Shown in pieces: positions 1 to 64,000 of a stretch of DNA of 64,000 nucleotides. The stretch lies in assembly GCF_022134585.1 (NCBI RefSeq), contig NZ_JAKNCT010000007.1, forward strand, positions 1-64,000. The letters are read 5' to 3'. Source of the DNA: Mesosutterella porci (lineage in GTDB: Bacteria; Pseudomonadota; Gammaproteobacteria; Burkholderiales; Burkholderiaceae_F). Numbering within the stretch: the stretch's first letter is position 1; each line of letters begins with the position of its first letter. The position numbers were made by a program, and so were the translations under genes. Under the pieces are notes generated by a model. That model was not told the DNA's origin. It worked only from the letters and a program-made list of their open reading frames with translations, and ran no database searches.

Positions 1-128
1 CGTTCCGATACATTACTCACCCGTTCGCCACTCGCCGGCAGGAGCAAGCTCCCCCGCTGCCGTTCGACTTGCATGTGTAAGGCATGCCGCCAGCGTTCAA
101 TCTGAGCCAGGATCAAACTCTTGAGTTT
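1..128 (-). rRNA. rrs: 16S ribosomal RNA, 5' end only (partial)
   Basis: The reverse complement carries the universal 16S start region (AGAGTTTGATCCTGGCTCAG at 103-122), followed by the V1 helix and the conserved segment that ends in GGGTGAGTAATG. The gene continues past the left edge of the window, so only about 128 nt of the 5' end is present. Its 5' end is placed near 128 by analogy with the E. coli gene. The sequence around ATTGAACGCTGGCGGCATGC is typical of betaproteobacteria. Confidence 0.97.
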
Positions 129-366
129 AATCACTGCTGTTACTGCTGCCCTGTTTCCAGGGCGTCGCGCTCAAAATCATCGACTGGTGATGCGAAAGCT
201 TCTTGCGAAGCCTTCTATCTTCCATTCGTTTTTTTTCGAGCACCTGATTTCTTTTGAGCGGAACTCCCGAAGGAATCCCTGAGGCTCTCAAAAACCAGAT
301 GCCCACGCTTATCGGTTCGTTGTTCAGTTTTTAAAGATCGCTGCGCTTTAAGCGGCGCAGATCATT

Positions 367-395
367 ATTATGCATCATCAATTCCGAAATGTCAA
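367..395 (-). promoter_or_regulatory. rrn operon promoter
   Basis: On the minus strand a consensus -35 (TTGACA, 395-390) is followed by a 17-nt spacer and a CATAAT -10 (372-367). An A/T-rich tract just upstream (about 396-415) resembles an UP element. The roughly 230-nt leader between here and 16S contains GATCTTTAAAAACTG near 325-340, which resembles the boxA-type antitermination region of proteobacterial rRNA leaders. Together with the leader this accounts for the gene-free stretch 129-467. Confidence 0.85.
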
Positions 396-467
396 ATATT
401 TTTCCTGCTTCTTTTCTCGGCCGCTCCGCCTGATGTCATGAGGCTGCCTGCGTCATGGAAAAATCCT

Positions 468-1181
468 CTAGGAAATCTCGGAGCTATAAGGTGCCTCTAT
501 CCAGTTGACCGGCAAGCGGCCGTGCCGGGTCAGCCACTCATTTGCCTTGCGGAAATGCCCGCAACCAATGAAAGGCACCGGAGGCCTGTTAGCTGAAAGC
601 GGGGAGGGATGGTTGCATTTAAGAATCAAATGATCATGGCCCGACGCCATAATCAGCTTCTCTTTTTTTTGGGCGGCGGCGCCCCACAGCAAGAAAACCT
701 TTGGTGCACTGTTTCGTGCCAACGCATCGATGACCTGATCAGTCAGAATTTCCCAACCTCTGCCGGCATGACTCCCTGCCCTCCCCTCCTCTACGGTCAA
801 AACCGCATTCTGAAGGAAAACTCCTTGCAAAGCCCAAAATGACAGGTCTCCGGAAACCGGGCACTGATCAGAGTACTCGCGGCGAAGTTCCTTAAAAATA
901 TTTCTAAGGGAAGGCGGAACAGGGCACTTGGCAGACACGGAAAAAGCCAACCCCTGAGCCTGGTCCCTCTCATGATAGGGATCCTGTCCCATGATGACGA
1001 CCTTCACGCCATCACGCGGCGTCAGTTCGAAAGCCCTAAACGGGGTCGGAGGGTAGATGACAGCTCCCTGCTCTGATCTTTCTTTTAAGAACCTCTCCAG
1101 CCTTAGTCCCGGCTCTGAAAGGAAAAATTTTTTTAAAAGTGGCTCCCACCCGTTGGCTGCGCACCCTTCAGGCCACAGCAT
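468..1181 (-). CDS. ung: uracil-DNA glycosylase
   Basis: Family 1 uracil-DNA glycosylase, 237 aa, which removes uracil from DNA to begin base excision repair. The water-activating loop GQDPYH is at residues 65-70 (catalytic Asp67) and the DNA-intercalation/His loop NHPSPLS begins at residue 190 (His191). The conserved GVFLQNAVLTV segment is also present. The start has GAGGGAGC upstream. The gene overlaps the 3' end of trpC by 14 nt, so it is probably translated from the trp transcript. That is a fortuitous linkage rather than a shared pathway. Confidence 0.97.
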   Translation of the reverse strand: MLWPEGCAANGWEPLLKKFFLSEPGLRLERFLKERSEQGAVIYPPTPFRAFELTPRDGVKVVIMGQDPYHERDQAQGLAFSVSAKCPVPPSLRNIFKELRREYSDQCPVSGDLSFWALQGVFLQNAVLTVEEGRAGSHAGRGWEILTDQVIDALARNSAPKVFLLWGAAAQKKEKLIMASGHDHLILKCNHPSPLSANRPPVPFIGCGHFRKANEWLTRHGRLPVNWIEAPYSSEIS

Positions 1182-1968
1182 AAAAAAGCTCCCTCAGCCC
1201 GGCCCCGGGGTCAGCTTTCCGCATACAGGCTTCCCCAACCAAAAAAGATCGGATTCCAATCTGCTTGAGCCTTGAAACATCGGCCCTGTCGTGGATTCCG
1301 CTTTCACTGACAAGCCATCGGTCCGAAGGCACCAGCTGCTTGAGACGCACCGTCGTCTCGAGACTCACCTCGAAAGTATCCAAATTCCTGTTGTTGATGC
1401 CAATCAGAGCACGTGGAATCTCCAGTGCCCTTTCCAGTTCCTCCTCGTCGTGAGACTCAACGAGGACGTCAAGACCCTGTTCTTCCGCGGCCTGCGCCAT
1501 CTCGCCGAGCTGCGAGGAAGACAAGGCGGCGATCAAAAGAACGGCATCCGCCCCCCAGGCTCGGGCCTCGAGGATCTGATAAGGATCTGACAGAAAATCC
1601 TTTCGCAGTATCGGCAGTGATGAGCACGCCCGCACCTGCATCAGAATTTCACTTGATCCAAGGAAATACCCCTCTTCGGTGAGCACCGACAAACAGGCCG
1701 CACCGTTCCTTTCATAGGACTTGGCAATTTCCTGCGGATTGAACTTTGGACGAATCAGTCCTTTGGACGGACTCGCTTTTTTAATCTCTGCGATGACAGA
1801 GCAACCGCTCAAGGACGCCTTCTCTGCCAGAGCTTTAGAAAAAACATGCCGGGGCCTGGCAGGCAGTTCCTCAATCTGCCGCAGCAGCTGAGCTTCGGGT
1901 ACAGCACTTTTGCGTTCCTTCAGCCGAAGTTCCTTTTCTTTCCAGATCGTTTTCAATATTCCCTGCAT
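1168..1968 (-). CDS. trpC: indole-3-glycerol phosphate synthase
   Basis: Converts CdRP to indole-3-glycerol phosphate in tryptophan synthesis. It is a monofunctional TIM barrel of 266 aa, not fused to TrpF. The N-terminal helix precedes the active-site strand EIKKASPSKG, and the later motifs LLIAAL, INNRNLDTF and VSESGI are all in place. A good Shine-Dalgarno sequence (AAGGGG) precedes the ATG. It follows trpD by 30 nt. trpF, trpB and trpA are not in this window, so the pathway is split across the genome. Confidence 0.97.
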   Translation of the reverse strand: MQGILKTIWKEKELRLKERKSAVPEAQLLRQIEELPARPRHVFSKALAEKASLSGCSVIAEIKKASPSKGLIRPKFNPQEIAKSYERNGAACLSVLTEEGYFLGSSEILMQVRACSSLPILRKDFLSDPYQILEARAWGADAVLLIAALSSSQLGEMAQAAEEQGLDVLVESHDEEELERALEIPRALIGINNRNLDTFEVSLETTVRLKQLVPSDRWLVSESGIHDRADVSRLKQIGIRSFLVGEACMRKADPGAGLRELFYAVA

Positions 1969-1998
1969 GCCAGCCCCTTAGTTCAATGCCGCTAAAAA

Positions 1999-3051
1999 TT
2001 AATACCTAACCGGAGGTTCTGTCCCGGCAAGTTCGTTTGTTTTCGCGACATATGCGCGCATTTTTTCCAAAGCAGCCCCGCTGTCGACAGCTTCCCGGGC
2101 CTTTTGAATTCCTGCGGCAATGGAAGGAACAAGGCCTGCCGTGTAAAGCCCGACGCCCGAGTTGAAAATCACCACTGTCTTTGCCGGGGTGTTTTCGCCA
2201 TGAAGGACGTCCAGCATCATTTTTACAGACTCTTCGGGGCTGTTGACCTGGAGATGGCGGACAGAGCTCATCGGCAGATTGAAGTCTTCCGGATGAATGT
2301 CGTATTCACGAATCTTCCCGTCAATTAATTCGCCAATCATGGTTTTGGCACCAAGGCTGACCTCATCCATCCCATCACAGCCGTAGACAACCAAAGCCCG
2401 CCGCAGTCCCAGGTCTTTCAAAACCCGTACGCAGATGCCAACTAGATCCTGATGGAACACGCCCAGCATTTCGCAACCGGCATTTGCAGGGTTGGTCAGG
2501 GGCCCCAGAATATTGAAAATCGTCCTGACCCCCAGCTCCTTACGGACGGGAGCCGCATACTTCATGGCCGCGTGATGCAGCGGAGCAAACATAAATCCTG
2601 TGCCCGTCTCCTCGATGCACTGCGCGATCTGCTCGGGGTTGAGCATGATGTTGCCGCCGATAGCCTTCAGCGCATCCGCAGCCCCAGACTTTGAGGAAAC
2701 AGACCCGCCGCCGTGTTTGGCAACCCGCCCGCCAGCTGCGGCGATGACAAACATCGAAGTCGTGGAAATATTGAACGTTTTCGCCCCGTCTCCGCCTGTC
2801 CCCACAATGTCCAAAAGCGTTTCCGGGTTCTTGACTACCACTTTCTTGGAGAGCTGGCGCATTACTTTTGCCGCCGCCGTAATTTCACCGATCGTCTCTT
2901 TTTTTACCCTCAGACCGATTGTTAGGCCTGCAATCTGCGCCTGAGTCAGCTTCCCGGTCATGAGCTCCATCCAGATCTGCGTCATTTCATCCGGGAATAT
3001 TTCCCTGTGCTCAACCGTTCTCTGAATGGCCTCTGAGATAGTAATAGTCAT
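1999..3051 (-). CDS. trpD: anthranilate phosphoribosyltransferase
   Basis: Transfers phosphoribosyl from PRPP to anthranilate, the second committed step of tryptophan synthesis. It has 350 aa, the normal length. The PRPP-binding glycine-rich loop [13 protein letters not shown] lies near residues 85-97, and [17 protein letters not shown] follows. The start ATG is preceded by GAGGTAAAA. The gene is separated from trpG by a small exported-protein gene, which is unusual. Confidence 0.97.
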
Positions 3052-3079
3052 TTTTACCTCGCAGTTAAGAGTTTAAAGA

Positions 3080-3541
3080 TCACTGATTATTACCCGAAGA
3101 ACCGGGGGAGAACCGCAGAAAACTGCTCAGGGCCCCGATCCGCGTGTGCAAAAGATTAATCCGGCAGGCAATCATCTGATTCCCCGCTCCGGTTCCGCTG
3201 CCCATCATCGCACTTTCGAACCCGCACTCCTTCTTGGCGTAGAGTTCGAATGCGCTGTTCGCTGAGCTGAGCATCGATGTCAAGCCGCCCGCACGCTTGT
3301 GCTTTTTCTGCCCGGCTCCATAGGGCTGGCCCTCGCGGTCAGACAGCTGCGCAGACAGCTTCTCAAGGATTTCCTCGTATTCGCGCTGGGTTTGGTCCAA
3401 CTCCTTTTGAAGGCACTGACGGACCTGAACCCGATTTTCCGCATTTTTGTAACACTCAGACAATGCCTCTGCCTGAACAGATGCGGACACCAGCATTAAA
3501 AATGATGCACTCGCGCAAAATGCACATTTTCCAAACGCCAT
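3080..3541 (-). CDS. LprI-like / DUF1311-type periplasmic protein
   Basis: A 153-aa protein with an N-terminal signal peptide (hydrophobic core about residues 7-22, AQA-like cleavage at VQAEA). The mature part has the LprI/DUF1311 pattern: a paired Cys (SECYKN ... RQCLQKELD), a Y-x4-L helix, an ECGFE segment and a final MIACRINLLHTRIGAL. Some members of this family inhibit host lysozyme, but most have no known function. Its start lies 3 nt after the trpG stop, with AAGGATTT upstream, so it is translationally linked to trpG. Its role within a trp operon is unknown. Confidence 0.75.
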   Translation of the reverse strand: MAFGKCAFCASASFLMLVSASVQAEALSECYKNAENRVQVRQCLQKELDQTQREYEEILEKLSAQLSDREGQPYGAGQKKHKRAGGLTSMLSSANSAFELYAKKECGFESAMMGSGTGAGNQMIACRINLLHTRIGALSSFLRFSPGSSGNNQ

Positions 3542-3544
3542 TTT

Positions 3545-4114
3545 CTAAATCCTTACATCAAGGAAATTCTTGAGCATCTCCATCCCGTGTTCCGTTGCGA
3601 TGGACTCCGGATGAAACTGAACGCCCTGGATATCGTATTTCTTGTGGCGAACCCCCATGATCTCTCCGTCCGAAGATGTCGCCGTCACCTGGAGGCAGGA
3701 AGGAAGCGCATGAGGATCAATCACCAGAGAATGGTATCTTGCAACTGAAATGCCTTGCGGCAGCCCCTTGAAAACGCCCTCGTTGGTATGTTGGATGACA
3801 TCAGTCTTGCCGTGCATCACGCGACCGGCAAGCGAAATTCTTCCCCCGAAGACCTCGCCGATCGCCTGGTGCCCGAGGCACACCCCCAGAATGGGCATCT
3901 TGCCTGCGAAATATTTGATCGCCGATTCTGAGATGCCTGCATTTTTAGGGACGCTGGGCCCCGGAGAAATGCACAGATAATCCGGCCTGAGACGTTCAAT
4001 TTCCTCAAGCGATGTCTCATCGTTTCTAAATACCCTGACGTCCTGCCCCAGCTTTCCAAAATACTGGACGAGGTTATAGGTAAAACTGTCGTAATTGTCG
4101 ATCATGACCAGCAT
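3545..4114 (-). CDS. trpG: anthranilate synthase component II (glutamine amidotransferase)
   Basis: A 189-aa class I glutamine amidotransferase that supplies ammonia to TrpE. The nucleophile elbow GVCLGHQAIG places Cys79, and the His-Glu pair of the triad lies in HPESI (His168, Glu170). As in many bacteria it could also serve p-aminobenzoate synthase; a separate pabA is not seen here. AGGAG precedes the ATG. It starts 9 nt after trpE. Confidence 0.97.
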   Translation of the reverse strand: MLVMIDNYDSFTYNLVQYFGKLGQDVRVFRNDETSLEEIERLRPDYLCISPGPSVPKNAGISESAIKYFAGKMPILGVCLGHQAIGEVFGGRISLAGRVMHGKTDVIQHTNEGVFKGLPQGISVARYHSLVIDPHALPSCLQVTATSSDGEIMGVRHKKYDIQGVQFHPESIATEHGMEMLKNFLDVRI

Positions 4115-4123
4115 GGCGTTCTC

Positions 4124-5617
4124 CTAAATTGCCTGTTCCAGCCCGTCTTCAACCATCTCTGCCGCCCTCAAAACGGCCCTGGCCTTGGTTTCAGTTTCCA
4201 TGTACTCATTTTCCGGAATGGAATCTGCGACTATGCCTGCTGCCGCCTGCGCATACAGCATCTTGTTTTTGATAATGGCCGTGCGAATAGCGATGCACAT
4301 ATCCATGTCCCCGGCATAGGAAAAGTAACCGACGGCTCCGCCGTAAATGCCGCGGCGAACGGGTTCGAGCTCATCGATAATTTCCATGGCCCGGATCTTG
4401 GGGGCACCGGTGAGCGTACCGGCGGGAAATGAAGCCTTAAAGACATCAAAATTCGACAGCCCCGGGCGAAGACGCCCTTCAACCTCGCTGACAAGGTGCT
4501 GGATGTGACTGTATTTTTCTACGACAAACTTATCCGGGACATTAACCGAACCAATTTCCGCGATACGTCCGATGTCGTTGCGGGCCAAGTCGATGAGCAT
4601 CAGATGCTCGGCTTTTTCCTTGGGATCAGTCTTCAGATCATTTTCAAATTTCTGATCCTGCTGCGGCGTCAGCCCCCTCCTGCGCGAACCCGCTATGGGG
4701 CGAATGTACACTTTCCGAGTTCCATCCGGCTCTCCTTCGCTTCGGACCAGAATTTCAGGAGAAGCGCCAACAATATGGAAATCGCCAAAATCGTAATAGT
4801 ACATATAAGGCGAAGGATTCAGAGAACGCAGCGACCTGTAGAGGGATATTGGCTCATTGGCAAATTTTCTGGCGATCCTTTGCCCGATCTGGACCTGCAT
4901 CACCTCCCCCTGAGCGATATAGTCCTTAGCCTTCTGAACCGCGGCTAGATAATCCTTTTTCGCAAACTCGCGGATTTCCGCCTGGCGCACGCCAGGCCCC
5001 ACATACGGATTTTCAGTCGCCCTATGCAGCTTCTGCCGAAGTTCACGCAGACGGTTTACGCCCCTGGAATAGGCTTCAGGATGATTGGGATCGACATGGA
5101 TGATCATGTAAATACGGCCGGAGATATTGTCAACCACCGCTATTTCTTCCGTCAGAAGAAGCACGATATCCGGAACACCCAGGTCATCCTTCTTGGGCGC
5201 CCCCAGCTTCTTTTCAATCAGACGAACCGTGTCGTAGCCCAGATACCCCACGAGTCCGCCGCTGAATCTAGGAAGACCGGGGCGCGGAGCTACCTTAAAG
5301 CGATGGAAGTACTTCTCAATGGCTTCCAGAGGGTTGCCCTCCAGCACTTCGATGACTTTCCCATCCTCAACGACGCGGGCCCGCGAATCCTCTCCGTTGA
5401 TCCTTACTTCAATTCTCCGGCGGGCCGGCAGACCTATGAATGAGTAGCGCGCAAACCGCTCGCCTCCTGCTACTGATTCCAGCAGAAAGCTGTTGGGCCG
5501 GTCAGCCAGTTTTCTGTAAATAGACAAAGGGGTGTCCAGGTCAGCTAGGCACTCCGCAACCAAGGGAATGCGGTTGTAGCCTTCTGAGGCCAGGGCTTTG
5601 AATTCGGATTCGAGCAT
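4124..5617 (-). CDS. trpE: anthranilate synthase component I
   Basis: A 497-aa chorismate-utilising enzyme that makes anthranilate from chorismate with TrpG. The N-terminal LLES element (residues 45-48) and NPSPYMYY form the tryptophan-binding site of feedback-sensitive TrpE proteins, so allosteric inhibition by Trp is likely. The catalytic core contains RPIAGSRRRG and GTLTGAPKIRAME. AGGAGT precedes the start. It is the first structural gene of the trp cluster, downstream of a structured leader of about 270 nt. Confidence 0.97.
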   Translation of the reverse strand: MLESEFKALASEGYNRIPLVAECLADLDTPLSIYRKLADRPNSFLLESVAGGERFARYSFIGLPARRRIEVRINGEDSRARVVEDGKVIEVLEGNPLEAIEKYFHRFKVAPRPGLPRFSGGLVGYLGYDTVRLIEKKLGAPKKDDLGVPDIVLLLTEEIAVVDNISGRIYMIIHVDPNHPEAYSRGVNRLRELRQKLHRATENPYVGPGVRQAEIREFAKKDYLAAVQKAKDYIAQGEVMQVQIGQRIARKFANEPISLYRSLRSLNPSPYMYYYDFGDFHIVGASPEILVRSEGEPDGTRKVYIRPIAGSRRRGLTPQQDQKFENDLKTDPKEKAEHLMLIDLARNDIGRIAEIGSVNVPDKFVVEKYSHIQHLVSEVEGRLRPGLSNFDVFKASFPAGTLTGAPKIRAMEIIDELEPVRRGIYGGAVGYFSYAGDMDMCIAIRTAIIKNKMLYAQAAAGIVADSIPENEYMETETKARAVLRAAEMVEDGLEQAI

Positions 5618-5721
5618 AGGGTACTCCTGCTAAATCGTCTGCCCCTGTCCCGGCGAGCTCTGAGCCCGCCTTGGTAAAAAATTCAATAAGGAGCAGACAA
5701 AAGAAATACGGAAAACAAGGG

Positions 5722-5748
5722 AATTCCCCGGAAAACGCGCAGGGAATT
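5722..5748 (-). promoter_or_regulatory. candidate attenuator stem-loop upstream of trpE
   Basis: On the minus strand AATTCCC (5748-5742) and GGGGAATT (5729-5722) can form a stem with a 12-nt loop, followed by a pyrimidine-rich tract (CCCTTGTTTTCC). It lies between the stop of a short ORF with two Trp codons and trpE. A second, stronger stem lies upstream (CCGGGTGGCAG with CTGCACACCCGG, 5820-5787). Attenuation of trpE is an inference. I could not identify a clean set of mutually exclusive 1:2, 2:3 and 3:4 pairings. Confidence 0.4.
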
Positions 5749-5762
5749 AATACGGCAGAAGC

Positions 5763-5855
5763 TTAGAGACGCCAAGACCATGCCCCCCGGGTGTGCAGAC
5801 GGATCGACGCTGCCACCCGGCTGATGCTTCCAAATGAAACCGCAAACATCAACAT
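5763..5855 (-). CDS. trpL: possible trp operon leader peptide
   Basis: A short ORF of 30 codons, 145 nt upstream of trpE, ends in GAWSWRL-stop, with two Trp codons (TGG TCT TGG) near its end, as expected of an attenuation leader peptide. The ATG at 5855 has no good ribosome site. A GTG at 5816, with GGAAG about 10 nt upstream, would give a 17-residue peptide with the same end. Homologues are not known to me. The two Trp codons could be chance, so this is a candidate only. Confidence 0.4.
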   Translation of the reverse strand: MLMFAVSFGSISRVAASIRLHTRGAWSWRL

Positions 5856-5886
5856 GATCTAGCCAAAGAAAAGGGATAAGAGAGGA

Positions 5887-6585
5887 TCAGCGCCGCATCT
5901 GTTTCAGCGCTTCACCAATATTGTCAAATATAGCACTAAAACCATTTTCGGAGGCCCACCTGTCTATGGGCACGCCTTCGTTATAGCCGGTTCTGACTAA
6001 AACGGACTGCATTCCCGCAGCTCGGGCAGCCAGAGCGTCATTTCGGGAATCGCCGAACATGGCGCATTGCCCCGCAGCAACGCCCAGCCTGCGGGAGGCC
6101 AGCAGAAGCATGTCCGGTGCGGGCTTCGGGGAGAGCCCGCCATCAGGAGAGATCCTCAAATTTTCCGGGAAAAACTCTTCCAATTCTGTTTTTTTTAGAA
6201 CGTCTCCAATCAGAGCTCCAGCCTTGTTTGTCACCAGAGCAAGCGGAATGCCGTCTGCCCGTAAGGCAGCCAGCGACTCTTTTACCGTAGGCATCAGCCG
6301 GGTATGCGTGTTTCCGGAAACTGAAAGAGCGTTCACATAGTCCCTTGTGAATTTCTGTATCTCCTCTTCCCCGGCCTCCGGCAGCCTCGCCTGAAGAACC
6401 CGCTGAGCCAGGTTGACCACTCCTTTCCCGATATAGCGGCCGACCTCCTCCTCGCTCATCGAGGCCAGATGCCATTTCCTGAGAACCTGCTCGATTCCGA
6501 AATGCAGATCCGGCAGCGAGTCCACCAGAGTTCCATCCAGATCAAACAAAATGGCTTCGATTTTTCCTAAATACTGTACGCTCAC
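5887..6585 (-). CDS. gph: phosphoglycolate phosphatase (HAD family)
   Basis: Hydrolyses 2-phosphoglycolate, for example that released during repair of DNA 3' ends. About 232 aa, with the HAD motifs DLDGTLVDS (nucleophile Asp15), a VTNKAG motif II and FGDSRND motif IV. GTG at 6585 is preferred over GTG at 6594, because AAAAGG immediately upstream is spaced properly only for 6585. The rpe-gph pairing, with 12 nt between them, is common in proteobacteria. Confidence 0.93.
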   Translation of the reverse strand: MSVQYLGKIEAILFDLDGTLVDSLPDLHFGIEQVLRKWHLASMSEEEVGRYIGKGVVNLAQRVLQARLPEAGEEEIQKFTRDYVNALSVSGNTHTRLMPTVKESLAALRADGIPLALVTNKAGALIGDVLKKTELEEFFPENLRISPDGGLSPKPAPDMLLLASRRLGVAAGQCAMFGDSRNDALAARAAGMQSVLVRTGYNEGVPIDRWASENGFSAIFDNIGEALKQMRR

Positions 6586-6597
6586 GAACAGCACCTT

Positions 6598-7290
6598 TTA
6601 AATTCCCGATTTACCAATTTCGTCGCGCATGCTCCGCATAGCCTGCCGATAGCCGTCCTTGCCCTTCTGCCCGAATATGGCCGACCCGGCGACAAAAGTA
6701 TCCGCACCGGCAGCGGCGATGCTGGCAATGTTTGCGGTTTTGACGCCTCCGTCGACCTCCAGCCGAATCATGTGTCCTGTCTCACTTTCATGCTGGTTCA
6801 GGACTTTCCTTGCTGCCTTTATTTTCGGAAGGCAGGAAGAGATGAACTTCTGCCCACCAAATCCCGGGTTGACGCTCATAAGAAGAACCATATCCACTTT
6901 ATCCAGCACATAGTCCAGACAGGAAAGAGGGGTCGCAGGGTTAAGGGCGAGCCCTGCATGAATCCCAAAGGAGCGGATCAGCTGAAGCGTGCGGTCTATA
7001 TGCCTGCACGCCTCAGCATGAAAAGTAATCCAATTGGCGCCCGCCTCAGCAAAAGGACCAACCAGCGCATCGACTGGCTCGACCATGAGATGCACATCGA
7101 TGTCAACCGCAGTGTAGGGGCGGATTGCCTTTAAGACGCAGGGACCGATGGTCAAATTAGGAACAAAATGGTTGTCCATCACATCAAAATGAATCCAGTC
7201 AGCTCCTGCTTCCACGACGTCTTTGACTTCCTCCCCCAGCCGGGCGAAATCTGCCGACAAAAGAGAAGGGGCTATGAAAATTTTTTTCAT
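6598..7290 (-). CDS. rpe: ribulose-phosphate 3-epimerase
   Basis: Interconverts ribulose 5-phosphate and xylulose 5-phosphate in the pentose phosphate pathway. A 230-aa TIM barrel with APSLLSADF at the N terminus, the metal-binding HFDVMDN and HLMVEP strands, [12 protein letters not shown] and LEVDGGV. AAGGAA precedes the ATG. It is first in a two-gene unit with gph and diverges from mltA. Confidence 0.97.
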
Positions 7291-7347
7291 CCGCTTTTCC
7301 TTGCGTTAAAGGGTAGTGTTATTTTAAAAGACCCCTGAGGTTTTCTT

Positions 7348-7376
7348 TTGCACCCTTTTCCTGCTTTGTTTATATA
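7348..7376 (+). promoter_or_regulatory. candidate promoter of mltA
   Basis: TTGCAC (7348-7353), a 17-nt spacer and TATATA (7371-7376) form a good sigma70-type promoter in the divergent rpe/mltA spacer. Transcription would begin only a few bases before the proposed GTG start at 7389, so the mRNA would be nearly leaderless unless another promoter is used. Confidence 0.5.
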
Positions 7377-7388
7377 AAAGAGACTATC

Positions 7389-8585
7389 GTGAACTTTCAG
7401 CCGCTTCGCTGGATTCCGTCCCTCGTTCTGGCCGGCATCGCCAGCCTCGCCCTTTTCGGCTGCCAGAGCGTTCAGCCCCCCTCAGCCCAGATCAACCGCG
7501 TCAGCCACATGCCCCGGTTTGAACCCGCTTCCTTCTCTGATTTCCAGCATGTTTCGGCAAAAGACTGGGAAAATGCAAAGCAATCTTTCCAGTCTTCCTG
7601 TGCGCTGCCAGGATTCAGACAGTCTTCGCTCTGGGGACGGAGCTGCGCTTCTTTAGAAAATCAGAGCTCTGCGCGGAACTTCTTTTCCAACGGCTTCACA
7701 GTCTGGAAAATCCTGGATGAAAAACTCACGGACGGCGCCTCTTCCTTTTCAGCTACAGGTTTGCTCACCGGCTATTACGAACCTGTCCTGAAAGCCTCGC
7801 TGAAACGAACGGCTCAGTACTCCTGGCCTGTCCTATCTACTCCTCCGGATCTGATAGACGTTGACCTAGTCACTTTGTACCCCGAATTGAAGGGAAAAAG
7901 AGTCCGGGGCAAACTTTCTGGCCGCAGGCTCATCCCCTATGACGACCGGCACTCCATTGACGAACGAAGAGATCTTTACCCATATGCGATTGCCTGGCTG
8001 TCAGATCCGATTGACCAGCTTTTTCTGCAGATTCAGGGATCCGGCCAGCTTCAGATCCCTGGGAGGGGGGTTATCAGGGTCACTTACGCCAACCAAAACG
8101 GCCATCCATACAAAGCCGTGGCGCAATGGCTCATCAGGAAGGGATACATCACTCCCAAAGAGGCATCCATGCAGGCCATCAGGGCCTGGGCCAAGGACAA
8201 TCCGGGAGAGATCCGCAGCCTGCTTGATTACAACCCCAGCTACGTGTTTTTCAGGCAGGACTTAACCGCCCGGCCTGGCCAAGGGCCCCGCGGAGCGCAG
8301 GGAGTCCCGCTGACCCCTCTGGCCTCCGTTGCGGTTGACCGCAGCATATGGAAGTTCGGCAGTCCGTTCATTCTTCAAGTGAGGCAGAGTTCTCCGGACA
8401 TTCACTTTGTAAGGCCGGTCATAGCCCAGGATACAGGAGGAGCCATCAGGGGCATTCTCCGCTTCGATTATTTCTGGGGCTCAGGCGACGAGGCGGGGGA
8501 CATGGCCGGAAGGCAAAAAAGCCAAGTCTCTGCTTGGATTCTGGTTCCCCGCGGCCACCGGCCGGAAGAACTTCTCCGGCCCTGA
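7389..8585 (+). CDS. mltA: membrane-bound lytic murein transglycosylase A
   Basis: A 398-aa outer-membrane lipoprotein that cleaves peptidoglycan glycan strands to 1,6-anhydromuropeptides. The signal peptide ends in the lipobox LFGC (Cys25). The MltA domain includes LTGYYEP, PYDDR, LQIQGSGQL and the C-terminal 3D domain with QDTGGAIRG and RFDYFWGSGDEAG, which holds the catalytic Asp region. The start is GTG and only a weak AAAAGAG precedes it. The lipoprotein signal peptide supports this start. Confidence 0.93.
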   Translation: MNFQPLRWIPSLVLAGIASLALFGCQSVQPPSAQINRVSHMPRFEPASFSDFQHVSAKDWENAKQSFQSSCALPGFRQSSLWGRSCASLENQSSARNFFSNGFTVWKILDEKLTDGASSFSATGLLTGYYEPVLKASLKRTAQYSWPVLSTPPDLIDVDLVTLYPELKGKRVRGKLSGRRLIPYDDRHSIDERRDLYPYAIAWLSDPIDQLFLQIQGSGQLQIPGRGVIRVTYANQNGHPYKAVAQWLIRKGYITPKEASMQAIRAWAKDNPGEIRSLLDYNPSYVFFRQDLTARPGQGPRGAQGVPLTPLASVAVDRSIWKFGSPFILQVRQSSPDIHFVRPVIAQDTGGAIRGILRFDYFWGSGDEAGDMAGRQKSQVSAWILVPRGHRPEELLRP

Positions 8586-8759
8586 GCCAGGGCGGCACAA
8601 ATATAAGCTCCAGAGCTGGACGTCCCTTGGCGGCTAGAAAATCGACACTCATGCTCTGCGGAACTGGCCGCCTGTCCGTCTTTGAAGCTGTCAACCTACT
8701 TAGTTTTTTGAGGGATCAAGGCTTGCATTCAAGAAATCGCACCAGAGGCTCAAATAGAA

Positions 8760-8789
8760 TTGGATTTTTATGAAAAACTGTGCTAGGAT
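8760..8789 (+). promoter_or_regulatory. candidate tRNA-Phe promoter
   Basis: TTGGAT (8760-8765), an 18-nt spacer and TAGGAT (8784-8789) would start transcription about 8-10 nt upstream of the tRNA. No terminator is obvious after mltA, so readthrough from mltA is also possible. Confidence 0.45.
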
Positions 8790-8804
8790 ATTATCCTCTC
8801 GCGT

Positions 8805-8880
<76 letters not shown>

Positions 8881-8887
8881 CTCATAC

Positions 8888-8926
8888 AAAAAAGCGTCTT
8901 GCGATTGAATCGCTTGACGCTTTTTT
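8888..8926 (+). terminator. terminator after tRNA-Phe
   Basis: AAAAAAGCGTC pairs with GACGCTTTTTT, and the loop holds a nested GCGAT/ATCGC stem. This makes a long hairpin ending in a U-tract. It starts 8 nt after the tRNA. Because the A-tract mirrors the T-tract it could stop transcription from either side. Confidence 0.9.
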
Positions 8927-9134
8927 CTTGACCACAATATTTATAGCAAATTGATTTTATTAATTTTATCTATTGCACGCTTTGAGTGACGCAACTCTTT
9001 TCCGCCGGGTATTGCTCGAAATGGGCATAAATGAACCATTCCCAAGGTCCCATAAAACGGGCAGTAAATTTATGCTAAAGAATAACCTGAAAGTTATACA
9101 ACAGGCACACGTTCGGTTGATTTCGGCTGAGTAG
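8927..9134. other. unassigned spacer left of the IS transposase
   Basis: I see no convincing coding frame here. The DNA is A/T-richer than the transposase gene. The left end of the insertion sequence should lie in this stretch, but I could not find a terminal inverted repeat matching the right side (10921-11106). An 8-bp direct repeat, CTATTGCA (8970-8977 and 10951-10958), brackets the element but is not flanked by matching inverted ends. Confidence 0.4.
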
Positions 9135-9167
9135 ACCGCAGAAAGGGTATGTTTTCTGCGGTTTTTT
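9135..9167 (+). terminator. terminator just upstream of the IS promoter
   Basis: ACCGCAGAAA pairs with TTTCTGCGGT, followed by TTTTTT. It lies directly before the transposase promoter, whose -35 starts 2 nt after the T-run. Such a hairpin would block readthrough transcription into the transposase. Confidence 0.8.
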
Positions 9168-9168
9168 C

Positions 9169-9197
9169 TTGACCTATTTAGTGTTACTATATATAAT
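9169..9197 (+). promoter_or_regulatory. transposase promoter
   Basis: TTGACC (9169-9174), a 17-nt spacer and a perfect TATAAT (9192-9197). Transcription would begin around 9204, giving a short leader with GGAG at 9213 as ribosome site. Confidence 0.75.
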
Positions 9198-9222
9198 ATA
9201 GATAACATTATTGGAGCCAGCC

Positions 9223-10920
9223 ATGTCCCGCCCCTATACCGGAAAAATCCATGTCGGCCAGCGCCGCGTAACCCGCGCCAATGGGGATGTCTACGTCTAC
9301 GAGCGCCACACGCAGTACGACCGGGAGACGCAGAAGACCGTCACGTTGAAAAACAAGCTTTTGGGCAAACTAGACCCTGAGACGGGCGAAATTGTTCCGA
9401 CAAGGCCTAAAAGCAAGTCTAAGAAGGAGGCTTCCGCCTCCATCGAGCACGCCTGCCTGGCTGACATCCTGGACCTTGTCGCAAGGGAAACCGGGATCGA
9501 CAAGGGGCTTGAAAGCGCCTTCGGGACGGCCGCGGCTCAGAAGATCGCCACCATCGCCCGTTACCTGATCGCCACGGACGGCGCGGCGATCCCCCGCATG
9601 GAGGCCTGGCAGGTCGGCCACCCGACGCCCTACGAGGAAGGCCTGGGCGAAAGCGCCTGCAGCGAGCTCTTCGACAAGGTCGGCAAGGATGGCGACGGGC
9701 AGCAGAAGTTCTTTGCCTCCCGGGCGGCAAGGCTCGAGACGTCCCCGAGCATCGCCTTCGACTCGACCACGGTTTCGACCTGCAGCTCGGGGCAGGCCGA
9801 GGCCCGCCAAGGATTCAACAAGGACGGCGACGGGCTGGACACCGTCAAGCTGCTCACGCTCTACTCGATGAATGACCGCCAGCCCGTCGCCTTCGCGAAG
9901 CAGCCGGGGAACGTGCCGGACGTCATCTCCATCCAGAACGCCATCCGCCAGCTCCAGTGCTTCGACATCGACAAGCCCGTCGTGGTTACGGACAACGGCT
10001 TCTACAGCCAGGCGAACATGGCGGAGTTCGCACGGAACAGCATGAAGTTCCTGACGCTCGCCTCGCCCTCCACCCTCTGGATTCGGGAGATCGTCGACGA
10101 GCTGCGCGACAGGCTCGACTCGGTGTCCTCCGTCTGCTCGTTCGACACTTCGGTCCATTGCGCCTCGAAAATGGTCATGAAGGAGCTGTCCGTCGTCAGA
10201 CAGAGGAGCCGCGGCGGCATTGCCGCCGGCGAGGCGGAGACCTTCAGCCGCAGGCTCTATGTCCACGTCTGCTATTCCAGGGACCGCGCCACAAAGGACG
10301 AGCAGAGGCTGGTGAACGACCTGTTCGAGCTCAAGAGGCTCGTCGAGGCTGGCGAGCAGCTCTCCCCCGCGGGCGAAAAGAAGGCGGAGAAGTTCCTCCA
10401 CTGTTCGACCGTGGGCCGCGGCGGGAAGCTGAAGGTGGCCTTCATAGACGAGTCCTTCCGCGAGGCCAGGAAGTATTTCGGCTTCTTCGCGCTTGTCTCC
10501 AATGAGGTCAAGGGCGCCGAGGAGGCGCTGAAGTCCTACAGGCTGAGGGAGAATATTGAGGAGCTCTTCAATGTCCAAAAGAATGGCATGGACGGGCGCC
10601 GCCCACGCGTCTGGCACCCTGACAGCCTTCAGGGCAGGCTCTTCGTGCAGTTTGTCGCGCTCGGCTACCACTGCTACCTCACCAAGCGGATTGGCGAGAT
10701 CAAGGAGCGGCTCGGCACGGAAAAGGATGGGAAAACGAAGACCGAGCTCGATCTGGAAGTCAGTCTCAAGAAATGGCTTGAGGCCAGGTCCCTGATTCAA
10801 GTCCTCGAGTGGTTTGACTGCGTGAAGACGACCTCCGTGATGACGCCGCGGGGAATGAGGCGCTGGAGCACCGAGTCCGTGAAGCGCGACCAACTGTTCC
10901 TGAAGCTGCTCGGCATTTGA
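9223..10920 (+). CDS. IS1634-family DDE transposase
   Basis: A 565-aa transposase from ATG 9223; GGAG 6 nt upstream favours this start over the TTG at 9211. DDE catalytic residues are visible: Asp180 in AFDSTTVS, Asp257 in VVTDNGF and Glu446. The last lies in a perfect Y(2)R(3)E(6)K signature (Tyr439, Arg442, Glu446, Lys453), which marks IS4-superfamily enzymes. The N-terminal segment GKIHVGQRRV plus YVYER and LLGKLDPETGEIVPTRP is typical of the IS1634 group. The gene is intact and more G/C-rich at third positions than its flanks. Confidence 0.93.
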   Translation: MSRPYTGKIHVGQRRVTRANGDVYVYERHTQYDRETQKTVTLKNKLLGKLDPETGEIVPTRPKSKSKKEASASIEHACLADILDLVARETGIDKGLESAFGTAAAQKIATIARYLIATDGAAIPRMEAWQVGHPTPYEEGLGESACSELFDKVGKDGDGQQKFFASRAARLETSPSIAFDSTTVSTCSSGQAEARQGFNKDGDGLDTVKLLTLYSMNDRQPVAFAKQPGNVPDVISIQNAIRQLQCFDIDKPVVVTDNGFYSQANMAEFARNSMKFLTLASPSTLWIREIVDELRDRLDSVSSVCSFDTSVHCASKMVMKELSVVRQRSRGGIAAGEAETFSRRLYVHVCYSRDRATKDEQRLVNDLFELKRLVEAGEQLSPAGEKKAEKFLHCSTVGRGGKLKVAFIDESFREARKYFGFFALVSNEVKGAEEALKSYRLRENIEELFNVQKNGMDGRRPRVWHPDSLQGRLFVQFVALGYHCYLTKRIGEIKERLGTEKDGKTKTELDLEVSLKKWLEARSLIQVLEWFDCVKTTSVMTPRGMRRWSTESVKRDQLFLKLLGI

Positions 10921-10925
10921 TGAGC

Positions 10926-10951
10926 CAGAGCCACGAAGGCTTTCGTGGCTC
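10926..10951 (+). terminator. hairpin after the transposase gene
   Basis: AGAGCCACGAA pairs with TTCGTGGCTCT just after the stop codon. No strong T-tract follows, so termination efficiency is uncertain. Confidence 0.5.
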
Positions 10952-11106
10952 TATTGCAGAACTTTTGGGAGAATAAGGAGAATGCCAATACGGCGGCCAT
11001 CATTCTTCCAAGAACCAAGAGCGAAGTCATGGCTTAGGGGGGAAAGGCGGACACAAAGGCACATTAACCTTCGGAGGCGTGTCCGGCCTGCCCACAACCT
11101 ATTCAC

Positions 11107-11145
11107 AGAAAAGCGCCAAGTGATTCAAAAACTTGGCGCTTTTCT
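11107..11145. terminator. bidirectional terminator between the IS and prmC
   Basis: A perfect 15-bp stem, AGAAAAGCGCCAAGT with ACTTGGCGCTTTTCT, and a 9-nt loop. The A- and T-runs inside the stem allow it to act on both strands. It probably ends the hemA-prfA-prmC transcript (prmC stops at 11196). Confidence 0.85.
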
Positions 11146-11195
11146 TAGCTTAATTAACCGAGCTTGATGAATTTAATTGTTTTCAAACCTATTTC

Positions 11196-12053
11196 TCACT
11201 CATGCCGCCCTTCCTGTCTGGCATCCCTCGAAAGCAACTTCGGGACCTTTCGCAGTTCTCCTAAAGTAACCCGATCGTGACCTCCGAGATCCTTTAAAGT
11301 TCTTACGTCCGAGAACCCCGCCTCGGAGAACTGCCTCCGACAGGGATCGCCCTGATCAAAGCCATGCTCAACGGCAAGCCAGCCGCATGGGGAAAGAAAT
11401 TTCGGAGCCTTGAGAATGATCTCCGTCAGATCATCCATCCCCTCCGGCCCGCTTACAAGCGCACCCTTCGGTTCATAGCTGAGATCTGCCAAGTAAGGGC
11501 TTGCTTCCGCAACATACGGCGGGTTTGAAACAATAAGCTCGAAGCGGCTCCCGTCAGGGACTTGGTCAAACCACCGGCTCTTGAAAAAAATAACGTTTGT
11601 TCCTGCGGCGTTGCCTGCGGCCACCCGCAGGGCAGGCTCAGAAATGTCGCAACCCGTCACCCGGGCCGAAGGATTCTCTCTCGCGATGGTCACGGCTATG
11701 CAGCCGCTCCCGGTCCCCAAATCCAGCACTCGTGGCGATTTGAACTGCCCCAGGATATGAAGCGCTGTTTCCACCAGCAGCTCAGTATCGGGCCGGGGAA
11801 TCAGAACATCGGGCGTGACTTTAAAAGCCCTGCCAAAAAACTCCTGCTCGCCTGCGATATAGGCGTAAGGCTCGCCTTTAAGCCTTCGTTGAACTACCAG
11901 CCGGTAGGCCTGCTCCTGCGAAGCGGAAAGTTCCATCTCCGGGTGAGCAATTAATTTTTCAACGGGCACGCCCATGACATAGGCGAGAAGCAGCCGGGCC
12001 TCAAAGCGCCCTAGCCTGGTGCCTGCTTCCTGAAGAATGCGGCCTGCCTGCAT
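11196..12053 (-). CDS. prmC: peptide chain release factor N5-glutamine methyltransferase
   Basis: Methylates the Gln of the GGQ motif in release factors RF1 and RF2. 285 aa: an N-terminal helical domain (1-80), then a SAM-binding fold with DLGTGSGCIAV (111-121) and the NPPY signature at residues 177-180. It follows prfA by 12 nt, so modifier and substrate are co-transcribed, as in most proteobacteria. Confidence 0.97.
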   Translation of the reverse strand: MQAGRILQEAGTRLGRFEARLLLAYVMGVPVEKLIAHPEMELSASQEQAYRLVVQRRLKGEPYAYIAGEQEFFGRAFKVTPDVLIPRPDTELLVETALHILGQFKSPRVLDLGTGSGCIAVTIARENPSARVTGCDISEPALRVAAGNAAGTNVIFFKSRWFDQVPDGSRFELIVSNPPYVAEASPYLADLSYEPKGALVSGPEGMDDLTEIILKAPKFLSPCGWLAVEHGFDQGDPCRRQFSEAGFSDVRTLKDLGGHDRVTLGELRKVPKLLSRDARQEGRHE

Positions 12054-12065
12054 AGTGACCGACCC

Positions 12066-13151
12066 TTAGCTCTGGCGCCCGGCCATCTCGGAGAGCTGCT
12101 TGGCCTGATGTTCCGTAATCAGAGCCGAAATAATCTCATCCAAATCGCCGTCCATGATCTGATCGAGTTTATACAGCGTCAAGTTAATCCGATGATCCGT
12201 AACTCTTCCCTGCGGGAAGTTATAAGTTCTGATTCTTTCGGAACGATCCCCGGACCCTATCAGGCTCTTGCGCTCCGAGGCTTCGGCCTCCTGTTGTTCT
12301 GCAACTTTTTTAGCGTAAAGCCGGGCGGCGAGCACCTGCATCGCCCGCTCCTTGTTCTGCCTCTGGCTTCGCTCGTCCTGACATTCCACGACCAGGCCGG
12401 TGGGAAGGTGGGTTATGCGGACTGCAGAGTCAGTTTTCTGCACATGCTGGCCACCCGCCCCCGAAGCCCGGTACACATCGATTCTCAGTTCCGATGGATC
12501 TATTTTTACAGCCTCCACCTCGTCGAGCTCCGGCAGCACGGCTACCGTGCACGCAGAGGTGTGAATCCGTCCCTGTGACTCCGTCACAGGGACTCGCTGC
12601 ACCCGGTGGCCGCCGGATTCAAATTTGAGCTTCGAATAGGCTCCCCTGCCAATAACGCGGACAATGACTTCCTTGTAGCCTCCCAGATCGCTTTCATTCT
12701 TAGAGACTATTTCAGTTTTCCAGCCCTGCCGCTCCGCGTAACGCAGATACATGCGAAGAAGATCACCTGCAAAAAGAGCCGACTCATCCCCGCCGGTGCC
12801 TGCCCGGATTTCCAAGAAAATATTCCGATGGTCGTTGGGATCGGTCGGAAGAAGCAGCACTTTCAACTCGCTTTCCAATTCCGCCAGCCGCTTCTTGCCT
12901 GCGAGAAGCTCTTCCTGAGCCAGAGCCTTCATATCCGGGTCGGACAGCATCTCCTCGCAGTCGGAAACCTGCTGCTCCACTTTCTGGTATTCGCGCGCTT
13001 TCTGCGCCACAGGCTCGATTTCCGCCCTTTCCTGGGAGAGCGCACGATACTTGTCTATGTCGCTGCAGACTTCGGGAGACGACAGCATCGCGTCTATCTC
13101 TTCCAGCCTCCTGTCCAGAGCCCTAAGCCTAGCTCGCATTGATTCGTTCAT
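12066..13151 (-). CDS. prfA: peptide chain release factor 1
   Basis: RF1, about 361 aa, ends translation at UAA and UAG. The tripeptide anticodon is PVT (residues 188-190, in the PxT form of RF1) and the peptidyl-hydrolysis motif GGQ is at 233-235. The ATG at 13151 (or the adjacent one at 13154) gives the usual N terminus [13 protein letters not shown]. An in-frame TTG at 13172 would add seven residues not seen in the family. Confidence 0.96.
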
Positions 13152-13202
13152 CATGAGGAGTCTTACCGTCAAAAAAGAGGTTGGGATTTAAATCCCCAAA
13201 AC

Positions 13203-14504
13203 TCAGGAAGCGCCGTTTTCGGACCTGGGCAGATAGAACTCCCGGAGAATTCCTGCCGCCTTGGCTCGCTCCGCCGGCGGCAGCCCGCCTCCATCGCGCA
13301 AAAGCACGGTAGGGGAATGCAGGAACTTTCGCGTCAGCGCCCTGGAGAGCTCCTCCAGCACGGTTTCAGCCTCCACCCCGGCGGCCAGCCTTTGACGAGC
13401 CTTCTGCAGTGCTTCCTGTCGAAGCTGCTCTCCCCTGCCGCGCAGAGCGCGGATTTCCGGGACGGCCTCACGCGTGGCAAGCCAGGCCTCAAAATCCCTG
13501 ACACGCATTTCAATAATGGCCTCCGCCTGCGAAACCGCCACACGGCGGCTCTCTTTGCCGTAGGCCACGACTTTCCCCAGATCATCGACCGTATAGAGGT
13601 AGACATCCTCCAGCTTCGAGACTTCCGGCTCCACATCACGGGGAACGGCCAGATCAATGATCAGAATCGGACGGTGCCTGCGCTGAGCGACAGCCCGCTG
13701 GATCATGCCCAGGCCAATAATCGGCAGAGCCGATGCGGTGCAGGTGACGATGATGTCAAAATCCGAGATGATGTCAGGCAGGGACTTGAGCTCCGCCGCC
13801 TCGGCCTGAAAGCGCCGCGCAAGCGCTGCGCCGCGGTCAAGGGTGCGGTTGGCAATCACAACTCTGGCTGGATGCTGCGCACAGAAATGAGCGGCGCACA
13901 GCTCAATCATTTCTCCGGCACCGACGAACAGAATCTTTTCCTTGGAAAGGTCGCCAAACAGCTGGGAGGCCATCCGGACGCCGGCCGCGGCGAGTGAAAC
14001 CGAGTTTGACCCAATGGCGGTCGCAGTGCGCACTTCCTTGGCAGCTGCAAAGGTGCAGTCAAACAAGTGTCCCAGCATCAGGCCGATCGCCTTCGCCTGC
14101 CTTGCCTCCCTCCAGGCTTTTTTGATCTGGCCGACAATCTGAGTCTCGCCAAGCACCATGGAGTCAAGCCCGCTCGCGACCCTGAAGGCGTGTCTTGCCA
14201 CATCAGCCTGCCGAAACTGATAAGTGTGGGGGAGCAGTTCCCGAAGGCTGAGTCCCTTCGTGTCCGCAACAAAGGGAACCAGCTTTTGGGCAGCCAGGGA
14301 TGCGTCCTCAGCCGAAAAGAAAAATTCCGTTCGGTTGCAGGTCGAAAGAATCATCGCCTCCTTTACGGCGCCTTCAGTCTTCGGAGCAAACGCATCCAGC
14401 ACGGCCGGAAGCGCCTGCGCTATTTCCTCCGATGTAAAGGAGACGGACTCCCGAACAGCGAGCGGGGCTGTTTTATGGTTTAAACCTATGGCTAAGAGTT
14501 GCAT
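13203..14504 (-). CDS. hemA: glutamyl-tRNA reductase
   Basis: First enzyme of C5-pathway tetrapyrrole synthesis; reduces glutamyl-tRNA to glutamate-1-semialdehyde with NADPH. 433 aa from ATG 14504 (MQLLAIGLNHKTAP). The catalytic Cys56 lies in STCNRTE, and FVGAGEM is the NADPH-binding loop. GGGA sits 8-11 nt before the ATG. The in-frame TTG at 14531 is less likely. hemB lies elsewhere in the window (46817). Confidence 0.96.
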   Translation of the reverse strand: MQLLAIGLNHKTAPLAVRESVSFTSEEIAQALPAVLDAFAPKTEGAVKEAMILSTCNRTEFFFSAEDASLAAQKLVPFVADTKGLSLRELLPHTYQFRQADVARHAFRVASGLDSMVLGETQIVGQIKKAWREARQAKAIGLMLGHLFDCTFAAAKEVRTATAIGSNSVSLAAAGVRMASQLFGDLSKEKILFVGAGEMIELCAAHFCAQHPARVVIANRTLDRGAALARRFQAEAAELKSLPDIISDFDIIVTCTASALPIIGLGMIQRAVAQRRHRPILIIDLAVPRDVEPEVSKLEDVYLYTVDDLGKVVAYGKESRRVAVSQAEAIIEMRVRDFEAWLATREAVPEIRALRGRGEQLRQEALQKARQRLAAGVEAETVLEELSRALTRKFLHSPTVLLRDGGGLPPAERAKAAGILREFYLPRSENGAS

Positions 14505-14685
14505 TGCAGAATTTTTCCCAGGCTCTTGCAAAAGAGCCCGGGGAGGGTCATATGTCTTCTTTATTCAGGACCAAGCGGCTTTTTCTTCTGTTAAGAAAAG
14601 CAGACCACGATTATATGATCCTTTCCAAATGCCTCCGTGCCCATGCGAGCTAGTGGCTTTTATACACCTCTTTTCTGATTTTACT

Positions 14686-14715
14686 ATTATAAATGAGAAA
14701 CTCTTAAAATCTAAA
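14686..14715 (-). promoter_or_regulatory. candidate hemA promoter
   Basis: Minus strand: TTTAGA (14715-14710), an 18-nt spacer and a perfect TATAAT (14691-14686) in an A/T-rich spacer of 234 nt between gltD and hemA. The rest of the spacer (14505-14685) has no gene or obvious site. Confidence 0.5.
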
Positions 14716-14738
14716 TCAAAACAATAGATTATCTATTA

Positions 14739-16226
14739 TCAATCTTCCAGGAAGGACTCTCCCATCAAATACTTGTCCACGGCCTTCGCAGCATGGCGGC
14801 CATCCGCAATCGCCCTGACCACCAGGCTTTGCCCCCTTCGCATGTCTCCGGCCACGAAGACCTTGGGCACATTCGTCTGATAGGCCGAGGCTCCGGCAGC
14901 GGCAGCGCGCGCGTTTCCCCTGAGATCCTTCTCCACTCCGAAAGCGTCCAGCACTTCTGCGCTCGGATGCACGAATCCCATGGCTAGAAACGCTGCCTGG
15001 ACAGGGATCTCCATTTCGGTGCCAGGCTTTTCCTTGAACACCCGGCGCCCCGTCACCGCATCATGCGACCACTCGAGCTGAACCGCCTTGACCGCGCGGA
15101 GATGGCCTTTATTATCGCCCAGGAACTCCTTGGTGCCGAAACACCAGCGGCGCTCGCATCCCTCCTCATGGAAAGCAGAGGTCCGAAGAATCCTCGGCCA
15201 GTCCGGCCAGACCGCAAACCGATCCGCTTTTTCAGGCGGCTCGGGATTGATTTCAACCTGCATGACGGAACGGGCGCCCTGCCTGTGCGCTGTGCCCACC
15301 ACATCGGCCCCGGTGTCACCGCCGCCGATGACGATGACGTCCTGATCCTTGACGCAGATTTTTGACTTTCCTTCTCCCGATACCTCCCGATTGCAGACCT
15401 GCAGAAGCTCCAGAGCAAAATGCACCCCCTGAAGCTTGCGGCCCGGAACATCGAGATCGCGTGGCACCTCGGACCCGCCGCAAAGCACGACCGCGTCATA
15501 GGCATTAATAAGATCAGATGCCGCTATTTTCTTCTTGGCCTTGGAGCCCACGCCCGGAGAAAAACGGTCGGATCCCACCGCAGTGGAGACCACAAACTTC
15601 ACGCCTTCTGCCTTCATCTGTTCGAGTCTGCGGTCCAGCACCGACTTGGAAAGCTTGAAATCCGGAATTCCAAACCTGAGGAGCCCGCCCGGGCGTTCGT
15701 TTTTTTCGTAAACGGTCACATCGTGCCCGGCTCTCGCAAGCTGTTGGGCGCAGGCGAGACCGGAAGGCCCTGAACCGACGACAGCCACCTTTTTGCCGCT
15801 TTTCTCCTTGGGAATCAGGGGCACAACCCAACCCTCTTTCCATGCGCGCTCCACAATGGCATTCTCAATGGCCTGGATGGTCACGCTGGAATCTTTTGCG
15901 AACCCCAGGGAGCAGGACCCCTCGCACAAAGCCGGACAGACCCGGCTGGTGAATTCAGGGAAATTATTGGTGCTCGCCAGACAGAGCCAGGCCTGTTTCC
16001 ACTCGCCGCGCCTGACATCGTCATTGAACTCGGGAGCCAGGTTATGAACAGGGCAGGCCTGCGCACAGAAAGGCGTGCCGCACTCCATGCAGCGCTCGGC
16101 CTGCTCGATGGCTTTTTGCGGGGACAGCGTATGCCGGAACTCGCTCCAGCGCACAATCCGCTTCTCGACAGGATCCTCGGCCCGCTCTTCTCTCTCTATT
16201 TCCATAAAGCCGCGATTATTTATCAT
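14739..16226 (-). CDS. gltD: glutamate synthase (NADPH) small subunit
   Basis: 495 aa; passes electrons from NADPH through FAD and iron-sulfur clusters to GltB. The N-terminal region carries the cysteine clusters CMECGTPFCAQACP and CPALCEGSC for two 4Fe-4S centres. Two nucleotide-binding folds follow (GSGPSGLAC and GGGDTGADVVG). AAAGGAGCC precedes the ATG. It lies 14 nt downstream of gltB. Confidence 0.97.
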   Translation of the reverse strand: MINNRGFMEIEREERAEDPVEKRIVRWSEFRHTLSPQKAIEQAERCMECGTPFCAQACPVHNLAPEFNDDVRRGEWKQAWLCLASTNNFPEFTSRVCPALCEGSCSLGFAKDSSVTIQAIENAIVERAWKEGWVVPLIPKEKSGKKVAVVGSGPSGLACAQQLARAGHDVTVYEKNERPGGLLRFGIPDFKLSKSVLDRRLEQMKAEGVKFVVSTAVGSDRFSPGVGSKAKKKIAASDLINAYDAVVLCGGSEVPRDLDVPGRKLQGVHFALELLQVCNREVSGEGKSKICVKDQDVIVIGGGDTGADVVGTAHRQGARSVMQVEINPEPPEKADRFAVWPDWPRILRTSAFHEEGCERRWCFGTKEFLGDNKGHLRAVKAVQLEWSHDAVTGRRVFKEKPGTEMEIPVQAAFLAMGFVHPSAEVLDAFGVEKDLRGNARAAAAGASAYQTNVPKVFVAGDMRRGQSLVVRAIADGRHAAKAVDKYLMGESFLED

Positions 16227-16240
16227 TTTTAAGGCTCCTT

Positions 16241-19200
16241 TCAGTGGATGAGGCCAGCTTGCAGCACTTTGCGGTACTCAAGGGGGAATATCTTGACGAA
16301 CCTCGCCCTAGAGACCTGCCAGTTGTCCAGAAGCTCCTTGGCCCTTGCGCTACCCGTATATCTGTAGTGGCTGGCGATCAGCTCGTGGAGAAGCTCCTCG
16401 TCCGTGCGGCCCTGGTGCCACAGGGCGCGGCTTTCATTTCTCTCCTGCTCGGCCGAGGAGGGCACGCGCTCGAGCATGACCGAGGCCGAATTGCAGCGTC
16501 TTTCGAAATCCCCCTTGTCGTCGTAGACGTATGCGATTCCTCCGCTCATACCCGCAGCGAAATTCCTACCCGTTTCCCCGAGCACAACTACCGTCCCGCC
16601 GGTCATGTACTCGCAGCCGTGGTCCCCGCAGCCCTCGACCACCGCCGAGGCACCGGAAAGCCTGACGGCAAAACGCTCGCCAACTACGCCGTTGAAGTAC
16701 GCTTCGCCGGAGGTTGCGCCATAAAGCGTCGTGTTACCCGCAATGACGTTTTCCGCGCCGCGGCCGTGAAATTCGTCTGTACACTCCACGATGATTCTTC
16801 CGCCGCACAGTCCCTTACCCACGTAGTCGTTGGCCTCGCCCTTCAGATCGAGAGTAATGCCGGGAACAAGGAAAGCCCCCAGGCTCTGTCCCGCGCTGCC
16901 GTGCAGTTCAACATGGATAGTGTCATCGGGCAGTCCCTCCTTCCCGTACCTGAGGGCGACCTGGCTTGACAGCAGGGTGCCGCAGGTGCGGTTGACATTG
17001 TGGACATCGAGGGACATGCGCACCTTCTCGCCTTTTTCCAAGGCCGGCTTCGCAAGTCGTATCAGCTCCCAGTCGAGGCTCTTCTCCAGCCCGTGGTCCT
17101 GGACGGTGCTGTTGCGCCGCTCCTCAGGGCTGGAAACCTCAGGCTCATAGAGCACTCTCGAGCAGTCTATCTTCGAGGCCTTGCCACCCGCATCTGCGCG
17201 CTGCACTAGGCAGTCTGCGCGTCCGATCATATCGTCGAAACGGCGGAAGCCGAGCGAGGCCATCAGCTCACGCACCTCTTCGGCCACAAAGTGGAAATAA
17301 TTCACCAGATGCTCGGGCTTGCCGTGAAACAGCGCGCGCAATTCCGGATCCTGAGTCGCTATGCCGGCCGGGCAGGTGTTCAGATGGCATTTGCGCATCA
17401 TCATGCAGCCCAGAACCACCAGTGGGGCCGTGGCAAACCCGAATTCATCGGCGCCGAGCAGCGCTCCTATAACAACATCGCGGCCAGTCTTGATCTGCCC
17501 GTCAACCTGAATGCGAACGCGGCTGCGCAGGCGATTCACCACCAACGTCTGCTGCGTCTCGGACAGGCCGATCTCCCAGGGAGTCCCGGCGTGCTTGACT
17601 GAAGACAAGGGGCTGGCGCCTGTGCCTCCGTCATGTCCGGAAATCACGATATGGTCCGCTTTGGCCTTGGCTACACCGGCGGCGATGGTCCCCACGCCAG
17701 ATTCGCTGACCAGCTTCACGGAGATGGAGGCCTTCGGATTGGCGTTCTTCAGGTCGTGGATAAGCTGGGCCAGATCCTCGATGGAGTAAATGTCATGGTG
17801 TGGAGGCGGCGAAATAAGGCCGACGCCAGGCACCGAGTAGCGTAGCTTTGCAATATAGGGGCTCACTTTTTTGCCGGGGAGATGTCCGCCTTCGCCCGGC
17901 TTGGCCCCCTGGGCCATCTTGATCTGGATCTGGTCTGCTGACAGCAGATACGTTTCCGTCACGCCGAACCGGGCCGAAGCCACCTGCTTGATCCGGGAGC
18001 ACAGGGAGTCTCCCTTTTTCAGATCAAGCCGCCCGGCAACGACGTCCTTGCCCAGGATGTCGGCCAGCGTCATGCCATCTTCGATGCCAGAGCTGCCCGT
18101 ACGCAGTTCCCTCTCGTAGCGCTTTTCATCCTCGCCGCCTTCGCCTGTGTTGCTTTTCCCGCCGATGCGGTTCATGGCAACGGCAAGAGCCGCGTGCGCC
18201 TCCGCGGAGATAGAGCCCAGCGACATGGCCCCGGTTGCGAAGCGCTTGACGATTTCATCCGCGCTTTCCACCTCCGAGAGCGGCACCGCCGCCTCCGGGT
18301 TCAGCTTAAAGTCAAAAAGCCCGCGAATCGTCATGTGCCTTTTGCTCTGATCGTTGATGATCTGGGCGTATTCACGGTATCGGCCGTAATCGTTGAAGCG
18401 GGCGGCTCTCTGCAGGGCGCCGATGGCCTGGGGCGTCCACATGTGCTCCTCGCCCCTCGGCCTCCAGGCGTACTCTCCCCCGTCATCGAGCTGGAGGCTC
18501 ATCGAAGGCGCCCGATGGAACGCCTCGTGATGCATGTTTACGGCCTCCTGCATGACATCGAAAAGGCCCAGGCCGCCGATCGAGGAGCGGGTTCCCTTGA
18601 AATACCGGTCCATCAGCTCCTGGGACAGCCCGATCGCCTCAAAGATCTGCGCGCCTCGATAACTCATGTAAGTGGAGATGCCCATTTTGGCCATGATTTT
18701 CGTCAGTCCCTGGTCAAGGGCGTAAATGTAGTTCTCCACCGCTTTTTCACTGGTCAGGCCACCATGCGCAGAGCCGTCTCCGTAATAGTCACGGAGCGTT
18801 TCAATGGCCAGGTACGGATGAACGGCTTCGGCCCCGAAACCGGCCAGGAGAGCGAAATGGTGCGTTTCTCTGGCGCTTCCGGTTTCGACCACAATGCCCG
18901 TCTGAGTACGCAGTCCCGCCTTGATCAGGTGCTGGTGCAACGCGCTGGTGGCCAGCAGTGCCGGCACCGCCACCATCTTCTCATCAACGCCGCGGTCCGA
19001 GACGATGAGAATGTTGAAGCCGCTGCGGACGGCGTCCACGGCCTTCGCGCACAAACTGGCAAGATGGGCCTCCACCCCGGCCGCGCCCCACTCCACCGGA
19101 TAGCACAGCGACAGGCGGCAGGAACGGAACTTTCCGGCCGTGTATCTGGAAATTTGATTGATCTTCTCCATCTCACCGTCGTTGAGAATCGGCTGGTTCA

Positions 19201-20917
19201 CCACCAAGCGACGCGGCGGATTCACGTTATTAATATCGAGAAGATCGGGCTTAGGGCCGATGAAGCTGATCAGGGAAGTCACCATCTCTTCCCGAATCGG
19301 GTCGATCGGCGGATTGGTCACCTGAGCGAAAAGCTGCTTGAAGTACTGGTAAAAGGACTGGCTTCGCGATGAAAGCACCGGCAGTGAAGTATCGTCGCCC
19401 ATCGATCCCAGGGGCTCCTTTCGCTCCTCGGCCATGGGACACATCAGGACCTTCAGGTCTTCGGCAGTGTAGCCGAACGCCTGCTGCTCGCGGACAAGGG
19501 GAATCTTGCGCAGGTGCGGCAGCTTTTTCGGCTCCTCAATGGCCGACAGCTTAATGTTGATTTTCTGGGTCCACTCCTCATAGGGATGCGCGCCCGCGAG
19601 CTGTTTTTTGACTTCTTCGTCGCTGATGATCCTTCCGAGCCCAGTGTCAATCAGGAGCATCTTGCCCGGGTGCAACTTCTGCTTTCTCCGAATCCTTGAG
19701 TCCGGCACAGGGATGACTCCCGCCTCGGAGGCGAGGATGACGTAGTCGTCGTCGGTCTCCACGTAACGGGCCGGCCTCAGGCCATTGCGGTCGAGAGTCG
19801 CGCCAATTCTCACTCCGTCGGTGAAGGCGATGACGGCCGGTCCGTCCCAGGGCTCCATGATGGCGGCGTTGTACTCGTAGAGGGCCCGTTTTTCGGGCTC
19901 CATGTCCTTTTCCGCTCTTTCCCAAGCCTCTGGGATCAGCATCATCACGGCGTGCGGCAGTGAGTAGCCGCACATCACCAGCAGCTCCAGCGCGTTGTCG
20001 AGGCAGGCCGTGTCGCTCTGTCCCTCATAGATCAGCGGCGAGAGTTTTTTCAAGTCCTCGTCCGAGAGAACAGCGCTCTTCATCCCTTCGCGGGCCCTGA
20101 TCCAGTTGAAGTTGCCTTTGACCGTGTTGATTTCGCCGTTGTGAGCGATGTAACGGTAGGGATGGGCGAGCTCCCAGCTCGGGAAAGTGTTGGTCGAAAA
20201 CCTCTGGTGAACCAGCGCGATGGCGCTCTTGCATAGAGGATTGGCGAGATCCCGGTAGTAAACCCTCACCTGATCGGCCAGCAACAGCCCCTTGTAAACC
20301 ACGGTTCTAGTGCTCATGGACGGCACAAAATACTCGTGCCCGTGCGTAAGCTTGAGCGCCTGGATTTTGTGGCTCGCGCTCTTGCGGATGACATAAAGGC
20401 GCCGCTCGAGAGCCTCCTGCACCATCACGTCCGGGCCTCGGCCGATGAAAATCTGACGGATGACAGGCTCGCTCGCTTTCACCGTCGGGGAGGTCGGCAT
20501 CTCGTGGTCGACCGGCACCTCGCGCCACCCAATGACCACCTGGCCCTCGGCCCGCACGGCCCGCTCAAGCTCTTCTTCGCAGGCGCGGCGGCTGGCCGGC
20601 TCCCTGGGCAGGAAAATCATGCCGACCCCGTACTCTCCCGGCGGGGGCAGAGTGATGCCCAGCTGTCCGAACTCCGCCCTGAAAAGTTCATCGGGGATCT
20701 GAATCATGATGCCGGCGCCGTCCCCGCACAGGGGGTCGGCCCCGACGGCCCCGCGGTGATCCAGGTTGTGCAGGATCTTCAACCCCTGTTCGATCGTGCG
20801 GTGCGTCGCAACTCCCTTGATGCTTGCGACAAAGCCCACGCCGCAGGAGTCATGTTCATATGCCGGGGAATAAAGCCCCTTTTCTGCAGCCTCGCGGGCC
20901 GCCTCTGCCTTTTTCAT
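16241..20917 (-). CDS. gltB: glutamate synthase (NADPH) large subunit
   Basis: 1558 aa; makes two glutamates from glutamine and 2-oxoglutarate. Order of parts: a short propeptide ending before Cys25 (DSCGVGF), which becomes the N-terminal nucleophile of the class II amidotransferase domain; a central domain; the FMN-binding synthase domain with the 3Fe-4S cysteines in [15 protein letters not shown]; and a C-terminal beta-helix ([10 protein letters not shown]). GGGAG precedes the start. The 183-nt upstream spacer holds a 12-bp inverted repeat. Confidence 0.98.
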
Positions 20918-21017
20918 CGTTGTCTCCCTGCGCTGTTTTCGAACACCAAGGGCGTTCCGCGCTGATGGGATTCATTTTTGCCGCAGAGGCCGAGGATTCG
21001 CAACGATGTCGCCCCCT

Positions 21018-21078
21018 TGATATGTCCCTAATTTCCAATAAATGCGATGTAGCTTGCTCTATAATAAGGGACATATCA
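21018..21078. repeat. 12-bp inverted repeat between gltB and the RAYT-like gene
   Basis: TGATATGTCCCT (21018-21029) and AGGGACATATCA (21067-21078) are perfect inverted copies 37 nt apart. They lie 23 nt past the stop of the RAYT-like gene and about 100 nt upstream of gltB. They could form a hairpin, be a binding site for a regulator of gltBD, or be an end structure used by the transposase-like protein. None of these is proven. Confidence 0.7.
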
Positions 21079-21100
21079 TATTTATCGTAGAGACACAACC

Positions 21101-21787
21101 TTACCGCCGAGGCCTTCGCGGCCGGCCCGGCTTCCTGCCGGTTGGAACCCTGTCGCGAGGAACGCCGCTCGAATCCATCCATCCCTTCGCACCAAAGGGG
21201 CGGCCCAGGCGGGTGGCGCAGCGCAGCTCGTCCAGCCATCGGCCGGACTCCGCCTTCATAAGAAAGTCCTGATACCTAGCCTGACGGTCGAACGGCGTGT
21301 TGCCCAAATCCCACCAGGATCTCGGAGTTTCGACATCAATCGCGCCGGGAGTCCCCATCACACGGGCCGAGCAGCTCGACCAGCGGTATTCCCACGGCCG
21401 TTCGCATACGCCCTGAAAGCAGGCCAGAGCGTCTACAAACCTCATCGCCCTCAGCTCCCAAGACGAGTCAACGGGACAGCTGTAATACCTGCCGGTCCAC
21501 GGGGACCCGGTCAGGTGATGCCGCTGGTTGTACTGGGGAACCCAGCGGCGGCCAAGGCCCTGCATCAGCAGGGCGAGAGCGCCTTTCTCGCGGGGCCGGA
21601 CCAGCAGGTGCACGGAATCCGGCAGCAGGGACCATGCGAGAAGACTGGCTTCCCTCTCCCTTGCTTCTTCCGAGAGCGCATGGAGCAGCATCACGCAGTC
21701 GGCCTCGTCGAAAAAAACCGTCTGCCGCCCCCTGAGAGCTACATGATGGATTTCGCCCACCAGCTCTAAACGCGCCATTCTTGCCAT
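21101..21787 (-). CDS. RAYT-like (Y1 transposase-like) protein, degenerate HUH motif
   Basis: 228 aa from ATG 21787 (GAGG upstream). The fold pattern is that of REP-associated tyrosine transposases: MARxARLELVGEIHHV start, LPDSVHLLVRP, YNQRHHLTGSPWTGRYYS and a final WSS. The family motif PNHVHLL reads PDSVHLL, so the first metal-binding His is Ser58; His60 and a candidate Tyr86 remain. The C terminus ends in GRKPGRPRRPRR, which resembles an AT-hook. A paralogue lies at 39291. It is probably not an active nuclease and may be a domesticated DNA-binding protein. Confidence 0.75.
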   Translation of the reverse strand: MARMARLELVGEIHHVALRGRQTVFFDEADCVMLLHALSEEAREREASLLAWSLLPDSVHLLVRPREKGALALLMQGLGRRWVPQYNQRHHLTGSPWTGRYYSCPVDSSWELRAMRFVDALACFQGVCERPWEYRWSSCSARVMGTPGAIDVETPRSWWDLGNTPFDRQARYQDFLMKAESGRWLDELRCATRLGRPFGAKGWMDSSGVPRDRVPTGRKPGRPRRPRR

Positions 21788-21805
21788 GGAGGCCTCTTTG
21801 ATGGG

Positions 21806-21851
21806 AAATAAAAAAAACACCGAGGCGCCGCCCCGCAGCGATGCCTCAGTG
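21806..21851 (-). terminator. terminator after tRNA-Thr
   Basis: Minus strand: CACTGAGGC pairs with GCCTCGGTG (one mismatch), followed by a run of eight T (opposite 21810-21817). It lies between tRNA-Thr and the RAYT-like gene and would end the sspA-sspB-tRNA transcript. Confidence 0.8.
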
Positions 21852-21913
21852 CCTTCGTCCCAGCCTGCACAGCCGCACCGGCCTGTTTCAGAGTTGGGAC
21901 CCCGTCAATAACC

Positions 21914-21989
21914 TGGTGCCCGTTGTCTGACTCGAACAGACGACCTTTCGCTTACAAGGCGAGTGCACTACCAACTGTGCTAAACGGGC
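21914..21989 (-). tRNA. tRNA-Thr (anticodon TGT)
   Basis: A 76-nt cloverleaf on the minus strand. Acceptor GCCCGTT pairs with AACGGGC; the anticodon loop CTTGTAA gives TGT (reads ACA/ACG); the T-arm contains GTTCGAGTC; CCA is encoded. It lies 20 nt after sspB, leaving little room for its own promoter, so it is probably processed from the sspAB transcript. Confidence 0.97.
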
Positions 21990-22009
21990 AGGTATGGAAC
22001 TATACCCGA

Positions 22010-22411
22010 TTATTTGATTTTTTGTATGTTCAGCCGCTTCCCGCTCCCCGTCTGAGCGGGCTGGGCGTCAGCCGCGGGCTTGTAGTCCAGACAGAAGCCC
22101 GCCTCGGGGCATTCGGCGGGATAAGCCGCTATCACGGCGCGAACCGGAATCCTGATTTCACTTGCCTGCATGCCGAAGCGCGCCGCAAAAGTGATCTCTT
22201 CATTGCCAAAGTCGGCGTTGTGGGCAGCCTCGGCGGAGACGTTCAGCACGATCTGTCCATCCCGAACGTACTCGCGCGGAACCTGCACCCCGTCGTCGAC
22301 CTGGATGACAAGATAAGGGCGCAGGCCATTGTCCTCACACCACTGGACCATGGCCCGGATCAGGTAGGGCTTCAACGGGACTGCAGGGTGGAAATCGCTT
22401 GTATCGTTCAT
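22010..22411 (-). CDS. sspB: ClpXP protease specificity-enhancing factor
   Basis: 133 aa adaptor that delivers ssrA-tagged proteins to ClpXP. The substrate-binding domain contains KPYLIRAMVQWCEDNG, YLVIQVDDGVQVP and the strand ARFGM. A flexible linker (about 110-123) leads to a short basic-hydrophobic tail, RLNIQKIK, in the position of the ClpX-binding XB peptide. It lies just 1 nt after sspA, the usual arrangement. Confidence 0.93.
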   Translation of the reverse strand: MNDTSDFHPAVPLKPYLIRAMVQWCEDNGLRPYLVIQVDDGVQVPREYVRDGQIVLNVSAEAAHNADFGNEEITFAARFGMQASEIRIPVRAVIAAYPAECPEAGFCLDYKPAADAQPAQTGSGKRLNIQKIK

Positions 22412-22412
22412 A

Positions 22413-23018
22413 TCAGCGGCGCATCACTTTTTCTGAAGGGGTCATGGACTCCATGAAAGCGGGCCGGGAGAACACTCTCTCCGCATAAATCTGGATCGCC
22501 TTCGCCGTCTTGGGCAGCTCGATCTTGTAGTAGTCAAGCCTCCAGAGAAGAGGGGCTATGCAGATGTCGAGCATGGAGAAATCTTCTCCGAGGAAATACT
22601 TGTTCTTGGAGAGGTGGCCGGAAAACTGCTGCAGCTGGTTGGCGATGCTCCTTCTGGCGATCGCCTTGTCTTTCTCGGCCGAGGCATGATTCTCCAGAAC
22701 GCGCACAGGCTGATAGAGCTCGCGCTCAAACCCGTAGAGGAACATGCGGGTGCGGGCGCGCGTGATGGGATCCGGCGGCATGAGCTGAGGATGAGGAAAC
22801 CGCTCATCAATGTATTCGTCAATGACGTTGGCTTCATAAAGGATAAGGTCCCTCTCACTGAGGACAGGCACCGTCCCGTACGGAGTCATGGCCTTGACTT
22901 CGGGCGGGATGTTGAACATGTCCACATCGCGAATCTCGAAGTCCATGCCCTTCTCGAAGAGAACAAAGCGGCAGCGATGAGAAAAAGGATCCGTTGTGCC
23001 AGAATACAATACCATCAT
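22413..23018 (-). CDS. sspA: stringent starvation protein A
   Basis: About 201 aa from ATG 23018 (MMVLYSGTTDPFSHRCR). It has a glutathione-S-transferase fold and associates with RNA polymerase during stringent conditions. Key features are the N-terminal thioredoxin-like domain with YGTVPVL, and the helical domain with YFLGEDFSMLDICIAPLLWRL. An in-frame TTG at 23066 is less likely because the family starts at the MVLYSG strand. In many Betaproteobacteria petABC precedes this gene, but not here. Confidence 0.95.
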   Translation of the reverse strand: MMVLYSGTTDPFSHRCRFVLFEKGMDFEIRDVDMFNIPPEVKAMTPYGTVPVLSERDLILYEANVIDEYIDERFPHPQLMPPDPITRARTRMFLYGFERELYQPVRVLENHASAEKDKAIARRSIANQLQQFSGHLSKNKYFLGEDFSMLDICIAPLLWRLDYYKIELPKTAKAIQIYAERVFSRPAFMESMTPSEKVMRR

Positions 23019-23090
23019 ATGATGCTGTTTCCCCGATTGAAGAAAAGCCTCGTTCCTTTTAGCCAAGGAGAAAGACTTTTGGTTCAGAAA

Positions 23091-23110
23091 ACGGCTTTAC
23101 GCCGTTTTTG
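23091..23110 (+). terminator. hairpin between sspA and mscL
   Basis: AAAACGGC pairs with GCCGTTTT around a short TTTAC loop, with further Ts. It lies in the divergent spacer between sspA and mscL (23019-23209), so it is more likely a leader structure or a relic of a lost upstream gene than the end of a present one. Confidence 0.4.
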
Positions 23111-23209
23111 ATTTTAAAATAGTTATTTTAGAACTTTCAGCAAAGTGCCGCCAAAGCCAGCCTTTAGCGCAGCTCCGGCGCCTGTTCTCATCAACCTAAA
23201 GGTACCACG

Positions 23210-23659
23210 ATGAGTTTTTTAAAAGAATTCCAAGCCTTCATCTCCAAAGGCAACGTCATGGATCTGGCTGTCGGCGTCATCATCGGCGGCGCTTTCAACC
23301 AGATTGTCTCGAGCCTTGTAAAGGACATCATCAACCCGGTGGTGGGCTTCATCATCGGCAAGCCGGATTTCCACAACCTGTTCTGGGTCATGAAGTTGCC
23401 CGACGGCTACACCGGACCGCAGACCTACGAGGCCCTCACCAAGGCCGGCGCCACCGTGTTCGGCTACGGCGCCTTTCTGACGGCGGTGATCCAGTTCCTC
23501 CTCCTGTCTCTGGTCATCTTCTTCATCATCAAATCGATGAACACGATGCGCGAGCGGCTGGAGCGCAAGCAGCCCCCCGCTCCGTCCGCTCCGGCGCCGG
23601 TCCCTGAAGACATCCAACTGCTACGGGAAATCCGCGACCTGATGAAGAAAAACGGCTGA
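23210..23659 (+). CDS. mscL: large-conductance mechanosensitive channel
   Basis: 149 aa, two transmembrane helices (about 15-45 and 75-105) with FLKEFQAFISKGNVMDLAVGVIIG-type N terminus and the first-helix GGAFNQIVSSLVKD. It forms a pentameric inner-membrane pore that opens on hypo-osmotic shock. The C-terminal helix contains the conserved LLREIRDLM end. AAAGGT precedes the ATG. Confidence 0.96.
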   Translation: MSFLKEFQAFISKGNVMDLAVGVIIGGAFNQIVSSLVKDIINPVVGFIIGKPDFHNLFWVMKLPDGYTGPQTYEALTKAGATVFGYGAFLTAVIQFLLLSLVIFFIIKSMNTMRERLERKQPPAPSAPAPVPEDIQLLREIRDLMKKNG

Positions 23660-23667
23660 TTTTTCAT

Positions 23668-23690
23668 CTCTCCCGGCTGTGCCGGGAGAG
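23668..23690. terminator. stem-loop between convergent mscL and the protease gene
   Basis: CTCTCCCGGC pairs with GCCGGGAGAG around a TGT loop, in the 37-nt gap between two converging genes. T-tracts are weak on both sides (ATGAAAAAT on the minus strand), so it may be an RNA-end stabiliser or a weak bidirectional terminator. Confidence 0.55.
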
Positions 23691-23696
23691 CCCGCC

Positions 23697-24809
23697 TCAC
23701 TTGCCTTTCAGGGGAGGCCGCTCCTGCAGCGTCACCTGAGTCCTCCATTTCTTCCCGCCCCGATAGAACATCACCTCGACGGTCCGTCCGGGCTTGATGG
23801 CCGACACCTGCCGCATCATGGCCGCCACATCCGTGACCGGCTGCCCGTCCACCGATGTGATCAGATCCCCTTCGCGTATCCCGGAGGCCCACGCCGCTGC
23901 ATCCTTCTTCACTACGGCGACCAACACCCCCTGGCGTCCGCCCAGCTTCAGCTTGTCCGCAATTTCAGGCGTTAGGGCCTGCGGCACCAGCCCCAAGTAC
24001 CCGCGCCGGACCCTGCCGCTCTTCATGAGGGCCGGCAGCACCTCGTTCACCAGCCGAGTGGGAATCGCAAAGCCAATGCCGACAGAAGTCCCCGCATTCA
24101 TGTCGGGGGAAAAAATCGCTGTGTTTATTCCGATGAGCTGACCGGAAGAATTGATGAGGGCACCTCCCGAGTTGCCGCGGTTGATGGCAGCGTCTGTCTG
24201 AATGAAGTCCTCGAAGCTATTCAGACCGAGACTGTGCCGTCCGAGTGCGGAAACAATGCCCATGGTGACCGTCTGACCGACGTTGAAGGGGTTGCCGATG
24301 GCCAGCACAACGTCCCCCACCTCCAGGGTGTCGCTCGAGCCGAACTCAATGGGCGAGAGATCCTGCGCGTCGACCTTGAGGAGCGCCAGGTCCGTCTCAG
24401 GGTCTATGCCCATCCTCCGGGCTTGGAATTCCCTGCCGTCATGCAGTGCAACAGAGATATCCGTCAGGTCTTCTATAACATGATTGTTGGTGAGGATGAA
24501 GCCGTTTCTGCTCACGACGACCCCGGAGCCCAGGGGAGTAGCGCCGGAGGAGCGGGGAATGCCAGCCGGGTTCGTTCCGGCTGTATCCTCGTCTTCCTCG
24601 ACGGCCTGCGTCGTATAGATGTTGACGACAGCTGGAGCAGCTTTTTTAACCGCTTCCGAGTAGGAGAGCACGGTTCCGCTCTCCCGCATGACCGGCAGGC
24701 TGGCCGCGTCCGGGCTGCCGTGGAAATGCTCCCACAAAACAACCGCCAGGCCGACCCCCGCGCAGACGGTGACCGTTTGGGCGAAAATAAGCCACAGGCG
24801 CTTCAACAT
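23697..24809 (-). CDS. DegS/HtrA-type periplasmic serine protease
   Basis: 370 aa with one N-terminal membrane anchor (about 5-25), a trypsin-like domain and a single PDZ domain (about 265-360). The triad is His110 (TNNHV), Asp140 (ETDLALLK) and Ser214 (GNSGGAL). One PDZ plus a membrane anchor matches DegS/AlgW better than DegP, so it may cleave an anti-sigma factor in the envelope stress response; this is inferred. It starts 14 nt from the divergent Nif3-like gene. Confidence 0.88.
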   Translation of the reverse strand: MLKRLWLIFAQTVTVCAGVGLAVVLWEHFHGSPDAASLPVMRESGTVLSYSEAVKKAAPAVVNIYTTQAVEEDEDTAGTNPAGIPRSSGATPLGSGVVVSRNGFILTNNHVIEDLTDISVALHDGREFQARRMGIDPETDLALLKVDAQDLSPIEFGSSDTLEVGDVVLAIGNPFNVGQTVTMGIVSALGRHSLGLNSFEDFIQTDAAINRGNSGGALINSSGQLIGINTAIFSPDMNAGTSVGIGFAIPTRLVNEVLPALMKSGRVRRGYLGLVPQALTPEIADKLKLGGRQGVLVAVVKKDAAAWASGIREGDLITSVDGQPVTDVAAMMRQVSAIKPGRTVEVMFYRGGKKWRTQVTLQERPPLKGK

Positions 24810-24823
24810 AGAGGACTCTTTCC

Positions 24824-25573
24824 ATGCAGACCCAAATGCTGGTTGAAAAGCTCAACTCGCTGCTTGAAATCGAACGCTTCCATGATTATGCCCCCAACGG
24901 GCTGCAGGTCGAAGGCAGGAAGGAGACCGTCCGAATTATAACCGGCGTCACGGCCTGTCAGGCCCTGCTTGACGCCGCTGTCAGCCGGCAGGCCGACGCT
25001 GTGCTCGTTCACCACGGCTGGTTCTGGAAAAATGAAAGCCCCTGCATCACCGGCATCAGACGCAGACGCATCCAAACTGCCCTGCAAAACGGGCTGAACC
25101 TGATCGCCTACCACCTTCCGCTCGACGCCCACCCCGTCCTCGGAAACAACGCAAGGCTGGCGGGAGTTTTGGGCATTCAGCCCACCGGCCAGTGGGGGGA
25201 GATGAGCCTCGGCTGGAAAGGTATTTTAAAGAGCGGCCCGATGACGGCCTCCGGCTTTGCCGCCCTGGCAGCCGAAAAGCTTGCCAAGAAGCCCCTTCTC
25301 GTAGGTGATCCAGACCGAATGGTTCAAACGGTCTGCTGGTGCACGGGCGCCGCGCAAGGCTTCTTTGAGGAGGCTGCAGCTCAGGGCGCCGATCTGTACC
25401 TGTCCGGAGAAATCTCAGAGCAGACATTCCACCAGGCGAGGGAATCCGGCGTCCCGTATCTCGCCTGCGGACACCATGCGACGGAGCGCTTCGGCATCCT
25501 GGCTTTAGGCGGATGGATTCGGGAAAACCTCGGGCTCGAGGTGGAATTCATCGACATCAACAACCCCGTTTAA
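24824..25573 (+). CDS. Nif3-like dinuclear metal-centre protein
   Basis: 249 aa of the Nif3/YbgI family, hexameric proteins with a two-metal site; their biochemical role is still unclear. Metal ligands are visible in LVHHGWFWK (His63, His64), ITGVTAC and the C-terminal CGHHATERFG. GAGGA precedes the ATG. The order tatC-Nif3-HtrA-mscL is shared with other Burkholderiales (from memory). Confidence 0.9.
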   Translation: MQTQMLVEKLNSLLEIERFHDYAPNGLQVEGRKETVRIITGVTACQALLDAAVSRQADAVLVHHGWFWKNESPCITGIRRRRIQTALQNGLNLIAYHLPLDAHPVLGNNARLAGVLGIQPTGQWGEMSLGWKGILKSGPMTASGFAALAAEKLAKKPLLVGDPDRMVQTVCWCTGAAQGFFEEAAAQGADLYLSGEISEQTFHQARESGVPYLACGHHATERFGILALGGWIRENLGLEVEFIDINNPV

Positions 25574-25623
25574 GGGGGCTGCGGCCGAACCCAGCGGCCC
25601 CGGGCGGAATGCGCCGCGCGGCC

Positions 25624-26463
25624 TCACTTCCCGTCCCCGGCTTCCTTTTCGCGCTTCTCGAGCTCTGCGATTTCCTCGCGCTCCTGCTCCATGAACGGCT
25701 TAGGGTTCTTTTTCCCAAAGAGCTGGACAAGCCAGATGCCCGCCTGGTAAAGGATCACAAGCGGCAGTGCCAGCAGGATCTGGGAGAGGACATCCGGAGG
25801 GGTGAAGATCGCCGCAAGAACAAAAGCGCCGACGATGACATAAGGACGGGCCTTTTTCAGGGCCTGCAGAGAAGCGATGCCCACATGGTTGAGCACCATG
25901 ACGATAATCGGCACCTCAAACGTCACCCCGAAGGCGAAAAAGAGCGTCAGCACAAAGCTGAAGTACGAATCAATGTCCGGAGCGAAATTGACTGACTCCG
26001 GGGAGAACTGGGCAATAAAGCGGAAAACAAATCTGAAGACGACGAAATAGCAGTAGACGATACCTGCTGCGAACATCGCAACGGAAGAAACCAGAACCGG
26101 CAGGACCAGACGTTTTTCCTGACGGTAGAGCGCGGGCGCCACATAGGCCCAGGCCTGATAAAGCACATAAGGCAGAGCGATCAGGAAGGCGACGAACAGC
26201 GTCACCTTCAGCGGCACCAGAAACGGCGCGACGACGCCCGTTGACAGCAGTTTCGTTCCCTGCGGCAGTGCGACCATCAGCGGCATGGACAGAGCGTCAA
26301 ACAGCTGCTTCATGAAGGGGGAAAGGATGAAAAAGACGATGATGATAGCCAGCATCGACTTGACCAGCCTGTTCCGCAGCTCGATCAGATGCTCGACGAG
26401 AGGCTGCTCGTTCCTCGGATCGTCTGGGGCTTCAATCGGAAGGTTTTCTTTCTTTTCGCTCAT
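25624..26463 (-). CDS. tatC: Tat translocase subunit TatC
   Basis: 279 aa, six predicted membrane helices. It is the receptor for twin-arginine signal peptides in folded-protein export. The N-terminal EHLIELRNRL cytoplasmic motif and the first periplasmic loop with FLVPLK are in place. It is the last gene of the tatABC group, 9 nt after tatB. Confidence 0.96.
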   Translation of the reverse strand: MSEKKENLPIEAPDDPRNEQPLVEHLIELRNRLVKSMLAIIIVFFILSPFMKQLFDALSMPLMVALPQGTKLLSTGVVAPFLVPLKVTLFVAFLIALPYVLYQAWAYVAPALYRQEKRLVLPVLVSSVAMFAAGIVYCYFVVFRFVFRFIAQFSPESVNFAPDIDSYFSFVLTLFFAFGVTFEVPIIVMVLNHVGIASLQALKKARPYVIVGAFVLAAIFTPPDVLSQILLALPLVILYQAGIWLVQLFGKKNPKPFMEQEREEIAELEKREKEAGDGK

Positions 26464-26472
26464 GGCATCTTT

Positions 26473-27123
26473 TTAGCGATAAATGCGGGGGCGGTTCGAA
26501 CGGGCTCGCGGGGCATACCTGCGGTTGTTGCCCACGAACTGATGCCGGCTCATTTTCAGTTTTTCCCGAAGGTTTTCCACCTCCGCTGCCAGCTCGTCGA
26601 CCGAGGGGCCAGAAATGTAGCGCTTTTCGAAGACATGCGTCTCCTGAGTCTTGTAGGAATCCGAATCATCGTTCCAAGAGAAATCGCTGCTGTCATAGGA
26701 CTCGCCGCCACCAGACCCGGAAGAGCTCTCCGCATCCGAAGAACCACCTGCCGCATCATCGGAAAAAGAGTCGATGCTCGTCGCCACCTTGCCGGAGGTG
26801 TCTTCCAGCGCCTTCTCCGCCTCCGTCATGTTTTTCTGGGCTTCTCCCGCAACAGAGTCGACATTTTTTTCAATGTCCTTGGCCGCGTTCTGAACCGTGG
26901 AATTCAGATCGGAAGCCACTTTCTGAGCGTCATCCTTTATTTTCTTTAGCTCAGAGAGCTCTGTTTCGCGATCTATGTCTTCCTTCATCTGCTGAACAAA
27001 ACGCTGAGCCTTGCCAATCCACTGCCCGGCCGTTTTGGCGACCTCTGGCAGCTTCTCCGGCCCAAGCACGACCAATCCCACGACGCCGCAGACAACAAGT
27101 TCGCTAAAGCCAAAATCAAACAT
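26473..27123 (-). CDS. tatB: Tat translocase subunit TatB
   Basis: 216 aa. The N-terminal helix and hinge MFDFGFSELVVCGVVGLVVLGPEKLP is the TatB signature (Glu8, Gly-Pro hinge), followed by an amphipathic helix and a long hydrophilic tail. The tail has Ser/Asp/Gly-rich stretches (about 135-170) and an Arg-rich end. It forms the TatBC receptor complex in the inner membrane. Confidence 0.94.
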   Translation of the reverse strand: MFDFGFSELVVCGVVGLVVLGPEKLPEVAKTAGQWIGKAQRFVQQMKEDIDRETELSELKKIKDDAQKVASDLNSTVQNAAKDIEKNVDSVAGEAQKNMTEAEKALEDTSGKVATSIDSFSDDAAGGSSDAESSSGSGGGESYDSSDFSWNDDSDSYKTQETHVFEKRYISGPSVDELAAEVENLREKLKMSRHQFVGNNRRYAPRARSNRPRIYR

Positions 27124-27211
27124 AGATGCCTAAAAATAAAAGAAGACGCCCCGTGCGGCCCCATGGAAAGGGTGTACGGGGGGCAACGTCCGTCCGGTCA
27201 GACCGACGAAA

Positions 27212-27460
27212 TCAGGCCTGCTTGTCTTTCGCTGCGGCTTCGGCTTTCACCACCTCAGGCTTCGCCGCCTCAGGCTTTGCCGCAGCTTCGCTCTTGGCAG
27301 CGGTCTTTTTGTCGTCTTCGGTGGCTTCGCTCATGCCTTCCTTAAAGCCCTTGATGGCGCCGCCCAGATCCTTGCCCATGTTCTTGAGCTTGCCGGTGCC
27401 GAACACCAGAACAACGATGGCAAGAACAATCAGCCAATGCCAGATGGAAAGAGAACCCAT
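27212..27460 (-). CDS. tatA: Tat translocase subunit TatA
   Basis: 82 aa, with one membrane helix ([16 protein letters not shown]), the FGTGKL hinge and an amphipathic helix. The tail is an Ala/Lys/Glu repeat ([17 protein letters not shown]), low complexity. It forms the size-variable Tat pore. It is transcribed after the HIT gene. Confidence 0.94.
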
Positions 27461-27472
27461 GATATTTAGCTC

Positions 27473-27817
27473 CTATGCCTGCTTCCAAGGACGGGGCCCG
27501 CCCAGAACATGGACATGCAGATGAGGTACTTCCTGACCGCCGTCGCGGCCTGTATTAATGACCACCCTGAAGCCGTTCCTGCACCCAAGGTCCAGGGCAA
27601 GCTTTCGGGCGAGATTTAGCATTTTACCCAAAAGCGCACTGTCTTCGGAAGTGGTTTCCGCCAAAGAGGTGATATGGCGCTTGGGAATGATCAGAAAATG
27701 AACGGGGGCATGAGGATTAATGTCATAGAAAGCAAACAGTTCCTCATCCTCATAAATCTTTTTGCTCGGGATTTCGCCGCGGGCTATTTTGCAGAACAGA
27801 CAGTCCCCATTAGACAT
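27473..27817 (-). CDS. HIT-family nucleotide-binding hydrolase
   Basis: 114 aa histidine-triad protein of the HinT branch, with HLHVHVL (His99, 101, 103) and an N-terminal CLFCKIARGEIPSKKIYED. HinT-like enzymes hydrolyse adenosine phosphoramidates. It sits between hisE and tatA in the same orientation, a placement common in Betaproteobacteria. Confidence 0.94.
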   Translation of the reverse strand: MSNGDCLFCKIARGEIPSKKIYEDEELFAFYDINPHAPVHFLIIPKRHITSLAETTSEDSALLGKMLNLARKLALDLGCRNGFRVVINTGRDGGQEVPHLHVHVLGGPRPWKQA

Positions 27818-27838
27818 AAGCAGTCTCCCTTTGAAGTT

Positions 27839-28186
27839 CTATCGGGCCTTGCGGCTGGCCTTTTCGACCAGACCAGAAACGCCCTCCCTCCGGGCCAGCT
27901 CCGCAACAACATCCTCGGGGCGCAGCCCATAGCAGGACAGCGCCACCATGGAGTGGAACCACAGATCAGCCACTTCATACACCAGGTGGCTTTTGTCGCC
28001 GGAGCCATTGGCCACGTCCTTGGCGGCCATGATGACCTCCGAAGCTTCCTCGCCGATTTTCTTCAGCATGCCGTCTGGCGCCTTGGAAAACAGCTGCGCC
28101 ACATAGCTTTTCGACGGATCCGCGCCATGCCGCGAGTCAATTGTATCCGCGATTTCTTCCAGTACGCCCGAACAGTCCCTGTTCAT
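27839..28186 (-). CDS. hisE: phosphoribosyl-ATP diphosphatase
   Basis: 115 aa; second step of histidine synthesis, hydrolysing PR-ATP to PR-AMP. The MazG-like helical motif [16 protein letters not shown] and [10 protein letters not shown] hold the acidic metal ligands. It is separate from HisI, unlike the fused enterobacterial HisIE. It begins 2 nt after hisI. Confidence 0.95.
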
Positions 28187-28188
28187 CG

Positions 28189-28599
28189 TTACTCTCCCTT
28201 CGGCCTGTGATGGTACATCTCTTCCGGGTCCTTGAGCACCGGCGAGTCTTCAACCCACCGCAGGCCCCCGTCCTGCTCGGCCAGCCTGCGGAAAAAGCAG
28301 CTTGCATGCCCGGTGTGGCAGGCCACGCCTCCAACCTGCTCAATCTCATACACCAGGGCGTCGCCGTCGCAGTCCAGATAAATGCCGAACACGTTCTGGA
28401 CATTGCCACTTTCCTCGCCCTTGCGCCACAGCCGCGAGCGGGAGCGGGAATAATACACGCCCCGGTGGGTTCTCGCGGTTTCCTCAACTGCCTGCCGGTC
28501 AGCCCAGGCGAGCATCATGACGCGGCCGCTTGCGCGCTCCTGAGCAATGACCGGCACCAGGCCGCGGGAATCAAAACGAATGTCGTCAAGCCAGCTCAT
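28189..28599 (-). CDS. hisI: phosphoribosyl-AMP cyclohydrolase
   Basis: 136 aa; third step of histidine synthesis. Zinc ligands lie in CHTGHASC (Cys94, Cys101) plus a more N-terminal Cys, with magnesium-binding DCDGDA at 76-81. It overlaps the hisF stop by 4 nt. Confidence 0.96.
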
Positions 28600-29375
28600 T
28601 CCCGGGCCTCCCCTGCAGGCAGGCGCATGCAGATGCCGCGGGATGCCATGTAGCGCTTCGCCTCTTCGATGGTGTATTCGCCGAAATGGAATATGGACGC
28701 CGCAAGCACGGCGTCAGCGCCGCCCTTCAGCACGGCATCAGCAAGATGGCTGAGATTACCCGCACCACCCGAGGCGATCACGGGGATGTCAACGGCCTCG
28801 CTCACCGCCCGCGTCAGGGGCAGGTCAAATCCCGCCTTCGTTCCGTCGGCGTCCATGCTGGTCAGAAGGATTTCTCCGGCCCCGAGGCTCTGCACGCGCT
28901 GCGCCCACTGCACGGCGTCCAGCCCCGTCGGCTTTCTTCCGCCGTGAGTGTAGACCTCCCAGTGCCCGTCGGCCGTCTTCTTCGCGTCGATGGCGCAGAC
29001 AATGCACTGGCTACCGTACAGAGCCGCGGACTCGCCGATCAAATCCGGATTTAGGACGCCTGCCGTGTTAATGGAAATTTTGTCGGCGCCGGCGTTCAAC
29101 AGCCGCCTGATGTCCTCCACGCGGCGCACGCCTCCTCCCACCGTCAGGGGGATGAAGACCTGAGAGGCCACCCCCTCAATGACCGAGAGGATGATATCCC
29201 TCGCATCAGAACTGGCCGTGATGTCCAGAAAGGTCAGTTCGTCTGCCCCTTCCCTGTCATACCGGCGCGCAATTTCAACTGGATCGCCGGCATCCCGGAG
29301 ATCCACAAAATTGGTGCCTTTCACCACCCTTCCGGCGGTGACGTCCAAGCAGGGAATTATTCGTTTTGCCAGCAT
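28596..29375 (-). CDS. hisF: imidazole glycerol phosphate synthase, cyclase subunit
   Basis: 259 aa TIM barrel that works with HisH to make imidazole glycerol phosphate and AICAR. The catalytic acids are Asp11 (CLDVTAG) and the Asp in CAIDAKK near residue 130. It overlaps hisI by 4 nt. Confidence 0.97.
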
Positions 29376-29400
29376 GGCACACTCCCCGGCGGGCTGTCGA

Positions 29401-30171
29401 TCAAAGCTTGTCGTCGTCTGACACGGGGCCGCCGCCCGTGACGTAATTCAGCGCTTCCCTGAAGTCAAGCGTCCCCTCGTACAGCGCCTTGCCGAGGATG
29501 ACCCCGGAAACACCGTCGGCCTCCGCCTCCATCAGCGACACCACGTCGCCGATGTCTCTCACGCCGCCCGAGGCGATGACGGGCACTGAGGTCGCTGCGG
29601 CGAGCCTTCTCGTAGCCTCCACGTTGACACCGCACAGCATCCCGTCTCTTGAGATGTCGGTGTACAGGAAGAAGGCCGGCCCAAGGTCCGCAAATTTCCG
29701 GGCGATCTCAAGAACGTCCACGCGGGATGTCTTCTTCCACCCGTCGGTCGCCACCCTCCCATCGCGGGCGTCCAGCGAGACGATGATGGCGTCCTGAAAA
29801 GCGCTGCAGGCATTGGCGAGAAAACCCGGCTGCTTGATGGCGGCGGTTCCGATCACTGCGTAGCGCAGCCCCTCGTCCAGATAGTCCTCGATCGTATCGA
29901 GGTCCCGCAACCCGCCCCCCAGGTCAATTTCCATGAGGCCGCCGTAGGAGCGGAGGATCTCGTTGATCACGTCGCGATTGGCAGAGCGGCCGCTGCGGGC
30001 GCCATCCAGATCCACAAGGTGCAGTCTTTTTGCCCCCATCTCAGCCCAGCGATAAGCCATTTCAACCGGGTTTTGGGAATAAACCGTGATGTCTTTGTCC
30101 AAATTGCCCTGTTTCAGGCGGACGCAGGCGCCGTCCTTGATATCGATGGCAGGGATGAGGTCAAGCACTTT
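29401..30171 (-). CDS. hisA: phosphoribosylformimino-AICAR isomerase
   Basis: About 256 aa TIM barrel. The Amadori isomerase acids lie in IPAIDIKDG (Asp9 with the chosen start) and [10 protein letters not shown]-like YTDISRDGM. The GTG at 30171 is preferred because GAAGG lies 6-11 nt upstream and the family starts right before LIPAID. The TTG at 30183 is the far limit. Confidence 0.95.
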
Positions 30172-30208
30172 TTTCACCTTCAAAGGTAAGAGTCAGAGGA
30201 AGGAAAGA

Positions 30209-30850
30209 TTAAGGATTCCATTGGAGGAAATTCGAATAAAGCCGCAGGCCGTTCCCTGCGCTTTTTTCCGGATGGAACTGGGTTGCAAAGACATTATCCT
30301 TCGCCACCGCGCTGGCGTAAGGCAGGCCGTAGACCGTCATGCCGGTGATGAGGCGAATGTCCTCCGGACTGACGAAGTAGCTGTGTACGAGATAAAACCA
30401 AGCTCCGTCCTCGATGCCGGCCCACAGGGGATGGGCTGCGGCCTGGTAAACCCGGTTCCAGCCCATTTCGGGGACCTTCAGCCTCTCGCCCGTCGACAGC
30501 CGCATGGCGGAAGCCGGAAAGCGGATCACCCGCCCGGGCAGAATGCCCAGCCCCTGGGCATGATCTTCCTCGCTTTCCCTGAACAGCATCTGCATTCCGA
30601 TGCAGACCGCAAACACCGGCTTGGTGGCCAGAGCCGAGCGGACGGCCTCCTCCAGACCTGAGGCCTTAAGGTGCCTCATGCAGTCGCCCATGGCACCCTG
30701 ACCCGGCAGCACGATGCGGTCCGCGCTTCCCACTTCCTTCGGGTCTGAAGAGACCTTCACTTCATCCCCGGACTGCGCGACGGCCTCCAGAGCCTTGGAG
30801 ACCGATCTCAGATTGCCGCTGCCGTAGTCGACGACGATGATTTTTCTCAT
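30209..30850 (-). CDS. hisH: imidazole glycerol phosphate synthase, glutaminase subunit
   Basis: 213 aa class I amidotransferase, with the nucleophile Cys83 in VCIGMQ and the His-Glu pair in QFHPEKS. It supplies ammonia through the HisF barrel. Its ATG overlaps the hisB stop (ATGA). Confidence 0.97.
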
Positions 30851-31443
30851 AGCAGACCTTTTGTGGACGGAATGATCCCCTTCATGCGCGGATCGGGCTC
30901 CACTGCCATCCGAAGCGCCCGGCCGAAGGCCTTGAAGATGCTCTCAGCCTGATGATGAGCGTTTTCGCCGCGCAGGTTGTCGACATGCAGCGTCACCATG
31001 GCGTGGTTGGCAAAGCCCCGGAAGAACTCGCGCACAAGCTGGGTATCAAGTCCACCGATGCTCGGAGCGGTGAAGGCGGCTTCGAAGACAAGGCCGGGCC
31101 TGCCCGAGAGATCCAGAACCACTCGTGAGAGCGATTCGTCCAGCGGCACATAAGCGAACCCATAGCGCCTGACCCCTTTTTTGTCGCCCAGGGCGGAGGC
31201 CAGGACGTCTCCCAGAGCAATGCCCACGTCTTCGACCGTGTGGTGGCCATCCACGTAAAGGTCGCCCTTTGCATGAACCTTCAGATCGACCAGCCCGTGG
31301 CGGGCGACCTGCTCCAGCATGTGATCAAAAAAGCCGATGCCCGTCTGGATGTCCGATTTCCCGGTTCCATCCAGGTCAAGGCTCACGCAGACTTCGGTTT
31401 CCCGCGTTTTCCGGGTCAGTTCCCCTGATCTGGTCGGATTCAT
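30847..31443 (-). CDS. hisB: imidazoleglycerol-phosphate dehydratase
   Basis: 198 aa monofunctional enzyme (no N-terminal histidinol phosphatase domain). The manganese-binding HHxxE motifs are [10 protein letters not shown] and [17 protein letters not shown] precedes the ATG. Histidinol phosphatase must be encoded elsewhere. Confidence 0.97.
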
Positions 31444-31472
31444 GTAGAGTCTCCCCCTCTCTTCGCCGTTTC

Positions 31473-31506
31473 GCGTTCCGCCCGCCGCAGGGCCGGGACG
31501 GAACGC
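31473..31506 (-). other. stem-loop in the hisD-hisB spacer, where hisC is expected
   Basis: GCGTTCCG and CGGAACGC pair around a G/C-rich 18-nt loop in the 78-nt gap between hisD and hisB. No T-tract follows, so it is not a standard terminator. In many Burkholderiales hisC lies in this position. The stem may stabilise mRNA ends or mark the place where the gene was lost. Confidence 0.5.
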
Positions 31507-31521
31507 TGCCGCTGCCGGCCC

Positions 31522-32817
31522 TTACTTTTTCAGACGATAGCAGGCGCTGGTCGCGTGAGCAATCAGGTGCTCGCCGCGCGCCAGTACGTCAGCGATCGGA
31601 GCAAGAACCTGCGCGCCCTGCTCCGAAACGCGGATGATGCTCGTGCGCTTCAGGAAGTCATAAACCCCGAGCGGCGAGGAAAAACGAGCCGTTCTGGAGG
31701 TCGGGAGCACATGGTTGGGACCGGCGCAGTAATCCCCGAGCGCCTCGACGGACCAGCGGCCCAGAAAGATGGCGCCGGCGTGCCGGAGATGGTCAACCCA
31801 CTTCTCCGGGTTTTCAGTGGAGATCTCAAGGTGTTCCGGAGAAATGGTGTCCGCCACCCGGCAGGCCTCTTCAAGATCGCGGGTCACGATGATGGCGCCG
31901 CGATTGGCAAGGCTCTTCTCGATGATCGCCTTGCGGGGCATGGTCGGCAGAAGACGATCAATGGACTTGGAAACCTCCTCGGCGAAGGCCGTGTCCGGCG
32001 TGAGCAGAATCGCCTGGGCCAACTCGTCGTGCTCGGCCTGGGAAAACAGGTCCATGGCGATCCAGTCGGCCGGAGTCTTTCCATCGCAGATCACCAGAAT
32101 TTCAGAGGGGCCGGCGATCATGTCAATGCCGACGCGGCCGAACACATACCGCTTGGCGGCGGCCACGTAGGCGTTGCCCGGCCCGACGATCTTGTCAACG
32201 GCCTCGAGCGTCTTCGTGCCATAGGCGAGGGCGGCGATAGCCTGCGCCCCGCCAATCGTGAAGGCCCGGGAAACGCCTGCAAGATAAGCGGCGGCCAGGA
32301 CCAGCTGGTTGCGCTCGCCGCCCGGGGTCGGGAACACCATCTCAATGCGGGGAACGCCCGCCACGTGGGCCGGCATGGCATTCATCAGCACGGAGGAAGG
32401 ATACGCAGCCTTGCCGCCGGGAACATAAAGGCCCACGGAGTCAACGGCACGGATCCTCTGGCCAAGCACGTCGCCCGCCTCGTCGGTGATGGTCCAGCCT
32501 TTTTCCAGCTGGTGCTCATGGAACACGCGAATCCTGCGGGCGGCCGTTTCAATCGCGTTCTTCTGGTCCGGCGGAAGGCTGTCGAAGGCCGCCTTCATTT
32601 CCTCGCGGCTGACAATAGCCTCGCTCATGTCCTTCAGATTCAGGCGGTCAAAGCGGTTCGTGTACTCAAGAACGGCCTCGTCGCCCCGCCGAGCAACGTC
32701 CTGCACAATCGCCTCGGCCCTGCGCGTGATCTCCGGGTCCACCGAAGCGTCCCGGGCCACCAGCGTCGAAAATCTGGCCTCAAAGTCTTTGTCTGTTGTC
32801 GAAAGTTTCCTAATCAT
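31522..32817 (-). CDS. hisD: histidinol dehydrogenase
   Basis: 431 aa from ATG 32817 (MIRKLSTTD); catalyses the last two steps of histidine synthesis with NAD and zinc. Motifs include [31 protein letters not shown] and SQAEHDE. GTAAGG lies ahead of the ATG, inside hisG, which it overlaps by 8 nt. A longer start at 32844 would overlap hisG more. Confidence 0.96.
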
Positions 32818-33451
32818 TCTTTTTTGCCTTACGGATATTTTCAATAATCGGTGACAGTTCGGCCTTCTTCAGGCCCATGGAAATCTGATTCACGATCAGT
32901 CTAGAACTGATCGGGGCGATCACCCTCACCTCGCGCATGTTGTTGGCCCGCAGAGTCGCCCCCGTAGCCACAATGTCCACGATGGCGTCGGCCAATCCGG
33001 CGATGGGGGCAAGTTCCATGGAGCCGTAGAGCTTGATCAGATCCACATGAACGCCCTGGCGCGCGAAGTAATCGCGAGCCCACTTCATGAATTTGGTCGC
33101 GATGCGGATCCTCCCGCCGGAGCGCACCAGCCTTTCATAGTCAAAGCCGTTCGGGGCGGCCACGCTCATCCTGCACTTGGCGATCTGCAGGTCGACCGGA
33201 ATAAACAGGCCGTTGCCGCCGTGCTCGTAGAGCGTATCCCATCCGCACACGCCCAGGTCCGCAGCCCCGTACTGAACGTAGGTGGGCACATCCGTCGCAC
33301 GGATCACCACAATTCTCAGGTCGGGACGGTTCGTCGCGATCATGAGCTTGCGGCTTTTTTCTGGATCCTCGGCCGGGAAAATGCCGGCAGCCGCAAGGAA
33401 AGGCAGCGCCTCCTGATAAATGCGGCCCTTGGCCAGCGCCATCGTGATCAT
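32810..33451 (-). CDS. hisG: ATP phosphoribosyltransferase, short form
   Basis: 213 aa, the short HisG-S form: it has the catalytic domains ([19 protein letters not shown] loop [14 protein letters not shown]) but lacks the C-terminal regulatory domain for histidine binding. Short HisG needs HisZ for activity and feedback control. hisZ is not in this window. Overlaps murA by 4 nt. Confidence 0.96.
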
Positions 33452-34701
33452 TCAGACAGTCTCCTGATATTCGCCCCAAGGGCGCTCAACTTCACCTCCA
33501 TCCGATCATAACCGCGATCAAGATGATAAATGCGGTGGACGTCAGACTCCCCCTCGGCCGCCAACGCAGCGATGACCAGTGAAGCCGAAGCCCTGAGGTC
33601 CGTCGCCATGAGCTCCGCCCCCTCAAGCCTGCGCACGCCGTTCACAACTGCCGTATGCCCTTCGACCTGAATGTCCGCCCCCAGGCGCTGAAGCTCAGGA
33701 ACGTGCATGAAGCGGTTTTCGAAAATAGTCTCCGTGATGTGCGAAGTGCCCTCGGCGATGCAGTCCATCGCCATGAACTGCGCCTGCATGTCCGTCGGGA
33801 AGCCAGGATGCGGCTCGGTTCTGACCGAGACGGCCAGGGGGCGCCTGTCCATCCGGATCCTGATCCAGTCCTCGCCTGTGGTGACTTCCGCTCCGGCCGC
33901 CCGCAGCTTATCGAGCACAACGGTCATGTCCGCGGGGCGGGCCGCAGAGAGGAGGACATCACCTCTGGTCGCCACAGCCGCCACGGCGAATGTGCCCGCC
34001 TCGATCCGGTCCGAAACGACAGTGTGCTCCGCGCCGTGAAGCGCCGGCTGACCTTCGATCACGATTCGCGAGGTACCGTCCCCCGTGATTCTGGCCCCCA
34101 TCGCCCGCAGGCAGTTAGCCAGATCGACCACTTCCGGCTCCCTGGCAGCGTTCTCAATGATGGTATCGCCCTCGGCGAGCACTGCCGCCATCATGATGTT
34201 TTCTGTTCCGGTGACGGTCACCATGTCGGTCACTATCTTGCAGCCCTTCAGCCTCTTGCTCTGCAGGTCCACAAAACCGTGGTCTATCTCAACCTCCGCC
34301 CCCATGCGACGGAGGGCCTGGATGTGCTGATCGACGGGGCGCGCCCCGATGGCGCAGCCGCCCGGCAGGGACACTCTCGCCGAACCGAACCGGGTGGCCA
34401 GCGGACAGAGCACCAGAATGGAGGCGCGCATGGTCTTTACCAACTCATAGGGCGCGACCGTGCTGCGGATGTCCGAAGCCTGAAGTATGACGTCCTCGCC
34501 CTCGCGCCGGCACCGGACCCCCATACCGGCCAGAAGCCGAAGCATGGTCCTCACATCGGCCAGATCGGGCACGTTGTGCAGGATCAGATCTTCCGGAGTA
34601 AGAAGGCAGGCCGCCAGAATCGGCAGGGCCGCGTTCTTGGCCCCCGAAATCTTCACCGTCCCGCAGAGACGGCTGCCGCCAATGATCTTCAGCTTTTCCA
34701 T
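33448..34701 (-). CDS. murA: UDP-N-acetylglucosamine 1-carboxyvinyltransferase
   Basis: 417 aa; first committed step of peptidoglycan synthesis. Lys22-Asn23 (SGAKNAALP) bind substrate. The fosfomycin-reactive Cys116 lies in [12 protein letters not shown], so the enzyme should be fosfomycin-sensitive. ATG 34701 is preferred to the in-frame TTG at 34707. It links the mla and his blocks on one strand. Confidence 0.97.
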
Positions 34702-34800
34702 AACCAACCCAAGTTGTGTTTCCGCAGCCCGGTCCGGACCGCCTTAAGTTTATGCGCGTCTTGCCCGCGGGAAGGACGCGCGCCGCTACTCCCGAGCTTC

Positions 34801-35088
34801 TCAGGCCGCTTCAGTCCCGCTCGCCTGCGGCTGAGGATTCAGCAGCCCTTCAACCTCATAGAGCCTGCACAGATCCAGTATTCCGGCCGGAAGCGTCTTC
34901 ACGCGAAACGGCACGCCGGCCTTCTGGCAGCTCCGCTTCCAGTGCAGCAGACAGGCGACCGCCGAAGAATCCCCGCGCTGAACGCCGGAAAAGTCGAACT
35001 CCCCGTCTCCGGCTGCAATGGCGGCGTCACCGGCGGCAATCACCGGCTGAACATTCTTCAGCGTAACGAACGATTCCTTAATTTTCAT
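34801..35088 (-). CDS. mlaB: STAS-domain lipid-asymmetry protein MlaB
   Basis: 95 aa cytoplasmic STAS domain of the Mla phospholipid transporter. The helix GVQRGDSSAVACLLHWKR holds the conserved Asp-Ser pair at the tip of the ATPase-binding helix. It is last in the mlaFEDACB run, 8 nt after mlaC. The short spacer to murA (34702-34800) has no gene. Confidence 0.9.
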   Translation of the reverse strand: MKIKESFVTLKNVQPVIAAGDAAIAAGDGEFDFSGVQRGDSSAVACLLHWKRSCQKAGVPFRVKTLPAGILDLCRLYEVEGLLNPQPQASGTEAA

Positions 35089-35096
35089 ACGCCATA

Positions 35097-35732
35097 TTAC
35101 TGTTTGTGGTTAAGCGCGGAATTCTTGTCGTTCATGGAGGCGATCAGGGCAGGAATGCCGCCGTTGGCAAGGATACTGCCGAACTGAGAATGATAATTCT
35201 GCACCAGCCAGATGCCGCTCACATTGACATCGATGATCTGCCAGCCGTTCGCACCCTTGGCCAGCCTGTAGCCTACATCGACCGGCTTTTCCGTCTTGGA
35301 GACCAGCCGCGTGCGCACGATCGGGGTGGCGCCGGCGGCGCCCCTGCTGGGCACGAGTTCAGCCCGGTAGTCCTTCACGCCGCTGAAGGCTCCGGAATAA
35401 ACTCTTGTGAGCAGATTCCTGAACCCATCTTCGAGCTGCCTGCGCTGATCGGCGGAGGCCTGGCGCCACCGGGGTCCGACTGCCGTACGCGTCATGCGCG
35501 GAAAGTCGACGACCGGGAGAATCCTGTTGGACACGAAGGTCCTGATGCGCGCAGGATCCTCTTTCTTCAGGGCCGGGTCCTTGCGGATGTCCGCAAGCAC
35601 CTGGTTCATCATTCCGACGACCCAAGCCGATGGGTCAGCGTCAGAAGGCGACGCGGCCTGAACCCTCAGGGAGACGAGGCCGAGTAAGGAAACGGGCAGA
35701 ATCTCCGCCACAAATCTGCGTCTTGAAATCAT
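35097..35732 (-). CDS. mlaC: periplasmic phospholipid-binding protein MlaC
   Basis: 211 aa with an N-terminal signal (Arg-Arg-Arg then a hydrophobic core, cleaved near VQAAS). The MlaC/Ttg2D fold is supported by FVSNRILPVVDFPRMTR, FRNLLTRVY and the C-terminal WQIIDVNVSGIWLVQNYHSQF. It carries phospholipids between MlaA and MlaFEDB. Confidence 0.95.
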   Translation of the reverse strand: MISRRRFVAEILPVSLLGLVSLRVQAASPSDADPSAWVVGMMNQVLADIRKDPALKKEDPARIRTFVSNRILPVVDFPRMTRTAVGPRWRQASADQRRQLEDGFRNLLTRVYSGAFSGVKDYRAELVPSRGAAGATPIVRTRLVSKTEKPVDVGYRLAKGANGWQIIDVNVSGIWLVQNYHSQFGSILANGGIPALIASMNDKNSALNHKQ

Positions 35733-35759
35733 AGTTCCTGCATCCTTTCTTCAAAACTC

Positions 35760-36536
35760 TTACTTCGCGGCCGGGGCGGAAGCCTCCGGCTGAGCTGGAG
35801 CCGGGGAGTCGCCCGGGTCTTCAGCAAAAGTGTCTTCCGGCGGCTCGCCGTCGTAGACCAAGTTGCGGCGATACTGCAGGTAGCCGTCGCGCGTCTGGGT
35901 GTACGGATCGACGGCCGTGTCGAGGACCTCGTCCATATCCAGAAGCCTCGCGCGAGTGTCAATGACGTCCACGCCCCAGACCGCCCAGCCCGCCCAGTCG
36001 GGATCCACCCATGTCTGTATGGAGGAGGCCCAGTTGACGCCCTTGCCCACGGTGTCGCGAACCGTCGAGGGCCCGAGGAACGGAATGACGAAATAGGGGC
36101 CATTGCCGATGCCCCAGTAGCCAAGCGTCTGTCCGAAATCCTCGGGCTTCGGGGTGAGGTCGCCCATGCTGGCCACATCAAAGCAGCCCAACAGCCCGAA
36201 TGTCGAATTCACCACAAAGCGCATGAAGGACACGAACGCATTGTTGCCCTTGCCCTGCAGCGCGTTATTGAGCACGTTGCGCGGCTCAGTCAGGTTGTCC
36301 ATCATATTGCTGATGCAGCTGCGCACAGGCTTCGGTGTCACCGTTTCATAGCCCTTGGCCACCGGGCGCATGAAGTACTTGTCAAAGCCCTGGTTGAACG
36401 CAAAGGTCTGGCGGTTCATGGTTTCCCACGGATCCACCGGATTTTCCCCGGAATTTGCGGGCACGCTGACGCACCCGCCCGCCATCAGGGCTGCGGCCAG
36501 CGCACCGACGACAGTCAAACGTTTAAGCGATCTCAT
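35760..36536 (-). CDS. mlaA: outer-membrane lipoprotein MlaA (VacJ)
   Basis: 258 aa lipoprotein, lipobox MAGGC (Cys22). The VacJ domain includes DPWETMNRQTFAFNQGFD, EDFGQTLGYWGIGNGPYFVIPF and GPSTVRD. A Pro/Ala/Glu-rich tail (about 225-258) is low complexity. It removes phospholipids from the outer leaflet of the outer membrane. It overlaps the mlaD stop by 4 nt. Confidence 0.96.
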   Translation of the reverse strand: MRSLKRLTVVGALAAALMAGGCVSVPANSGENPVDPWETMNRQTFAFNQGFDKYFMRPVAKGYETVTPKPVRSCISNMMDNLTEPRNVLNNALQGKGNNAFVSFMRFVVNSTFGLLGCFDVASMGDLTPKPEDFGQTLGYWGIGNGPYFVIPFLGPSTVRDTVGKGVNWASSIQTWVDPDWAGWAVWGVDVIDTRARLLDMDEVLDTAVDPYTQTRDGYLQYRRNLVYDGEPPEDTFAEDPGDSPAPAQPEASAPAAK

Positions 36537-37027
36537 TTCGCAGCCTCCTGATCAGGGGAGCCCCCCTTCTTTTCAGCCGTGTTGAACAGAAACTGACTGA
36601 TCAGGTTCTCCAGGACAATGGAGGACTGCGTCTGCTGGATCCGGTCGTTGTTTTTCAGGTTGCTCTCCTCCGAACCGGCCTCCAGGCCAATGTACTTCTC
36701 ACCGAGAAGACCTGCCGTAAGGATTTTGGCCGAGGTATCGGAAGGGAATTTGTAGTTGCTGTCGATGTCCAGCTTTACAACGGCCTGAAACGTCTGCGGA
36801 TCCAGCGAAATCGATTTCACCCGCCCAACGTTGACCCCCGCGCTGCTTACGGAAGCACGCGGCTTGAGCCCTCCGGCATTGTCAAAAACCGCTGTCACTT
36901 CATAGGTTTTCTGCCCGAAGTTGAGAGAAAGCATATTGCCGGCCTTCAGGGCCAAAAACAACAGAGCCGCTATGCCCAGCAATACAAAAACGCCCACTAG
37001 CAAATCCGTTTTCCTGCTTTGTTCCAT
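36533..37027 (-). CDS. mlaD: MCE-domain lipid transporter subunit MlaD
   Basis: 164 aa with one membrane helix (about 8-27) and an MCE domain (VTAVFDNAGGLKPRASVSSAG). The tail has GLEAGSEESNL, where family members form a hydrophobic pore. MlaD hexamers bind MlaFEB in the inner membrane. It lies 20 nt after mlaE. Confidence 0.96.
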   Translation of the reverse strand: MEQSRKTDLLVGVFVLLGIAALLFLALKAGNMLSLNFGQKTYEVTAVFDNAGGLKPRASVSSAGVNVGRVKSISLDPQTFQAVVKLDIDSNYKFPSDTSAKILTAGLLGEKYIGLEAGSEESNLKNNDRIQQTQSSIVLENLISQFLFNTAEKKGGSPDQEAAK

Positions 37028-37047
37028 TTTTTCATCCGCTATATTCT

Positions 37048-37833
37048 TCAGGCGAACATGAGCGCCGTCATGATAAAGTCAAATCCAAGAATCATCAGCG
37101 ACGAGACAATCACCGTTCTCGTTGTCGCAAGCGATACTCCGGCAGGCGTCGCGCGCGAAGTGAACCCCTGGAAAAGAGCCACCAGCCCGACAATCACCCC
37201 GAACACGACGCTCTTGATGAAACCGTTGCCAATGTCCTCAAAGAGGTCGACCGAGGACTGCATGTGCGACCAGTAGGCACCCGCGTCAGAGCCTATGAGG
37301 ACGACCCCTACCAGCCAGCCTCCCAGAATGCCTACCGCGTTGAAAATCAGGGTGAGGATCGGCACGGAGATCGTCGTAGCGAGAAAGCGCGGCGCCAACA
37401 CCCGCTGGACGGGGTCCACGCCCATCATTTCCATGGCCGAGAGCTGCTCGCCGGACCTCATGAGCCCTATCTCGGCCGTGAGCGACGTGCCGGCCCGGCC
37501 GGCAAACAGAAGCGCAGTCACGACTGGGCCAAGCTCCCTGATCAGCGCGAGCGCGACAAGCACGCCCAGGGCCTCCTCACTGCCGTAGGTGACCAGGATG
37601 TCATAGCCCTGAAGCCCCAGGACGGCCCCGATGAACAACCCGGAAATGGCAATAATCAGCAGGGAACGATTTCCCACAAAGAAAATCTGCTGAGCAAGCA
37701 GCGGCAGCCGCCGCAACGAAGCCGGGCAGCTCCTGAGCACGAGCCAGGTGAGCCTGCCGAAGCGGCCTGCGTAGAGAACTTGATTCACGACCCAGGCGCC
37801 CAGAGACGCGATTTTTTCGGCCAGAGCGTTCAT
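37048..37833 (-). CDS. mlaE: MlaE permease
   Basis: 261 aa, five or six membrane helices. The conserved cytoplasmic stretch IRELGPVVTALLFAGRAGTS and the EIGLMRSGEQLSAMEMMGV segment contact the MlaF ATPase. Its start overlaps the mlaF stop by 4 nt. Confidence 0.97.
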   Translation of the reverse strand: MNALAEKIASLGAWVVNQVLYAGRFGRLTWLVLRSCPASLRRLPLLAQQIFFVGNRSLLIIAISGLFIGAVLGLQGYDILVTYGSEEALGVLVALALIRELGPVVTALLFAGRAGTSLTAEIGLMRSGEQLSAMEMMGVDPVQRVLAPRFLATTISVPILTLIFNAVGILGGWLVGVVLIGSDAGAYWSHMQSSVDLFEDIGNGFIKSVVFGVIVGLVALFQGFTSRATPAGVSLATTRTVIVSSLMILGFDFIMTALMFA

Positions 37834-38630
37834 GCCTGCACCCCGAAATCTTCAGCAATCGAACGGGTCGTGGGATAGTGAAAAGCCACGGGGCCGTCGG
37901 GCAGACCGTTGAGGAACTGCCGCACAAAAGGATCCTTCGAATGGGAAAGCTCTTCGGGAGACCCCTGTGCTGCCACCTTACGGTTGGAAATCATGTAAAT
38001 GTAGTCTGCAATATCGAAAGTCGTCTTCACATCATGAGTGACCACGACGCTGGTGGCGTGCAGCGCTGTATTGAGCCGCTTAATCAGGCGCGCCGTCACG
38101 CCCATGGAGATCGGATCCAGTCCGGTAAAGGGCTCGTCGTACAAAATCAGCTCCGGGTCGAGCGCGATCGTGCGGGCGAGCGCCACGCGCCGGGCCATGC
38201 CGCCGGATATCTCAGAGGGCATCAGCCGGGCGGCTCCGCGTAGCCCGACCGCGTTGAGCTTCATCAGCACAAGGTCATGGATGGTCTCCTCATCGAGCTC
38301 CGTGTCCTCACGCATGGGAAACGCCACGTTATCGAAAACCGAAAGATCGGTGAAAAGGGCGCCAAACTGGAAAAGCATGCCCATTCTTTTGCGCAGGGCG
38401 AAAAGGCCGTCCCTGCTCTGAGCGTGAATATCGACGCCTCCCAGATACACGTGCCCCTTCTGCGGACGCAGCAGGCCGCCGATCAGCTTGAGGAGAGTGG
38501 TCTTTCCCATCCCCGAGCCGCCCATCACCGCAACGACCTTCCCCTTCCCAAAGGAAAGGGAAACGTCATCCAATATGACTCTGGCCCCGAAGCCGAAAGT
38601 CATATGGTCTACTTTTAAGAATTCTTCCAT
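37830..38630 (-). CDS. mlaF: ATP-binding protein MlaF
   Basis: 266 aa ABC ATPase with Walker A GGSGMGKT (37-44), signature SGGMARR and Walker B LILYDEPFTGLD, then a His switch (VTHD). It powers phospholipid transport by MlaFEDB. First gene of the mla run; the 136-nt spacer upstream holds a palindrome at 38690. Confidence 0.97.
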   Translation of the reverse strand: MEEFLKVDHMTFGFGARVILDDVSLSFGKGKVVAVMGGSGMGKTTLLKLIGGLLRPQKGHVYLGGVDIHAQSRDGLFALRKRMGMLFQFGALFTDLSVFDNVAFPMREDTELDEETIHDLVLMKLNAVGLRGAARLMPSEISGGMARRVALARTIALDPELILYDEPFTGLDPISMGVTARLIKRLNTALHATSVVVTHDVKTTFDIADYIYMISNRKVAAQGSPEELSHSKDPFVRQFLNGLPDGPVAFHYPTTRSIAEDFGVQA

Positions 38631-38689
38631 CTGGCAAAAATTAAACCCGAACAGCCCTTTGCCGGCGCTCTTTCGAAAAACCGAGACAC

Positions 38690-38703
38690 TGAACGAGCGT
38701 TCA
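38690..38703. promoter_or_regulatory. palindromic operator-like site upstream of mlaF
   Basis: TGAACGAGCGTTCA has perfect 6-bp arms around a 2-bp centre. This shape resembles operators of TetR-family repressors. It lies 60 nt upstream of mlaF. No regulator gene is adjacent, and no clear -10/-35 pair could be placed around it, so the role is inferred. Confidence 0.4.
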
Positions 38704-38766
38704 TTTGGGGATAAAAAGCATTATCGCACAAGAGCAGCCGCCAACAGGCCCCTTCAGGGCGGCTTT

Positions 38767-39273
38767 TCAAGCCTCCGGGCCCTGCTCGCAGGCCGGCAGG
38801 CCCAGCTCCCTCGGGATCCACTTGACAGGTCTGGAGATGCCCAGTTCTTTTAGCCGGGGGTCATCGGGTGCAACCACATCGAAGGCATTCAGCAGGCTTT
38901 CGGGAACGGTGCATACTTTTTTTGTAACAAAGTCAATATGGGCCCACTCCGTTGCCGCGAGCGTGACCAGCTTGCCGTGGCGGACGAATGCATACCTTCT
39001 GAGTGACACAGGTCCCGCAACAGCCGAGATCCAGGTGTACAGGGCCAGCTCATCGCCCAGCAGCGCCGGCCTCAGGTACTCAATCCAGTGCTCCCGGGCC
39101 ACCCAGACGTGCTTCTCGCGCAGATAGCGCTCCTGGGGCCAGCCCAGAGCCGCGGAGTGCTCTATGGCGAGGTCCTCCATCCAGCGCAGGTACTCTTTGT
39201 TGTTGACATGCCCCAGCACGTCAATCGATGCCTCGGTCACTTTCAATGTCTTGGAAAAAATGCTGCTGCACAT
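38767..39273 (-). CDS. acyl-CoA thioesterase, hotdog fold (YbgC/FadM type)
   Basis: 168 aa. The 4HBT signature is DVLGHVNNKEYLRWMED (candidate catalytic Asp18), followed by the hotdog strands HVWVAREHWIEYLRP. The substrate cannot be told from sequence. It follows the RAYT-like gene by 17 nt with AGGAACC upstream, so it belongs to the aroK-aroB unit. Confidence 0.88.
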   Translation of the reverse strand: MCSSIFSKTLKVTEASIDVLGHVNNKEYLRWMEDLAIEHSAALGWPQERYLREKHVWVAREHWIEYLRPALLGDELALYTWISAVAGPVSLRRYAFVRHGKLVTLAATEWAHIDFVTKKVCTVPESLLNAFDVVAPDDPRLKELGISRPVKWIPRELGLPACEQGPEA

Positions 39274-39290
39274 ATGTCAGGGGTTCCTTC

Positions 39291-39980
39291 TCATTGCTTC
39301 TTGCGGCGGGGACGTCCCTGCCGCCTCGCGGGACGGCGCCTGCCGTCCTCCACCGGGAGGCTTCGCACAAACGGCTCCTCTCCGGCCGGCCAGCCGCGCC
39401 TGGCCTGCTTCTCCAGATACCTTCCGAACCACTCCCTCTGAGGCGTGGCGCACATCTGCCTGTAGCGCCGGGCGCGCTCCTGGGGCGAGTCGCCCAGAGC
39501 CCACAGCACGGGCGAGTCGCTCAGAAATTCGTCTACCCGTGTGCCCGTATGGTGGGCATAGCTCGACCAGACATACTGCCCGGGCTGCAGAACAAAGCCG
39601 AGCCTGACGGGAAGCTCCTCCAGATACCTGCAGGCCTCAAGCTCCCAGGCCGGGTCCAGAACGCAGGACCTGAAGCGCCCGCCCCAGATGGTGCCCGAAT
39701 GCAGGTAACGCGCGTTAAACCATCGGACATAGCGCCTGGAAAGCTCCTGCATGAAATGACTCAGCGCCAAAGAGGTCTCCGGACAGAGCAGCAGGTGCGC
39801 CCCTGCGGGCAGAAGGACGTAGCCGCGCACGGCGACGCCGGAACTTTCCGAACACCGGCGGACAGATTCCAAATAATACAGGTAATCCTCGTCGCTCCTG
39901 AAGACATCGAGCCTGCCCGCCCCCTTCTGAACCACCAGGTGGGGCAGGCCGGCAATTGTGCAGCGCGTCAGCCTTGCCAT
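39291..39980 (-). CDS. RAYT-like (Y1 transposase-like) protein, degenerate HUH motif
   Basis: 229 aa from ATG 39980 (GGGGAG upstream; starts MARLTRCTIAGLPHL). It is paralogous to the gene at 21101: same length, same start, LPAGAHLLL in place of MPNHVHLL (first His is Gly60, His62 kept), RRYVRWFNARYLHSGTIWGG with candidate Tyr84, and WSS. The C terminus ends in RRQGRPRRKKQ, again AT-hook-like. It begins 13 nt after aroB and appears co-transcribed with it. Nuclease activity is unlikely. Confidence 0.75.
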   Translation of the reverse strand: MARLTRCTIAGLPHLVVQKGAGRLDVFRSDEDYLYYLESVRRCSESSGVAVRGYVLLPAGAHLLLCPETSLALSHFMQELSRRYVRWFNARYLHSGTIWGGRFRSCVLDPAWELEACRYLEELPVRLGFVLQPGQYVWSSYAHHTGTRVDEFLSDSPVLWALGDSPQERARRYRQMCATPQREWFGRYLEKQARRGWPAGEEPFVRSLPVEDGRRRPARRQGRPRRKKQ

Positions 39981-39993
39981 GAATCTCCCCGCC

Positions 39994-41079
39994 CTATGGC
40001 CGGTAGCCGCCCCAGAGCAGCGTCTGCCGCAGCAGTTCCATGGGCACTTCCTCGACAGTCGTGCGCCCGATGCCGTGAAGGACGACAAACCGGATGTGCC
40101 CGCCTGCGCTCTTCTTGTCTCCTTTCATGCAGGCAATGGCTGCCTCAAGTGGCAGTCCCTCGATCCTTACCGGAAGTCCCGCTGAGCGCACGGCCTCCGT
40201 CACTCTCCCGAGTTCTTCCTGCGTAAGATACCCGAGCCGCCTGGACAGATCGGCAGCGAGCACGAGTCCGCAGCCGACGGCCTCACCGTGCAGCCACGTG
40301 CCGAACCCGGCCAGCTTCTCGATGGCGTGGCCGAAAGTGTGCCCAAGGTTGAGCGTGGCTCGTATTCCCGACTCCTTCTCATCGCGCGAGACAATGCCGG
40401 CCTTCAGTTCGCACGACCCGGCGATGACCTTCGCGAGGACCTCGTGGTCGAGCCTGCGGATCGCCGCCATATTCCGGAACACCATGTCGAAATAGGCGGC
40501 GTCGCCCAAAAGCCCGTGCTTGATGATCTCTCCCAGCCCCGCTGAGACCTCGCGCGCGGGCAGTGTCTCCAGCGTCTGCGTATCGGCCACCACGAGCGAG
40601 GGCTGGTGAAAGCAACCGATAAGATTCTTTCCCGCGGGGAGGTTGACTCCGGTCTTTCCTCCTACGGAACTGTCCACCTGAGCGAGCAGCGTCGTCGGGA
40701 ACTGGACGAAGCGGATGCCACGCATCCAAATGGCCGCCGCGAACCCGGCGATGTCTCCGACTACGCCGCCGCCCAGGGCGCATATCACAGAGTGCCGGTC
40801 AGCCCCCGCGGCCGTCAGTCCGTCAAGGACTTTCTGCACCGAGCTGAAATTCTTAAAACGCTCGCCATCCGGAAGGATGACCGAAGAGACCGGGGCGATG
40901 CCCCGGCAGGAGGTGGTCAGCCGCTCCAGATAAAGCGGCTGCACTGTCTCGTTGGTGACTATCACGATCCGGGTGGGGTTGAGCTTTTCCACCCAGGCCC
41001 CGGCCTGCTCAAGAAGCCCCGGTCCCGTCAGAATGGGGTAGCTGCGCCCCCCCAGATTGACCTCTGTTGTCTTAACCAT
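39994..41079 (-). CDS. aroB: 3-dehydroquinate synthase
   Basis: 361 aa, NAD- and metal-dependent; second step of the shikimate pathway. Motifs include LPDGERFKNF, GGGVVGDIAGFAA, PTTLLAQVDSSVGGKTGVN and NLGHTFGHAIE (metal ligands). Overlaps the aroK stop by 8 nt. The shikimate products feed the trp genes at the left end of the window. Confidence 0.97.
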   Translation of the reverse strand: MVKTTEVNLGGRSYPILTGPGLLEQAGAWVEKLNPTRIVIVTNETVQPLYLERLTTSCRGIAPVSSVILPDGERFKNFSSVQKVLDGLTAAGADRHSVICALGGGVVGDIAGFAAAIWMRGIRFVQFPTTLLAQVDSSVGGKTGVNLPAGKNLIGCFHQPSLVVADTQTLETLPAREVSAGLGEIIKHGLLGDAAYFDMVFRNMAAIRRLDHEVLAKVIAGSCELKAGIVSRDEKESGIRATLNLGHTFGHAIEKLAGFGTWLHGEAVGCGLVLAADLSRRLGYLTQEELGRVTEAVRSAGLPVRIEGLPLEAAIACMKGDKKSAGGHIRFVVLHGIGRTTVEEVPMELLRQTLLWGGYRP

Positions 41080-41611
41080 GAATGTCCTCGCTCAGTAGTC
41101 TGCCCACACGGGGGTGCGCCAGGATCCGCGCCGCCAAGGCGGCGGGCGATCCCTCTGCACTCTGAAAGCTGATGTCCGAAGTGGCGCAGTACAAGGGATG
41201 CCTCGCCTCAAGCAGGCTTCTCACCCTTTCCTCCTTATTATCTCCCGCCAGTTTCGGGCGTCCGGTGCATCCCCGGGTGCGGGCGAGCACCGTCTCTGCG
41301 GACACCCTGAGATAAACGACTAGGCCCGTCTCCGAGAGGATCCGCCTGTTTTCCTCGGACAGTATCACGCCACCGCCGGTTGAAACCACAAGCCGGTCCC
41401 TCACCGACAGACGCCGGAGGAGATCGGTCTCCATTCTGCGGAATCCCGCCTCGCCAAGAAGCTCGAAAATCCTGGGAATACTGAGACCTCTTTCCTGCTC
41501 GATCTGGCGGTCCATGTCAACCCATGGCCAGCCGGTTTTCCCGGCCAAGATCCTGCCCACGGTAGATTTCCCTGTCCCCATCATCCCCACCAAATAAATA
41601 ATCTTTCCCAT
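41072..41611 (-). CDS. aroK: shikimate kinase
   Basis: 179 aa from ATG 41611 (MGKIIYLVGMMGTGKSTVGR). Walker A GMMGTGKST is at 9-17; DMDRQIEQERG and STGGGVI bind shikimate. An upstream in-frame ATG at 41809 would add 66 residues with no family counterpart and would run into the ponA region. aroK-aroB is a standard pair. Confidence 0.95.
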   Translation of the reverse strand: MGKIIYLVGMMGTGKSTVGRILAGKTGWPWVDMDRQIEQERGLSIPRIFELLGEAGFRRMETDLLRRLSVRDRLVVSTGGGVILSEENRRILSETGLVVYLRVSAETVLARTRGCTGRPKLAGDNKEERVRSLLEARHPLYCATSDISFQSAEGSPAALAARILAHPRVGRLLSEDIHG

Positions 41612-41851
41612 TTCTGATCCGGCGTTGCACCCTATGCGCATTAGAGCATAACTCACCGAAAGGCCTCTCCCCGCCGTCGCAAATCTGCCACGGGAGGCGA
41701 TCCGCGTTTCAAAACCGCTAAAATGAAGAAACTTCAACAACCCCGTCTGAAGCTGACGCCGCCCAGGCATTCGCTGTGCCGCCAGAAGCGGCCGGGCGGT
41801 TTTCATCATCCGGAACCGCAGGCATCAGCCGTACCGGGAGAACAGGTTTCT

Positions 41852-44194
41852 ATGCTTCCTTCGAAGATCCAGGGTCAATCTCCTGTCAAAAAACGCAGCA
41901 TCGGCAGGATTCTGGGCTGGGTGTGCGCCATCGGCGCCGCCTGCGCCGCAAGCGGCATGCTGCTGTTTACCTTTCTGTTCGCCATTGTCTACGCCCAACT
42001 GCCGGACATGACGGAAATGCGCTCCTATTCTCCAAAGCTGCCGCTCAAGATATGGTCCTCCGACAACCAGCTGCTGGCCGAATACGGTGAAGAACGCCGG
42101 GACTATGTTCCGATCGACGAACTGCCCAAGCATGTCAAGCTGGCTATTCTGGCCGCCGAAGACTCGGATTTTTACGAACACTCGGGCGTGGATCTCTCCG
42201 GCATTGGTCGGGCCCTCATCAGCAACATTCTTTCGGGACACAAGGGGCAGGGCGGATCCACCATCACCATGCAGGTCGCGCGCAACTGCTTTCTCTCTTC
42301 CGAGAAAAGCTACATGAGGAAGCTCTATGAAATCGCCATCGCGACCAAACTTGAGCACGAACTCACCAAGGACCAGATTCTGGAAATCTACGTGAACCAG
42401 ATTTATCTCGGCCAGCGGGCCTACGGTTTTGGATCGGCCGCGAGGACGTATTTCGGCCGGCCGCTGAAGGAGCTGAGCATCGGGGAAGCTGCGACGCTGG
42501 CCGGACTGCCGGTGGCACCCTCGGCATACAACCCCGTTGTCAACAACCGGCGGGCCACCATGCGCCGCAACTACGTGCTCGGGCGGATGGCGGCCCTCGG
42601 GTTCATTTCCGAGCAGAAGCGGCAGGAAGAGCAAGCCAAGCCGGTCTATGTGCAGGATGCCGTGGCTGACGCCGTGGCCGGCAAACGCTCCCTCAAGATT
42701 CATGCTGAATATGCGACAGAGCTCGCCCGGCAGCTGGTTTACGACATTTTCAAGGACGATGCCTACACAAGGGGCCTCAACGTCTATCTCACCATCAACA
42801 GCAAGGACCAGCAGGCCGCCTATTCAGCCGTGCGCTCGAACATCGCCTCCTTTGACAAGGTCCGCGGCTACAGGGGCGCCGAAGGCCAGATTCGCCTCCC
42901 GGCCAGCCTCGACGAACAGGCTAAAACCATCAAGCAGGCCCTGCACGCCGCCGCCTCCAGCCCCAACCTTCTTCCTGCCATTGTTCTGAGCACATCGCCC
43001 TCTATCAGGGCGGCCATCTCCAATGGCGAAACCGTTACGCTGGACCGGGCCTCAAACGCATTTGCCGGAAAATTCCTCAAGGCGAAACCCGATGATCCGA
43101 CTGGGCTGCGTCCCGGAGCCCTCATTAGGGTCACACGCACCTCCGGCGGCTGGACGCTCTCGCAGATTCCTCAGGTTCAGACCGGCTTCATGGCCGCAGA
43201 CTTCCGCACTGGTGCTATCCGGGCGCTGGTCGGAGGGTTTGACTACGACCTCAACATGTTCAATCACGTGACGCAGGCCTGGAGGCAACCCGGCTCATCG
43301 TTCAAGCCGTTCATTTACTCCGCCTCGTTGGAGAAGGGATTTACGCCCAACACCATCCTTCAGGACTCGCCTTTCTATCTGGACGCCAAGAAAAACGGCG
43401 GCCAAGCCTGGTCCCCCAAAAATTACTCGGGGAAATTCGAGGGACCGATGCCTCTGCACAGGGCGCTGGAAAAATCCCAGAACATTCCTGTGATCCGCGT
43501 CATGAACGCCATAGGCCCCAAGTACGCCCAAGAGTTCCTGGCCCGCTTCGGCTTTCCAGCCTCACGGCACTCACCAACCCTCTCCACTGCGCTCGGTTCG
43601 GGCACCGTCACCATCTGGCAGATGGTGGAGGCATACTCGATTTTCGCCAACGGCGGCTACCGCGTGCAGCCCTACTTGATTGACAAGATTGTGGACGAAA
43701 GCGGCCGCACCATCATGACGGAGGAAAACCGCGAGGCCGGCGACGAATCCATCCGCGCCATTCCCGCCCGCAACGCCTTCGTGATGTCAACGCTTCTCAA
43801 TGACGTCGCCCGCAGGGGAACCGCCGCGCGGGCCGGCGCTGCGCTGGGCCGGCCCGACGTGGGCGCCAAGACCGGAACTTCCAACGACTCCAACGACGCC
43901 TGGTTCGCGGGCTTCGCCGGCAATCAGGTCGCCGTGGGCTGGATGGGCTACGATCAGCTGCGCTCTCTCGGCAGCAAGGCAACTGGAGGCGTGCTCATGC
44001 AGCCTATCTGGATCAGCTATATGCAGACCGCGGTGCGCGGGCAGCCGATATACAATCGGATGCCGCCCGGCGGCGTTGAGCAGCGGGCGGGCGAATGGTG
44101 CTACTCGGAGGTGAGCGACGGCACGCATGCCGAGAGCTCTACCCCAGTCTCTTCGGGAGACGATCCCGTCAGCTCCCTGCTGAAGCTTTTTTAG
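41852..44194 (+). CDS. mrcA: penicillin-binding protein 1A
   Basis: 780 aa bifunctional peptidoglycan synthase. One membrane helix (about 22-48), GT51 glycosyltransferase domain with catalytic Glu103 (AEDSDFYEH) and GGSTITMQVARN, a linker/OB-like insert, then the transpeptidase domain with SSFK (Ser482, Lys485), SQN and KTG (673-675). ATG 41852 gives the usual N terminus; 41723 would add 43 residues overlapping the aroK promoter region. The last 26 nt overlap the converging cyaY gene. The 240-nt spacer to aroK must hold divergent promoters, none clear. Confidence 0.96.
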   Translation: MLPSKIQGQSPVKKRSIGRILGWVCAIGAACAASGMLLFTFLFAIVYAQLPDMTEMRSYSPKLPLKIWSSDNQLLAEYGEERRDYVPIDELPKHVKLAILAAEDSDFYEHSGVDLSGIGRALISNILSGHKGQGGSTITMQVARNCFLSSEKSYMRKLYEIAIATKLEHELTKDQILEIYVNQIYLGQRAYGFGSAARTYFGRPLKELSIGEAATLAGLPVAPSAYNPVVNNRRATMRRNYVLGRMAALGFISEQKRQEEQAKPVYVQDAVADAVAGKRSLKIHAEYATELARQLVYDIFKDDAYTRGLNVYLTINSKDQQAAYSAVRSNIASFDKVRGYRGAEGQIRLPASLDEQAKTIKQALHAAASSPNLLPAIVLSTSPSIRAAISNGETVTLDRASNAFAGKFLKAKPDDPTGLRPGALIRVTRTSGGWTLSQIPQVQTGFMAADFRTGAIRALVGGFDYDLNMFNHVTQAWRQPGSSFKPFIYSASLEKGFTPNTILQDSPFYLDAKKNGGQAWSPKNYSGKFEGPMPLHRALEKSQNIPVIRVMNAIGPKYAQEFLARFGFPASRHSPTLSTALGSGTVTIWQMVEAYSIFANGGYRVQPYLIDKIVDESGRTIMTEENREAGDESIRAIPARNAFVMSTLLNDVARRGTAARAGAALGRPDVGAKTGTSNDSNDAWFAGFAGNQVAVGWMGYDQLRSLGSKATGGVLMQPIWISYMQTAVRGQPIYNRMPPGGVEQRAGEWCYSEVSDGTHAESSTPVSSGDDPVSSLLKLF

Positions 44195-44507
44195 GAGGCC
44201 TGGAGAAGCGAACCTCCTCGCCGGCGAGCAGGCTGGCCGCCGAGGCAAGAACCTCCCAGAACTCCCGTCCCTCGGAGTCTTCCCACCGCTCGCCGTGAAG
44301 CGAGAAGTGGAAGCCCCCGGAGCGGCGGGAAGCGAGCCAGACCTGCTGCGTAGGCGTCTGGAGGTTTATGACGATCTGCTCCCCGCTGTCGAATTCGATG
44401 GTCAGGACATTGCCGTTGCGGTCGCAGTCCGCCATTGACAGTTCAGGAGCGTCTTCAATTTCGGAGAGCAGCGATTCCGCTTTTTCTATAAAAAGAGTCT
44501 GATTCAT
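44169..44507 (-). CDS. cyaY: iron donor protein CyaY (bacterial frataxin)
   Basis: 112 aa frataxin fold (MNQTLFIEKAESLLSEIED, TIEFDSGEQIVINLQTP, QVWLASRRSGGFHFSL). It binds iron and modulates iron-sulfur cluster assembly. The family start is ATG 44507, but an in-frame ATG at 44540 has the better ribosome site (AGGAAAG, 7-nt spacing) and would add 11 residues. It is squeezed between genes on the other strand: its 3' end overlaps mrcA and its start overlaps lptM. Confidence 0.92.
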   Translation of the reverse strand: MNQTLFIEKAESLLSEIEDAPELSMADCDRNGNVLTIEFDSGEQIVINLQTPTQQVWLASRRSGGFHFSLHGERWEDSEGREFWEVLASAASLLAGEEVRFSRPPKKASAGS

Positions 44508-44739
44508 GATGAAAAACAGGTTCCTACGTGCCTCGATCATTGTAAGTCTTTCCTGCTGCGCGCTTCTGACCGGCTGCGGGCTGAAGTCCGGGCTTTACAT
44601 GCCGGCTCCCGCACACCGTCCGTCTGCCGCCGGTTCTGCCCAGAACCCGCAGGCCCGGCAGACGCCCGGCTCCGCCGCTCGGGATCAGACCTCTTCGGAC
44701 GAACACGCCGCCTCCGGCGCTGCCGCTGAAAACAAATAA
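44506..44739 (+). CDS. lptM: LPS translocon maturation lipoprotein LptM (YifL family)
   Basis: 77 aa lipoprotein with lipobox LLTGC (Cys24) followed by GLKSGLYMP, the short conserved core of LptM/YifL, which helps LptD disulfide maturation. The rest is a Pro/Ala/Ser/Gln-rich tail. It may start at ATG 44506 or 44509. It precedes lysA by 19 nt, as in many proteobacteria (lptM-lysA). Confidence 0.87.
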   Translation: MMKNRFLRASIIVSLSCCALLTGCGLKSGLYMPAPAHRPSAAGSAQNPQARQTPGSAARDQTSSDEHAASGAAAENK

Positions 44740-44758
44740 CCGATAACCTGTCAAAAAC

Positions 44759-46057
44759 ATGACTGATACCTTGCAGACACAGATCCCTTCTCTACCAGAT
44801 GGCGTGTCCTTCGCCTACAGAGGGGATGCCCTTTACTGCGAAGACCTTCCCGTTTCAGAGCTTGCGTCCCGCTACGGGACGCCGCTGTACGTCTATGGGC
44901 AAAAAGCCATCCAGACGGCCTACCAGGAATACGACCAGGCCTTCGGAGAGCATCCGCACAGCATCATGTACTCCGTGAAGGCCAATTCCAATCTGGCCAT
45001 CGTAAATCTGCTTGCGCGGCTCGGCGCAGGCTTCGATGTTGTCTCGGGCGGGGAGCTGTTGCGCGTGATCGCTGCCGGCGCCGAGCCCTCCCGGGTCGTC
45101 TTCTCCGGCGTCGGAAAAACGGACGCTGAAATCACCCTCGCCCTGCAGAAAGGCATTCGCTGTTTCAACATAGAAAGCATCCCAGAGCTTGAGCAGATCG
45201 CGTCTATCGCGAGGAAGCTGGGCCGGAGGGCCCCGGTGTCCGTCCGCGTCAACCCGAACGTCGATGCCAAAACCCACCCCTACATTTCCACGGGCCTCCG
45301 GAACAATAAATTCGGAGTGGCCTACGAGCAGACCCTGTCCCTATACCGGCACGCGGCAGCCCTGCCTGAGATTGAAGTCACGGGCATCGACTGCCACATC
45401 GGCAGCCAGATCACCGAGCTCTCGCCTTTCGAGGACGCCGGAGAAAAAATCCTGGACCTGATCGCGAAGCTGGCCGAGGAGGGCATCGCCCTGAGGCACA
45501 TCGACTTCGGAGGCGGCCTGGGAGTCCGGTACAAAGATGAGACGCCCCCCAGCAGAAAAGCCTTCATAGAGACTCTCCTTGGCATGCTGGAACGCCGGGG
45601 CATGAGCCGCCTCGACTGTCTCATCGAGCCGGGAAGATCGATCGTGGCCAACGCCGGCATACTGGTCTGCTCAGTCATCAGGGACAAAACGGGAGAAACC
45701 AAAAATTTCGCTGTAGTGGACGCTGCAATGAACGATATGGGCCGGCCCATGTTCTATCAGGCCTGGATGGGAGTCGTGCCCGTAAAAATCCGCAGGGGCG
45801 ACTCCCGCTGCTATGACGTCGTAGGCCCCATCTGCGAGTCCGGAGACTGGCTGGCCAGGCAGAGGATGCTGTGCATCAGGCAAGGTGACCTTCTCGCCGT
45901 TACCTCGGCCGGAGCTTACGGCATGTCGATGAGCTCAAACTACAACACCCGGCCCAGGGCGGCCGAAGTGCTGGTCAGCGGAGAGCAGGCTTTCTGCATC
46001 CGGGAGCGGGAAAAGCCGGAAGACCTATGGAGGCTGGAGCATATCCCCCAGCCCTGA
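44759..46057 (+). CDS. lysA: diaminopimelate decarboxylase
   Basis: 432 aa PLP enzyme for the last step of lysine synthesis. The PLP Lys74 lies in YSVKANSN; later motifs are HIGSQI, GGGLGV, EPGRSIVANAG and CESGDW. Fold type III. Likely co-transcribed with lptM. Confidence 0.97.
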   Translation: MTDTLQTQIPSLPDGVSFAYRGDALYCEDLPVSELASRYGTPLYVYGQKAIQTAYQEYDQAFGEHPHSIMYSVKANSNLAIVNLLARLGAGFDVVSGGELLRVIAAGAEPSRVVFSGVGKTDAEITLALQKGIRCFNIESIPELEQIASIARKLGRRAPVSVRVNPNVDAKTHPYISTGLRNNKFGVAYEQTLSLYRHAAALPEIEVTGIDCHIGSQITELSPFEDAGEKILDLIAKLAEEGIALRHIDFGGGLGVRYKDETPPSRKAFIETLLGMLERRGMSRLDCLIEPGRSIVANAGILVCSVIRDKTGETKNFAVVDAAMNDMGRPMFYQAWMGVVPVKIRRGDSRCYDVVGPICESGDWLARQRMLCIRQGDLLAVTSAGAYGMSMSSNYNTRPRAAEVLVSGEQAFCIREREKPEDLWRLEHIPQP

Positions 46058-46096
46058 GGATTTTTCTCCTTCCTTCTTTTTTGGCAGGACGACAAA

Positions 46097-46729
46097 GTGA
46101 GCATCTACGAATCAGCCCGGTTTCTAACCTCTTCGAGCAGCATCAGCGGCCTTCCGGCGGCTGCACTGCCCGAGATAGCCTTTGCGGGCCGTTCCAACGC
46201 CGGCAAGTCCACCACCATCAACGTTCTTACCCGCCAGGGTAAGCTCGCCTACGCCTCCAAGACGCCTGGACGCACGCAACTGATCAATTTTTTTGAATTG
46301 GCACGCAAGGATCCTGCGAGCCATGAGCGCATTCCCCTGGGCTACCTTGTCGACCTCCCTGGCTACGGATTTGCCAAAACTACGGAACAGATCCGCTCGT
46401 CATGGTCTGATCTGGTCGGCGGCTATATGGATTCCCGAAGCTCGCTGATCGGTGTCGTCCTCGTGATGGATGCGCGCCGCCCGTTCATGCCGTCCGATGA
46501 ATGGGTGATCAGCTTTCTTGCCAAGCGTCCTACCATGCGCATGGCGTGGCTTCTCAACAAGGCTGACCAATTAAGAACGGTTTCAGAACGCTGTGCTTTA
46601 ATTCGCAGAGTCAGGGAACGCGCGGCGGAATTCGCCAACCCGGTTTCCGTCCAGCTGTTTTCGGGTCTGAAAAAAACAGGGACCGAAGAGCTTCGCTCGA
46701 CATTGGACTCCTGGCTGGGCATTGGCTGA
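46097..46729 (+). CDS. engB: ribosome biogenesis GTPase YihA/EngB
   Basis: 210 aa GTPase for 50S assembly. G1 GRSNAGKST (31-39), G3 DLPGYG and G4 NKAD are all present. The start is GTG with AGGA 7-10 nt upstream. Tandem with lysA and hemB on the plus strand. Confidence 0.96.
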   Translation: MSIYESARFLTSSSSISGLPAAALPEIAFAGRSNAGKSTTINVLTRQGKLAYASKTPGRTQLINFFELARKDPASHERIPLGYLVDLPGYGFAKTTEQIRSSWSDLVGGYMDSRSSLIGVVLVMDARRPFMPSDEWVISFLAKRPTMRMAWLLNKADQLRTVSERCALIRRVRERAAEFANPVSVQLFSGLKKTGTEELRSTLDSWLGIG

Positions 46730-46792
46730 ATCAATTTTCATCCCCGCCGCGGCCGGCTTGGGGAAGTTCTCCCCCCCCCTCCGCTGCCCTGA

Positions 46793-47830
<1,038 letters not shown>

Positions 47831-47850
47831 TTCCGCGCCTTGAAACCCCC

Positions 47851-47901
47851 GCCCTGCCGCTGCAGGGCGGCCCCGTGCCGGTCTTCTCTCACCGACCGGC
47901 C
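47851..47901. terminator. two tandem hairpins between convergent hemB and hslR
   Basis: CCGCCCTGC/GCAGGGCGG (about 47850-47871) and GCCGGTC/GACCGGC (about 47876-47899) follow each other. The second overlaps the hslR stop. T-tracts are poor, so these may act as Rho-assisted or weak terminators for the two converging transcripts. Confidence 0.5.
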
Positions 47902-48284
47902 TTAAAGGCCCGCAGTCGCCTGCCCTCGCGCTTTGTTGGACGGCCACCCCTGATGGAGCGGGCCGGCTCCGCCGCCAGCTTAAGTATTTCCTTCCTGTGC
48001 TTTCTTAATTCACGGCTGGACTCGGTCTCCTCGTAAAGCTTCGAGGCTTCTGAGGCCGAACCCCGTTTGTCGCTCAGTCCGGTGACACGCACCTCCATCA
48101 GCTCCTCGCCCCGGCGGATCGACAGCAACATGCCGGGCCTGACCTCCCTGGAGGACTTCAGCCTCTCGCCCTCGCAGGTCACGCGCCCGGTGGCTATGGC
48201 ATCCTGCGCAAGAGACCTTGTCTTGAAAAAACGCGCGGCCCAAAGCCATTTATCGAGCCGTACATCTTCTGCTTCTTTTTGCAT
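47889..48284 (-). CDS. hslR: heat shock protein 15, S4-domain RNA-binding protein
   Basis: 131 aa. N-terminal S4 domain RLDKWLWAARFFKTRSLAQ, GRV and SREVRPGMLLSI, then a charged C-terminal helix (about 95-131). Hsp15 binds free 50S subunits that carry nascent chains and helps rescue stalled ribosomes. It lies downstream of the alpha operon terminator. Confidence 0.92.
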   Translation of the reverse strand: MQKEAEDVRLDKWLWAARFFKTRSLAQDAIATGRVTCEGERLKSSREVRPGMLLSIRRGEELMEVRVTGLSDKRGSASEASKLYEETESSRELRKHRKEILKLAAEPARSIRGGRPTKREGRRLRAFKAGR

Positions 48285-48295
48285 TTTCGACCCTA

Positions 48296-48332
48296 AGAAA
48301 AAGCGGATCCTGCCGTTTAAACAGAATCCGCT
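48296..48332 (-). terminator. terminator of the S10-spc-alpha ribosomal cluster
   Basis: Minus strand: AGCGGATTCTG pairs with CAGGATCCGCT (one T-G pair) around a 9-nt loop, followed by TTTTTC. It lies 58 nt after the rplQ stop and before hslR. Confidence 0.85.
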
Positions 48333-48389
48333 TCGTCAGCTGCCGGCGCCGGGCGCAGCTGAAGGCCGCACCCGACGGGAAACCCTTGC

Positions 48390-48800
48390 TTACTCAGCCT
48401 TCTTGGCCTCAGCCTTTTCCTCAACAGGCTCGGCCTTCGGGGCGGCCTTTTCGGTGAGCTCCATATAAGCGAGGGGAGCGTTGTCGCCCACGCGGAAGCC
48501 CATCTTGAGGATACGGGTGTAGCCGCCGTTGCGCTTGGCAAAGCGCGGCCCGATTTCGTCAAACAACTTGGTGACGGTCGCACGGTCGCGCAGGCGGTTG
48601 AAAGCGAGGCGGCGGTTGGCAACGGAGGGATTCTTGCCGAGAGTGATCAGGGGCTCGACAATGCGGCGAAGCTCCTTGGCCTTCGGAAGAGTCGTCTTGA
48701 TGGCTTCGTGCTGAAGCAGAGAGACGGCCATGTTGCGGAACATGGCAAGGCGGTGGGAGCTGGTGCGGTTAAGCTTGCGAAGACCTAAACGATGACGCAT
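48390..48800 (-). CDS. rplQ: 50S ribosomal protein L17
   Basis: 136 aa. The conserved N terminus [17 protein letters not shown] and [11 protein letters not shown] are standard; a charged Ala/Glu/Lys tail of about 20 residues is low complexity. L17 is the last gene of the alpha operon, 157 nt after rpoA, a long spacer with an inverted repeat. Confidence 0.97.
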
Positions 48801-48899
48801 TTTAATTCCTATATTTTCTTTGAAAGTCGAAAAACGACGCTGTACCCGACTCTTCTATCCCCCGAAGGGGCGGACGGGTTATGAACGCCTGTGCTGCAC

Positions 48900-48943
48900 G
48901 CACAAAGCAAGGGCGGAGATTACTCTCTTTTCCTGCTTTGTGC
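48900..48943. repeat. inverted repeat in the rpoA-rplQ spacer
   Basis: GCACAAAGCA (48900-48909) and TGCTTTGTGC (48934-48943) are perfect inverted copies. With the 24-nt loop they form an intercistronic stem without a T-tract. It may act as a processing or stability element; no known L17 or alpha regulatory site has this shape to my knowledge. Confidence 0.6.
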
Positions 48944-48957
48944 AAATAAAACAAAAG

Positions 48958-49965
48958 TTAACGCTCAAGTCCCTGCGGCGGCCAGTTTTCCAGCTTCATG
49001 CCGAGGGTAAGACCGTGAGCTGCAAGAACCTCCTTGATTTCGTTGAGGGACTTGCGGCCGAGGTTCGGGGTCTTGAGCAGCTCATTTTCCGTGCGCTGAA
49101 TCAGATCGCCGATGTAGTAGATGTTCTCGGCCTTCAGGCAGTTGGCGGAGCGCACGGTCAGCTCGAGGTCATCGACCGGACGCATGAGGATCGGGTCAAG
49201 CGGCGGCGGATTGCTGGCGCCAGCTTCTTCCACAACAGCCTCATTCTTGTCGGCGGCTTCAGTCGTGATGGAACCGAAGACAGTGAGCTGGTCCTGCAGG
49301 ATCCTAACGGCTTCGCGGAGTGCGTCCTCGGGCGTAATCACACCGTTGGTCACGATCTCGAGCGCGAGCTTGTCGAGGTCGGTCCTCTGACCGACGCGGG
49401 CGGAGCTCACCTGATAGGCGACGCGCAGAATCGGGCTGAAGGAAGCGTCCATGATCAGGCGGCCGATCTGCTGGCGCGAGTGGTCGTCCTCAAAAGCACG
49501 AACATTGCCGGGCTGATAGCCGCGTCCCTTTTCAACCTTCACCTGCATTTCCAGGCGGCCGCCCGAGAGATGGGCGATGACATGGTCAGGATTCTGGATC
49601 GTCACGTCATGCGGCAGCTCGAAATCCGCCGCGGTTACCACCGTATTGCCTTCCTTGCGGAGCATCAGGGAGACTTCATCGCGGCCCTCGAGCTTGAAGA
49701 TGACGCCCTTCAGGTTCAGCAGGATGTCGACGACGTCTTCCATGACGCCTTCAATCTGGGAGTACTCGTGAACGATGCCCGTGATCTGGGCTTCAGTAGG
49801 AGCGTACCCGACCATGGAGGCGAGGAGAATGCGGCGCAGGGCATTGCCCAGCGTGTGGCCATAGCCGCGTTCAAACGGCTCCAGTGTGATGACGGCCCTG
49901 TTAGGGTTTTTCTCATCAACCGCAACGTCAATTGTGTTGGGCTTGAGAAGTTCAGCGTTGAACAT
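48958..49965 (-). CDS. rpoA: RNA polymerase alpha subunit
   Basis: 335 aa. N-terminal assembly domain ([19 protein letters not shown], residues about 33-51) and C-terminal DNA-binding domain ([38 protein letters not shown]). Start [13 protein letters not shown] matches the family. It lies 163 nt after rpsD, longer than usual. Confidence 0.98.
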
Positions 49966-50033
49966 TGGTTGACTATCCTATTCAATACCCTCGGCTCGTT
50001 ACACCGATAAGGCTGATGGAGGTCAGGGGCTGA

Positions 50034-50117
50034 GGAAAAAACGCGGACAGCGCCCCAGTTGGTCCATCCGCGTCTGAAAATTGTAACTGGCCGATTCCCC
50101 GCTGGGGAACCGGTCAG
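50034..50117 (-). other. two stem-loops in the rpsD-rpoA spacer
   Basis: Proximal to rpsD, CTGACCGGTTCCCC pairs with GGGGAATCGGCCAG around AGC (50117-50087). Further on, ACGCGGA pairs with TCCGCGT followed by TTTTTT (about 50077-50035), a terminator-like element inside the alpha operon. These could let rpoA be expressed at a level different from rpsD, or protect mRNA ends. Confidence 0.6.
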
Positions 50118-50128
50118 ATGCAGCCTGA

Positions 50129-50755
50129 TTAACGAGAATAAAGTTCAACGATCAGGGCTTCGTTGACCTCAGGGTTGAACTCTTCGCGCTCAGGCAGGTT
50201 CTTGAAGGTGCCTTCAAACTTCTTGGCATCGACGGAGACCCAGCCGGGGAAACCGTTCTGGGTAGCCAGTTCAAGAGCCTCGGCGATGCGGGCCTGCTTG
50301 CGGGCCTTCTCGCGGACGGAGACGACATCCCCGGCTTTCACCAGGGCGGAAGGAATATCGACGCGCTGTCCGTTGACAGCGATCGCGCCGTGGTTCACCA
50401 GCTGGCGGGCTTCTGCACGGGTGGATGCAAAGCCCATACGGTAAACCACATTGTCAAGGCGGCTCTCAAGGAGCAGCATAAGGTTTGTACCAGTGTTGCC
50501 GCGCCGGGCTTCAGCGGTCTTGAAAATGCGGCGGAACTGGCGCTCAAGGATGCCGTACATGCGCTTGACCTTCTGCTTTTCGCGAAGCTGGGTGCCGTAG
50601 TCGGACATCCTGGCGCCGGAAATCTTGCCGTGCTGGCCCGGTTTGGTTTCGGCGTCCTTAACTTTCGAGTCGAAGGAACGGCGAGCGCTCTTCAGGTTGA
50701 GATCACAACCCTCACGACGCGCGAGCTTGAGCTTGGGACCGAGATAACGTGCCAT
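50129..50755 (-). CDS. rpsD: 30S ribosomal protein S4
   Basis: 208 aa. Starts [16 protein letters not shown], with [16 protein letters not shown] and the S4 domain [25 protein letters not shown]. The zinc-binding cysteines of some S4 proteins are absent. S4 nucleates 30S assembly and often represses alpha operon translation. Confidence 0.98.
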
Positions 50756-50845
50756 TTAAATTAGCCTCTCTTATCCTGCGGAATCACTCCGCATTCAGTC
50801 TTTTCTCTCGGTTGATGGAGAAAGGACACGGAAATGTTGTTGATG

Positions 50846-51268
50846 TTAAACGCGGCGGCGCTTCGAAGGACGCACACCGTTGTGCGGGATCGGGGTCACG
50901 TCCTGGATGGAGGTGACGCGAATACCCACGGAGTTCAGGGCGCGGATGGAGCTCTCGCGGCCGGGGCCGGGCCCGGTGACCTGAACGTCGACGCTCTTAA
51001 GGCCGAATTCAAGGGCAGCGCGGGCAGCCTGTTCGCTGGCCACCTGAGCGGCGAACGAAGTGGACTTGCGCGAGCCTTTGAAACCCTGAGCGCCGGAAGA
51101 AGACGCCGAAATGACGTTCCCCTGGCGATCGGTGATGGAAATAATCGTGTTGTTGAAGGACGCGTGGATGTGCGCGACGCCTTCCGTCACGACCTTGCGG
51201 ACCTTCTTGCGGCCGCGGGCGGCAGAAGCGGATCCTGCGGCTTTCTTATTGGTAGTTGTGCCAGCCAT
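50846..51268 (-). CDS. rpsK: 30S ribosomal protein S11
   Basis: 140 aa, with [15 protein letters not shown] and [13 protein letters not shown], and the end [14 protein letters not shown]. The N-terminal 25 residues (Thr/Lys/Ala-rich) extend beyond the core. Follows rpsM by 14 nt. Confidence 0.98.
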
Positions 51269-51282
51269 TCTTTACCTCGAAA

Positions 51283-51648
51283 TTACTTCTTGAGCGTGAC
51301 ACCAACCTTGCGCGGTCCCTTGCGGGTGCGGGCGTTGGTGCGAGTACGCTGACCACGGACCGGAAGCCCACGGCGATGACGCATGCCGCGATAGGTCCCC
51401 AGGTCGATCAGACGCTTGATCGAAAGCTGAATTTCACGACGGAGGTCACCCTCAACGGTGAACTTGGAAACCGCATCGCGGATCTTCTCAAGCTCTTCAT
51501 CATTGAGGTCTTTGACCAACTTGTCCTGCGGAACACCGCAGGCATCACAGATGTCGCCAGCGCGGGTGCGGCCGATGCCATAAATGGCGGTCAACCCGAT
51601 GACGGCATGCTGATTCGGCGGAATATTAATACCGGCGATACGAGCCAT
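51283..51648 (-). CDS. rpsM: 30S ribosomal protein S13
   Basis: 121 aa; [26 protein letters not shown] start and the basic C-terminal tail [19 protein letters not shown]. It contacts the tRNA and 23S bridge B1. First gene of the alpha operon, 18 nt after rpmJ. Confidence 0.98.
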
Positions 51649-51666
51649 TTTTTTTTCCTTACCTCT

Positions 51667-51780
51667 TTAGCCTTGACGCTGCTTGTGACGCGGATCGCTG
51701 CAGATCACGCGCAAAACACCCTTGCGCTTGACGATCTTGCAGTTGCGGCACATCTTTTTAACCGAAGCTGCTACCTTCAT
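51667..51780 (-). CDS. rpmJ: 50S ribosomal protein L36
   Basis: 37 aa reading [17 protein letters not shown] at the N terminus and DPRHKQRQG at the end. The zinc-binding form, with Cys11, Cys14, Cys27 and His32. GGAGA precedes the ATG. It sits between secY and rpsM where infA is often also found; infA is absent here. Confidence 0.97.
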
Positions 51781-51792
51781 TTTCATCTCCAG

Positions 51793-51813
51793 CCATGCCG
51801 CTCAGCGGCATGG
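51793..51813. repeat. 21-bp near-perfect palindrome upstream of rpmJ
   Basis: CCATGCCGCT and AGCGGCATGG flank a single C. It lies 13 nt before the rpmJ start in the 199-nt secY-rpmJ spacer. It could be a hairpin at the end of secY mRNA or a control site; the rest of the spacer (51814-51979) is unassigned. Confidence 0.6.
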
Positions 51814-51979
51814 GTTCTGATGCTCTTGACAAGAAGGAGGGAGCATATACCATTTTCGGGATTTGCACAACCGGATTGAACAAAAAATGATCTCACCGGC
51901 TGCGCAATCCCGAGCCATGGAGCCCGGTCCCCTTGTCGCGGCTTTTGCAGAAAGCCGCCGGCACCGTATTATGCCGGGG

Positions 51980-53305
51980 TCAAAGTCCCCGACCAAAGCC
52001 TTGGAAGTTTGTCTTCCTCAGCAAACTTTCATACTGCTGTGACATCAGGTAAGCCTGGACCTGAGTCATGAAGTCCATCGCCACCACCACAACGATGAGC
52101 AACGATGTACCGCCAAAATAGAACGGAACGTTGAACTTCAGGTTCAGGAATTCAGGAACCAGACACACAAACACCAGGTAAATCGCACCACTCAGCGTGA
52201 GCCTCTGGAGGATCCGATCGACATACTTCGCCGTCTGATCCCCAGGACGGATGCCGGGGATAAACGCCCCGCCCTTCTTCAGATTTTCCGCCGTCTCCTT
52301 CGGATTAAAGACAAGAGCCGTGTAGAAGTAGGCGAAAAACACGATCAGCGCAGCATACAGCAGCGTGTAGATCGGCTGTCCCGGCGAGAGCGAAGAGGCA
52401 AGATCGCGCAACCAGCGGTTGGAGTCGCTGGCCGTCATCCAGCCTGCCACCGTCGCAGGAAACAGAATCAGGGAAGAGGCGAAAATCGGCGGAATCACGT
52501 TGGCCATGTTTATCTTCAGGGGAAGATAGGTCGACTGCCCCCCGACGATATTCCGGCCAATCTGGCGCCGCGCGTAATTCACCGTAATACGACGCTGCGC
52601 CCTCTCCATGAACACCACGAAGGCGGTCACGAGAAGGACCACGGCGATCACGAAGATAGCCGCGAGCGGGCTGATGGCTCCAGTGCTCACCAGCGACATC
52701 AGGCCGGACGCCGCATTGGGAAGCCCCGCGACGATACCGGCGAAGATGATGATGGAGATACCGTTGCCAAGCCCTCTTTCCGTAATCTGCTCGCCCAGCC
52801 ACATCAGGAACATAGTCCCGGTCACCAGCGAGACCACGCAGGTGAACTGGAAGACCGGACCCGGATTGACGACCAGGCCCGGCTGGGTCTGCAGTGCCAC
52901 GGAAATGCCCAGGGCCTGAAACAGGCCCAGGAACAGAGTCGTATAGCGAGTGTACTGAGTGATTTTTCTGCGGCCGGACTCTCCCTCTTTTCTCAGAGCT
53001 TCAAGGGAGGGCATCACATAGGACAGCATCTGCAGAATAATGGCTGCAGAAATATACGGCATGATGCCCAGGGCAAAAAGCGAAAAACGAGAGAGCGCCC
53101 CGCCGGAGAACATGTTGAACAGCCCGAGAATGCCGCCCTGCTGCTGATTGAACAGCTGCTGGAGCATATCAGGGTCAATGCCCGGAACCGGAATGTGAGC
53201 TCCGATCCGGTAGACGATCAGAGCAAAGGCAAGGAACAGCAGACGGCGCTTGAGGTCGCCGTACTTGCTTCCGCTCTGCTCTTTTTTGTTTCGGCTGTAC
53301 GCCAC
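51980..53305 (-). CDS. secY: preprotein translocase subunit SecY
   Basis: 441 aa, ten membrane helices; channel of the Sec translocon. Motifs: [13 protein letters not shown] (plug-helix region), [18 protein letters not shown]-like [19 protein letters not shown] and the cytoplasmic loop [13 protein letters not shown]. Follows rplO by 22 nt. Confidence 0.98.
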
Positions 53306-53327
53306 GTTCTACCTCACTGAAGAAAGA

Positions 53328-53768
53328 TTACTCTGCAGCGACAACCGTGCCGCCGGCGGCCTCGATGGCCGCCTTGGCGCCTTTGGTCACGCTCAGCCCC
53401 CGGACCGTCACCTTGCGGGTGATCTTGCCGGACAGGATGACGCGGGCTTCAGCGGTGAGCGGCGACACGACATTCGCCTTCTTCAGAACAAGCAGATCGA
53501 TCTCGTCAACCGGGAGCTTCTCAAGGTCGCTCAGGCGGACTTCCTCCACATACTTGTGGGTAAGGGAGGTGAAGCCGCGCTTCGGCAGACGGCGGTAGAT
53601 CGGCATCTGGCCGCCTTCGAAACCCACCTTGTGGAAGCCGCCAGCACGGGACTTCTGGCCCTTGTGACCACGAGTAGCGGTCTTGCCCATGCCGGAGCCA
53701 ACGCCGCGGCCGACACGGCGGACCGCGGACTTGGAACCCTCAGCGGGCTTAATCGTATTCAAACGCAT
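53328..53768 (-). CDS. rplO: 50S ribosomal protein L15
   Basis: 146 aa. [15 protein letters not shown] start, [19 protein letters not shown] glycine-rich segment and [18 protein letters not shown] late 50S assembly protein. Standard spc order. Confidence 0.98.
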
Positions 53769-53782
53769 TTTTTATCCTCAGA

Positions 53783-53965
53783 TCATTCAGCACGCACAAG
53801 GTAGGAAACCTTGTTGATCATGCCGCGCACGGCAGGCGTGTCTTCGAGCTCGCGGGTCTGGCGGATCTTCTTCAGGCCCAGGCCGAGAACCGTCTTGCGG
53901 TGGTCAGCCTTGCAGCCGATCGGGCTGCGAACCAGGGTGACTTTAACAGTCTTCTTGTCAGCCAT
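53783..53965 (-). CDS. rpmD: 50S ribosomal protein L30
   Basis: 60 aa; [20 protein letters not shown] and [21 protein letters not shown] are the L30 signature. Standard length. Between rpsE and rplO with short spacers. Confidence 0.98.
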
Positions 53966-53981
53966 TTAATCTTCTCCAAAC

Positions 53982-54494
53982 TTAGCCAACAAGATCCTCG
54001 ACCTTCTTGCCGCGCTTGGCTGCAATCTCGGCCGGAGAACGCATGTTGCTCAGAGCATCAAAAGTCGCGCGAACCATGTTGTAGGGATTCGCAGAGCCAT
54101 AGGACTTGGCAAACACATCGGTGATGCCAATGGCGTTGCAGATGGCGCGCATCGGGCCGCCGGCGATAATGCCGGTACCTTCAGGAGCCGGGCGCAGCAT
54201 CACGGTGGAAGCGCCGTGGTGGCCGGTGACGACGTGGTAGACGGTCCCGTGATTGAGCGGGAACTTCTTCATGTCGTGGCGGGCTCGGTCCATAGCCTTC
54301 TGAACGGCAGCCGGAACTTCGCGGGACTTGCCCTTGCCCATGCCGACGCGGCCCTCGCCGTCGCCGACAACCGTCAGGGCGGCGAATGCAAGAATTCGGC
54401 CGCCCTTAACGACCTTGGTCACGCGGTTGACCGCAATCATTTTCTCGCGGTAGTTGTCCTCAGCCGCCGCGTTTTTTCCTTGAAACTTAGCCAT
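53982..54494 (-). CDS. rpsE: 30S ribosomal protein S5
   Basis: 170 aa, with the dsRBD-like N-terminal domain ([17 protein letters not shown]) and the loop [15 protein letters not shown]5 affects translational fidelity and is the target site of spectinomycin-resistance changes. Follows rplR by 14 nt. Confidence 0.98.
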
Positions 54495-54508
54495 AGTTGC
54501 CCATGTCC

Positions 54509-54877
54509 TTAGAACTTGAGACCGGCTTCACGAGCGGCCTCGGCCAGCGCAGCAACGCGGCCGTGATAACGGTAACCGGAACGATCGAAGGCGCAGCTTT
54601 CAATTCCGGCCTTCTTCGCCTTCTCGGCAATGCGGGTGCCCACGATCTTAGCGGCGTTCACATTGCCGCCGTGGCCCTTCACGCTCGCGAGCTGAGCGCG
54701 AACCTCGGGCTCCACCGTAGAGGCAGACACGAGCACACGGCTTCCGTCAGCGCTGATGATGCTCGCGTAAATGTGCAGATTCGAACGATAGACCGTCAGG
54801 CGGTTCACCTTCTGCAGCTTGATGCGGGCACGCGTGGCACGCGCGCGACGCAGACGGCTTTCTTTTTTATTGATCAT
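54509..54877 (-). CDS. rplR: 50S ribosomal protein L18
   Basis: 122 aa. Binds 5S r[23 protein letters not shown]-type N terminus ([17 protein letters not shown]) and [25 protein letters not shown] at the end. Standard length. Confidence 0.98.
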
Positions 54878-54888
54878 ATCCGTCTCTC

Positions 54889-55422
54889 TTACTTCTTCTT
54901 GGTTTCTTTAATGATGACAACTTCATTCTCGTACCGAATGCCCTTGCCCTTGTAGGGTTCCGGCTTGCGGTAGGAGCGAACATCAGCAGCGACCTGTCCG
55001 ATCAGCTGCTTGTCAGCACCAGAAATAACAATGGAGGTCGGGGTCGGGGTCTTCACGACCACGCCGGCCGGCATTTCATGCACCACAGGATGGGAGAAGC
55101 CGAGCGACAGATTGAGCTTGTTGCCCTGGGCCTGCGCACGGTAGCCCACGCCAACCAGCGTGAGGGTCTTCGTGTAGCCTTCGGAAACTCCCTTGTTCAT
55201 GGAACGCACGATGGCGGTCATGGTGCCGGAGTTCTGATTGGCTTCGCGAGAATCGTCCTTGGCAGAGAACTTCAGGCTACTGCCTTCCTGAACAATGTTC
55301 ACGCGGGGAAGGATGTGGGTGGAAACTTCACCGACCTTGCCCTTGAGGGTGATGCTATCGGCAGTGACCTTGCACTCGACGCCGGAGGAAAGGACGACCG
55401 GAACTTTTGCAATTCGCGACAT
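54889..55422 (-). CDS. rplF: 50S ribosomal protein L6
   Basis: 177 aa from ATG 55422 ([11 protein letters not shown]), the usual start; the longer frame to 55488 only overlaps rpsH. Two L6 repeats: [21 protein letters not shown] and the C-terminal [18 protein letters not shown]. Lies at the GTPase-associated region. Confidence 0.97.
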
Positions 55423-55435
55423 TCTCTTCCTCCAA

Positions 55436-55831
55436 TTAAGCAACGTAGCACAGGACTTCACCGCCGACGCCGGCAGCGCGGGCCGCACGGTCCGTCATCA
55501 CGCCCTTCGGGGTGGAGACGCTCGCAACGCCCAGGCCGTTCATGACCTGCGGGATATCCTGATGATTCTTGTAGACACGGAGTCCGGGACGGGAAACTCG
55601 TTCAATGCGTTCAATCACAGGGCGGCCGGAATAATACTTCAGGCCGATGCGGAGTTCGGACTTGCCATCCTTGGTGCTAACAGTAAAACCGTCGATATAG
55701 CCTTCGTCTTTCAAGACCTTGGCAATGGCCACCTTCAGCTTGGAGGAGGGCATCACCACTTCCGTCTTGTCGACAATCTGCCCGTTACGGATGCGGGTCA
55801 GCATATCGGCGATCGGATCACTCATGCTCAT
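55436..55831 (-). CDS. rpsH: 30S ribosomal protein S8
   Basis: 131 aa from ATG 55831 ([18 protein letters not shown]); the frame extends to 55900 only by overlap with rpsN. The C terminus [11 protein letters not shown] is standard. In E. coli S8 is the spc operon translational repressor. Confidence 0.97.
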
Positions 55832-55847
55832 TGTGTAATCTCCTCGC

Positions 55848-56153
55848 TTACCAGCTGGCCTTGACCAGGCCAGGAATATCGCCGCGCATCGCGGCATCAC
55901 GGATCATGGAACGGGACAGGCCGAATTTGCGGAACGTTCCGCGGGGACGGCCGGTCAGAGCGCAGCGGTTGCGCAGACGAACCGGGCTTGCATTGCGGGG
56001 CAGAGCCTGCAACTGCGCGCGGGCTTCCATCCGCTCTTCCATCGTGCGAGTGGAGTCGTTGATAATCGCCTTGAGAGCAGCGCGCTTGGCCGCGAACTTA
56101 GCGACAGTCGCTTCACGCTTCTTTTCGCGATTGATAACTGCGAGTTTAGCCAT
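55848..56153 (-). CDS. rpsN: 30S ribosomal protein S14
   Basis: 101 aa, the long C-minus form without zinc cysteines ([20 protein letters not shown]). Starts [13 protein letters not shown]. Standard spc position. Confidence 0.98.
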
Positions 56154-56165
56154 TTGACACCTGCC

Positions 56166-56705
56166 TCAATTGCGGAACGGGAAATTAAAGCCGGCGAGAA
56201 GAGCCTTGCCTTCTTCGTCCGTCTTAGCCGTCGTAGTAATACTGATGTTCATACCGCGGATCGCATCGATCTTGTCGTATTCGATTTCCGGGAAGATGAT
56301 CTGCTCGCGCAGGCCGATGTTGTAGTTGCCGCGGCCGTCGAACGCCCTGCCGGAAACGCCGCGGAAGTCGCGCACGCGCGGGAAAGCGATGGTAACGAGG
56401 CGATCAAGGAAGTCGTACATGCGGTCGCCGCGCAGCGTCACCATGCAACCAATCGGCATGCCTTCACGAATCTTGAAGTTAGCGATGGCCTTGCGGGTAT
56501 ACGTCACGATCGGCTTCTGACCGGCAATCTTGGTCATGTCGCCGACGGCGTTTTCAATGATCTTCTTGTCATTAACAGCTTCACCAACACCCATGTTCAG
56601 GGTGATCTTGGTGATGCGGGGCACTTCCATAATGGACTTGTAGCCGAACTTCTTGGTGAGCTCGGGAACAATCTTTTCGGAGTACAGAGTATGGAAACGA
56701 GACAT
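56166..56705 (-). CDS. rplE: 50S ribosomal protein L5
   Basis: 179 aa from ATG 56705; AAGGAG lies just upstream, spaced for this ATG rather than the GTG at 56708. Signature: [28 protein letters not shown] and [19 protein letters not shown]. Binds 5S rRNA and P-site tRNA. Confidence 0.98.
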
Positions 56706-56714
56706 CACGACTCC

Positions 56715-57032
56715 TTAAGCCTTGGCGCCGACAACAGAACCGTCCTTGAACACACGGACTTTCTTGCCGTCAACGATCTTGAAAGACACGCGTTCACCCT
56801 TCTTGGTGGCGGGGTTGAACAGCATGACATTGCTCTGGTCGATCGGCATCGTCTTCTCAACAATGCCGCCAGGCTGGTTGATCATGGGGTTCGGGCGGAC
56901 GTGCTTCTTGACGACGTTGACGCCCTCGACGACCACATGGCGGTCATCAACGCGAGCAACCACAGTACCCTTGGTGCCCTTGAACTTGCCGGTGGTAACG
57001 ATGACTTCGTCACCTTTACGGATACGCTGCAT
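56715..57032 (-). CDS. rplX: 50S ribosomal protein L24
   Basis: 105 aa, KOW domain [20 protein letters not shown] at the N terminus and [13 protein letters not shown]. An assembly initiator protein. Tight spacing to rplN and rplE. Confidence 0.98.
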
Positions 57033-57042
57033 CGTTATCTCC

Positions 57043-57411
57043 TTAGATCACTTCAGGAGCCAGGGACACGATCTTCATGAACTGCTCGGTGCGCAGCTCG
57101 CGCGTAACCGGCCCGAAGATACGAGTGCCAATCGGCTCTTTCTTGTTGTCGAGAAGAACGGCGGCATTCTTATCAAAGCGAATGCAGGAGCCGTCCGGAC
57201 GACGAATGGCGGCGGCAGTGCGAACCACAACGGCGTCGTACACCTCGCCCTTCTTGACGCGGCCGCGCGGAGCCGCTTCCTTGACCGTGACTTTGATAAT
57301 GTCACCAACGGTGGCATAGCGGCGCTTAGAGCCGCCGAGCACCTTGATACACATTACTGAACGGGCGCCGGTGTTGTCGGCGACGTCCAGTCGAGTTTGC
57401 ATCTGAATCAT
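57043..57411 (-). CDS. rplN: 50S ribosomal protein L14
   Basis: 122 aa. [20 protein letters not shown] start and the C-terminal [19 protein letters not shown]. First gene of the spc operon, downstream of a clear promoter with a roughly 150-nt leader. Confidence 0.98.
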
Positions 57412-57571
57412 GGCTACTTATTTATCCAACTTATGCCGCAAAAGCGGACAGTATTGGTCCCGTACGGGAGAAAGCTGAAGCGTTCCGAGCCAGCTGGCTC
57501 GTGCGTTTTCAGCTGCTGAGCTGTCTTTCCCTGACAGGCTTGATCACCAGCCCGGAAAAGCAGAGTTCAGG

Positions 57572-57600
57572 ATTATGCCTCAAAATTAAAAGCTTTGCAA
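57572..57600 (-). promoter_or_regulatory. spc operon promoter
   Basis: Minus strand: TTGCAA (57600-57595), a 17-nt spacer and CATAAT (57577-57572), giving a leader of about 150 nt before rplN. It lies between rplN and the intron remnant, so rplN and downstream genes do not depend on reading through the remnant. Confidence 0.75.
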
Positions 57601-57849
57601 CCCAAACTGCTCATGATTTTTCAACCAGGGACCGCGTTAACAAGGAGGAGCCTCCTCTCCGGAATTTCCTCCTCATCTCGGGTCTGCGGGTACCCTTTTC
57701 CGGCTTATTCGTAGAATCCGGAAATGAGCAAGGCGCAGGGTGCCGCAGTATATCCGAAGTTGCTGTGAATTTCAACCGCCCGGCGCAAGGCACATGGCGC
57801 GCTTGAGCGCTCAAAACCTGTCGGCCGGGTCTGGCCGCTGCTGTCTCAA
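57601..57849. other. unassigned spacer between the spc promoter and the intron 3' end
   Basis: No coding frame is convincing. It contains a GGAGGAGCCTCC palindrome (57643-57654, imperfect flanks) and TTGAGCGCTCAA (57803-57814), a 12-bp perfect palindrome. This DNA corresponds to the 3' exon side of the intron insertion. Confidence 0.4.
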
Positions 57850-57935
57850 ATCGAGTAGGAGGCGGGCGGTTCGCCCGCCGTCCTCTCACACCACCGCCCG
57901 TACCGGTCTGGTAGGCAGGCCTCGCGGTCTGTTTA
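57850..57935 (-). ncRNA. group II intron domains V-VI, degenerate
   Basis: The minus strand shows a domain VI-like hairpin (GGCGGGCG pairs with CGCCCGCC around AAC) followed by TCCTACTCGAT, the typical 3' end with the branch-point A region. The preceding domain V is imperfect: ACCGC/GCGGT forms its lower stem and GGCCTG/CAGACC its distal stem with a C-A mismatch. Loss of a perfect domain V suggests a dead ribozyme. Confidence 0.65.
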
Positions 57936-57938
57936 ATG

Positions 57939-58085
57939 GGATGGTCAGCCCCTGCAGCGGAGCATTATTCAGCGACCATCCATCATGAAACCTTCATTAG
58001 AAAAAAAAGGAGCGCCCTTATTTCTCAGAAGATAACCCCGCCCGGGGTTATAACTGAGTTATCCCAAAAAGAGGAGCGCTCCACC
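57939..58085 (+). ncRNA. IS110 left-end leader, possible bridge-RNA remnant
   Basis: The noncoding stretch before the IS110 transposase fragment folds into at least two strong stem-loops: GGATGGTC/GACCATCC with a 27-nt loop (57939-57981) and ATAACCCCG/CGGGGTTAT (58032-58051). In IS110-family elements the left end encodes a bridge RNA with target- and donor-binding loops. That this is such an RNA is inferred from position and structure only. Confidence 0.4.
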
Positions 58086-58200
58086 ATGAATTCTACCTTC
58101 TCAGGCAACCCCGCTGTTGTCATCGGCATTGATCTTGCCAAAAGCCATTGCGATGTCGTCGGCTACGACAAGGACCGGAAGATGGTGCTGAGACGCCCCG
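58086..58200 (+). pseudogene. IS110-family transposase, N-terminal fragment
   Basis: About 38 codons from ATG 58086 (GAGGAG upstream): MNSTFSGNPAVVIGIDLAKS with the first acidic residue of the RuvC-like DEDD domain (Asp16), then DVVGYDKDRKMVLRR. Homology stops near 58195-58200 where the sequence joins the reverse transcriptase remnant on the other strand; the frame ends at a TGA at 58209. A full transposase would be over 300 aa. Confidence 0.8.
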
Positions 58201-58691
58201 GTTCGGCCTGAAGCCGCAGTTCGAGTCCGAGAACGTCAGGTCGTAGCGCATCCCGAGTACCTGCGCACGGCCTGCTGGACAAGCCGGTCGAGGACTGTCG
58301 GGATTCCAAGATCTCTGTATTTCCCTTTCTCTGGTTTAGGAATGGTCACCCACTTCACGGGGGAGGGGCGGTAACGCCCCTCGCGCACCGCGCTCGTGAG
58401 ATCGCCCGGGTGGCTGACGATGTAGTCCCGAACCTCTTCGGTCCTCATCCCGTCCACGCCGGGAGCCCCTTTGTTCGACTCGACCTGCTTCAGGGCGAGC
58501 AGAAGGTTGGAGGGGCTCAGTATCCTCTCGCGCGTGATGCCCGAAAAGTCGGGCTCAGCATGTGTCGTCTCTTCCTTCGCTATGACGGTCTTTGCGCCCT
58601 CCCGGCACTCTTTCCCCGTTCCGCGGGTAATCCGGTGCCGGGCAGGTTCTGGTTTTCTGCGCCGTGAGGCTTTGCATCTCCTGGATGACAC
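58196..58691 (-). pseudogene. group II intron reverse transcriptase/maturase, 5' fragment
   Basis: The N-terminal part has RT-0 (LALKQVESNKGAPGVDGM) and RT-1 (VKWVTIPKPEKGKYRD, LGIPTVLDRLVQQAV). Right after VRR the frame breaks; reading one frame over gives VLGMRYDLTFSDSNCGFRP, a match to RT-2, so one base has been lost near 58260. The gene then ends at the IS110 junction. Catalytic YADD, maturase and endonuclease parts are absent. The exact start is uncertain. Confidence 0.85.
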
Positions 58692-59067
58692 TCCGCTGGA
58701 TTCGGGCCTTCGCCAACTGCTGCTCCGGTTACTATGCCCTCTGCTGACTTCTCGCGGCAGGCTTTACTCCATGAGCCGGGAGGCTTCATGTCCGCGAGAT
58801 CTCCTCGGGTTAGAACACGTTCTTTCCCGCCATGCATCCGCCGCATTGACACCTCGGAATCCGGACAGCTGGGGACTTCGCCTTGTCTAGCAGGCTCATC
58901 CTTCCTCGTATGCCTTATGCGGTTCCTGTTCGTCGGATCGGCGGTTTGCCTCGGGCTTCCTTCAGATTCCGTCTCGCGGCGGACGCCCTTGCCTCCGGCT
59001 ATGTGCTTGGTGCTGTCTCCTGCACTCGGGACTTTCACCCGTTAGAACGCGCTCATGCCGAGCGCAC
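58692..59067 (-). ncRNA. group II intron 5' ribozyme domains
   Basis: Minus strand from 59067: GTGCGC start, GGGTGAAAGTCCC (loop of domain I), then GCCGGAGGCAAGGGCGTCCG and GGAATCTGAAGGAAGCC, segments recurrent in bacterial group II introns before the maturase ORF. A frame of 152 codons (58580-59038) lies here but reads through RNA structure and is not a real gene. Confidence 0.75.
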
Positions 59068-59100
59068 TAGCAAAAGCCCCCGTCCTTTCGGGCGGGGGCT
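59068..59100 (-). terminator. S10 operon terminator, directly followed by the intron
   Basis: Minus strand: AGCCCCCG pairs with CGGGGGCT (with CCGAAAGGA as loop region), followed by TTTTGCTA; the intron starts on the next base. An A/T-rich inverted repeat (AGATTTAAT/ATTAAATCT, 59103-59132) precedes it across the rpsQ stop. Confidence 0.85.
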
Positions 59101-59124
59101 GCAGATTTAATCTTTTTGTAAAAA

Positions 59125-59400
59125 TTAAATCTTCTGAGCCTTGGTCACGACGCGGTCGAGCTTCCAGTGAACCGTCTTGGAAATAGGACGGGTCTCGGAA
59201 ATCTGAACGGTATCGCCCTCAGCGGCCTCGTTGGCTTCGTCATGGACATGAACCTTGCGGCTCTTGATGACATACTTGCCGTAGATCGGATGCTTGACGC
59301 GGCGCTCAACAAGCACCGTAATCGTCTTGTCCATCTTGTCGCTGAGCACCACACCAGTCAGCGAGTGGCCCTCGGACTTCTCAACTTTTTCTTCAGTCAT
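59125..59400 (-). CDS. rpsQ: 30S ribosomal protein S17
   Basis: 91 aa. [29 protein letters not shown]-type core ([19 protein letters not shown]) and the OB-fold end. Last gene of the S10 operon. Its ATG shares one base with the rpmC stop (TAATG). Confidence 0.98.
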
Positions 59401-59591
59401 TATTTAGCGGCCTTCTGAGCGAGAATCGTCTTGATACGGGCAATGTCGTGCCGCGTATTGCGAATCTGGTTGGTGTTATGAAGCTGCTGAGTGGCCTTCT
59501 GCAGGCGGAGCTTGAAAAGCGCCTGATGGAGGTCATTCAGTTCCTTCTTAAGAGCGGCCTCGTCGAGGCCCTTGAGTTCTTTAACGTCCAT
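59400..59591 (-). CDS. rpmC: 50S ribosomal protein L29
   Basis: 63 aa from ATG 59591 ([18 protein letters not shown]), a helical hairpin with [13 protein letters not shown] and [13 protein letters not shown]. The longer frame to 59624 overlaps rplP and is not used. Sits at the exit tunnel, a docking site for SRP and trigger factor. Confidence 0.97.
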
Positions 59592-59601
59592 TGCCGTCTC
59601 C

Positions 59602-60018
59602 TTACATGCCGATCTGGCGAACAACGAACGTGGTCTTCACGGGCAGCTTAGCAGCTGCCAGAGCGAAGGCCTCACGAGCCACGGACTCGTCCACGCCGTC
59701 CATTTCATAAAGAACGCGACCCGGCTGAACCTGGGCCACCCAGTACTCGGGATCACCCTTGCCATTGCCCATACGGACTTCCGCAGGCTTGGAAGAAATG
59801 GGCTTATCCGGGAAAATGCGGATCCAAACGCGACCACCGCGCTTGATGTGGCGGCTGATCGCACGACGGGCTGCCTCAATCTGGCGAGCCGTAATGCGAC
59901 CGCGCTCGAGCGTCTTCAGGCCGAAGTCGCCGAAGGCAACATTGGCGCCGCGCTGGGCCAGGCCGTTGTTGCGGCCCTTCTGGTCCTTGCGGTACTTTGT
60001 ACGCTTAGGTTGCAGCAT
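59602..60018 (-). CDS. rplP: 50S ribosomal protein L16
   Basis: 138 aa. [17 protein letters not shown] start, [21 protein letters not shown]. Contacts the A-site tRNA elbow. Lies 3 nt after rpsC. Confidence 0.98.
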
Positions 60019-60021
60019 TGT

Positions 60022-60795
60022 TTATTCTCCGTCTTTGGCTGAAGCCGTAGCCTCAGCCTCGTTGTTGCGATGGCCGGCGCCGCGGCGGGCACCCGGACGA
60101 GCGGGGCGATCGCCGTTGCGGCGGGCGCGATGCTCGCGCTCAGGAGCCGGCTCCATAGCCGTATCAACGCTGAGGTCGTCACCCTTGTAGATCCAGACCT
60201 TGACGCCGATCACGCCATACGTGGTGTGAGCCTCAGAGAAGCCGTAGTCGATGTTGGCGCGAAGGGTATGAAGTGGAACGCGGCCTTCGCGGTACCACTC
60301 GGTACGGGCGATCTCGGCGCCGTTCAGGCGGCCGGACGACATGATCTTGATGCCCTTGGCGCCAAGACGCATGGCATTCTGCATGGCGCGCTTCATGGCG
60401 CGGCGGAACATGATGCGCTTCTCGAGCTGCTGGGTGATCGACTCGGCGACGAGCACCGCGCAAAGCTCCGGACGGCGGATTTCTTCGATGTCGATGTGGA
60501 CAGGAACGCCCATCATCTTCTGGACCTCAGCCTTCAGCACCTCAATGTCAGCGCCCTGCTTGCCGATCACGATGCCGGGACGGGCCGTGTAGATCGTAAT
60601 GCGGGCGTTGTTGGCCGGACGCTCGATGAGGATGCGGCCGACGGAGGCGTTCTTCAGCTTCTTCTGAAGGAAGCTGCGAACCTTCAGGTCCTCAGCCAGA
60701 GTACGAGAAAAGTTGCGGCCAACCGCATACCAGCGGGACGTCCAGTTGCGCGTCACGGGCAGACGGAAGCCGGTGGGATTGATTTTCTGACCCAT
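60022..60795 (-). CDS. rpsC: 30S ribosomal protein S3
   Basis: 257 aa. [18 protein letters not shown] start, KH domain [17 protein letters not shown], and a long Arg/Ala-rich C-terminal tail (about 212-257) beyond the core. Part of the mRNA entry helicase with S4 and S5. Confidence 0.98.
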
Positions 60796-60804
60796 AATTC
60801 ACCT

Positions 60805-61146
60805 TTACTTAGCTTTCGCGTCGCTGACAGTCACAAAAACGTGAGCCGTCTGCTTGCCAATACGGCAACCGCGGCCCTTCGCGCGAGCCTGGAAACGGCG
60901 CAGCGTGGAGGCCTTCTCGACGTAGATCTTGGACACATAAAGTTCATCAATATCCGCACCGAAATTGTGCTCGGCGTTCGCAATCGCAGACTCCAGAGCC
61001 TTGCGGATAATGACGGCGGCCTTCTTCTGGGTGAAAGCCAGAATATTAAGGGCCTTGTCAACAGGCTTGCCGCGGACGAGGTCGGCAACGAGGCGGCCAC
61101 GCTGGGCCGACAGGCGCACACCGCGAACAATAGCAGTAGTTTCCAT
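60805..61146 (-). CDS. rplV: 50S ribosomal protein L22
   Basis: 113 aa. [21 protein letters not shown] and the tunnel loop [20 protein letters not shown], where macrolide resistance changes occur in other bacteria. Standard S10 position. Confidence 0.98.
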
Positions 61147-61156
61147 CTTTTACCCC

Positions 61157-61438
61157 TTAGGCGCCTGCCTTTTTATCGGCAGAAAGCGCGTGACCATGGA
61201 AGGTCCTCGTCATGGCGAACTCGCCCAGCTTGTGGCCAACCATATTCTCATTGATATAAACCGGAACATGCTGACGGCCGTTGTGCACGGCGATCGTCAG
61301 GCCAATCATTTCCGGAACGATGGTAGAACGACGGGACCAGGTCTTCAGCGGCCGCTTATCGCGGGTTTCCTGGGCCTTTTCAACCTTTTTCATCAGGGAA
61401 GCGTCAACAAACGGTCCCTTTTTGAGTGAACGAGACAT
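61157..61438 (-). CDS. rpsS: 30S ribosomal protein S19
   Basis: 93 aa. [19 protein letters not shown] start and [16 protein letters not shown]. Head of the 30S subunit, with S13. Confidence 0.98.
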
Positions 61439-61448
61439 TCACGCCCCC

Positions 61449-62276
61449 TTATTTGCGATAGCGACGCTGAACGATCATGCTGTCAGTGCGCTTGTTGTTG
61501 CGAGTACGGTAGCCACGGGTGAGCTGGCCCCACGGAGTAACCGGGGCGCGGCCCGTACCAGTCTTGCCTTCGCCACCGCCGTGCGGGTGATCCACCGGGT
61601 TCATCACAACGCCGCGGACCGTCGGGCGGATACCGCGCCAACGGTTGGCGCCGGCCTTGCCGAGCTCGCGCAGGTTGTGGTCGTCGTTGGAGACCACGCC
61701 AATGGTGGCACGGCAGTTGATGCCGATGCGGCGCACTTCGCCGGAACGCAGGCGAACCTGAGCGTACTCGCCTTCACGAGCGATCAGCTGAGCGTTGGAG
61801 CCGGCAGCGCGGGCGAGCTGAGCGCCTTTGCCCGGGAAGAGCTCAACGCAACAGATAGTGGTGCCGACCGGGATGTTGCGAAGGGGCAGGCAGTTGCCGA
61901 CCTTGATGGCGGCCTCGGAGCCGTTCACGATCTCGGAGCCGGCAGTCAGGCCCTTCGGGGCGATGATGTAGCGGCGTTCGCCGTCGGCGTACAGCACCAG
62001 AGCGATGTGCGCGGAACGGTTCGGATCGTACTCAATCCTCTCCACACGGGCGGGGATGCCGTCCTTGTTGCGGAGGAAATCAATCAGGCGATAGGCGCGC
62101 TTGTGGCCGCCGCCCTTATGACGGGTCGTAATGTGACCGAAATTGTCGCGGCCGTTGATGCGGTTCTTCTTTTCGGTAAGCGCAGCGAAAGGCTTGCCCT
62201 TGTGAAGTTCCGGATGAACAACCTTGACCATGTGACGGCGTCCGGCGGACGTCGGCTTCATGCTGACGAGAGCCAT
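61449..62276 (-). CDS. rplB: 50S ribosomal protein L2
   Basis: 275 aa. [21 protein letters not shown] near the N terminus and the conserved [14 protein letters not shown] with the His linked to peptidyl transfer. Its ATG overlaps the rplW stop by one base. Confidence 0.98.
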
Positions 62277-62575
62277 TACTTCACCTCCTGCGCGAAGTTA
62301 ATGTCCTGACCAGGCTTGAGGCACACGTAAGCCTTGCGGACATCCGAACGACGCCCCTCAAAGCGGCCAAAGCGTTTCTGCTTGCCCTTCAGGTTAGTAA
62401 CCTGGACGGAGTCAACCTGCACCTTGAACAGCAGCTCGACTGCATCCTTCACTTCTTTCTTGGTCGCGTCCTTGGCAACGCGGAAGGCAACCTGGTTGTT
62501 TTTGTCGGCGATCATGGTGCTCTTTTCAGAGACGATCGGGCCAACCAGCACCTTGTAAAGACGTTCCTGGCTCAT
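62276..62575 (-). CDS. rplW: 50S ribosomal protein L23
   Basis: 99 aa; [17 protein letters not shown] and [20 protein letters not shown]. Tunnel-exit protein and chaperone docking site. Overlaps rplD by 4 nt. Confidence 0.98.
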
Positions 62576-63195
62576 CCCAGCATCTCCTCGATCTTGGCGA
62601 TCGCAGCTTTCTCAACCACCACGTTCTTGTAGTGAATAAGGGAAAGCGGATCAGCGTAGCGCGGCGTAACAACAGAGACATTCTTCAGGTTGCGGGAAGC
62701 AAGATAAAGATTGTCGCTGACTTCGTTGGCAATAAACAGAGCCGAATCGGCAACGCCCAGAGCCTTGGCCTTGGCGGCAAAAGTCTTGGTCTTGGGAGAC
62801 TCGACATCGAGCGACTCGACCACGACCAGACGGCCGTCCGCAACCAGCTTCGAGAAGATCGAAGACAGCGCGGCGCGATACATCTTCTTGTTGACCTTCT
62901 GACTGAAATTCTCATCCGGAAGGTTCGGGAAGGCGCGGCCGCCCTTGCGCCACAGAGGAGAAGAGCTCATGCCGGCGCGAGCGCGGCCGGTGCCCTTCTG
63001 CTTAAACGGCTTCTTGGTGCTGTGGTGAACTTCGGCGCGGGTTTTCTGCGCGCGAGTTCCCTGGCGTGCGTTCGCCATGAAAGCGACAACGATCTGATGA
63101 ATCAGAGCTTCGTTGTATTCGCAGCCAAACACGGCATCGGCAGCCGCCAGCTTGGCGGTTTCCTTACCCTGTTCGTTAATAACATTCAGTTCCAT
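62572..63195 (-). CDS. rplD: 50S ribosomal protein L4
   Basis: 207 aa. [23 protein letters not shown] is the tunnel loop region. L4 represses its own operon in E. coli through an S10 leader; whether it does so here, with a different leader, is unknown. Confidence 0.98.
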
Positions 63196-63205
63196 GGGTC
63201 ACTCC

Positions 63206-63850
63206 TTACGCCTTAACTGCAGGACGGACGACAACCTGACCGTTCGCAGCGCCGGGAACAGCGCCACGGACTAACAGCAGACCGCGGGCAGCGTCCACAC
63301 GGGCAACAACCAGATTCTGGGTGGTGCGCTGGACATCGCCGAGATGACCGGCCATGCGCTTGCCGGGGAACACGCGGCCCGGGTCCTGGCGGTTGCCGGT
63401 CGAACCGGGGGAATTCGTCGTCACGGAGTTGCCGTGGCTCGCACGCCCGGAACTGAAGTGGTGACGCTTGATCACGCCCGCGTAGCCTTTGCCGATCGTA
63501 CGGGCGGTCACATCGACCTTCTGCCCGACGGTGAACATTTCTACGCTAAGGACCTGACCGGGCTTGTAGGAATCAAGCTTATCAGCGTCAACGTGAAATT
63601 CTTTAAGGGTAGAGCCGGCTTCAACACCGGCTTTGGCGAACTGGCCGGCAAGGGCTTTCGTCACGCGGCTAGGACGGCGGGTGCCAAAGGCAACCTGAAT
63701 GGCGTTGTAGCCGTCGGTTGCTTCAGTCTTAACTGCCGTGACACGGTTGTTCGACACATCGAGCACAGTCACGGGAACAGACTTGCCGTCATCCGTGAAA
63801 ATGCGCGTCATGCCGACCTTGCGACCAACAAGGCCAAGCTTATCACTCAT
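63206..63850 (-). CDS. rplC: 50S ribosomal protein L3
   Basis: 214 aa from ATG 63850 (GGAGAAAACA upstream). [16 protein letters not shown] start and [15 protein letters not shown] with [18 protein letters not shown]. First gene of this block; rpsJ, which precedes rplC in E. coli, is not within the 150 nt upstream. Confidence 0.98.
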
Positions 63851-63862
63851 TGTTTTCTCCAC

Positions 63863-63922
63863 CCCGGCTACGATTGGCCGGGACCGTTACTTAAAAGCGC
63901 CGCCAAAAAGAGTACTGGCGGC
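63863..63922 (-). other. two stem-loops in the rplC leader
   Basis: GCCGCCA/TGGCGGC (63922-63899), followed by GCTTTT, is terminator-like and may attenuate transcription. CCCGGC/GCCGGG (63882-63863) ends 5 nt before the ribosome site of rplC and may affect initiation. Feedback by a ribosomal protein is possible but not shown. Confidence 0.6.
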
Positions 63923-63935
63923 AAAAATAGGTGCG

Positions 63936-63964
63936 ATTTTAACCCAAAGGCTGAATTGCTGCAA
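63936..63964 (-). promoter_or_regulatory. promoter of the rplC-led S10 block
   Basis: Minus strand: TTGCAG (63964-63959), a 17-nt spacer and TAAAAT (63941-63936). It gives a leader of about 80 nt ahead of rplC and indicates that the ribosomal cluster starts a transcript here rather than only continuing from rpsJ. Confidence 0.7.
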
Positions 63965-64000
63965 CCCGGGCAAAATCAAATCCGTTACTCCACCTTAATC

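Follow-up and report, generated by a model that had tools for sequence, protein, structure and literature searches.

Two catalytically degenerate Y1/RAYT-like genes of Mesosutterella porci, P1 beside aroB and P2 beside gltB, have homologues at the same region across Burkholderiales, where catalytic residues have been lost repeatedly and a pair of sites with the element's terminal-repeat motif stands at the gltB promoter. Sequence comparison leads us to a candidate reading that we hold to be somewhat better than evenly supported: a transposase/repeat pair may have turned into a regulator/operator pair at gltBD, with catalysis then becoming dispensable. For the fuller claim, that this conversion was Burkholderiales-wide with repeated independent catalytic loss, and that a duplication in this genus let P1 gain a role in the aroKB operon, we see about an even chance. 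Both genes lie in the window, the whole 64,000-nucleotide stretch that was analysed. P1 belongs to the aroKB operon by position, with gaps of 13 nt from aroB and 17 nt to the thioesterase gene:

39291–39980, minus strand: P1, catalytically degenerate Y1/RAYT-like gene, 229 aa
39789–39809, minus strand: HUH position of P1, PAGAHLL, first His replaced by Gly60 and His62 kept (alignment and column statistics)
39603–39632, minus strand: tyrosine helix of P1, CRYLEELPVR, Tyr119 kept and metal-ligand Asn replaced by Leu123 (alignment; ligand role from PMC6006769)
39294–39326, minus strand: basic GRPRR tail of P1, AT-hook-like (alignment)
39994–41079, minus strand: aroB, directly upstream of P1
41072–41611, minus strand: aroK, start at MGKIIYLVG
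38767–39273, minus strand: thioesterase-like gene directly downstream of P1, followed by mla-like genes

P2 lies upstream of gltB across a gap of 183 nt, and a tRNA-Thr gene (TGT; 21914–21989, minus strand) is found about 130 nt upstream of P2:

21101–21787, minus strand: P2, paralogue upstream of gltB, 228 aa, His1 replaced by Ser, Tyr by Phe and Asn by Leu
16241–20917, minus strand: gltB, proposed target of P2
14739–16226, minus strand: gltD

The two proteins are 31–32% identical (E = 5e-28), so their likeness is not due to chance, and they are the sole Y1/RAYT-like genes in this 2.4 Mb genome. A sequence-only reading had described them as paralogues of one length, start, Tyr region and tail, set beside aroB and gltB. 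The neighbours are as it said, the lengths are nearly equal, and the basic GRPRR tail is common to both (GRPRRKKQ in P1, GRPRRPRR in P2), as is the loss of the first HUH His to different residues, Gly in P1 and Ser in P2 (PDSVHLL). The shared start applies to P1 (MARLTR) but not to P2, which begins MARMAR. The Tyr regions agree in part: the metal-ligand Asn is lost in both, whereas Tyr119 is kept in P1 (RYLEELP) and is Phe in P2 (RFVDALA). Among 96 aligned homologues, Gly222 and Arg223 of the tail are invariant and Pro224 is nearly so; the P1 tail has the GRP core among basic residues that characterizes AT-hooks, which would predict minor-groove binding. Matches to the Pfam families Y1_Tnp/REP_Tyr_transpos are weak (21.7 bits for P1, 28.0 bits for P2), and both proteins stay below the cut-off of 80 for NCBIfam NF047646 (32.3 and 35.7 bits). 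AF2 models (pLDDT 91.8 for P1, 90.2 for P2) nevertheless have the Y1 HUH fold of class 2 Y1 proteins (RAYT/TIRYT). The best PDB match of the P1 model in Foldseek is 4er8, the E. coli RAYT (E = 1e-7; TM 0.76 by target length), and all 28 of its PDB matches at E ≤ 1e-3 are described as Y1-type transposases. Neither protein has the intact HUH motif or the catalytic Tyr with Y---NP of that class. Inverted repeats on both sides of the gene are also lacking, P1 having no site and P2 having both arms on its gltB side, and an active REPtron at P1 is ruled out, with no room for repeats and no site there.

We found the transposase-like gene upstream of gltB–gltD in family relatives and elsewhere across Burkholderiales, often in the order aroK–aroB–dgt–tnp–gltB–gltD. 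This order, which the sequence-only reading had put forward for some Burkholderiales, is widespread in the order, and the synteny survey that it called for revealed a conserved neighbourhood outside this genome; confinement of the gene to this genome is rejected by the homologues in other genomes. Copies adjoin gltB in Cupriavidus, Ralstonia, Janthinobacterium, Collimonas, Noviherbaspirillum, Paucibacter, Roseateles and Rhodoferax, and no gltB-adjacent homologue outside Burkholderiales was seen among the class-level loci examined. The region is split in this genus: both copies, P1 at aroB and P2 at gltB, occur in the present genome (G000) and in its sister (G044), and three further congeners have the aroB copy only. 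Within the family, gene-bearing genomes nearly always have gltB (G040 is the exception), but many gltB-bearing genomes lack the gene, which is absent from whole genera; in G011 and G028 it is missing from an otherwise similar aroB–gltB region. Two relatives (L263 and L264) have an aroB(–dgt)–gltB–gltD region with neither gene nor sites, L264 retaining a similar promoter-like sequence.

The canonical residues of these enzymes are H.H and Y---NP, with the Asn as third metal ligand (PMC6006769). Core catalytic residues have been lost in 51 of 122 linked proteins compared with none of 45 unlinked ones, raw counts that come from many draft assemblies and uneven sampling and are inflated by relatedness. 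On a tree of the 167 proteins from which the catalytic columns were left out, this core loss takes 18 changes; for the label 'any of four residues lost' the count is likewise 18, at least nine of them forced by supported branches. Six proteins first classed as unlinked were rechecked with longer flanks: five lie in an aroB or gltB neighbourhood, and the sixth (L226), which ends 4.6 kb short of the edge of its contig, was assigned to the linked group on account of its linked congener G253. Three unlinked rows are nested inside the linked clade. Of the 26 columns conserved in intact proteins, the five that have eroded most include all four catalytic ones, with retention of 4% for N123, 8% for H60, 41% for Y119 and 57% for H62; R3, R6, R102, W138, S139, S140 and Y173 are retained at 94–100%. 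The active site is still complete in the majority of linked copies. Dead pairs mostly have dN/dS values of 0.04–0.24, similar to those of intact pairs (the highest, 0.31, belongs to a distant pair), and no frame breaks occur in the linked copies listed. In the comparison of this genome with its sister, dN/dS is 0.041 for P1 against 0.094 for aroB, which places P1 under strong constraint, and 0.153 for P2. These values, together with the intact frame, rule out P1 and P2 as pseudogenes. We conclude that residue loss at this locus is targeted, with fold, reading frame and GRP tail kept. The earlier argument against random decay thus holds on these dN/dS values and on the recurrence of the same loss in many lineages, but the parallel loss is not private to the pair: P1 sits within a clade of 11 members, all of them dead.

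The gap between P2 and gltB contains a 16-nt inverted repeat (TGATATGTCCCTTATT / AATTAGGGACATATCA) with arms 29 nt apart, also present in the sister genome:

21018–21033, plus strand: operator-like arm, TGATATGTCCCTAATT, predicted
21063–21078, minus strand: operator-like arm, inverted, TGATATGTCCCTTATT in the minus-strand reading, predicted

The second arm is the top-scoring site of the window. The exact half-site occurs in this genome at 21018–21078 only, and there is no dispersed cognate repeat family. A motif-like match of 14.8 bits inside the gltB coding region (20013–20032) is weaker in the sister genome and probably due to chance. Order-wide, the motif approximates TCTGWCCCYAATTW, the terminal-repeat motif of the element, and stands in two copies in the gap between the transposase-like gene and gltB. 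Scored with its position weight matrix, 94% of the 140 regions upstream of a gltB next to the gene exceed 16 bits, and none of the 53 regions upstream of a gltB that lacks the linked gene does so (14 from the family, 15 from genomes without a match and 24 from genomes with unlinked copies only). Because the gene-adjacent loci themselves served to build this larger matrix, the fair figure is the held-out one: when a matrix was built from 27 sites at 13 loci of a single family, 97.6% of the 127 loci kept out of its training scored above every control. The family matrix gives 22 bits at P2 and 20–25 bits in the g5 and g18 genomes.

The geometry of the sites is regular. Among about 116 two-site loci, 95 have a direct spacing of 48–50 nt and 16 an inverted spacing of 41–43 nt. 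We scanned for a sigma70-like pattern, TTG-(15–19)-TAnnnT, and in 77 of the 89 cases with a recognizable promoter the site core ends 12–13 nt before TTG; the promoter spacer is 17 nt in 74 cases, and shuffles gave the site–promoter register in about 1%. Linked loci therefore have their sites in fixed register with the promoter across the order, P1 excepted, although no sigma70-type promoter passed the scan in the window's own P2–gltB gap. A function of the sites as an RNA leader is unlikely for a gltB mRNA starting at the inferred promoter, because they lie upstream of the −35 box. In the g5 genomes (G021, G022, G023 and G025) and in G066, gltB and the sites are together at a place away from the gene, which lies at aroB–dgt. 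We conclude that the sites follow gltB rather than the gene. In a Janthinobacterium MAG (L125, 6862–6989), the gene is divergent from gltB and two motifs 48 nt apart are still gltB-oriented. Three genomes of one genus (g15; L025, L026 and L027) have the gene at gltB and no clear site, which possibly reflects co-divergence of protein and site; L027 retains a degraded version of the site, GTGTCACAT.

Catalytically intact homologues that are not linked to the region are often flanked on either side by a single repeat facing outwards. In three genomes that carry them (G132, G205 and G291), 86–123 dispersed TCTGWCCCYAATTW motifs were counted, compared with 0–1 for the reversed control; this population resembles REPs. 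Most linked genomes have 0–5 dispersed motifs. Two genomes, G041 with 23 and G333 with 19, have dispersed motifs alongside catalytically intact gltB-linked copies, and may possibly represent an intermediate stage.

In the mechanism that we propose, P1 and P2 would belong to a lineage of TIR-associated tyrosine transposases (TIRYT/RAYT, class 2 Y1) that became established in the aroKB–dgt–gltBD region of Burkholderiales and is inherited vertically. In an ordinary element, the terminal-repeat motif would flank the gene on both sides and be scattered through the genome; at gltBD it would have become a site pair at a constant position relative to the gltB promoter. The two sites are most likely bound by a dimer of the protein, whose Y1 core would read CTGWCCC and whose basic GRP tail would perhaps read AATTWA. 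Such binding would regulate gltBD, probably by activation, given that the sites are just upstream of the −35 box. Regulation would not need cleavage, and so the metal ligands and the nucleophile could have decayed many times, with the DNA-binding scaffold staying under selection. Solved TnpA-REP relatives bind folded single-stranded hairpins in a strand-specific manner (PMC8266576), and binding of a double-stranded operator would therefore be a new property. In this genome, P2 would be the copy that keeps the gltB operator and P1 the copy at aroB. The operator reading does not cover P1, since the terminal-repeat motif is found neither near P1 nor at aroK, and the three P1-only congeners have no site at gltB. 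P1 also lacks the LGNTPFDRQ stretch that P2 retains in the alignment, and the P1-only congeners have likewise lost the corresponding motif, LGNTPFERQ. Having no recognizable site, P1 has probably either acquired another target or works together with P2.

The hairpin binding of known relatives (PMC8266576) would also fit a protein that still acts on DNA structure, for example on single-stranded hairpins at replication forks, with its place at gltB or aroB merely inherited and gltBD not its target. The full active site in over half of the linked copies and the 19–23 motifs still dispersed in G333 and G041 agree with this, but the promoter register, the co-occurrence of the gene with sites at gltB and the repeated active-site loss at this locus only do not, and we consider it unlikely. 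The sites might instead be leftover terminal repeats of an immobilized element and the gene a slowly decaying passenger between operons. The motif is indeed the terminal repeat of unlinked relatives and matches the type of the published TIR consensus, GGGGWSAS (PMC3733652), and the existence of gltB-bearing genera that live without the gene suits a passenger and counts against a regulator. Such a relic would nevertheless have to account for dN/dS values of 0.04–0.24 in most dead lineages, for unbroken frames in the linked copies listed, for a spacing and a −35 distance fixed across the order and for sites kept after gltB had moved away, which makes it quite improbable. That the Y1-like protein binds the sites is itself a prediction, and another transcription factor could read them while the transposase-like gene merely travels with gltB; the absence of the sites from all 53 gltB promoters without the gene, and their identity with the element's own terminal repeat, leave this very improbable. 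We thus favour conversion into a regulator and operator at gltBD.

Compatible with that conversion is an origin of P1 and P2 from one ancestral locus, duplicated as its aroKB and gltBD halves separated, after which P1 would have diverged, its link to the gltB operator being lost. We regard this history as evenly balanced. The ancestral order is present in relatives, aroB–P1 and P2–gltB each retain part of it, and gltB appears vertically inherited: in the gltB tree, the gene of this genus groups with its own family, so there is no sign of gltB import, and import of gltB and P2 together from a distant lineage is not supported. The phylogeny that was proposed as a check speaks both ways. Free trees set P2 apart from P1 on a long branch, and the LGNTPFDRQ difference likewise counts against a common origin; a clade of P2 with the P1 proteins of the genus is nonetheless not rejected (AU p = 0.34). 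An origin of P1 from the same ancestral locus is therefore plausible.

RAYTs have been termed domesticated transposases, with their exact function described as unknown (PMC8049555). The locus described here offers a natural series at one conserved position, which runs from intact, dispersing copies to dead ones with a single site, with the gltB promoter as candidate target, and thereby makes a host role of RAYTs directly testable. If the proposal is correct, bacteria would here provide an instance in which a transposase became a regulator and its ends the operator. A RAYT or TIRYT acting on gltB was not found in the literature searched, which did not extend to Bertels 2017. P1 and P2 share fold, Y1 core and low copy number with RAYT/TnpA-REP proteins such as E. 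coli TnpAREP (PDB 4er8), but both lack the first HUH His and the ligand Asn, the Tyr being absent from P2 as well; they have an extra C-terminal region with the GRP tail, and are accompanied by a promoter site pair in place of a REPtron and a dispersed REP population. TIRYTs, to which subclass 2.1 of PMC6006769 probably corresponds, are nearer in their repeats: the terminal-repeat motif is of the same GGGGWSAS type, and many of the unlinked homologues have the TIRtron layout of a repeat on each side (PMC3733652). However, HUH and Tyr are kept in all TIRYTs described so far (PMC3733652), whereas gltB-linked copies mostly carry the two sites together on the side facing gltB, in promoter register, and many of them are dead. 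In E. coli, too, the gltB promoter is a point of control, at which Lrp, IHF, Crp and ArgR regulate the gltBDF operon (PMC1784095); these proteins and their sites are unrelated to those of Burkholderiales.
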